A stretch of DNA of 33,326 nt from a virus, in the IMG/VR virus record IMGVR_UViG_3300023284_002488, positions 1-33,326 of that record; one strand, 5' to 3'. Position numbers and translations under genes: made by a program. Shown in pieces: positions 1 through 33,326 of the stretch. Position 1 is the first letter of the stretch, and every line of letters starts with the position of its first letter. The notes beneath the pieces are model-generated. The model saw only the letters and a program-made list of their open reading frames with translations, did no database searches and was not told where the DNA came from.

Positions 1-372
1 GTCCAAATATCTCTTCGACCCCGGATAAACCTCGATCCCTAAGCTCTCCATACGCACATCTTCAAAAACATTTTTGAGATAGTTAAACAACGGCTGGTCA
101 GCGTATTCCTTCGCCTTCGAACTTTGCCCGTAAACATCAAAATCCGTGTACCGTACGTGGAACGTTTCATGATCCAAGTAACCCCAGAACACCTTAGCCT
201 GACTAGGCGTCAGTACCGTTCCAGCCGGGAGCGTCGGTATATTTACCAACGTTCCATCCGTGTAAGCCACCCTTCCTCCAAATTTAAGGCTGACTCCCGT
301 ATTACGTCCCATCTTACGGGAATAATCGGCAGCCACACTTTGAAAGGTCTCAACTTTATATCCGGTCTTCAT
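1..372 (-). CDS. CobT-like protein with HExxH motif (3' end cut by window edge)
   Basis: An open frame of 124 codons starts at ATG 372 and runs off the left edge with no stop, so only the N-terminus is visible. Residues 68-72 read HETFH, an HExxH zinc-peptidase signature, followed at residues 104-110 by an E-D-x-R-x-E stretch. That spacing suits a third glutamate ligand of a gluzincin-like site. This pattern recalls the phage CobT-like or vWA proteins that partner a CobS/MoxR-like AAA+ ATPase, and the gene just upstream is exactly such an ATPase. A vWA domain would lie beyond the edge and cannot be checked. The gene has its own consensus promoter (399-427). The family call rests on motif memory and context; peptidase activity is inference. 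Confidence 0.66.
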   Translation of the reverse strand, partial: MKTGYKVETFQSVAADYSRKMGRNTGVSLKFGGRVAYTDGTLVNIPTLPAGTVLTPSQAKVFWGYLDHETFHVRYTDFDVYGQSSKAKEYADQPLFNYLKNVFEDVRMESLGIEVYPGSKRYLD

Positions 373-398
373 TTGCTTCTCATTTCGAATATATCGTC

Positions 399-427
399 AT
401 TATAACACGTACTCGTGCCAATGTCAA
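399..427 (-). promoter_or_regulatory. Consensus sigma70 promoter before the CobT-like gene
   Basis: On the minus strand TTGACA (422-427) and TATAAT (399-404) are separated by exactly 17 nt, a perfect match to the bacterial housekeeping promoter. The -35 box overlaps the stop codon of the CobS-like gene. The -10 is followed by GACGATA, a downstream element shared with the two other promoters in this window. The ATG at 372 lies 26 nt past the -10. Confidence 0.85.
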
Positions 428-1578
428 GTGACATCCAGACCCACCCGGTCCAGTATTTGACGCACCACTTCCTGATCATCATCATCAAACCAGTTCAACA
501 GTGTAAATTCAATAGCCTCCTTTGTGTTAATGATCAGCTTAAGCTCAAAAAAGTCAATGATCTTCCGCGTTGAAAACGAAATCGAAAGCTGTCCATCCAA
601 GAAAACCTGTCGAACCTCGTTTGCCACCTTTACCAGGAGAGAAATTTCCTTTCTATCCGCGTCGGGAAACCTAGCTCGGAGCATTTTTTCTTCTACATCC
701 GGCGGAAGATAGCCCACCGAGATCTTAACCGAAAATCGGTCGAGAAACGCGCTGTTAAGCACCTCAGTCCCCGTATAAATTCCAAAACCATCACCCTTTC
801 CGCCAGTATTCGCAGTTGCAATCACTTTGAATCCCTTCGCCGCCTTAATAGTTTCTCCCGTCTCCGAAATATACAGGGTCTTCCCACCCTCCAGCACCGA
901 CGACAGTACCGCCGCTATATGCGGCGGCATATAATCAATTTCATCCGCCAAGAGAGGATAACCTCCCCGCATCGCATTTGGAAGTGCCCCGTAGGAAAAG
1001 TACGTTCCCTTCACCGGGTCCGCTTGCGGATAACCCAAAAAGTTTCGCACCGTCACGTCACCGTTCATATTTATCCTATGAATCGGCGCGTTCAATCGGT
1101 TATAAACCTGCAACACTCCTTCAGTCTTACCACAACCGGTCGGTCCGGAAACGTAAACATTCTTTTCCGTCACCGCCGCCGCCACCAGAGCAGTCTTCAG
1201 ACCGCGATCAAAATGAAAGTGTTGAATTTCCTCCGGCAAGAAACTTTCCGTCTCTGGGATTACCGAAGTCACGTATTTCTTCGTAATATCGAACGCCTTA
1301 TCCGGCTCCGACGGCGAATCAAACACGAACGACGGCAACAACGGCTCAAGGTCCGCCGACGGCAAGTTCTTTCGGTCAATCTTCTTGAGCAACTCGAGAA
1401 TTATCGGACTAGCAAGCCGAGCTTGTGGATATTCTTTAAGATACTTTTTGCCACTCATCTTATGCTTTTCAGCTAGATGCGACACCAAACTATGTCCCGT
1501 GTACGGACACAGTAAGCATTGTACCTTATAGGTGTCAACCCGAGTTCTGAATTCCGCTACGTCAATCCTGTCTGCCAC
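424..1578 (-). CDS. CobS-like (MoxR-type) AAA+ ATPase with N-terminal zinc finger
   Basis: The 384-residue protein has a Walker A GPTGCGKT at about 145-152, Walker B LLADEID at about 209-215, a sensor-1 ATAN at about 254-257 and an AFLDRF arginine-finger region. This is the layout of AAA+ ATPases of the MoxR/CobS group. The N-terminus carries a C-x2-C...H-x4-H finger (about residues 21-39) followed by a K-Y-L-K-E-Y-P stretch, resembling MucR-type fingers. In cobalt chelatase CobS works with CobT; in phages the pair occurs outside cobalamin synthesis and its role is not established, perhaps remodelling of a protein or complex. The start is GTG at 1578, preceded by GGGAG six nucleotides away. 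The gene has its own perfect promoter at 1617-1645 and is followed by the CobT-like gene. Confidence 0.85.
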   Translation of the reverse strand: MADRIDVAEFRTRVDTYKVQCLLCPYTGHSLVSHLAEKHKMSGKKYLKEYPQARLASPIILELLKKIDRKNLPSADLEPLLPSFVFDSPSEPDKAFDITKKYVTSVIPETESFLPEEIQHFHFDRGLKTALVAAAVTEKNVYVSGPTGCGKTEGVLQVYNRLNAPIHRINMNGDVTVRNFLGYPQADPVKGTYFSYGALPNAMRGGYPLLADEIDYMPPHIAAVLSSVLEGGKTLYISETGETIKAAKGFKVIATANTGGKGDGFGIYTGTEVLNSAFLDRFSVKISVGYLPPDVEEKMLRARFPDADRKEISLLVKVANEVRQVFLDGQLSISFSTRKIIDFFELKLIINTKEAIEFTLLNWFDDDDQEVVRQILDRVGLDVT

Positions 1579-1616
1579 GTAAATCTCCCATCATATTTTG
1601 CATCAAGTGTATCGTT

Positions 1617-1645
1617 ATTATATATGATATTGGTGGGAATGTCAA
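1617..1645 (-). promoter_or_regulatory. Consensus sigma70 promoter before the CobS-like gene
   Basis: TTGACA (1640-1645, minus strand) and TATAAT (1617-1622) are spaced by exactly 17 nt. The -10 is followed immediately by AACGATA. The -35 overlaps the last codons of the endonuclease IV gene, the same placement as in the other two promoters. The GTG start at 1578 lies about 38 nt downstream of the -10. Confidence 0.85.
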
Positions 1646-2445
1646 ACTTTTTCTACTACGCTCCTTACATAGGCTGCATCCTGCTCTTGTATTGCCAACG
1701 ACCTCCGCTCCAGGATACAAGGCCACGTTACCATGTCCAGTATCATAGGTCGATGGTCCCAGTCTCGATCCTCAAATGGTGTATTATGCCGATCCTTATT
1801 ATTCCCTAATACCACCTCCGGGTCGGGAGAGTTAAGGTGCACTAGACGCACGTACTCACCGTAGTTAATTACAATTCCCGTTCGTATTTTGTTATTCCAG
1901 AGATCCACTCCTCTCGCGTACAAGTGCGTTGTATCCAGACACATTCCCATATTATTCATATCAAGAGCATCAAGACAAAGAGCTATAAATTCTACACTGC
2001 CCACCGCCGACCCGTTCTTCGACCCCGCATCCACTTCCAACAGTACCTTCAGGTCCTCATCCTCCACCACTTTACGGAAAAACTCCAACAGGTTAGTTGC
2101 CGCTTCATTCTCCGTCAGTTGTTTCTTGAATCCCGGGTGTATCACCATCCCTTTTGCTCCCACCGCCAGCGCTAGCTTAGCATAATCTCTAAATGATTTT
2201 CGGTAGAACGATTTGCGACGGGGTTCCCCCTCGCACGGGTTAATCACATACGGCAAATGTACCCAAATATCAATTCCGTACATCATACTCGTGAATTCTC
2301 GGATATCTTTTTCTTCGATTGAATAAGGTTTATAATCCGTCCCTCCACCAAGCATTATTTGCACCACGTCATAGTTCATGGCCCTCGCGTTAACCACCAC
2401 GTATCGGAGACCCTCCTTAACGCTAAGGTGCCCACCCAGTTTCAA
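1642..2445 (-). CDS. nfo: Endonuclease IV-like AP endonuclease
   Basis: This 267-residue protein matches the TIM-barrel endonuclease IV family, which cuts DNA 5' of abasic sites using three zinc ions. The metal-ligand blocks appear in order: HLPY, VIHPG, LLEVDAG (usual form LENTAG), CLDTTHLYARG, HLNSPDP, DRHNTPF and a terminal LER. The length is close to the usual 280 residues. The start is TTG at 2445, overlapping the polymerase TGA as TTGA, with a strong GGGAGGT nine nucleotides upstream; this fixes a non-ATG start. It is translationally coupled behind the DNA polymerase, so a job in repair during phage replication or in attack on modified or damaged DNA is likely. The alternative is a sugar isomerase-like TIM barrel, but the full ligand set favours Nfo. 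Confidence 0.87.
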   Translation of the reverse strand: MKLGGHLSVKEGLRYVVVNARAMNYDVVQIMLGGGTDYKPYSIEEKDIREFTSMMYGIDIWVHLPYVINPCEGEPRRKSFYRKSFRDYAKLALAVGAKGMVIHPGFKKQLTENEAATNLLEFFRKVVEDEDLKVLLEVDAGSKNGSAVGSVEFIALCLDALDMNNMGMCLDTTHLYARGVDLWNNKIRTGIVINYGEYVRLVHLNSPDPEVVLGNNKDRHNTPFEDRDWDHRPMILDMVTWPCILERRSLAIQEQDAAYVRSVVEKV

Positions 2446-4640
2446 TGGAACTTTACCTCCCTAGTCACATCTTCCAAATCTACTTCTTTCTGTTGGCCCC
2501 ACACCTTCCCCATCTTACATCCCACCGTGAGCTGCACTTCCCAACTCTTGATTTCAAATTCCATGGCACTCTTAATCAGAAGAATCCCCGTCCACACAAC
2601 ATCATCCCTAATCAGGAAAGTCAACTCATCGTGCAATTGCATAACCATCTTAATTTTCTTCTCCAGCCCAGCCTTTTTTAACTTCTTCACCACCCTCACC
2701 ATCGCTATCCTAGTAATCTCCGCTCCGGTCCCCTGTATCGCTGTGTTAACCGCACTACGATCCGCAAAAGCCTGCATCCGCCGATCCCCTTCATAAAATT
2801 GCTTAAGCCACCGCTTTCTCCCAAAATAGGTCGTCGTGTACCCTTCCCTCCGCGAAAAGATATGCACCTTGTTCATCCAGCTAAACAAGGTCGGGTGCTT
2901 CCGCACAAACCCGTCAAACATCATTTCTCCCACCCGAATCGCTATATTCGCCTTCTGGGCTATGGTATAGCCGGTAGCCCCGTAAAACGTAGCAAAATTA
3001 ATCACCTTCCCAATACGCCGTTTAGTTTCTCTCTCGGGTTTCGGCAACTCCGCAAACGCCTCATCAGAAATACCAAAAGCGGTCGCCGCCGTCATTGCAT
3101 GCAAATCCACTCCGTTTGCCAACGCCTTAAGCCAACGGGGTTCCTTGCTTAAGTTCGCTCCAATAACCAGTTCCTGACGATCATAATCAAAAGACACCAG
3201 CACCCACCCATCCGGTGCTTGAAAAGACTCTCTCACTGACGGTATAATTGCCACGTCTTTCTGTAACCGCCGCGTTACGTCAATTCCTTCATCCGCACAA
3301 TTCGCCGGACATCCGTTACAGGTCTCTCGAATACACGCCAAACCCTTCTCCGCGGGTAAAACCCAGGGCAGGTCTTCTTTATTTTCATTATGCATCCGCA
3401 CCGAAGCGTCCATTGATTTTGTCAACGCCACTTTCAGTTCCGCTTCTTTACTCTCAAAGAAAGAGTCATCTTCGTCCAGATCGTAGGTTCCTTGCGCTCT
3501 TCCCGGTTCTATTTTAACACTCAAATCAACCCCAACAATATCACGAAATTCTCCGTTAGACACCGCTTGGATATTAACTCCCGTCGCCCCATCCACCTCC
3601 GGAGCCCCACCTGGGGCCGAAAATCTAAACGTCGGGGCCGCAAAGATATTGAAGTTAAACCGTATCGGTATATCCGCCTCAATCAACCTCTTTAGTTTCT
3701 TGAAATAGGTCCCCGAAGCTTTCACCACCTTCTTATAAGACACCACGTACTCGCAGACTGGGAACTGATCCGCTAACTTCGACAGCACCTCCGCGTCAGT
3801 CTTGTGTTGCGGGTTCTTCCCCCGAGTCATCCCCAGGCTGGGCACTCCAAAACTCTCGAACAGCGCATCTCCGAGCTGCTTTGGACTGGTTATATCAAAC
3901 TGGTATCCGATAATTCGGTGTATCTGATTCGCCAGCGCCTCACTCAGCTTTTCAAGTCTCTCAAGCTGGCTCAAAATATATTGCTTATTAAGCTCCATTC
4001 CTCCGTTATGCTCTATCTTCCTGACAATATCGATAAGCTCGTGATCAATCTTTAACGCAAAACTTTGTTCCCGACTAACCCAGTCGTATTTTTCCCTAAT
4101 TCTAAGGGTAAAATCAGCATCAGCACAAGCGTAATCCACGCACCGCTTCGGCGACTTCGTCGAAATATCAAAATTCTTCGCCTTAATTTCCTCTGGTGTA
4201 AACAAATCCTCAAATCGGGTCATGTCTACGCCAAAATCCACCTTCGCAATATCCTTAAGCCCTTTACCCTTCCGATCCGGGTCTGCAAGATACACAAATT
4301 CCAACGTGTCCTCAAACTTCTCCGGTACCCATTTCGAAGCCACTTGCATAATATTTCGGTCATACTTAGCATTATGATAAATCACCGTGTATCCCTGATC
4401 TAACTTCTTCTGAACCAACCGCAATGCAAGCTCTTTCGGCAGATTATTCCCTATCTGGTGCCCAACGGGTACGTAAATCCCCGTTTCCGCTTCTAGACTA
4501 ATTGAAAACCCCACGAGTTTAGCTTTTCTCGTATTAAGACCCGTCGTCTCAGTATCAAAAGCCATCCACTTATCAGGGTGATGGTACGAATCCAAATAAG
4601 CCCGTAGGTCCGTAAACGACTGCGCTAGTTCATATCCCAT
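2442..4640 (-). CDS. polA: Family A DNA polymerase with 3'-5' exonuclease
   Basis: The 732-residue protein has a proofreading domain with DxE (D29/E31), NAKYD (N90-D94) and YACAD (Y170-D174). Its polymerase domain has motif A around D485 and E490 (SFDYDRQE), motif B RRIGKVINFATFYG (541-554) and motif C HDE (670-672). The residue matching E. coli Phe762 is Phe549, as in the wild-type enzyme. No 5'-3' exonuclease domain is present, as usual for phage Pol I. About 100 extra residues (about 361-463) sit between the NIQ motif and the strand before motif A and contain C436, C441, C444 and C448. This is the replicative polymerase, in an operon with the nuclease-like gene upstream (11 nt overlap) and endonuclease IV downstream, under the promoter at 5463-5491. 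Confidence 0.96.
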   Translation of the reverse strand: MGYELAQSFTDLRAYLDSYHHPDKWMAFDTETTGLNTRKAKLVGFSISLEAETGIYVPVGHQIGNNLPKELALRLVQKKLDQGYTVIYHNAKYDRNIMQVASKWVPEKFEDTLEFVYLADPDRKGKGLKDIAKVDFGVDMTRFEDLFTPEEIKAKNFDISTKSPKRCVDYACADADFTLRIREKYDWVSREQSFALKIDHELIDIVRKIEHNGGMELNKQYILSQLERLEKLSEALANQIHRIIGYQFDITSPKQLGDALFESFGVPSLGMTRGKNPQHKTDAEVLSKLADQFPVCEYVVSYKKVVKASGTYFKKLKRLIEADIPIRFNFNIFAAPTFRFSAPGGAPEVDGATGVNIQAVSNGEFRDIVGVDLSVKIEPGRAQGTYDLDEDDSFFESKEAELKVALTKSMDASVRMHNENKEDLPWVLPAEKGLACIRETCNGCPANCADEGIDVTRRLQKDVAIIPSVRESFQAPDGWVLVSFDYDRQELVIGANLSKEPRWLKALANGVDLHAMTAATAFGISDEAFAELPKPERETKRRIGKVINFATFYGATGYTIAQKANIAIRVGEMMFDGFVRKHPTLFSWMNKVHIFSRREGYTTTYFGRKRWLKQFYEGDRRMQAFADRSAVNTAIQGTGAEITRIAMVRVVKKLKKAGLEKKIKMVMQLHDELTFLIRDDVVWTGILLIKSAMEFEIKSWEVQLTVGCKMGKVWGQQKEVDLEDVTREVKFH

Positions 4641-5442
4641 GATTATCTATATCTCCGAAATTAGTCGTGGCTAATTGAGTCATGGTAAAAGTCGTCTTAC
4701 CTTCCGGGACATCCTGCGTCTTAATATAGTCCACATTCAACAGTCTTTTACCCCCTCCGCAATAAAACAATAGGGCAAACCAGTCCGCCTTATCACGCCC
4801 TTTCGTCCCAAACTTCCAGTAGTAAGGATCCCCCGACCTTGAATTTGACTTGTATCGATACCGTTTACTGGCCTTCACATTTACTCGCCCGAACTCCCCA
4901 TCCTCAACATCATAATCCGCGGTGGGCAACATCAGATTTTTGTCTTCCACAATATGCGTTCCCCGAAGTCGGATGTAATCCAGTTCCGCCCGACGACCAA
5001 ATCCCGTTGAAAAGTTCGTCGTAGACCAGTCCACGCATTCACTAAGATCGATATTCGCTTCCTCCGCCGCTTTTCTCACGTCAACCTCAGACACGCAAGC
5101 TAACCGTGCAAAAAGTCGCACTGATTTTAGACGTTTCAATTCCTTACGAAGGGTTATAGGGTCCACCCTACTTTTCATGGTTCGCCCCAGGTAAGTCCGG
5201 TAACTTGACGCGCTAATACCAAGGTACTTCGCCGCCTTTTGTATTGACCCGTGGTCCGCCAATAGCTCAAGCAGATCCTCTCTCGCTAGATTCCTCGCGT
5301 AAGTCGGTGGTCCCTTCAGTTCAAGCTCTTTCCAGAGTCGGTCAGCCTCTTTTCTTTCAAGACCAAGGTATATCATCCAGTTAGTCTTTGAACCAACCAT
5401 CAATATAAGCTCTTGGTGTTCTTCCAGTCTTAAGTTTAGCAT
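4630..5442 (-). CDS. Putative PD-(D/E)XK nuclease with N-terminal helix-turn-helix
   Basis: The family is not recognised with certainty. The N-terminal half of this 270-residue protein holds helical stretches typical of DNA-binding HTH (about residues 54-87, with SIQKAAKYLGIS, and about 107-130). The C-terminal half has the arrangement of a PD-(D/E)XK nuclease: GRRAELD (E153), then ADYD (about D177), then GRVNVKAS with K190, followed by a KADWFALL helix near 218-225. A role as site- or structure-specific nuclease acting with the polymerase is inferred from that arrangement and from being first in the polymerase operon. A homing-type or resolvase-like enzyme is possible. The ATG at 5442 is well supported by GGAGGAGG six nucleotides upstream and by a perfect promoter 20 nt before it. 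Confidence 0.65.
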   Translation of the reverse strand: MLNLRLEEHQELILMVGSKTNWMIYLGLERKEADRLWKELELKGPPTYARNLAREDLLELLADHGSIQKAAKYLGISASSYRTYLGRTMKSRVDPITLRKELKRLKSVRLFARLACVSEVDVRKAAEEANIDLSECVDWSTTNFSTGFGRRAELDYIRLRGTHIVEDKNLMLPTADYDVEDGEFGRVNVKASKRYRYKSNSRSGDPYYWKFGTKGRDKADWFALLFYCGGGKRLLNVDYIKTQDVPEGKTTFTMTQLATTNFGDIDNHGI

Positions 5443-5462
5443 AATTCCTCCTCCATATCGTT

Positions 5463-5491
5463 ATTATATCATATCACATTCACATTGTCAA
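5463..5491 (-). promoter_or_regulatory. Consensus sigma70 promoter for the nuclease/polymerase/Nfo operon
   Basis: TTGACA (5486-5491, minus strand) and TATAAT (5463-5468) have an exact 17 nt spacer, which overlaps the 3' end of the CHC2 primase gene. AACGATA follows the -10, as in the two other promoters. The leader is very short: the ATG at 5442 is only 20 nt past the -10, with the ribosome site GGAGGAGG in between. Confidence 0.85.
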
Positions 5492-5939
5492 CACGTTTCC
5501 TCCATACCTGCATTCTTTTGTTTAATTCGTTCTCCTCAATTATTCCTCGTTCGTAAAGAAGACAAATTTTATCCAGCATTTCCCCAAGTTTAGCGTGCTC
5601 TTTAACCTCCATCCAATGTAACCCCTTAAGAGTATCTTCCCCACCCTTTCGAGCCCGCAACAAGGGTAAACGGTCTATCTTCCTCCGTGACCCGGCCCCC
5701 TCTCCCCATTTCTTCTCCACCTCTCGATGAGCATCCGCTCTCTTCATTTCATGATACTTCGCGTAGAACCCGACCATATCCAGGGTCAGTTCACAGGCAA
5801 AACAGTGGAAAAGTTGGGTGTCAATATAAAATCCCGAGCTAGGGTCAGTATCATGATGAAACGGACAGTGAATCATGAGCCTTCCCGTCCGCTCCTGGAA
5901 ATTAATTCCCATATCCGTCAGTAATACCTCCGGTGTCAT
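5469..5939 (-). CDS. CHC2 zinc-finger primase-like protein (no catalytic domain)
   Basis: The 156-residue protein begins with the CHC2 zinc-binding domain of DnaG-type primases: C25-x2-H28, then C46-F-A-C49, with the flanking signature HCPFHHDTDPS and FHCFAC. DnaG is about 580 residues and has a TOPRIM polymerase domain; here nothing after residue 65 resembles TOPRIM, and the C-terminal part is basic and helical. It may bind template DNA and help a host or separate phage primase, or aid helicase recruitment. Its position directly downstream of the DnaB-like helicase fits replication initiation. The ATG at 5939 has GAGGTG about nine nucleotides upstream. The gene end contains the next operon's promoter. 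Confidence 0.82.
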   Translation of the reverse strand: MTPEVLLTDMGINFQERTGRLMIHCPFHHDTDPSSGFYIDTQLFHCFACELTLDMVGFYAKYHEMKRADAHREVEKKWGEGAGSRRKIDRLPLLRARKGGEDTLKGLHWMEVKEHAKLGEMLDKICLLYERGIIEENELNKRMQVWRKRVDNVNVI

Positions 5940-5945
5940 TATCTT

Positions 5946-6008
5946 TTACACCTCACCATCTTCTTTAGTCAAAATTTCAGGCTCTTCTTCACGTGTATTT
6001 TCATCCAT
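5946..6008 (-). CDS. Possible acidic 20-residue microprotein
   Basis: An ATG at 6008 overlaps the helicase stop codon as TGATG, the same coupled arrangement used elsewhere in this genome. It opens a 20-codon frame rich in Glu and Asp that ends at 5946, seven nucleotides before the primase start. The ribosome site of the primase lies inside its last codons, so it could serve to couple translation of helicase and primase. There is no similarity to go on. It could equally be a plain 68 nt spacer. Confidence 0.3.
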   Translation of the reverse strand: MDENTREEEPEILTKEDGEV

Positions 6009-7456
6009 CACAACACTATCTCATCTTCAGCCTCAACCGCCCCCGTCGGGGCATATCCGCTAACGGGCGCAAGCCCCGCCGTCAAATCAAACATTCTTCG
6101 AGAATCCGGCTCGATAAACACCGCCACCGGATCCGGGTCAACTTTACCCCATCTTGATTTCAACACCCCTATTTTCGGCTCCGAGGTTGCTTGCTCTTCC
6201 ACTCCAAAGAACACATAAGTCACCACGTCCGCTTCTTTCTCCGCCGCATTATACTGTCCCAAAGCCGTGAGATCCATTCTTCCCCCTTCCGTAGCCGCTC
6301 TTTTGAATCCTTCCCGGTTAATCTGAAACGGGGTTGCCACCGCCAACCCGCCACCTCCATCAAACGCCATCGCAAATCGCTTCGCGTCCGCAATCGTCTC
6401 GTTTCGGGCCAACGTTGTATTCTCGCTCCGATATTTAGAGTCTAACGGTAGTCGGGTCAGGTAATCCATCCACATCATATCTACTTCTTCTTCCGCGTGC
6501 TCCCGCACCGTCCGTTGCATTATCGACCCAAACGTTGTAAATTCTCCGCTATCCACCACTCTTATTGACCCGTAGTTTTTATTATTCGCCAAGTCATCAT
6601 TTACCAACTTGAAAAACATCTCCTGCGTTGGTTCAAGATTCCCCAAAAGTAGGCTAAACGTCGAAATCGGCTTCCCCTGGTTAGAGAACACCGGGTTTGC
6701 CGAGTGCATCGCCACTAACATTAATTTTATATCATCCGCCGGCATTTCTGACGAAAACAACAACGTGTTCCATCCCCCGTCCACCGACGCGTTCAAAATC
6801 ATATTCATCATCATAGTCGATTTTAAGTGTCCCCCGAATCCAGCATGAATATAAAGTTGCTTCTTCCTAATTCCTGCGGTCGCCGAGTCGTAGAGTCCGT
6901 ACCCCGTCGGCACCCCGTAAGTCTCCTGCGGGTTCTTTCGTCTTTTCTCGTATAACTCTACCAGCTCCTTTTGACTATCCTGTATTCGTGCTGGCATCCT
7001 CCCTTCCTGGTCAGCCGGTTTCCCTTCCGACTCCGCAAAAATAAATGCCAACGCCGCGTCCGTTCCCTTTATTTTAATTTTGTTGAGAGTTTCACCCGCG
7101 TTCGCTATTTTAATTCCTTGTTTCAGTGTTCGGGTCAAGCGTTCCGCCGCCTGCTGTTCCACCTCCGCTTCCAAAAGATCCTGGAACGATGCCCCCTCTA
7201 AAAATTGCTCCGTCAGGACCTCTTCCAGTACCATTACCTCTTCAACCTGGTTATCCTTTTCCAGTTGATTATAAACGCTCTGAAGTTGTGGAGCTTCCGC
7301 GTACTTCTGATAAAACTCCAGCAAGTAATCCAGCACCGCCTCATCTGCCTTCAACAGACTTACAAATCTACTACGCTCCACCCTCTTGTAGTTATCAGTT
7401 GCATTATCCTTCTCAGTGTCCGCTTCGTACACCAATCCGCGCAACACCGACTTCAT
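6008..7456 (-). CDS. DnaB-like replicative DNA helicase
   Basis: This 482-residue protein has a helical N-terminal domain and a RecA-like core of superfamily 4 starting near residue 180 (GVPTGYGLYD). The P-loop region reads GFGGHLKST (206-214), followed by the LLFSSEM block (232-238) typical of DnaB motif H1a. Later come VDMMWMDYL (Walker B) and a long C-terminal segment with KSRWGK, as expected for the last helicase motifs. The usual glycine before the P-loop lysine is leucine (L211). It should unwind DNA at the phage fork. The ATG at 7456 overlaps the stop of the loader-like gene as ATGA, and the CHC2 primase gene follows. Confidence 0.88.
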   Translation of the reverse strand: MKSVLRGLVYEADTEKDNATDNYKRVERSRFVSLLKADEAVLDYLLEFYQKYAEAPQLQSVYNQLEKDNQVEEVMVLEEVLTEQFLEGASFQDLLEAEVEQQAAERLTRTLKQGIKIANAGETLNKIKIKGTDAALAFIFAESEGKPADQEGRMPARIQDSQKELVELYEKRRKNPQETYGVPTGYGLYDSATAGIRKKQLYIHAGFGGHLKSTMMMNMILNASVDGGWNTLLFSSEMPADDIKLMLVAMHSANPVFSNQGKPISTFSLLLGNLEPTQEMFFKLVNDDLANNKNYGSIRVVDSGEFTTFGSIMQRTVREHAEEEVDMMWMDYLTRLPLDSKYRSENTTLARNETIADAKRFAMAFDGGGGLAVATPFQINREGFKRAATEGGRMDLTALGQYNAAEKEADVVTYVFFGVEEQATSEPKIGVLKSRWGKVDPDPVAVFIEPDSRRMFDLTAGLAPVSGYAPTGAVEAEDEIVL

Positions 7457-8010
7457 TTTCGAACCTCCACCCTCGAAAAATTAGTTTTCAGTTCATCCGC
7501 AAGTTCAGGACTATATTTCTTCCACACGATATCAAAAGCTATCCCAAGTAGTACCCAGGTTGGTTTCAGAAGCAGTGCTCTTCTCCTCAACACTTGCAAT
7601 ATTAGTTCCGGTAGGTACTTATTTGGTGGATCCGCGAATCCCAGCAACAATACCAGAATATCTGGGTTTACCGCCTGGTTAACACTATCAAACGAGTCAT
7701 CCTTCTCCAGGAAAATCTCCACCAATCGGTAAGCATCCATCGTCATGTGACTCTTTCCGCTTTCCGCCATGTCCAGTAGAACCCTCGCTATATGCGGACG
7801 CACCGTCAACAAGGGCCCCTCTATCAGGAGATCGTCACGAATTTTATCAGTCAGTTGGGTAGTCTCTCTCGGCTTCGGGCAATACATCGGCCCGAGCCGG
7901 CTCCGGTTAAGGCTCATCACCAAACAAGGACACCGTACCCACCGCCCGTTCTCCTGGTAGTGCCCATGTCGTCCGCACCTAGCATAATTAGGACAGTCTT
8001 CGTTTATCAC
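7453..8010 (-). CDS. Degenerate helicase-loader-like protein with zinc finger
   Basis: Starting at GTG 8010 (overlapping the upstream stop as GTGA) gives 185 residues; a TTG start at 8043 is possible but less likely. The N-terminus has four cysteines (C6, C12, C27, C29) in a probable zinc finger. The rest follows the outline of DnaC/IstB-type AAA+ helicase loaders: LLIEGP at the usual P-loop strand, then a strand-turn DILVLLLGFADPPN, NKYLPELILQVLRRR and KPTWVLLG where Walker B and sensor 1 belong. The P-loop GxxGxGKT is replaced by GPLLTVRPH and the Walker B acids are absent, so ATPase activity is unlikely. Its place between the SNF2 helicase and the DnaB-like gene supports a loader role. The fold assignment is inference. 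Confidence 0.65.
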   Translation of the reverse strand: MINEDCPNYARCGRHGHYQENGRWVRCPCLVMSLNRSRLGPMYCPKPRETTQLTDKIRDDLLIEGPLLTVRPHIARVLLDMAESGKSHMTMDAYRLVEIFLEKDDSFDSVNQAVNPDILVLLLGFADPPNKYLPELILQVLRRRALLLKPTWVLLGIAFDIVWKKYSPELADELKTNFSRVEVRK

Positions 8011-9551
8011 ACCACCTGCCTGCCTCCCACCATCGCGTTCCAAATATCCACCAAATCATTAGTTGACGCTTCTATCGTTTCCACATCACCCGTTACCGCT
8101 GCCCAAAGTTCCTGTTTCTTCATGATCACACCCAGGGTATAACTGTCGATCGACTGAGTCGAACCCGCCAGTTTCGCTACGTCCGGGTGTAATTTCGCTA
8201 ACATTCGATAAGCTATCACCGTCCGATGTATCGAACCAGTCCTCTTTATCCTTCCGCACGTCTGCCGATATAGTCCGTACGACCAAGGCAGGTCATAAAA
8301 GAAAAGATGAGCCGCGTTTTGAAGGTTTAGTGCCTTCTGTAACGCTTTTGTTCCCAATAATACATTAATACCGTTACTGGTATCGCCCATGAATAACTTT
8401 CTAGCCTCGTCCCTTTGGGAAGCAGACTCTTTTCCGGTGATCCGCCGGTTTCTTATCCTACGCGTAGCCAACATTTCTTCAATACAGTCAATTGTCCCCC
8501 GCAACTTCGAGTACACTATCACTCTTTGTCCCGCAAGACTGTTCTCCAACATCTCCATCAACGCCAGCATCTTCATCGAATCTATGTCAAACCCTAGCAA
8601 TCTCGGGTTATTCACCATTTGTTGAGTCAGGATCATCGACGGCAGGAGGTCTGGTGCTCTCACAGTCCCATCCGGCATCTGTATCAACCGGTCCATAGAT
8701 TCCAGTACCTTCAACGAGTGTGCTTTCGTCATGGTAATCGGCAGGTCCTTCGTAATCAGGTCCGGCAGGTCCTGTTCCACCTCCGAATCATCCTGCAACC
8801 TTCCGTAGAACACATGCTGAATGGTGTCTCGAAAATGACCAAGGTTCTTATGTCCCTTCACTATTCTTATATTTCTCTTCACCTTCCTCATTATACAATA
8901 ATTCTTCTCGAACTGTTTCCGTGACGGGAAAGTCCCCGGCGTCACAATTCGCATGATTCCGAAAGCTTCATCCAGCCGATTTTCTATAATTGTCGCCGTC
9001 AACCCGTAAGCCCTTGCGCAAGTTCCCCGGTATTGATTCACCATCTCAAACATCGTGGTGTGCAAAACGGTCGTCGGGTTCTTAAAGTAGTTCGGCTCGT
9101 CCGCCATCAGCACCCATCGTGATCCCATCCCCTCTCCAATATGTTTCGCATAATCGTATATCATACTATAGGTGGTCACGATCACATCAGCTCCGTGCTG
9201 ACGGAATACTCTCGCCCTCGCTGACGGATCTTTATGTGTCTCAGAGTTAACAAGTTTCACCTTAATTCCCTTGGTCAACCAGTCAAACTCATCCACCCAC
9301 TGCTGTAGGGCCGACTTCTCTGTCAGCACCAAAACTTTAGTTTCGGGTTTTGCCGCCTTAATATAGGTGTAAGCGTAGATTGACTCAAGGGTCTTCCCCA
9401 AACCCACGTCATCCCCGAGAATCATCCTCGGCCTCAGCAGCATCATCAGAATGCCACGTTTTTGATAGAGGTATGGTATATCCGGGTCTACAAGATAGGG
9501 GTTGGGTCGGAGCTTTATCTTCTTCGCTTTCCTGACCGAGTCTTCATCCAT
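8007..9551 (-). CDS. SNF2-family DNA helicase/translocase
   Basis: The 514-residue protein has motif I DDVGLGKT (about 47-54), motif Ia LVLTEKSALQQW, motif II ADEPNYFKN (DExx box as DEP), motif III GLTATIIEN, and a second RecA-like half with VIVYSKLR, INVLLGTKALQKALNLQ and CGRIKRTGS (motif VI). This order is that of SNF2-like helicase proteins, which translocate on double-stranded DNA and remodel protein-DNA complexes. Such genes are common in phage replication modules, where they may assist replication, recombination or defence evasion. The start ATG at 9551 follows a 46 nt gap with only a weak AGGAT ribosome site. No nuclease or HNH domain is attached. Confidence 0.92.
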   Translation of the reverse strand: MDEDSVRKAKKIKLRPNPYLVDPDIPYLYQKRGILMMLLRPRMILGDDVGLGKTLESIYAYTYIKAAKPETKVLVLTEKSALQQWVDEFDWLTKGIKVKLVNSETHKDPSARARVFRQHGADVIVTTYSMIYDYAKHIGEGMGSRWVLMADEPNYFKNPTTVLHTTMFEMVNQYRGTCARAYGLTATIIENRLDEAFGIMRIVTPGTFPSRKQFEKNYCIMRKVKRNIRIVKGHKNLGHFRDTIQHVFYGRLQDDSEVEQDLPDLITKDLPITMTKAHSLKVLESMDRLIQMPDGTVRAPDLLPSMILTQQMVNNPRLLGFDIDSMKMLALMEMLENSLAGQRVIVYSKLRGTIDCIEEMLATRRIRNRRITGKESASQRDEARKLFMGDTSNGINVLLGTKALQKALNLQNAAHLFFYDLPWSYGLYRQTCGRIKRTGSIHRTVIAYRMLAKLHPDVAKLAGSTQSIDSYTLGVIMKKQELWAAVTGDVETIEASTNDLVDIWNAMVGGRQVV

Positions 9552-9597
9552 ATCCTATAATACCCCGATTCTCCCTCACGTAGTATTCAGTTTATTT

Positions 9598-10131
9598 CTA
9601 CTCCGGTGGTATTTCTCCGTATTGCTTTCTCATCTCATCGTCAATCTCCGGCCACGTGTAATTTGCTCTCACACCTTCCGAGTTATATTGCACGTGCACC
9701 GCATCCCGCCGCTTCCAGTAGAAACCCGCGGTTAACCCACGACCTCGCGCCACCTCCGCGTATATCTCGTACGCCTGGTAACCTGCTGCCCACACCGCCT
9801 TTCCCTGCTCGTTTATGGCAAAACAGTCCACCGCCTTTCCCCACTGGTGCCACGACTGCCCTGGTAGCGCGTTCGTCGCCCATCTTCCATGCTGGGGACC
9901 CACGTTCAACAGTACCTTTGCCAAGTATTCCGCCGCCTCGTGCACCAATCGATCCGCCGCCTTTCTAATCTCTACCGATGACCTCGACTGCCTCCAAAGT
10001 CGTGCTTGTTCCTCAATACTCCTCCGCGTGAAAAACGGCCTAATCTCATAACCTCGCTCCTTGACTTCAGCAATAATAGTTACAATATGTTCCTTAAATT
10101 CAGGTATTAAATCATCTAAATCTCTGCTCAT
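9598..10131 (-). CDS. Endolysin, M15-family (VanY/L-Ala-D-Glu-type) peptidase
   Basis: This 177-residue protein ends in the M15 peptidase domain. The zinc ligands are H95 in SWHQWG, D102 in KAVDCF and H146 in DAVHVQY, with D143 as a likely catalytic acid. It should cut the peptide part of peptidoglycan to release progeny. No signal peptide or separate wall-binding domain is visible, so export through a holin is expected, and the holin-like gene lies immediately upstream with a one-nucleotide gap (TGA-A-ATG). GGTGG precedes the ATG. T5-type endolysins have the same single-domain build, which is typical of phages of Gram-negative hosts. Confidence 0.9.
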   Translation of the reverse strand: MSRDLDDLIPEFKEHIVTIIAEVKERGYEIRPFFTRRSIEEQARLWRQSRSSVEIRKAADRLVHEAAEYLAKVLLNVGPQHGRWATNALPGQSWHQWGKAVDCFAINEQGKAVWAAGYQAYEIYAEVARGRGLTAGFYWKRRDAVHVQYNSEGVRANYTWPEIDDEMRKQYGEIPPE

Positions 10132-10132
10132 T

Positions 10133-10555
10133 TCAGTTCCACCATGAAGAGTTGTTATCCTCTTCCCTTCTGTTAGGGTGCCGCGTCATACTATTTCTTC
10201 GTCGCTCACCCCGGAGTAAAAAATGAATATTTCCAAGTACACCTTTCTTTCCCTTCGTCATCGCTAATAACAACGCAAAAAGGTTAGGCGAACAAAGCGC
10301 CACAACCACCACGTAAGCTACTTCCACCCAAAGACTTCGATTAAGATCAATTACCACCACTGTCAATCCGGTCCCCATCCCCGCAAAAACCATCGCTATT
10401 GCCCGATGATATATGTTCAGCAGTTTTGTACGCCCAAAATCCCTACGTATCATCTTCACCGTTTGCACGGTAGACCAAGACAGGAGTAGTCCTACGGCGG
10501 CTGGCGCGATCCAGGGCCACAAATCGCTGACGATAATATTCAACAACTCTCGCAT
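10133..10555 (-). CDS. Holin-like membrane protein
   Basis: The protein has 140 residues with three strongly hydrophobic stretches: about 10-30 (WIAPAAVGLLLSW), about 50-68 (AMVFAGMGTGLTVVVIDL) and about 75-97 (VEVAYVVVVALCSPNLFALLLA). A basic, polar tail of about 40 residues rich in Arg, Asn and Ser follows. This fits a class I holin topology, and the endolysin gene follows directly. The ATG at 10555 is preceded by a strong GGAGG six nucleotides away, which lies within the upstream reading frame and settles the start. Holin families have little conserved sequence, so the call rests on topology and position. Confidence 0.72.
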   Translation of the reverse strand: MRELLNIIVSDLWPWIAPAAVGLLLSWSTVQTVKMIRRDFGRTKLLNIYHRAIAMVFAGMGTGLTVVVIDLNRSLWVEVAYVVVVALCSPNLFALLLAMTKGKKGVLGNIHFLLRGERRRNSMTRHPNRREEDNNSSWWN

Positions 10556-10715
10556 GCGTCGCCTCCAAAGTTTTCAGCACCTCCTCCGTTCTTAACGCAA
10601 CAGCATTTGCAAGAGCTGAAGTCTCGCTCACCTGACTATCTATTTCTGCTGATCGTTCTTTTATTTCCCCCATCGCCCTGTCTAACCATAAAAGGTCAAC
10701 CATGCTTGTCTTCAT
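10443..10715 (-). CDS. Small coiled-coil protein overlapping the holin gene
   Basis: Ninety residues without a membrane segment; heptad-like helical character runs from about residue 15 to 65 and the C-terminus is basic. It starts at ATG 10715, 20 nt inside the preceding gene, and its last 113 nt overlap the holin gene in another frame. Without it there would be an uncharacteristic 140 nt gap, and this supports it as a real gene. It may belong to the lysis cassette, for example as a regulator of the holin, but no spanin features (signal peptide, lipobox) are visible. Function unknown. Confidence 0.55.
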   Translation of the reverse strand: MKTSMVDLLWLDRAMGEIKERSAEIDSQVSETSALANAVALRTEEVLKTLEATHARVVEYYRQRFVALDRASRRRTTPVLVYRANGEDDT

Positions 10716-11049
10716 TCCCTTCTAAATCCTCACTTGTAACCAACAACATGAACGCCCTTAACCGCTCATCCAACTTCTGTATTCTTTTCATTTTTCGAAG
10801 CATATCCTCCATCTGCTGCTCACGCTTCCCCAGTATTATTAGTACGTCCTCCAAGCTCGCCGCTACCTTAGTAGTATCGTCAGCATGCGCCTTCACCGCA
10901 ATTTTCATTTGATGCAGTTCTTTCCCCTGATTCCTTTCGACTTGCTTAATATCCTGCTGTATCCTACCATACATTTCCTCTATCAGGGTTTTACAAGTTT
11001 CTGCCTGTTCCTTCAGTAATTTCTCTACATCTCTAGGTACCTGACCCAC
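10696..11049 (-). CDS. Coiled-coil protein of the lysis region, unknown function
   Basis: The 117-residue protein is almost wholly helical and charged, with repeated Glu, Lys and Gln heptads (about residues 5-95) and no membrane segment. The GTG start at 11049 follows AGAGGGAA at good spacing. It leads the small-gene lysis cluster after a 108 nt gap from the tail genes, and overlaps the next gene by 20 nt. It is not recognised. Possible roles are a lysis accessory protein or a small tail or virion component. Confidence 0.6.
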   Translation of the reverse strand: MGQVPRDVEKLLKEQAETCKTLIEEMYGRIQQDIKQVERNQGKELHQMKIAVKAHADDTTKVAASLEDVLIILGKREQQMEDMLRKMKRIQKLDERLRAFMLLVTSEDLEGNEDKHG

Positions 11050-11157
11050 TGATCAATTCCCTCTTTATTCAGTTCCTGCCTCCATCGCCTCATTCCCGTT
11101 CAAAATACATCATACCCCCTTATATTCTATAACAGAGCTACTACCTTTGCCCTCAAC

Positions 11158-11982
11158 TCACATATTGACAATCACAACATTACGCCCGCCCTCGGACACG
11201 AAAGCTGGACGCAGGATGTAAAGGGTGTAATCGAGCGGATCGTCCATGTCAGCGAACAGTTCCGGCGGCAATAAAACGCCCCACGGTTGTGCAGCAAACT
11301 CCGCATGCTCTAAATCCGACAAGTCACGATTCCAAATTGCCCACGCGTAGACGCCGCCCGTGTACTCCATCGCCGTGTCAGTGCTCGCGCCGATGTGGCC
11401 GAACACCGTGCCCGCGGCATCAAGGACGCCGCCTGTACCGCCAGTCGTCGGCACTGCCTGACGAATACCATTAACCCACAACGTCGCATCGGTGCTGCTG
11501 CGAATAGTGACAGCATAGACCTTCGGCGTGCTGAGGGTGATCACCGAAGCCCAGGTGAACGTGCGTTCGTCAGCCGAGGTCGCGCCGCCGCCGTCGCCGA
11601 AGCTGGCGATCACATCGAGCGCCGCCGCCGTCGTGTCAATACGCAACGCCGCGCCCCGGTATGCCGAGCCGTCGTCAGCCCAATCGTGCGTCTGGAGTGC
11701 CAGGCCATCCTCCCCGCCATCGGCGGGGCTCAACACAGCGGCCAGCGTCAACGGCAACGCGAGGTCAGCGTGCTCGGGGTTGCTGAGATCGAAGCTCGGC
11801 GTAACTCCTGCGAGGTCAAGGTAGCGCAAACCATTCTGGTCATCTTTCCACGTGACGTTGTTCGCACCGATCGTGTAGCGCCGCGTGGCGAGGTCGAGCG
11901 GATCGCCCGCACCCTCAGTCATAGGGCCGTAGGACAGGAGCTGGTGCGTCAGCGGGTGGGCACGGTCGAGTGCAATAGTCAT
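11158..11982 (-). CDS. LamG-like beta-sandwich protein, last tail appendage gene
   Basis: The 274 residues form one concanavalin A/LamG-like domain. This is judged from the alternating beta pattern, the central VYAVTIRSSTDATLWVNG strand pair and the AWAIWNRDLSDLEHAEFA ending, which are typical of phage and bacterial LamG modules. It is a clear paralogue of the C-terminal half of the neighbouring 555-residue protein: both begin with PLTH and share the AIW-R-LS--EHA ending and W-I/V-L-P/G near the C-terminus. A sugar-binding, receptor-recognition role is likely from family and context. The ATG at 11982 overlaps the upstream stop as ATGA. Confidence 0.75.
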   Translation of the reverse strand: MTIALDRAHPLTHQLLSYGPMTEGAGDPLDLATRRYTIGANNVTWKDDQNGLRYLDLAGVTPSFDLSNPEHADLALPLTLAAVLSPADGGEDGLALQTHDWADDGSAYRGAALRIDTTAAALDVIASFGDGGGATSADERTFTWASVITLSTPKVYAVTIRSSTDATLWVNGIRQAVPTTGGTGGVLDAAGTVFGHIGASTDTAMEYTGGVYAWAIWNRDLSDLEHAEFAAQPWGVLLPPELFADMDDPLDYTLYILRPAFVSEGGRNVVIVNM

Positions 11983-13646
11983 GTCGGCTTGAACCAGGCG
12001 GGTAATGCCGAAGGGTCGAGCAGCGGCAGCGGTAATGAAGCCGGTCCGATCTCAATTTGTCGCTCAGGATCGCCGAGAAAAATCTGCCAAGGATTATTAG
12101 CTAGGTCAGCATGCTCCTGTGGTGAAAGCGGGCGCGCCCATATCGCGTAGAAGTAATAATTACCAAGCGCATCTCCGTTCGTCGATCCAATACGTCCGAA
12201 CTTATTAGACGGATAACCGATGTTACCGCCCGAGCCGCTTGTCGTACCCGCAGCAGCCTTAACCCCGTCCACGTAGAGATCCGCGACCATCACTTGCCCA
12301 GCACCCGCCTTGAAGCATGTATATGAATACATCGCCGGTATATCAAGGTTCATTACATTAGCCCAATTGATCGAGCGTATGTCGGCGCTAGTAGCTCCGG
12401 TATTGTCGCCTATGTGCGCCTCTACATCTTCATTCGCACCAGTAGTAATCAGAGCAATGACTGCCCCCGAAAAATTACTAATTTCATCACTGAAGTCGCC
12501 GGTCTGAATATTAGAAATTCCATAGTCGCCATCTGGCGCGCTAATTAAAAGTGCCATCGAGTACGGCGGTCGAATATCGACCAACGAAGGGTCATTCAAC
12601 TCGTAATGTGGCGCCACACCCGTGCCATCATAGTTGACCTGACCATTCTCAGTATCATCCCACGCAAAATTCGTGTCGCCCGTCGAGAAGCGATTAGATA
12701 CCGAGTTGAATGCAGGACCAACACCTTGCGCAAAAGCACTGCATGACATCAATCGATGCGTGAGCGGATTTGACCAGTCAATATGCACGCTCTGGCCGTG
12801 CGCGGGCGGTGCGTCGTAACCCCGCGCAATGTACGGAAAGAACGGTCGATCAATAACAGCTCCGAGCGTAATAAGGTTGTTCAACTTCTCACGCCATGCA
12901 GCAAAACGCTCCTGGCTGGCAATAGCACGCACCTCATCCGTACCCAACGAACGGTTATAGACGCGCACGTCCATGATACGCCCATCGTACTCTAACCCGT
13001 CACGACGCTGCCCGACGTAAAGGCGATCAGACCCCGAAACAATACTGTCACCCGAGGCGTTAGTTGCCGTCCAGACACGCCCGTTACCGATGGAGTAGAG
13101 TGCAGAATCCGTACCTTTATGCGTGATAGTAAGGTGTTGCCACACGCTGTTCTCAACACCCGGGTTGCGCAGGACCTGATTATTACCGTTCATCAACCAA
13201 CGGACCTGCTCACTCGGAAAGTCAATGACGATCAAACCGTGGTCATTAAGACCGCCTGCAAGCGTCGTGGCGCACAAGATAGTGTCTATGCTCGCCCCGG
13301 CGTCAGGGCGCACCCATGCCATCCAGGTCAACTCGCCGACACCCGACTGATCAAGCGGGTAGAAGCCAAGCGACGAGTAGCGGATACTCTCGTCGGTGCC
13401 GTTGAGCTGAAGACTATGGCTATTGAACTCGCCCGATTCGCTCGTAACCCAGTTCGAGTCGTCTACCCCCGTCAGGAGCAGCGATTGTCGGTCGAGCCCG
13501 TTAACGTACTCAGTCGCGTCATTCTCGTTAAAGAACGGCGCGGCAAACACTAACCCCTTCGTCGACCAGTGCGACCAGTCGATCTCCAACTCGCCAGTTG
13601 GCGGGCGCATCCACCGTCTGTGACTCGGAATGACAAGACTCGTCAC
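11979..13646 (-). CDS. Double LamG-like protein, probable receptor-binding tail appendage
   Basis: The 555 residues contain two beta-sandwich domains. The first (about 25-250) has the classic LamG course: LVFAAPFFN, SLQLNGTDESIRY, LTWMAWVRPDA, WQHLTITHKG and MDVRVYNRSLGTDEVRAI. The second (about 285-540) is homologous to the whole downstream 274-residue protein. The likely role is carbohydrate binding at the tail tip during adsorption. The GTG start at 13646 has no clear ribosome site; the Met at residue 13 is an alternative. It is four nucleotides from the upstream stop. There is no enzymatic motif. Confidence 0.75.
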   Translation of the reverse strand: MTSLVIPSHRRWMRPPTGELEIDWSHWSTKGLVFAAPFFNENDATEYVNGLDRQSLLLTGVDDSNWVTSESGEFNSHSLQLNGTDESIRYSSLGFYPLDQSGVGELTWMAWVRPDAGASIDTILCATTLAGGLNDHGLIVIDFPSEQVRWLMNGNNQVLRNPGVENSVWQHLTITHKGTDSALYSIGNGRVWTATNASGDSIVSGSDRLYVGQRRDGLEYDGRIMDVRVYNRSLGTDEVRAIASQERFAAWREKLNNLITLGAVIDRPFFPYIARGYDAPPAHGQSVHIDWSNPLTHRLMSCSAFAQGVGPAFNSVSNRFSTGDTNFAWDDTENGQVNYDGTGVAPHYELNDPSLVDIRPPYSMALLISAPDGDYGISNIQTGDFSDEISNFSGAVIALITTGANEDVEAHIGDNTGATSADIRSINWANVMNLDIPAMYSYTCFKAGAGQVMVADLYVDGVKAAAGTTSGSGGNIGYPSNKFGRIGSTNGDALGNYYFYAIWARPLSPQEHADLANNPWQIFLGDPERQIEIGPASLPLPLLDPSALPAWFKPT

Positions 13647-13649
13647 GGC

Positions 13650-14156
13650 TCAGGCGCTTGTGAAAGTGATACCGTCGTACTTGATCGCAGCAACACCCTG
13701 TGACGAATTCAGTGCAATGTCAGTGGCGTTCTTGACCACGATTCCCCAACGACTTGGAAGAACTCCGCCATAGGCAGCCGCAATCGAGAACGGCCCCCAT
13801 TCAATCTCATTGTCATCGTCAGTCGCGGCCACGTCAATAACACCCAGACGTTGCAGCTGCAAGTAGCCAAGCACGCTCGACGATGCTGGTGTCGTACCCC
13901 AAGTAACAGTCGCATCACTACCATCAAGCCCGCCGCTATAATTCGTGCTAGCATCCCACGCTCCGTAAGCAAAAATGTCAAGCGTGCCGGCGACGGTGAC
14001 CGCGCCGACCCGCGTCGAACCACCAACAAGCGCGTCAAGATATAAGTTCACGGTATTGTTGACAGCGGTACTCTGACGCCAACCATTGATAGCAAGACTT
14101 GCGAGCGTGATCGTGATATCATTACTACCGGCATATTTAACCTTTGATTCTGCCAT
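13650..14156 (-). CDS. Conserved tail-associated protein, paralogue A
   Basis: The 168-residue beta-rich protein has no recognised domain name. It clearly shares ancestry with the next gene upstream: both have an ITITL-SLA opening, a W/V-R-S-T-V-N-T--N pattern, an IFAYG or IFAYGAW core, EWGPFS followed by A/K-A-G-P/S, WGIVV, and an AIKYD/GIKYD ending. The pair lies among tail appendage genes and probably forms a minor virion or fibre component. The ATG at 14156 follows GGGGAAG. Confidence 0.7.
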   Translation of the reverse strand: MAESKVKYAGSNDITITLASLAINGWRQSTAVNNTVNLYLDALVGGSTRVGAVTVAGTLDIFAYGAWDASTNYSGGLDGSDATVTWGTTPASSSVLGYLQLQRLGVIDVAATDDDNEIEWGPFSIAAAYGGVLPSRWGIVVKNATDIALNSSQGVAAIKYDGITFTSA

Positions 14157-14171
14157 GCTAACTTCCCCGAA

Positions 14172-14663
14172 TTACGCGGCGTCGTACTTGATGCCCTGAT
14201 AAGTGACGACGTTACCGCTAGTGTGCAACGCGACAGTCGACCCTGAGTCATTCCACTCAACGACGATGCCCCAATTATCAGGAATCGCGCCAAACGCCTT
14301 CTGCAGCGAGAACGGTCCCCATTCGAACGACTCCGTAGTCGCCGCATCGACAAATGCCGTACCAATATATTTGAGATTCTTGATCCCCGGCTGGCCCACA
14401 GCCGTACCGTAAACCGCATCCGTACCGGTGGCGCTGCCCGAAAACAGTCCTGTGCCAATACGCCCGTAAGCAAAGATACGTGCATAGGAGTCAGCGCCGA
14501 CCGAAGCAGCGGCCTCCAGCGTGCCACTAATCAGCACCTCGACGAACTTGTTAGTCGTGTTGTCGACTGACGTGGACTCACGCACGCCTGCATCGGCGAG
14601 CGAATTAAGCGTGATCGTAATCGCTTGCGCAATGGTGCCATAATTGATAGTAGTCGTACTCAT
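14172..14663 (-). CDS. Conserved tail-associated protein, paralogue B
   Basis: The 163-residue protein is related along its whole length to its downstream neighbour; shared blocks include ITITLNSLAD, IFAYG, EWGPFS, WGIVV and GIKYD. The start overlaps the upstream stop as ATGA (14660-14663), so it is coupled to the tail-fibre gene. Proteins of this look sit beside tail fibres in other phages, but the biochemical role is unknown. Divergence of the pair suggests an old duplication followed by specialisation. Confidence 0.7.
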   Translation of the reverse strand: MSTTTINYGTIAQAITITLNSLADAGVRESTSVDNTTNKFVEVLISGTLEAAASVGADSYARIFAYGRIGTGLFSGSATGTDAVYGTAVGQPGIKNLKYIGTAFVDAATTESFEWGPFSLQKAFGAIPDNWGIVVEWNDSGSTVALHTSGNVVTYQGIKYDAA

Positions 14664-15415
14664 AGTCTGGTTCCTTTCAATGTGATGCCAATGTCAGCCA
14701 GCGTCGCATCAGCTGGCGACTCCGACAACACCCGCATTACGTCACCTGCGTTGTAGACCGTTTCGCTTGCCATTGTAAAGGTCGCAACCTGCGCCGATGC
14801 AGCGAAGTTAATGGTGCCGACGTTCGAAAACGACGCCGGACCGCCGATGGATCGCTGGATATCACCGACCCACGCCGAAGTCGCCGTCACGTTACTCGAT
14901 CCCTGGCTGCCGGTCAGACCGGCAACGAACGTCACTGTACGGTCAAAAGTGTACATCAACAGGATCGCAGAAGCAATTGGCGTGCCGCTCGCGAAAAAAC
15001 CAAGGTCAAACGGGAAGTTATCGCTAACAACACCCGGCACCTCTTCGATATCCGTGCCATCGCTCTTAATCCACGTGCGCACGCCATCAGCCACCGTAAC
15101 ACCAGTACCAGCAGCGGTCTTGAACACAAGGTCAAAAGTATTACCCATCGCGTTCTCAGCGATATGCATAATAGCTCGGTTCGGTAGGACAATGTTGCGT
15201 GCGGCAGTCAGATTAGCGCCCGTATCAGTGATTTTGAACGTAAGGTTCTCATCCTCATTAGCAACCAGCGTGTAATCAGCATCGCTCGCCATATCATGCA
15301 CGAGCTCACCAGCGAGAAATCCGTCGAGCTTGTTAAGCGCCTCGTTAAACGTCACCTCGCGCGACGCTTGACTCGACGCCATGTGGGTAATGCCGAAGTT
15401 CGTAGTCGTCGTCAT
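14660..15415 (-). CDS. Tail-fibre-like protein (DUF2793-type N-terminus)
   Basis: The first 35 residues (MASSQASREVTFNEALNKLD) resemble the anchor motif of DUF2793-type phage fibre proteins. A beta-rich body follows (about 45-125). From about residue 132 a domain with YTFDRTVTFVAGL, GTINFA, GDVMRV and a closing DATLADIGITLKG matches a recurrent phage fibre tip module. It should take part in host recognition or in fixing further appendages. It is coupled to genes on both sides by 4 nt overlaps. Confidence 0.72.
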   Translation of the reverse strand: MTTTTNFGITHMASSQASREVTFNEALNKLDGFLAGELVHDMASDADYTLVANEDENLTFKITDTGANLTAARNIVLPNRAIMHIAENAMGNTFDLVFKTAAGTGVTVADGVRTWIKSDGTDIEEVPGVVSDNFPFDLGFFASGTPIASAILLMYTFDRTVTFVAGLTGSQGSSNVTATSAWVGDIQRSIGGPASFSNVGTINFAASAQVATFTMASETVYNAGDVMRVLSESPADATLADIGITLKGTRL

Positions 15416-15645
15416 GACAGGCTCTCACTCGTCGTCGGCGGAAAAAGAGTAATGGTCGGCCCACCCGGAAGCTGGGGCGTTCCATAGACATTAGCAGCAC
15501 AATGCCCGCACTTCTCAGCAAATGGTGCGTTACCTTTGTGACAGACCGGGCACTTCCAACCAAGCGGCACTTCTGGATAGGCCCCGTGCGACGGCAGGCA
15601 ACTCTGGCAGCCCGCGGTTAATCCTCTTCCACACGTGCATATCAT
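15412..15645 (-). CDS. Small zinc-ribbon protein
   Basis: Seventy-seven residues with an N-terminal CTCGRG...CQSC and a central double-CxxC ribbon (CPVC...CGHC), the pattern of rubredoxin-like or zinc-ribbon folds. The C-terminus is proline-rich. Both ends overlap the neighbours by 4 nt (ATGA), so it is a genuine gene. Its role among tail genes is unknown; it could be an assembly factor or a zinc-stabilised linker. Confidence 0.7.
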   Translation of the reverse strand: MICTCGRGLTAGCQSCLPSHGAYPEVPLGWKCPVCHKGNAPFAEKCGHCAANVYGTPQLPGGPTITLFPPTTSESLS

Positions 15646-15854
15646 GCTTCAGTCATCTCCAAGTTGCGACGCTGGTGTGCAATCAGTGAGCAACGCGCGT
15701 CACAGTACACGTTCCGCACCTCGACACCGCCGTGCCTACCTATGTACCAGTACATCGGACCTTTGACAACAGCGCAACAAACACCGCAAATCGGTGCTGT
15801 ATTTACGTACCGTTTGATAAGGTACGGCGATGGTAAAGGCATCTGAAACATCAC
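15642..15854 (-). CDS. Small cysteine-containing protein, unknown function
   Basis: Seventy residues with CGVCC near residue 23 and CDARC near residue 51, a CxxC...CxxxC pair that could bind one zinc ion. An aromatic-rich stretch (MYWYIGRHGG) lies between them. The frame overlaps its neighbours by 4 nt on each side. Together with the next small protein it forms a pair of tiny putative zinc proteins wedged between the hub gene and the tail-fibre gene. Not recognised further. Confidence 0.6.
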   Translation of the reverse strand: MMFQMPLPSPYLIKRYVNTAPICGVCCAVVKGPMYWYIGRHGGVEVRNVYCDARCSLIAHQRRNLEMTEA

Positions 15855-18800
15855 GCCCGCCCCCGCCCAGTAGCGACACTGAACCAGTGCACTTTCGGAT
15901 CATTCTCGGTACGTGCCGCGCCAATACCCACATAACCAGCAGTCGGGATAGTATCATCAAACTCGTCGAATTCCCAATCACTCGGCTCTGGACGCCATAC
16001 GGGCCAGAATTTGAAACGAATCGTCGAACCGATAACACTGAATCGTAAACGGTACTCCTGGTCATTCTGCCAGGTGAACACGACCGGTACACCAATATTG
16101 GTACCAAAACCCGAGCCTGCCGTAATCCGCGTTACACCAATCTCAGCATTATTCATGTTCAAGTAGAAAAACACGCCGTCCTCAGTCCCATCGCCGCCGG
16201 TCGCCCGCATCCACACCGTCATCAACTCTTCAACGTCACTCGCACCGTCACCGCCATTCGGTGTGAAACCCACGTATAACTCGCCATCAGCAACAAAGCC
16301 AATATCGTCCCAGCGCAGGATGTTACGGTCCGCTACCGTTGTCGTCTGGTCAAGACTCTGACCGCCGAGCGAGACAGCGTTAGTTTCGACACTCCACGAC
16401 GCGGCACCCGCGTTAAACATCTCAGTCCAGTCAGTCGGCTGCGAGCCCGTCGAGTACTCGGAAAAGTCCGTAAAGAACGTATTGTTAATGTCATCAAGCC
16501 GGTAAAGGTAAGCGCGCGCCGGGAAACCTCGCCCGACATCCGCGGACATCTGGAACACATCAACAATAATCGTGTCCTGGTTCGCGCCAAAATCCGTCAT
16601 CTGATTCGCCGAAGTATATTGCAGCGGCGACGCTACACCAGCAAGCGTGCGAACCTCGGTAAACGCCGCATCGTAAATCGCAACCTCATAGCTCTCACTC
16701 GCCTCACCCAACTCCGGACTAACCCCAAGCCCCCAGGTACCCGCAACGCGCGCGCGACGCACGAACCCGATGTCAATATTATCACTACCATCCCACGTGC
16801 CCGTAATATCAACCGGAGCATAGGGCTTAAGCTGTTGGAAATTATTAGTAAACACCGTAACCGGCGTCCGCTCCAGTGTTCGACCAATCGTCACCGAGCG
16901 GTACATCACGGCCACGCCATCGTCGGCGAGCGCGTCGGGAACAAAAACAACACTTTCAGGTGTCAATCGTACGAAGCGATCACCGACCATGACATCGTCA
17001 ATAGTGGTCTCCGATCCGCGCCGCCCCCACAAGAAGTCACTCAGCGTGTAGCTACCATCACTGTTAAGCGTCGCCGTGGCAAACTGCCCGACAAGACCCT
17101 CACCAATTAAGAAACCATTGATATTACTCGTAATCAAGCTGTCCTCAGTCGTGCTAGTCAACACGCCACCTGAAATCAACTTAACTGTAAGACTCGACAC
17201 ACGATCAAACATGAACGGCAACACGTCAGCCCGGTTCGTCACCGCCGATACAACTCCATTAATGACCGGCGTCGTCGTCGAAACCAGCGCCTGCCAGGTC
17301 TCACCTCCGTCCTTGCTTTCGTACAACACGGCCCCCTTCCACGACTGAGAACCGTAACCCGACGCACCCCAGTAGAACCCCGCCCCTGTCAGACGCTCGT
17401 CAAAATCGGACAACAACGACGTGTCCATAAAAATATACTTAGTGGAGCTAAGCGCCGTCGGTCCCGGTGCGTCTACTGGATTATCAAAAGACGTGCCGCC
17501 GCCAAGCGCAACCTGGTTAAACGTTGCAACCTCCTGCGACACGCCTTCCATGTTAATAACACCAACGAGCTGCGTGTCAATCTGCGTAATCAGGACCTCG
17601 TGCGTAACGTTCGGCAGACTAATTGTAATTGGGTCGGACGGCGAAAGATCAATATGTTCCCAATGCGTCGCCCAGATCAGCCGTGTACGCTCAGTCCAGG
17701 CGTTATTAAACAACGTCTCGCATTTCGCCTTAGCAAGATTGTCATCATTAACAACCACTGGGGTATTAATCTGCACACGCTGCTCACTACGGGTCGCCTG
17801 ACGCGTCGCGCGCTGCGTCTGCGCGCCATAATCACGGTCGCGACTAAGGTACGTGAGCGTCATCTCACGCGGCAGCTCCGCCTCCTGAGCACGCACGATA
17901 ATAACAGTATCCTCCGAATCTTGCTGCCCACCGGAAAGGGTCGCTCCGAGGTCAGCTTCGGTCAACGTACGCACACTTACCTTACCACGCTTAGGAAATT
18001 TAAGCATGTAATCTTCTTCAACTCCATCGAAAAAGAACATCTGCCGGAGTGGCTCAATAACTTGACGTGCCGTCGCGGTGCGCTCAACAAGAAACCCATC
18101 CACCGTATCTGTTAACTCAGTAACATCAATATCGCCCGCTGTAAGCCCCGTGCGCAAGCACAGGTCCGAAACTATAGCCGACAATTGAACTGTACCAATA
18201 GTATCAGCAGGACAGATATAGATCTTGTTAACATCTTCAGTCGTGCCTCCCGCGCCTAGGACGTAGCACGGATCAAACGGGGAAAGCGTCAAAAACCCCT
18301 CAGCGCGACTGTGGGACACAGTGCGAATCAACGTACCGTCATCGGGATCGCGAATTTCCAAATCCAGTGTTGACGCACTTTGGAAAATCCACTCGTCAGT
18401 TAAAGGCATATAGGCGAACGCACCGTAACCTCCGGTCGACCCTGTAAACCACGTACTATTTGTCTCCGGATCGTTCACGTCAAATTGGCGTACGTCGACA
18501 GTGGTATTTGCGCCTACGATCCGTCGCCGCACCGGATCGTACCCCCACCGCGTGTTAATTGCGTTGCCGAGGTCGCCCCACGGCTGCATTGCTACCTGTG
18601 TCCCGTCACCCGACGTCGCTTCGATAGACTGGATTCTACGAACAAACACCTGAGTACCAGTGAACCCAGTAATGAACACGAGGTTCTCCTCGGTAATAGC
18701 AAACACATCACGGTATGATGTATCACCAATTGAGTTCAGTTGCACCGCTGAACTACCCGGGCGGCCAACACTATAGACGCGCGTGCCGAACACGTTATTA

Positions 18801-19915
18801 GCATCAAAGATCATAAACGTCTGCGCGTTAACGTTCGCGACTACGTGCCCGGGCCAAAAGAACGCGTTATCTGCGAGATTAACCGAACCAGTCTCAGTCA
18901 AAGTCTCCGCCTCGAACACGAAGAAATCAAGAGTCTGAAGATTCGACGGTCCGTTATGCGCAACACCGATAACCGGCGGCAGCAAGGAAGGAAGACCTGC
19001 TGGTGACGGCGGAGGAGTCGGCAAAAGCGCAACCGTCGTCCCACCCGCTCCCCCGAGACTCACACCTTCAGCACTGGTAAACGGACCCCGAAACAACTCA
19101 TCCATAGTAGCAGGGTCAAAAGCTACCACTTCGCGTTCCGTCACCGAGTAGGCGATACCCGTGTTCGGATCGAGGAGAAGGTTCGTTGCCTTCTCGAAAC
19201 CGGCTGACGCACCAGTCAGCACGTCAAGCGGCTCGGGGGCCAGGAAGCTCGGCGTACACGACTGACATACTTCCGCGGTAAAGTTCGGGATAACATTACC
19301 AAAGTGCTTGAGCTGGAAATCCTCGACAACAATATATGCAGTCGTACGATACGCGGGTACCTCGCCGACGCCCAAATCTGCTTCCATCGTCGGGTCGGGA
19401 AGTTGCGTCGCATCGCCAAGATAGAGCGTGAAGTTAACCGGGTTCCCCAGCTCGGAAATAAAATCCTTAGCGACCCCCGGCCCTTGGTCAATATCCGTCC
19501 CATAAATTTGCTTGGCATTCGCCCAGATCTTCGTGACCGATTCGATTGGCCCCTCGCAGAGCGAAAACGCGCAGGTAATCGAGTAGGTGAACGTCGTCAC
19601 GTCCTGCGTCGTCGGACTACCTTTGCCGCCGCTCACCGACTCCGTCCGCTCGGTCTCCTCGATGCCCCCACCCCGAATCCAGATCATGTTACCGGGGATA
19701 CGCACCGAACCGTAAATAATTCGCTTTACCTCGCCGTAGGTACTAGCCTGCACCCGCGTCTCTTGCAGGCGCGGCCCCGTGACTGGTGCAAGTTCCTCCG
19801 GGAACAGGAACCCGCCGATCATCGAGCCGAGTGTAAAGCCGAGCTGTGCGCCGCCCGGGCCCCCGTAGATGCCACCGATAATCGCGCCGACAACTCCGAA
19901 AGCTAGCCTACCCAC
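15851..19915 (-). CDS. Baseplate hub / host-specificity protein (GTA gp15 / lambda J-like)
   Basis: The N-terminus of this 1354-residue protein has the glycine-rich GAIIGGIYGGPGGAQLGF segment and VQASTYGEVKRIIYGSVRIPG, signatures of GTA- and siphovirus-type tail hub proteins. The hub core resumes at about 578-800 (LSAIVSDLCLRTGL, FFFDGVEEDYMLKF). Between about 218 and 575 there is an insertion with repeating beta strands that looks like a beta-propeller. The middle part (about 820-1130) is beta-rich with fibronectin-like stretches. The last about 210 residues look like a concanavalin-type lectin domain. It should form the tail tip and contact the receptor. GTG start at 19915, overlapping the NlpC stop. 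Confidence 0.88.
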   Translation of the reverse strand: MGRLAFGVVGAIIGGIYGGPGGAQLGFTLGSMIGGFLFPEELAPVTGPRLQETRVQASTYGEVKRIIYGSVRIPGNMIWIRGGGIEETERTESVSGGKGSPTTQDVTTFTYSITCAFSLCEGPIESVTKIWANAKQIYGTDIDQGPGVAKDFISELGNPVNFTLYLGDATQLPDPTMEADLGVGEVPAYRTTAYIVVEDFQLKHFGNVIPNFTAEVCQSCTPSFLAPEPLDVLTGASAGFEKATNLLLDPNTGIAYSVTEREVVAFDPATMDELFRGPFTSAEGVSLGGAGGTTVALLPTPPPSPAGLPSLLPPVIGVAHNGPSNLQTLDFFVFEAETLTETGSVNLADNAFFWPGHVVANVNAQTFMIFDANNVFGTRVYSVGRPGSSAVQLNSIGDTSYRDVFAITEENLVFITGFTGTQVFVRRIQSIEATSGDGTQVAMQPWGDLGNAINTRWGYDPVRRRIVGANTTVDVRQFDVNDPETNSTWFTGSTGGYGAFAYMPLTDEWIFQSASTLDLEIRDPDDGTLIRTVSHSRAEGFLTLSPFDPCYVLGAGGTTEDVNKIYICPADTIGTVQLSAIVSDLCLRTGLTAGDIDVTELTDTVDGFLVERTATARQVIEPLRQMFFFDGVEEDYMLKFPKRGKVSVRTLTEADLGATLSGGQQDSEDTVIIVRAQEAELPREMTLTYLSRDRDYGAQTQRATRQATRSEQRVQINTPVVVNDDNLAKAKCETLFNNAWTERTRLIWATHWEHIDLSPSDPITISLPNVTHEVLITQIDTQLVGVINMEGVSQEVATFNQVALGGGTSFDNPVDAPGPTALSSTKYIFMDTSLLSDFDERLTGAGFYWGASGYGSQSWKGAVLYESKDGGETWQALVSTTTPVINGVVSAVTNRADVLPFMFDRVSSLTVKLISGGVLTSTTEDSLITSNINGFLIGEGLVGQFATATLNSDGSYTLSDFLWGRRGSETTIDDVMVGDRFVRLTPESVVFVPDALADDGVAVMYRSVTIGRTLERTPVTVFTNNFQQLKPYAPVDITGTWDGSDNIDIGFVRRARVAGTWGLGVSPELGEASESYEVAIYDAAFTEVRTLAGVASPLQYTSANQMTDFGANQDTIIVDVFQMSADVGRGFPARAYLYRLDDINNTFFTDFSEYSTGSQPTDWTEMFNAGAASWSVETNAVSLGGQSLDQTTTVADRNILRWDDIGFVADGELYVGFTPNGGDGASDVEELMTVWMRATGGDGTEDGVFFYLNMNNAEIGVTRITAGSGFGTNIGVPVVFTWQNDQEYRLRFSVIGSTIRFKFWPVWRPEPSDWEFDEFDDTIPTAGYVGIGAARTENDPKVHWFSVATGRGRA

Positions 19916-20348
19916 GGCGCAGCGCCTTGAACCGCCAGGCTGCGCGAGCTTTCGCCCGGTACTGCGGTGTCAGTCGGTGCTCTACGACGCGACTGGTACC
20001 CTTCCCGCTCGCCGGACGCGCGTGAATAATGGTTCCTTGCTCGGTCAGCATCGCAAGGTGCGTCGGCTCAATGCCGTAAGTAATCCAAAGCCAGTCACCA
20101 GGGCGCGCGTCCTTAGCCGGCAGTCGATTCATGTGCTCAGCGATACCAGCGCCCATATTCTTCGAAATCGGACATGGCCCGTAGCGGTGTTCATCAAAGT
20201 CATTATCAGCAAAACCTGCCGCTTTGGCGACGGCGATCATGAGCCCGAGACAATCGACGGCACGCCCCTTGGTACGTCCCTGGTGCACAAATGGCGTACC
20301 AATCCAGGCACGGGCCTCGTCAATCATGACCTTGACCGCGTCGGTCAC
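19908..20348 (-). CDS. NlpC/P60 tail peptidase
   Basis: The start is taken as GTG 20348, which overlaps the upstream TGA as GTGA, giving 146 residues. A longer frame to 20435 exists but its extra residues lie wholly in the upstream gene. The catalytic Cys is C33 in AVDCLGL, His is H97 in EPTHLAML, and the third polar residue is H109 in IIHA. WIGTPFVHQG is the usual lead-in. Proteins of this family sit at the tail tip and cut peptidoglycan peptides to help DNA entry; the place between DUF2163 and the hub matches GTA gp14. Confidence 0.92.
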   Translation of the reverse strand: MTDAVKVMIDEARAWIGTPFVHQGRTKGRAVDCLGLMIAVAKAAGFADNDFDEHRYGPCPISKNMGAGIAEHMNRLPAKDARPGDWLWITYGIEPTHLAMLTEQGTIIHARPASGKGTSRVVEHRLTPQYRAKARAAWRFKALRRG

Positions 20349-22303
20349 TGCCCGCCCACCTTCAGTATCGTGTCGGGTGCCGGCACGTAAGGGAAACCCT
20401 GGAAGTTGATGACATTGTCGAACTTGAACTTGCAATCGTTGAAGGTCTTCGCACAGCCGGTCTCAACCGTGAACGTATCGCCATTCGCAATGACAAACCC
20501 CATCGGCAGGAACAGCTCAAAGGCACCAATCTGACTACTCGACTTTACCTCCATGGAGAGTCCAGCGTTCGCTCCCGTAACCCACGTCACTACACCGTAC
20601 TGCCACGATCCGGCATCGTTAATAGATTGCTCGATAGTGTAAGCATCGTCCACGTCGAAGTCATTATCCGTCCCATCAACAAGCGCAGAAGTCGTAATTT
20701 GCGTCTCGCTGTCAATCGTCACAACCGTGCCTGTCGATCCGTCCGTCGTGTTGCGTACCACGTTACCCACCTTAACGTTACTGGTCGCGATGAATGTCGC
20801 CTCCGAATCGGTGAGCACGGTCGCAGAATCAGCGACACCGGTGTGCGTGCCGGTAGCGATCTGCTTGCCCTCGGTGATAGCGTAGACATCACCCGTGTCC
20901 CAGTCATTCTCAACACCCCCAACCAACGTCGAGGTTGTCACCTGGATCTCGCTGTCAACCGAAACAACATTCCCTATTGAACCGTCAGTCGTGTTATTGA
21001 CGACGTCACTAACCCCAACCCCGTCCGTCTGGAAGGTCGCGGTGCTATCGATGAGCAGCACGAGATCACTCGCTCCAGTCGTCGTACCCCGTGACGTGAC
21101 ACCCGCTCCATCGGCAACAAAATTCGCCCGATCTGTCACACTCGTGACTGTCCCAGGCTTGGTGAACGCGTCACGCGTCGTCCAACCAGCGCCGTCAACC
21201 GAGTACGCATCACCAACCGCAAACGCGTCAACTGTACCACCAGTAAGACCCGCGATCGTCAACTTCGTCTCACTGTTGACAACCAACACCGAGGCGGTCG
21301 ATCCGTCCGTCGTATTACGCACCGTATCACCAACAATAACACCATCCGTCTGGAAAGTTGCCCCGGAGTCATTCACCGCCTGCGCCAAATCTATCGAGTA
21401 CGTGTCACCCGTTTCCCACAGACGGTCAAAACCGCCAGCCAACACCTGAGTCTGTAAATTCGTCTCTCCAATAACAGTGATCACAGTAGCTTCTGACCCA
21501 TCCGTTACATTGCGAATAACATCTCCCGCCCTAACTCCATGCTCTATAAAGGTCGCCGTCGTGTCGATCACCTCTGTATCAGAAGCTCCACCTGTCGTCG
21601 TTCCATCAGCAATGTCAGAGGTGGTACCGGTAGACAGCGCAGGTTCGTCCGTTACACCACCTATTGTTAAGTTCCACGCCGGCTCGGTCGCACCACTCAA
21701 CCCAGCTCGCGTAGCAACAAACTGCCGCCCGTTGGCACTCGACGGACTAACTGACTGACCGAGCGCAATAGCACTCGAAGCCGGCCAGACACTCGGTGCA
21801 ACAATAATTCCGCAACGTGGGTCGCTCAACTCAACCGGACAGTCAGCAGAATACTTCTCCCCAATGCCTTTCTGCAAATGCTGCGTCAACCCGCGCAACT
21901 CAACCGTCGCGGTAGCTCCTTTTGAAGTACCAACCTCACCAAGCCGACCCTTCATAATCTTTATATCGCCGTTCGTATCCGGGTCAGTATACTCAACAAG
22001 AAACAGTTTGAAGTCGGCATAGTCGTAAAGACCTGCAATCAATTCCGCCTCACTCAAGCCCGGACTGTCAATAAGTAGCGTCAGTTCAAGACCGTCAACT
22101 GCAAGATCATTACGCGCGACCGGGTCGCTCGCTTCGTGACCAACCGATGCTAGGTAAGTGTCACCGCCGAAAACTATATCTGCTGGGTGGTCCGTAAAAC
22201 GATGGACAGTACCATTTTCTAGTATCATCTCAATACAGCTCGCCAACGTGGTCACATCAAGCGCGAGATGGGTTACCATACCTGCAGAAAGTGCTTTGGT
22301 CAC
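20345..22303 (-). CDS. DUF2163 baseplate protein (GTA gp13-like) with repeat insert
   Basis: Residues 1-165 form the DUF2163 domain (LTLLIDSPGLSEAELIAGLYD, VELRGLTQHLQK, then CPVELSDPRCG). Residues 565-650 form the matching C-terminal part (WQYGVVTWVTGANAG, CAKTFNDCKFKFDNVINFQGFPY). Usual family members have about 290 residues; here about 390 extra residues between the halves carry four copies of a beta-rich repeat (about 246-556). Conserved cysteines C155, C164, C617 and C624 suit the metal or disulfide site typical of this family. The protein is part of the tail tip ring below the tape measure. GTG start at 22303 with GGAG eight nucleotides before it. Confidence 0.9.
   Translation of the reverse strand: MTKALSAGMVTHLALDVTTLASCIEMILENGTVHRFTDHPADIVFGGDTYLASVGHEASDPVARNDLAVDGLELTLLIDSPGLSEAELIAGLYDYADFKLFLVEYTDPDTNGDIKIMKGRLGEVGTSKGATATVELRGLTQHLQKGIGEKYSADCPVELSDPRCGIIVAPSVWPASSAIALGQSVSPSSANGRQFVATRAGLSGATEPAWNLTIGGVTDEPALSTGTTSDIADGTTTGGASDTEVIDTTATFIEHGVRAGDVIRNVTDGSEATVITVIGETNLQTQVLAGGFDRLWETGDTYSIDLAQAVNDSGATFQTDGVIVGDTVRNTTDGSTASVLVVNSETKLTIAGLTGGTVDAFAVGDAYSVDGAGWTTRDAFTKPGTVTSVTDRANFVADGAGVTSRGTTTGASDLVLLIDSTATFQTDGVGVSDVVNNTTDGSIGNVVSVDSEIQVTTSTLVGGVENDWDTGDVYAITEGKQIATGTHTGVADSATVLTDSEATFIATSNVKVGNVVRNTTDGSTGTVVTIDSETQITTSALVDGTDNDFDVDDAYTIEQSINDAGSWQYGVVTWVTGANAGLSMEVKSSSQIGAFELFLPMGFVIANGDTFTVETGCAKTFNDCKFKFDNVINFQGFPYVPAPDTILKVGGQ
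20636..21568 (-). repeat. Four tandem beta-module repeats inside the DUF2163 protein
   Basis: Four units of about 60-70 residues (about 247-304, 310-369, 411-476, 486-556) follow the scheme D-x-x-A-T-F...G-V...G-D/N-V-V-R-N-T-T-D-G-S...S-E-T...L-x-G-G...W/F-x-x-G-D-x-Y-x-I. The same module occurs in the proteins at 30674-31468 and 32013-33326. It is visible as a protein repeat; at DNA level the copies are diverged, so it is not a recent duplication. Confidence 0.85.
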
Positions 22304-22328
22304 CAGTACATCTCCATACGGAGCCCAA

Positions 22329-22970
22329 TCACGTTATTCTTAGTTCCATCAGTTTCACCGAGGCATTTCCTAACTTAAAAGCCTCCAACTCTACCGCAAT
22401 CTCATCATTATCAAATCTCACCGGTGTATCAAATTCTCCTCCCCAAGTCACTACTTGCGCAGCCGGTGGCGCCACCACAAATGTCACCAGTCCTGTATTA
22501 AGATCCACCGAATAATCAGCGGGGTCAAAACTTTCAACTCCATTCACCCCTATTAACAACGTTCCTGACACTATCTTAGTGATCGTTCTCGACGTCGTTT
22601 CTGATCCCAGCGTATAATTCTTCACAAGTTGAAATATTGTCGTGGATCCGTCTCCCGTGGCAAATTGCAAATCGTCAAAGGCATCCGAATTCGGGTCATC
22701 TGAACCAAGAGCTCGAAAATCTGAAAAGTCTTTGAATCTAAATCCGTGTGCTCGACCCTGGGCAGCATGAAAAAAATCTAACAGCGCATCTAATTGCTGC
22801 TGCGCCCGTATCGCATAAGAAACATCCGCTATCATTCTACCGTACGTCCAGTTAACATTTCTCTTCTCAAAACCGGACTTAGAAATCACCACGGTCGTAT
22901 TAAACTGGGGTCCAAAAACCGACCCGTAGGATATGTCATCGGGGAATCGCGGGGACTCTATAAAAGCCAT
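22329..22970 (-). CDS. DUF2460 distal tail protein (GTA gp12-like)
   Basis: The 213-residue protein matches the DUF2460 pattern: FIESPRFPDDISYG at the N-terminus, TTVVISKSGFEKRNVNW, RAHGFRFKDFSDF in the middle, FQLVKNY and ITKIVSGT, and an EFDTPVRFDNDEI motif towards the end. Such proteins form the distal tail ring joining the tube to the baseplate hub. The start overlaps the tape measure stop as TGATG. Its base composition is that of the tape measure side, whereas the next gene downstream is different. Confidence 0.9.
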   Translation of the reverse strand: MAFIESPRFPDDISYGSVFGPQFNTTVVISKSGFEKRNVNWTYGRMIADVSYAIRAQQQLDALLDFFHAAQGRAHGFRFKDFSDFRALGSDDPNSDAFDDLQFATGDGSTTIFQLVKNYTLGSETTSRTITKIVSGTLLIGVNGVESFDPADYSVDLNTGLVTFVVAPPAAQVVTWGGEFDTPVRFDNDEIAVELEAFKLGNASVKLMELRIT

Positions 22971-25900
22971 CAGCCGTCCCTTGTCATAGTTCTACGCACC
23001 GAATTCCCCACTGCAAGAGCTATCCGCGATTGTGATTGGGTATTAAAACTTCCTTGGACCGTAAAATTATTTTGCACCACCATTCTCGATCCCGACCTGG
23101 ATTCCCCCTTCGGGGTAACTGTCACGCGTTCTCCCGGGGACGCTCTAAATTGCACAAGTTCACTATCTGGTCCACCTCCCCCTTGCACCAAAAACGAGCC
23201 CCCGTGCTGTAAACCCGTTGCAACGGGTCGGCCTCCGCCGAATCCTCCGACTCCTCCGAAAAAACTAGACGCCGCATCCGTAACAAATCCCAGAAAATCA
23301 AACCCACCCCCCGAACTAGCTGATCCTCCCGTCGTCGTCGCTGCCCCCGTAAAGAAAGTCCGCAGACTCTTCTCCAAAGGCTCCAACACCAGTATCTGCG
23401 TAAGCATATCGAATATTGCCTTCTCCAGGTTCTTAAACACATCCGACAATTTCTCTCCGTCAAAGATCGCCGCCTTAAACGCGTCAGTAAACGCTCCCGC
23501 CAGTCCAGCTCCCAGTGCTTTCGCTCTCTCATCCACCTCCCCGAACTTATTTTTCAGTCTATCAAGTGCCTTAGTGTACTCTTCTACCGTAAGAAACCCT
23601 TCCGCCTGCAAGAGGTTAAGTCGCTCGGTTCCCTCATTCAACAATTCCTGATTCGTCTTCGTATCTTTTATTAGCTTCTGTGCTTCCGCGTAGAGAGGAT
23701 TCTGCATCCTTAACTTTTCCGTCGCCTGTTCCGAAAGTTGATTAGCCACTCCTTGACTAATCACTCCCTCATCAAGTGCTTTTTTATACTCCGCCAACTC
23801 CACATTAAGGAGTCGCTGGTCCATGGTAAATTTCCCTATTTTATCCTGTGCCGAATCTCGCACTTTTTTCAATTCGGCCTCCGCCGCCGCCGCTCTCTTA
23901 TTAGCTTGCTCCAACCTGTTCTTTTCCACCACCAACGCCCTGATAGTCGCCGCCTCCGGCGACGCCTGATCTCCCGCTAATCCCACCCTCCCAAGTGCTG
24001 TCTGCACCTTCCTTTCTAGCTCCCCCACCACACTCAACAAACGTATCTCCTCCCTCAACTTATCCATCACCCCCTGTATCTTCTTTTGTCTCGTATCATC
24101 TATCGGACTAGGTTCCCCTTTCTCTTCTTCCTTCAACGGCTCCCTAATTTGCCTAAATATCTCCCTACGGAAATCTTCATTTTCCTTAAGTAACTCATCA
24201 AATCTCCTCACATCTTTATTAGCCTTTTCTAATTCCTTTATCAGTGGTACCATCGACGGTGGTAACCTTCTCCTATCTTGGGGAGGCCCAAATTCATCGA
24301 ACGGCGAAGCGAACGGCCCTAATTTTTTTGCCAGTTCCGCGGCTTGAGTAGCTACAATCGCCCTCGCTCTCCGTAGTTCCACTTGCTCATCTTCTACCTT
24401 CTCAAAAATTTGCGCTTTAATCGCCCGTGTTCTCGCTTCATCTGCCTTCTTAGCCTCCTCTACCAATGGAGCCACTTCTTTCAGCAACTCTATTTGCCGC
24501 TTCACCGGGTCAATTCCTTCCTCCGTTGCCCGGTTCGCAGCGCTTATCGCCAATCCCAACAAAGTTATTACCGCAATCACCGCTCCAACAGGACCCAACA
24601 ACCCCACCAGTGCACCTCCTATCCCCAAGGCAGCACCAGCCGGTGCAGCAACTCTCAATATCCCCAGTGCACCTCCTAAAGCCCTAAATGACGACGCAAG
24701 CGCTCCAAGCGGCCCTATCAACCGACCCGCCAAACTTAAAAACAATTTCCAAAACTTAGCTATTCCTGACGCAATCAAAACAAACCCTAAAGCTTCTATC
24801 GCAAACGCCAATACTTGAAACACTAGCGCTCCTTGCGTCGCCGGGTCCAACGTTCCTGCCATAGCTCTAATTACATTAGTAAATAAATCAACTAGTACCT
24901 TAAGAACTAAAGTCAGTCCTTTATCCCCCGCTGAAAGAATTAAAGACTCTATCGCCGACTGTAAATTTCTTATCGCCTGGTCAAGTGACACCGAAATAAT
25001 GTTCACCATCGTTTCTAGTGCCCCATTAGTATCCTCAATAGCATCAGTGGCCTCAGTTAACTTAAGCAGCGCGTCTTTCTGCTTCACCAAAGCCAAAATC
25101 GCCGTACCGGCACGAGCTTCAAAAATAGCTGACGACTGCGCGATTGTAAGATTTTTCTCCGCAAGAAGGGATATAATCTGCACTATTGTCTTAGTCGTCG
25201 GGTCAAGATCTTTCAACTCAAGCCCCATGTCATGTAACGCTTTTTTCGCCGGGTTTGACGCCCGACTCAACTTCAGTAGGGCCTGCCGTAATCCCGTACC
25301 AGCAATAGACGCCTGCAAACCCGCATTACCAAGAATACCAATTGCCGCCGCTACCTCACGTACACCTCTTCCGGTAGTCGCCGCCGCCGGGGCTACGAAT
25401 TTCATCGCCTCACCAAGTTGTCTAATATTCGTATTTGACGAAGTCGCCACCACCGCAAGTACATCCGCTATTTCCGCAGTCCTGGACGCTTCAAGACCAA
25501 ATCCCGCCATGATATTAGTAACAATATCAGCCGATGTTCCAAGATCCAACATCCCCACCTGTGCGAGTCGAAGGGAAGGCTCAATAGAATCCATAATATC
25601 CCCAACGTTCTGACCCGCCTGCGCCAGAAACCGCATTCCTTCCGCCACTTGTCTTGCTGTAAACGGCGTAGTACCACCAAGTTCCCTCGCTTTCTTATTC
25701 AGACGCTCAAAATCCTCATCCGTCACCCCCTTGATAATCGCCCGGACATTCAACATCGCCGCCTCAAATTCGCGTATCGTATTAACAATTCCTCGGAAAA
25801 TCTGGATCGCAAAGAATGCCGCAAATAAGGATCGTGTTGAAACAATAGTTTTCTTTAGACGTGTAAACGCAGTCTCAGTCTTCGTTACCGCGGCCGCCGC

Positions 25901-25999
25901 CTTCGTTCCAACTTTATCAAATCCCGCCCCAAACGCTGTTAACGTTTGGATAGCGCCTTTGGTCCTAAGAACGACGTCTATTTTGACCAGCTCTACCAC
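22970..25999 (-). CDS. Tail tape measure protein
   Basis: About 1009 residues from GTG 25999, chosen because GGAG lies eight nucleotides before it; a GTG at 26023 would add eight residues but lacks such a site. The N-terminal part holds the tape measure core (ELGGTTPFTARQVAEGM, FLAQAGQ, NTNIRQLGEAMKFVAPAA). The middle third has long hydrophobic alanine/glycine/leucine stretches (GALVGLLGPVGAVIAVI), usual for tape measures. A charged coiled-coil region follows, then a lambda gpH-like C-terminal block (AFKAAIFDGEKLSDVFKNLE). It sets tail length and occupies the tube lumen. It overlaps the chaperone GT reading frame by 35 nt, as is common. Confidence 0.95.
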   Translation of the reverse strand: MVELVKIDVVLRTKGAIQTLTAFGAGFDKVGTKAAAAVTKTETAFTRLKKTIVSTRSLFAAFFAIQIFRGIVNTIREFEAAMLNVRAIIKGVTDEDFERLNKKARELGGTTPFTARQVAEGMRFLAQAGQNVGDIMDSIEPSLRLAQVGMLDLGTSADIVTNIMAGFGLEASRTAEIADVLAVVATSSNTNIRQLGEAMKFVAPAAATTGRGVREVAAAIGILGNAGLQASIAGTGLRQALLKLSRASNPAKKALHDMGLELKDLDPTTKTIVQIISLLAEKNLTIAQSSAIFEARAGTAILALVKQKDALLKLTEATDAIEDTNGALETMVNIISVSLDQAIRNLQSAIESLILSAGDKGLTLVLKVLVDLFTNVIRAMAGTLDPATQGALVFQVLAFAIEALGFVLIASGIAKFWKLFLSLAGRLIGPLGALASSFRALGGALGILRVAAPAGAALGIGGALVGLLGPVGAVIAVITLLGLAISAANRATEEGIDPVKRQIELLKEVAPLVEEAKKADEARTRAIKAQIFEKVEDEQVELRRARAIVATQAAELAKKLGPFASPFDEFGPPQDRRRLPPSMVPLIKELEKANKDVRRFDELLKENEDFRREIFRQIREPLKEEEKGEPSPIDDTRQKKIQGVMDKLREEIRLLSVVGELERKVQTALGRVGLAGDQASPEAATIRALVVEKNRLEQANKRAAAAEAELKKVRDSAQDKIGKFTMDQRLLNVELAEYKKALDEGVISQGVANQLSEQATEKLRMQNPLYAEAQKLIKDTKTNQELLNEGTERLNLLQAEGFLTVEEYTKALDRLKNKFGEVDERAKALGAGLAGAFTDAFKAAIFDGEKLSDVFKNLEKAIFDMLTQILVLEPLEKSLRTFFTGAATTTGGSASSGGGFDFLGFVTDAASSFFGGVGGFGGGRPVATGLQHGGSFLVQGGGGPDSELVQFRASPGERVTVTPKGESRSGSRMVVQNNFTVQGSFNTQSQSRIALAVGNSVRRTMTRDG

Positions 26000-26770
26000 G
26001 GTTACTACTCCTACCGGCTCCACCTATAGAGCCTTTCTTCGATTTCGCGTCTTCCTTCTCGTTCATGATCTTGATATACTCAAGATCAATTCTTTTCAGA
26101 ACAAGAACATAGGCCTCACGATCCTCCTGCCGCTCTACTTGAAAAAGGTCTAGGTAGGCCTTGATCTCCGAAAGCGGTATCGGGCACGTTCCTCCAAAAC
26201 CAGAGACTGGACGTGAAATACTGAGTAGCCAAAACGCTTCGAGATAAATTCTTGCATATTCATCCAATATCGGTCTCTTACCAAGGGTATCTGGTATCTT
26301 ATTTTGTTCGCGTGCCAGCTTACGAAAGAAATCAAGTTTGCCGCCATATTCTATATCCCACTTGACGGCGCGGGTAAGTTTCCCATGTCGACCTCCATCA
26401 TACTTAGACGGAAGTTATTCATGTTCTCCGCGTTACGAACAATGAAATTACGAAAATCCGGGTATTCCGTCATGAGCTCTATCGCTTTGTCCCGGGTAAA
26501 GGGTACGTTCTCCCCTTCGTCGGTGAGTCCTTTCCAATCAACCACGATAGTCTCAGCAAGAACCTGAATGAGAATCTTGTCCGCCGAATCATCATCCATC
26601 GTTCCCATCTCCACCGCTTGCCTGTAAGGCTCGATCTTCTTACGGAAATTTGCGCGGTAGATTGGGTTATTTAAGCGAGCAATCTTGACGTGTCCCCCTT
26701 CACCTATTTCGAACCACACGCCTCCCTTTTCAGCTTCCTTATCGGTCGCAAAGGTCTTCTTGATATCCAT
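25965..26770 (-). CDS. Tail assembly chaperone GT fusion made by -1 frameshift
   Basis: The product is 131 residues of the shorter chaperone, then 137 residues read in the -1 frame, 268 in all. The second frame has no ATG start but stays open upstream through the shift site and encodes recognisable chaperone sequence (ARIYLEAFWLLSISRPV, CPIPLSEIKAYLDLF, EDREAYVLVLKRID) ending in a basic Gly/Ser/Arg tail. As in lambda gpG/gpGT, the fused form should bind tape measure protein and tail tube monomers during tail assembly and be absent from the virion. The shift site is GGGAAAC at 26378-26384. Confidence 0.85.
26351..26770 (-). CDS. Tail assembly chaperone G (zero-frame product)
   Basis: The 139-residue acidic protein starts at ATG 26770 behind AGGAG with a good spacing and ends at 26351. 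It has the features of siphovirus tail chaperones: an N-terminal beta part (VWFEIGEGGHVKIARL), NPIYRANFRKKIEPYR, then a helical part (VDWKGLTDEGENVPFTRDKA). It lies between the tail tube and tape measure genes, the normal place. Near its 3' end it has a slippery heptamer in the right phase for a -1 shift into the following frame. Most ribosomes should make this short form. Confidence 0.88.
   Translation of the reverse strand: MDIKKTFATDKEAEKGGVWFEIGEGGHVKIARLNNPIYRANFRKKIEPYRQAVEMGTMDDDSADKILIQVLAETIVVDWKGLTDEGENVPFTRDKAIELMTEYPDFRNFIVRNAENMNNFRLSMMEVDMGNLPAPSSGI
26378..26384 (-). promoter_or_regulatory. Programmed -1 frameshift site GGGAAAC
   Basis: The minus-strand heptamer G-GGA-AAC is phased X-XXY-YYZ relative to the zero frame and differs from the lambda G/GT site (GGGAAAG) only in the last base. 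Downstream, CCC (26372-26374) can pair with GGG (26357-26359), and CGCC (26367-26370), in the loop, with GGCG (26342-26345), which would make a small pseudoknot. The heptamer is directly visible; the pseudoknot has short stems and is speculative. Confidence 0.85.
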
Positions 26771-26808
26771 GGGTTTCTCCTAAGTCTTGCATATTAGATA
26801 GCCTCGGG

Positions 26809-28251
26809 CTAGTTTTCAATAATATCGATAATAATCACCGCGCTGGTCACCGTATCCCGCACCGCCGTCCACTCCAACGGCACAAGCACATCATCATTAC
26901 CGCCCGGGGCAGTTGGATTACCATCCGAAAAGAATATCCTCGGGATGGTAAAATGCATCGCATTATTATTCGAGTCCGTGAGTCGAAACTTCAACGAGGA
27001 CGCCGTATGATTCACGAACTTCTCCCAAAGCACCCTGTCTTCAAAGTAGGCCGTGATTGTCCCCGTAACATCAATAAACCCGTAGCCCACGTCAACCGGC
27101 GATTTTGATCCAATCTGCGGCTTCTCTCGCAAGTTGTTTGCAATCTCCATTTCTAGGGACTGCAGGGCTGTCGTCAGTAACGCACCTCCTTCCTCGATAC
27201 TTCCTAGGTTAGTAGTCGCGTTAAGGGCGTCAGTAACACCCGCGGCAATCGTCGACCCCGCAACCGACGCGGCGGCCGGCACTCCTTCTTTACCCGTAAA
27301 GCTAATCGTTCCCGTCACTATTGAACCGGATTCCGCCGTCAACGACATCGTCCCTGCCCGCATACCTCGCCACGAACCGAACTCCGCCACGTCCACGAAA
27401 GACTTTTCAACGAGCAACGATTTCCGACCCACTCCGTTCTTAAGCCTTTTAGCTGAAATTGCCGAGGTTGCCGGCGCACTTTCTGTCACCAACGGGGTAC
27501 CTACCACCGTCAGAGTCGACGCCGCTATCGCCGAAATTTCGTACACGGCGTTATTCGCCGAGTCCACAAACCCGGAAGTTCCGAAAAACTGTCCCACCAC
27601 CAGGTTAAGGGTCGTAAAATCGAGAGTCGTGGTCGTAAACGTTGACGTGGTTCCCACCACCAAATCCGCGTCCGAACGGACTTTATTCGATTTAAAAATC
27701 GTCGTCCCCGCCGGTGTTTCATCCGTCAAATCGCTACCGCCCAACGCCGCCGTATCCACCACCAAGTCACCCGCCGTAACATTAGTAATTATAAACCGAC
27801 CGTTGTTATCCGCATTAGCCAAAAATCCCGAAACCCAAACCTCCGCACCATCAACAAACTCCGTAAAAGTCCCGGCCGTCCCGTCATATTCGTTCGTCGC
27901 CGCTATCGCCGACACGTCACCCGCCGCAAACGTTTTCTCCAAAATGAACAGCGACTGATCCGCGAACACCGTTTCCAGTAGAACGTCCATATCCCGGAAA
28001 ACAAGCTCGTAGTTGATATCACCCGAGGCGAGCGCCGCCACCTCCGAGAGGGTGTCTCGCATTCGATCTGACCGAATCACTTCCGAAACGACTGTCTCTT
28101 TCTCGTGTACGATTGACTCACCCGTCATCCTGACTTCGTACATCTTTGGAGCCAGCACCCCTGAACCCGGAGTTTCTCCCCAAGAGTCGTCCGCTTCTTG
28201 TGCAATAAATAAACTGACTCTGTTAGTATCAGCAGTAACTGGGGTAACCAT
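26809..28251 (-). CDS. Major tail tube protein with two inserted repeats
   Basis: The 480-residue protein begins like many siphovirus tail tube proteins (FIAQEADDSWGETP, YEVRMTGESIVHEKETVVSEVIRSDR split over residues 37-62, ALASGDINYELVF). Its C-terminus has the matching tube part (GYGFIDVTGTITAYFEDR, LKFRLTDSNNNAMHFTIPRI). Between them, about residues 107-270, are two copies of a small beta module sharing SGF-x-N-x-YEI/FII and a T-L/D-L-V-V pattern. It should form the tube between head and baseplate. ATG at 28251 with AGGAG upstream; followed by the chaperones, as expected for a tube gene. Confidence 0.88.
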   Translation of the reverse strand: MVTPVTADTNRVSLFIAQEADDSWGETPGSGVLAPKMYEVRMTGESIVHEKETVVSEVIRSDRMRDTLSEVAALASGDINYELVFRDMDVLLETVFADQSLFILEKTFAAGDVSAIAATNEYDGTAGTFTEFVDGAEVWVSGFLANADNNGRFIITNVTAGDLVVDTAALGGSDLTDETPAGTTIFKSNKVRSDADLVVGTTSTFTTTTLDFTTLNLVVGQFFGTSGFVDSANNAVYEISAIAASTLTVVGTPLVTESAPATSAISAKRLKNGVGRKSLLVEKSFVDVAEFGSWRGMRAGTMSLTAESGSIVTGTISFTGKEGVPAAASVAGSTIAAGVTDALNATTNLGSIEEGGALLTTALQSLEMEIANNLREKPQIGSKSPVDVGYGFIDVTGTITAYFEDRVLWEKFVNHTASSLKFRLTDSNNNAMHFTIPRIFFSDGNPTAPGGNDDVLVPLEWTAVRDTVTSAVIIIDIIEN

Positions 28252-28261
28252 TCACTTACTC

Positions 28262-28693
28262 CTAAATCGCTGGCTTCGTCAGCAATACGTTCCTAAAAAA
28301 AGGAGCCACTACGTTAACCTGGTACCAACCATTTTCCGTACCTATGCGTCTTTTGTAGGGCGTTCTAAAATTAATTTTCCCGCTACTCCCTTGTTCGAGT
28401 ACTCGGTGTCTAAAAGCCTCAACAGCCGCGTCAGCATGTATATTTGCGAGACCACTGCCCAGACCCTCTTTTACAAACACCTGCACTATAACTACGCCAG
28501 GGAATCGGTATATCGCCGGGTTACGGAGTTCAATTATTTCCGCTTCTTGATTTACAATAGTTATCGAAACCCAAGCACTTTCCGTCTTCGGCTCAATCCA
28601 ATTAATATTGTCGTACCGGATCTTCGTCGTCGAACCCCACTGCGTCGCAAAATGCGCCTCTATCGCTGCCCTTTCATCATCGTAGAAAGCCAC
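28262..28693 (-). CDS. Tail terminator protein (DUF4128-like)
   Basis: The 143-residue protein opens with AIEAHFATQW and a Y-D-N-I/P pattern, then WVSITIVNQEAEIIEL and GVVIVQVFV, and ends with RIGTENGWYQVNVVAPFF. This fits the tail terminator fold (lambda gpU, DUF4128) that caps the tail tube and sets the joint to the head. Position just before the tail tube gene is the usual one. GTG start at 28693 overlaps the stop of the upstream gene by one base. Confidence 0.82.
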   Translation of the reverse strand: MAFYDDERAAIEAHFATQWGSTTKIRYDNINWIEPKTESAWVSITIVNQEAEIIELRNPAIYRFPGVVIVQVFVKEGLGSGLANIHADAAVEAFRHRVLEQGSSGKINFRTPYKRRIGTENGWYQVNVVAPFFRNVLLTKPAI

Positions 28694-29109
28694 TAATCCG
28701 CCCCAAACCTTATCGCCAACCCTGCTTTCGCCAAAGCTTCTTTCACGCTCGGCTGGTTCACCGTCGCTTCAACAAATCCCGCCGGTGCTTTCGTGCTCCT
28801 CCCATCATTCAACAGTCCGATGTACCGCACTCCGTTAGAGATGTGAATATCGTCTCCCAACTTAAAATTGTCAAGCCTAATTATCGGGTTACCCTCACCT
28901 CCCGGAACGTTATAACCCCGACCTCGATCTATAAACAACGCTTCGGTACTCACACTCCAAGAGTCGGCCGCTCTCCCTGTCCGCCTCGGTGTCGCCGCCG
29001 CCAGTTTCCGAGCTATGTCTACCGCTATCGCCTGCACAAAGGCCGTTGCACCACGCCGTGTTAAACTCATAACCTTCGGACCCAAAGTTTGGGGAGTTAC
29101 TACTGCCAT
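28693..29109 (-). CDS. HK97 gp10-like tail completion protein
   Basis: The 138-residue protein has an N-terminal helix, then TPRRTGRAADSWSV, a central GNPIIRL strand and VRYIGLLNDGRSTKAPAGFVEA at about residues 106-127. The T-P-R-x-T-G-R-A...S-W and Y...L-N-D-G-x-S...A-P-x-G pattern is that of HK97 gp10 family neck proteins. It should act at head-tail joining or tail completion. Single-base overlap with the next gene. Confidence 0.83.
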   Translation of the reverse strand: MAVVTPQTLGPKVMSLTRRGATAFVQAIAVDIARKLAAATPRRTGRAADSWSVSTEALFIDRGRGYNVPGGEGNPIIRLDNFKLGDDIHISNGVRYIGLLNDGRSTKAPAGFVEATVNQPSVKEALAKAGLAIRFGAD

Positions 29110-29501
29110 CAGGGTCTCCTTATTTCCAATATATAAAGTAACCCTCCCCCCGCTCTTTTCACCATTTGTATTTGCCAGATCCCAAACTCATCTATCACCC
29201 GATCATTAAGGGTAGGCTCAAAATTTATATCCCGCGGGTTAACTATTAGTTTCTTCTCGTGCGGTTGTTTCACGTCAAGCGCCCTCCCCGCTATCCTTCG
29301 GTCTTTTTCCTCCTCCGTGAATTCCAGAAATTTCACCCTCAACGAAAGAGACTGGATAAGAACCTCCGTCGCTTGCCCCGTCGTCGAGTCGTAAACTGGT
29401 TCCCCCGTGTACCTTTCATAGGTGATGCCGATAAGCACGCTATCCAGACTAAGAAACGTCTCATCAGTTGCCGCCTGTATCGCCTCCTTCAGTGTAGTCA
29501 A
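29109..29501 (-). CDS. Head-tail stopper-like connector protein
   Basis: The 130-residue protein has a small beta-barrel look in its C-terminal half: SLRVKFLEFTEEEKD, LIVNPRDINFEPTLNDRVIDEFG and IWQIQMVKRAGGG. This course (a D/V-D--G-x-W-x-I-x-x-V-x end) is typical of head-tail connector or stopper proteins of siphoviruses. Position between a DnaT-like adaptor and the gp10-like gene agrees. The specific family name is not certain. Confidence 0.72.
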   Translation of the reverse strand: MTTLKEAIQAATDETFLSLDSVLIGITYERYTGEPVYDSTTGQATEVLIQSLSLRVKFLEFTEEEKDRRIAGRALDVKQPHEKKLIVNPRDINFEPTLNDRVIDEFGIWQIQMVKRAGGGLLYILEIRRP

Positions 29502-30061
29502 AGTGCCGCCCTAATCGTCAGCTTCTTATCACTGAGCCACTCAGACCCCTTCCGTTCCGCTATTGACCTTAACATCAGTTCCACAAACGTGAACCGGGTC
29601 CCCATCAGTTTTTGATCCATCGTCAGTTCCGACGAAGACGAAGTGTCAAACGCCACCGCCAGAGAGTCAGCCGAATATTGCTTCAGTGACCCCGAAGATT
29701 CACTCCGCGATATCAATCCCGTTGAAATTCGTCCCCACTCTAACGCAAGGATCGCCGTCGCTTCCTTAAGCTCCTCCGGTATGATTCCCTGCGCCAACAA
29801 TATTCCCTTCGTGTTAAAATTCTTGGTCCGCGGCCATTGAAGTGCCTGAGTCGCCTTCAACACCGATCCGTAGAATCGAAAATTAAAATCAATATAATCC
29901 GTCGCGCTCGCCAGTGCGTACGGTTTCTCATCGGGAGACAGAGCTGTCCAACAAGTCAACTCTTTATGCTTATCAAGACGTATATCCACCTCCGCCACCG
30001 TCAGGTACGCGTTCGCGTTTGACAATCCAGTCCCGTCTTCCACCACCAACGTTAACGCCAT
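29498..30061 (-). CDS. DnaT-like head-tail adaptor protein
   Basis: The 187-residue protein has the pattern of the phage family named DnaT-like ssDNA-binding but acting as head-tail adaptor: VEDGTGLSNANAYLTVAEVD, then ALASATDYIDFNF, FYGSVLKATQALQWPR, a GIIPEELKEATAILALEW helix and a C-terminal helix. It probably forms the first ring attached to the portal. The DnaT name is historical and a replication role is not implied. Coupled by 4 nt to the stopper gene. Confidence 0.83.
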   Translation of the reverse strand: MALTLVVEDGTGLSNANAYLTVAEVDIRLDKHKELTCWTALSPDEKPYALASATDYIDFNFRFYGSVLKATQALQWPRTKNFNTKGILLAQGIIPEELKEATAILALEWGRISTGLISRSESSGSLKQYSADSLAVAFDTSSSSELTMDQKLMGTRFTFVELMLRSIAERKGSEWLSDKKLTIRAAL

Positions 30062-30369
30062 CAGTCAAACTCCGTCTCTTTCACCACAAAACTACTTTCT
30101 TCCGCCCCAATCGCCGCTCCCGTCGCCGTCCATTTATAGGCGTACGCTCCTGTTTGCACCGCGGTATGGTCGTAGTGAAATTGCCCCACCGCATCGTTAA
30201 TTACGTCTCCAGGATCTGCTAGTAGGGTTTTCGAGGTAACCGTTCCGTCCGGTTCCTTCACCTGTATCTGCAAATCTGTCGGATCAGTAGGCACCGTAGC
30301 CACTTTAATGACCACCGACAGTCGAACATCGTCTCCAATATCAAAAGTAGTTCCTGCTGGAGCAACCAC
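30061..30369 (-). CDS. Small Ig-like beta protein
   Basis: The 102-residue protein appears to be one immunoglobulin-like sandwich: DDVRLSVVIKVA, LQIQVKEPDGTV, GQFHYDHTAVQTGAYAYKW and SSFVVKE. Similar small proteins sit in head-tail gene clusters of other phages, where they may be decoration or neck proteins. The function is not established. GTG start at 30369, sharing one base with the upstream stop. Confidence 0.68.
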   Translation of the reverse strand: MVAPAGTTFDIGDDVRLSVVIKVATVPTDPTDLQIQVKEPDGTVTSKTLLADPGDVINDAVGQFHYDHTAVQTGAYAYKWTATGAAIGAEESSFVVKETEFD

Positions 30370-30677
30370 TATTCACTCTCGCTTTCAGTTAAATCAAGGG
30401 TTGCCAATGGAGTCTCAGTCGTAGTCAATTCCGTAACAGGAGCTTCCAGAGTTTCAAGCGTAACTTCATTTTCTTTCATAACTGTCAGAAATAACTCAGC
30501 TATTTCACTAACACTCAATGTTAACATAGTTACAAAATCTATCGTAAGTCCTAACGTCGCTGTACCGTTCACACTGAGCTCAAGATTCGCTAATCTTCCA
30601 ACACTAACGCCTAACCCATACCCCATTGTCACAATAGGAGTAACCGGCAGGCCAAACCCATTCGCAACAATACTCAT
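30369..30677 (-). CDS. Small hypothetical structural-cluster protein
   Basis: The 102-residue protein starts NGFGLPVTPIVTMGYGLG, an opening met in small proteins of many phage head-tail clusters. It continues with hydrophobic beta-like strands and ends in a threonine- and glutamate-rich acidic tail. No function is known. It is coupled (ATGA) behind the repeat-containing 264-residue protein, with which similar proteins are often paired. Confidence 0.68.
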   Translation of the reverse strand: MSIVANGFGLPVTPIVTMGYGLGVSVGRLANLELSVNGTATLGLTIDFVTMLTLSVSEIAELFLTVMKENEVTLETLEAPVTELTTTETPLATLDLTESESE

Positions 30678-31468
30678 TCAAATTTATCCCGACGCTCTGC
30701 ACCTTGCCCTCTATATGGTACTGTACCCGCTGCGTCTTCCCATAGAGGTGCCGACTTGGTCTCCACGTCGTCCTTGTCGTAGCGCTGTGCCCTCCCGAGT
30801 ACCGGATCAGTAATAAATCTGTTAAGCAGTAACTCAGCAATCTCATCCAATTCCAGACGCTGCACCAGTCCCGCCGACACGTCAGACTCAGTTTTAACCG
30901 TGATAAAGGTCGACGGTTCGATAGCGTTACCGAATCCGTCAATCTCATAAACATCCGAGGCATCCCAATCATTATCTGTGCCCCCTGTCAGCACCGAAGT
31001 CGTAATCGAAGTCTCCGAGTCAATCGATACGACCGTACCTGCCGAACCGTCAGTAATATTACGCACCCCCATACCAACTTCAATGCCAAACGAAACAAAG
31101 GCCGCCAACGAGTCATCGAGCGTCGTCGGCTGCTCGCTAGGCCCGGTGTGCGTACCAGTAGCATCATAAAACGTGACAAGATTGCCGTCAGTAGTCGCAG
31201 CAATTAAGGTAGTCGGTCCTCCACGATCTGCAAATTTCAACCGCACGTTCAAGAGCGTAACCGTGATCCCCACGATCTTGACCGGAGAAAGCGTCTGCTT
31301 GCCGCTCGCATCAATCAGTTTAGGTTCGCTCATACCCCGTACTGACTCTTCGAACACGCGCAGCGTATCAACAATATCTTGCATGTTGACTGTCAGTGAG
31401 GGCGCAGCGATCTCCACTATACGCGGCGATACGTTCCAATCCACCGTAAAATCGGTGCGTGTTGTCAA
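30674..31468 (-). CDS. Conserved phage structural protein with one beta-module repeat
   Basis: The start is taken as TTG 31468 because GGAG lies seven nucleotides before it, giving 264 residues; the GTG at 31513 would overlap the upstream gene by 43 nt. The N-terminus (FTVDWNVSPRIVEI, LTVNMQDIVDTLRVFEE) and C-terminus (RAQRYDKDDVETKSAPLWED, AAGTVPYRGQGAERRDKFE) resemble a common phage virion protein of unclear role. In the middle (30935-31159) sits one copy of the module repeated in the DUF2163 protein. A capsid-adjacent or tail appendage role is possible. Confidence 0.7.
   Translation of the reverse strand: MTTRTDFTVDWNVSPRIVEIAAPSLTVNMQDIVDTLRVFEESVRGMSEPKLIDASGKQTLSPVKIVGITVTLLNVRLKFADRGGPTTLIAATTDGNLVTFYDATGTHTGPSEQPTTLDDSLAAFVSFGIEVGMGVRNITDGSAGTVVSIDSETSITTSVLTGGTDNDWDASDVYEIDGFGNAIEPSTFITVKTESDVSAGLVQRLELDEIAELLLNRFITDPVLGRAQRYDKDDVETKSAPLWEDAAGTVPYRGQGAERRDKFE
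30935..31159 (-). repeat. Single copy of the shared beta module
   Basis: This segment encodes GMGVRNITDGSAGTVVSIDS followed by ETSITTSVLTGGTDNDW and a D-V-Y-E-I end. It is nearly the same as repeat 4 of the DUF2163 protein (VVRNTTDGSTGTVVTIDSET, LVDGTDNDFD). The host protein is otherwise unrelated. Confidence 0.85.
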
Positions 31469-31470
31469 TA

Positions 31471-32004
31471 TCAGGCTCCAAGCCGTGCAAGCTCCGCGTC
31501 GCGTTGTTCGCACCTAACGCGAGCGTCCCTCAACTCCGCGATGCTATCATCCTCCTTCTGGAGTACATCGTCAACCCGCTTCAGAGCCTCACGGCTCTGA
31601 ACAATCTGCTGCACCATCGCTGCCACATCATAGGGTGGAAACTCCCGGCGCAGCTTGGTGATGCGCGCCACATCCACGTCCGCGTCTAGACGCGCAATAA
31701 GCTTGTCGCGATACCGACATAAACTAATATGTCCGTTATACTCAGCAATACGCGCCTCCTCCTGACCACGCAGCAAGCGCATCTGATCTTTGTTACGACA
31801 ACATTCCTCTATACGCGCAGTAAAATACTCAACCGGACCACGCGGGTAACGCGCCCGGATAACCATCTCCTTATTCTCTCGGTCAGTCACCAGGAACGCT
31901 GGTAACTGCTGCTTCGCGTTCGCACCCGCTGCCAGCGGCAACTCATCTAATCGCTGACCTCCAATACGAATACTATCAACACCGTGCTCAATGTCTTTCG
32001 CCAT
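31471..32004 (-). CDS. Coiled-coil structural-region protein
   Basis: The 177-residue protein has a short beta-like N-terminus (DSIRIGGQRL, AFLVTDRENKEMVIRARYP) and from about residue 60 to the end a charged helical coiled coil rich in Arg and Glu. It has several cysteines but no metal motif. The ATG at 32004 follows a strong TAGGAGGG. It is flanked by repeat-bearing structural proteins and shares their base composition. Not recognised; it may be an adaptor or fibre stem. Confidence 0.65.
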   Translation of the reverse strand: MAKDIEHGVDSIRIGGQRLDELPLAAGANAKQQLPAFLVTDRENKEMVIRARYPRGPVEYFTARIEECCRNKDQMRLLRGQEEARIAEYNGHISLCRYRDKLIARLDADVDVARITKLRREFPPYDVAAMVQQIVQSREALKRVDDVLQKEDDSIAELRDARVRCEQRDAELARLGA

Positions 32005-32012
32005 TAACCCTC

Positions 32013-33326
32013 CTACACCGCAATCGTATCAGGCGTGCGCACGGTGGTGACGGTCACCGCGTTGTCCTGCTGGAGCTGGTTGAGGGTGAACGGAATGATG
32101 TTCTTACCGTTGCGCACATTGACCACCATCGTAAAATCGTTGCTGGTACTCTTGATGAACTGGTTATTGACCGACGCACCCGACGACTCCGCGTCGATGT
32201 AGGTGATATAGATCCCGTCGTCGGCACCGTAGTCGGCCGGCGTCGCCGTGTGGTCGCCACCGATCAGGTAGTTGATCTGGAACGTGTCACCTGTGGTGAA
32301 GGTGTCGCCTGTGCCGAACAGCTTCTTGAGCACGAGGTTGTTCGCGTCCGTCACCGCCGTGATCTCGTATACGTCGCCGCCGTTAGTGACGTTACGCACG
32401 AGCATTCCAACCTCTGGGACGGTGCCGGTGGTCCAACTTGCCGCCGCGTCAACGAGCGCGGTATCGCTCGTCCCGGCATCCGCCGTCCCGGTAAAGTCCG
32501 CCTCGTTCGTCAGCGTGAAGATCCCCGGCGTGCCGAGCGTCCTCGCCGAGTAGTGGTACAGGTGCTCCTCTTTCTGCCCGATGTCAATGATGCGCAGCGT
32601 CCCCGACGCCGGCACGTCCTCACTGACAGTAATCGCGCCGTCGACCCGCACTTCGAGATCGCCGAGTCGATTGAACGACGCCGCCGGCGTCACCAGTCCC
32701 CAGATACCCGACACGTCCTTCTCGATGATCCCCGCCGTGGCACTCTGCTGCGCCGCAAGAGTCCGATCACCTGAGATCAGGTTCGCCACAGTAAACGAGA
32801 TAGTATTCGGCGGGCTGTTCTGCACGCCAAGATCGTCAGTGAGGATATACGCCTGCGTATCAGCGCTCGCCGGATTTATAAACACCACACCACGCGCACC
32901 GAATATCTGCGTACCGGTGAAGGTACCAAGCGGCGATGCCTTGACACTGGCGATAGCCTGAAAACCGAGCGTGCCGCCAGAATCCAGCGTCACATCCTCA
33001 GTACCGCCCTCATCCTCAACCACGTCGTTATTAGCCAGCGCATCAAGCGAGGTCTGCTGGTCAGTAACAGTAATATAGTCATCTACGTTAATAACGTTAC
33101 GCGAGAGTAATCGCGCGGTCCATGTCGAACCGCCAGTCACAGTAAACAGATCCTCGCCCGAACCAAGCACACCCGTGAAAGCATCGAACTCAAACAACCC
33201 CTCCAAGCCCCTGTAGGACTCACCGGGGATGTTGGTGCCCACGCCGAGGAATCCGGCCTCGTCGGTGCCGCGCTTGGTGCGGTGTTTATAGATCCGGCGA
33301 GCGCTGATACGCAGGCGTATATCCTC
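32013..33326 (-). CDS. Large repeat-bearing structural protein (5' end beyond window)
   Basis: The frame stays open to the right edge: 28 codons precede the GTG at 33242 without a stop, so the true start is probably outside and at least 437 residues are present. The protein is beta-rich with TGGSTWTARLL, FGARGVVFINPAS and VRVDGAITVSEDVPASGTL, and has one copy of the shared module at 32265-32492. The C-terminus (FTMVVNVRNGKNIIPFTLN) is beta-like. No family is recognised; place and composition suggest a virion surface or appendage protein rather than the HK97 capsid protein. Confidence 0.7.
   Translation of the reverse strand, partial: EDIRLRISARRIYKHRTKRGTDEAGFLGVGTNIPGESYRGLEGLFEFDAFTGVLGSGEDLFTVTGGSTWTARLLSRNVINVDDYITVTDQQTSLDALANNDVVEDEGGTEDVTLDSGGTLGFQAIASVKASPLGTFTGTQIFGARGVVFINPASADTQAYILTDDLGVQNSPPNTISFTVANLISGDRTLAAQQSATAGIIEKDVSGIWGLVTPAASFNRLGDLEVRVDGAITVSEDVPASGTLRIIDIGQKEEHLYHYSARTLGTPGIFTLTNEADFTGTADAGTSDTALVDAAASWTTGTVPEVGMLVRNVTNGGDVYEITAVTDANNLVLKKLFGTGDTFTTGDTFQINYLIGGDHTATPADYGADDGIYITYIDAESSGASVNNQFIKSTSNDFTMVVNVRNGKNIIPFTLNQLQQDNAVTVTTVRTPDTIAV
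32265..32492 (-). repeat. Divergent copy of the shared beta module
   Basis: The encoded segment has the same plan as the DUF2163 repeats: TSDTALVDAAASW, then VGMLVRNVTNGGDVYEITAV, NLVLKKLFG, and TTGDTFQI. It is the most divergent of the six copies in the window. Confidence 0.75.

Follow-up and report, generated by a model that had tools for sequence, protein, structure and literature searches.

Why do three promoters in one stretch of phage DNA, each an exact match to the sigma-70 consensus, continue into the same six bases, ACGATA, just where transcription would be expected to start? The stretch analysed, here called the window, takes in the whole of IMG/VR record IMGVR_UViG_3300023284_002488 (G000), 33,326 b in length and with ends classed as linear. 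Its G+C content is 51% and its gene set lies on the minus strand. Tape measure and minor tail proteins, an endolysin and the products of replication genes are among the window proteins that were tested. The window is probably a fragment of the genome of an uncultured phage, since no terminase or capsid match was obtained among the tested proteins and many relatives sharing its helicase sit on far longer contigs, up to 619 kb. No tRNAs were found in the window, and its comparison with Rfam gave no match to an RNA element. A module of SNF2 helicase and DnaB (window 5469-9551; L311-L413), often with polymerase A nearby, is present on many IMG/VR contigs of up to 619 kb.

The three promoters of the original prediction are confirmed: they are the only matches to TTGACA-N15-19-TATAAT in the window, all on the minus strand and all with a spacer of 17 nt; shuffled sequences would be expected to contain 0.02. 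Natural promoters that are exact at both sigma-70 hexamers are rare. P1 (399..427) has TTGACA at 427-422 and TATAAT at 404-399, P2 (1617..1645) has them at 1645-1640 and 1622-1617, and P3 (5463..5491) at 5491-5486 and 5468-5463. The three are observed at gene junctions of the replication module, around the gaps 373-423, 1579-1641 and 5443-5468, with a start codon a short distance downstream of each. Each also overlaps the end of the preceding gene, as had been claimed: a CobS-like gene at P1, an AP-endonuclease-like gene at P2 and a primase-like gene at P3, the stop codon TGA of the upstream gene falling within the -35 (tTGAca) of the first two promoters and within the spacer of the third. The unit behind P1 is a CobT-like gene that is truncated at the edge of the window (1..372, minus; Pfam PF06213 CobT, 4.9e-07). 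Behind P2 stands a CobS-like AAA ATPase (424..1578, minus; phrog_249, 1e-57; PF07728, 3.5e-14), and a weak ROS/MUCR zinc-finger match was seen in the short N-terminal region before its AAA domain. The product of the first gene behind P3 (4630..5442, minus) gave weak helix-turn-helix matches, which lie in its N-terminal half, and has a 38% identical homologue in L345, a relative described below; its structure model is of low confidence (mean pLDDT 52.6), with the N-terminal half helical. This gene is followed by a DNA polymerase A with a 3'-5' exonuclease domain (2442..4640, minus; PF00476, 8.2e-77; 57% identical in L345) and by an AP-endonuclease-like TIM-barrel protein (1642..2445, minus; PF01261, 2.6e-22; 54% identical in L345).

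Directly after the -10, P1 reads GACGATA and both P2 and P3 read AACGATA, the (G/A)ACGATA of the original prediction. On the minus strand the hexamer occupies 392..397 in P1 (G at 398 before it), 1610..1615 in P2 (A at 1616) and 5456..5461 in P3 (A at 5462). The preferred transcription start lies 7 bp after the -10 (PMC5730371), here the last A of ACGATA, so the hexamer would span -5 to +1. It would consist mostly of discriminator and end in the start base, its one transcribed position. The claim that it covers the expected start therefore holds for that last base, the other five (-5 to -1) being mostly discriminator. Its suggested role as an initial transcribed sequence affecting promoter escape does not quite fit an element made of discriminator and start base, after which nothing is common to P1-P3. 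The predicted starts are 392, 1610 and 5456, giving leaders of 20 nt to the ATG at 372, of 32 nt to the GTG at 1578 (preceded by GGGAG) and of 14 nt to the ATG at 5442 (preceded by GGAGGAGG). A T-A step is found at the expected start position in all three. The G that favours contact with sigma 1.2 is missing from the discriminator of P1-P3, which leaves any reason for selection of this particular hexamer a guess and counts against the promoter-family reading given below.

ACGATA occurs 15 times in the window, counting both strands, which is about what base composition predicts. The 12 copies beyond the promoters all lie inside genes, on both strands; no intergenic copy away from P1-P3 and no second offset at the promoters was found in the window, nor were spacer copies detected at P1-P3 or inverted copies near them. 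Weaker promoter-ACGATA copies elsewhere in the window were also considered, and none rose above background in a combined 18-position mismatch scan (-35, -10 and ACGATA): three sites had 0 mismatches and the next best had 4, equal to the shuffle background. There is therefore no graded family of weaker copies in the window.

The claim that these promoters have a common start-region element is borne out at the sequence level. When triples of perfect phage promoters were drawn at random from different loci, 84 of 400,000 matched as well as P1-P3 do (6-7 of 7 bases), and ACGATA was at that position in 0 of 272 other perfect promoters, a comparison from which the hits that had selected the loci were removed. 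Among 233 perfect phage promoters in the fetched loci, position 6 is C or T in 76% and position 7 is A in 44%; the final TA is thus ordinary, and ACGA is the specific part. The sharing of a start region within one phage is not rare. Of 33 other phage loci that have at least three perfect promoters, 5 contain a triple agreeing at 6 or more of the 7 bases after the -10, a fraction that is only a guide, the 33 loci not being a random sample of phages. Common start regions were seen among the perfect promoters of L210 (CTTACACACTA), L446, L481, L017 and L285, and each such locus or group has its own, for example ACAGGCATG in L017 and ATATAAATG in both L446 and L481. In other promoter sets, L004, L012, L022, L024, L025, L030, L043, L067 and L075 have a near-identical promoter, TTGACACATAAATAGGTGTGTCGTATAATAACGATATTGTTGTAATTCCTT, followed by an apparent tRNA 3' part, and 77 sigma-70 promoters with perfect hexamers were counted in the 328-kb record G011 (that of L041); in many of them ACCACTT follows the -35 closely, within the spacer.

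Across the viral_contigs collection of IMG/VR, TTGACA-N15-19-TATAATNACGATA was found in 92 stretches, many of them near-identical copies; among the 80 matches listed, each shows one match in its stretch. The version shifted by one base was found in 40, and the permuted ATAGCA in at least 120, a control that a common CAT start motif may have inflated. A widespread phage promoter element was rejected on these counts, which are roughly in line with phage promoter base preferences; in the collection as a whole, nothing marks out ACGATA behind a perfect -10 as a general element. The further copies that the original prediction asked for do occur in unrelated phages, at no more than the level of base preference. 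A look-alike promoter in L063 (spacer ATTCCCACAATATCATT, against TTCCCACCAATATCATA in P2) was set aside as a single case, on a 33-kb contig with no detectable gene in common.

No DNA relatives were found in INPHARED, no close ones via polymerase or CobS patterns, and only three distant SNF2 relatives in bacterial genomes. SNF2-helicase profiles identified one true syntenic relative, L345 (IMGVR_UViG_3300023284_002254, 29,760 b), in which eight genes follow the order of the window at 36-58% identity. The best promoter-like site in the 17.8 kb of L345 scanned is a near-consensus TTGATA-N17-TATAAT (11/12), observed before the homologue of the first P3 gene. Compared with P3 it is set a little further upstream, within the last coding part of the primase-like gene, and AAGGTGA follows it in place of ACGATA; TATAATNACGATA, allowing 1 mismatch, is absent from the 29.8-kb contig. 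The contig stops short of the position of P1 and at most a few dozen bases from that of P2, leaving one equivalent promoter to compare, and at that one there is no further copy of the element, the outcome that the original prediction had named in advance as refuting. On this one available comparison, a promoter before the polymerase unit appears to recur and the hexamer does not. Fourteen distant relatives (records of 17-513 kb) have no perfect promoter. This suggests that where phages have shared start regions, each has its own, which can change from one relative to another.

The best explanation, given a probability of roughly 60%, is that P1-P3 are strong host sigma-70 promoters and form a single family, specific to this phage, that has its discriminator in common. 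That sigma-70 reads them is an assumption. The housekeeping RNA polymerase of the host would read the three promoters, which would restart transcription within a compact one-directional replication module and divide it into three units: helix-turn-helix protein, DNA polymerase A and AP endonuclease (P3), CobS-like ATPase (P2), and CobT-like gene (P1). R-ACGATA would correspond to -6 to +1, a common discriminator with a T(-1)A(+1) initiator, and common origin would keep it alike, or selection acting on how long the open complex lasts, where transcription starts and how readily RNA polymerase leaves such tight consensus hexamers, or both. Activity, start sites, timing and the role as discriminator are all predicted from the DNA. 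The promoter-family reading is favoured because perfect N17 hexamers stand at three gene junctions with start codons close behind, because ACGATA keeps one offset, at which it falls on the discriminator and the preferred start position, because no further intergenic ACGATA is present, because the best promoter-like site of L345 is at the junction matching P3, and because five other loci have a common start region of their own. It is disfavoured by the distant relatives, which have no perfect promoters, and by the hexamer not being kept in L345.

A different explanation is that ACGATA forms part of an operator: some DNA-binding protein of the phage, such as the helix-turn-helix protein driven by P3, which would then also regulate itself, would cover -10 to +1 and shut off or tune P1-P3 together. 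All three intergenic copies of ACGATA are indeed at promoters, the sharing among them is beyond chance, the first gene behind P3 has the weak helix-turn-helix matches, and CGATA recurs at several offsets in 40 of 60 perfect promoters of the unrelated G001, G002, G003 and G006. The six bases are asymmetric and short for an operator, however; they occur at a single fixed offset, with no spacer, inverted or promoter-free sites in the window, they are missing at the P3-like promoter of L345, and the window has no detectable gene in common with the CGATA phages. An operator is therefore judged unlikely, and the binding site for a repressor or activator proposed earlier finds no support in the window, where the element keeps to one position and lacks other intergenic or inverted copies; its absence at the L345 equivalent is weak evidence, being one comparison. 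More doubtful by some way is the fuller version, in which P1-P3 would form a small regulon whose phage protein, perhaps that driven by P3, reads the asymmetric (R)ACGATA across the melted -6 to +1 as a site of the same class as the CGATA of G001-G003 and G006. In those four genomes (loci L140-L144 of G001, L133-L135 of G002, L136-L139 of G003 and L150 of G006), CGATA lies between -35 and +2 of the perfect TTGACA-N-TATAAT promoters, mostly as G(A/C)CGATA and mostly in the spacer. In each genome a single promoter carries GACGATA immediately behind the -10, with none in its spacer. The pattern there looks like a movable operator and is possibly of more interest than P1-P3. G002 encodes rIIA/rIIB and terminase, and G003 gave a sigma-factor-like match.

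The original prediction had also argued that the spacers differ and that recent copying is thereby excluded. The spacer of P3 fits this, agreeing with that of P1 at 6/17 and of P2 at 5/17 positions, not beyond shuffles, but the argument is too strong for P1 and P2, which are identical at 8/17 (shuffle p ~0.009, uncorrected, as one of three comparisons). The three promoters might descend from one copied ancestor, ACGATA being retained sequence with no selected role; besides the P1/P2 spacers, the upstream stop codon is in the same register inside the -35 of both. Yet ACGATA is intact in all three despite the unlike spacer of P3, and the sequence just after it has diverged. Copying may explain P1 and P2 but does not readily explain an intact ACGATA in P3, and as an account of the whole set it is quite improbable. 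That independent promoters agree by accident is hardly credible: only three copies are present, in one fragment, and a final TA is in any case frequent at phage promoters, but the expected number of perfect promoters is a small fraction of one and random triples are as alike in about 2 of 10,000 draws.

Among known systems, P1-P3 match consensus sigma-70 promoters (PMC7057261; PMC5730371) in their hexamers, spacer, predicted 7-bp start and short distance to the gene; unlike these, the window has three exact ones in one fragment with the same discriminator. Stronger promoters tend toward poorer escape (PMC7057261), and on T5 N25 escape varies with the start region (PMC12464699), both in keeping with the promoter-family reading. 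P1-P3 would share with T5 early promoters such as N25 their strength, their use by the host RNA polymerase and a start area whose sequence tunes escape; the N25 work concerns +3 to +26, whereas P1-P3 have nothing in common after +1 and no sequence relation to N25 (PMC12464699). P1-P3 are a natural set well suited to testing how over-tight promoters are tuned by the segment from -10 to +1. Mycobacteriophage L5-type operators and stoperators (PMC9283540) are likewise short, asymmetric, repeated phage elements at promoters, but they are also spread across the genome, with many sites away from promoters, and have a known repressor. The window has no promoter-free sites of this kind, its 12 other ACGATA being intragenic and at the level of composition, and the candidate for a cognate repressor is the 4630-5442 protein, with its weak helix-turn-helix matches and low-confidence model, in what is probably a fragment. 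The intergenic direct repeats of TLS and T1-like phages (PMC11447400) resemble ACGATA as a phage-specific element repeated between genes along the direction of transcription. The TLS repeat is 21 nt long, stands at 21 places and has an uncertain role, whereas the window has three copies locked to consensus promoters, which are a new example of a pattern recurring in phages.
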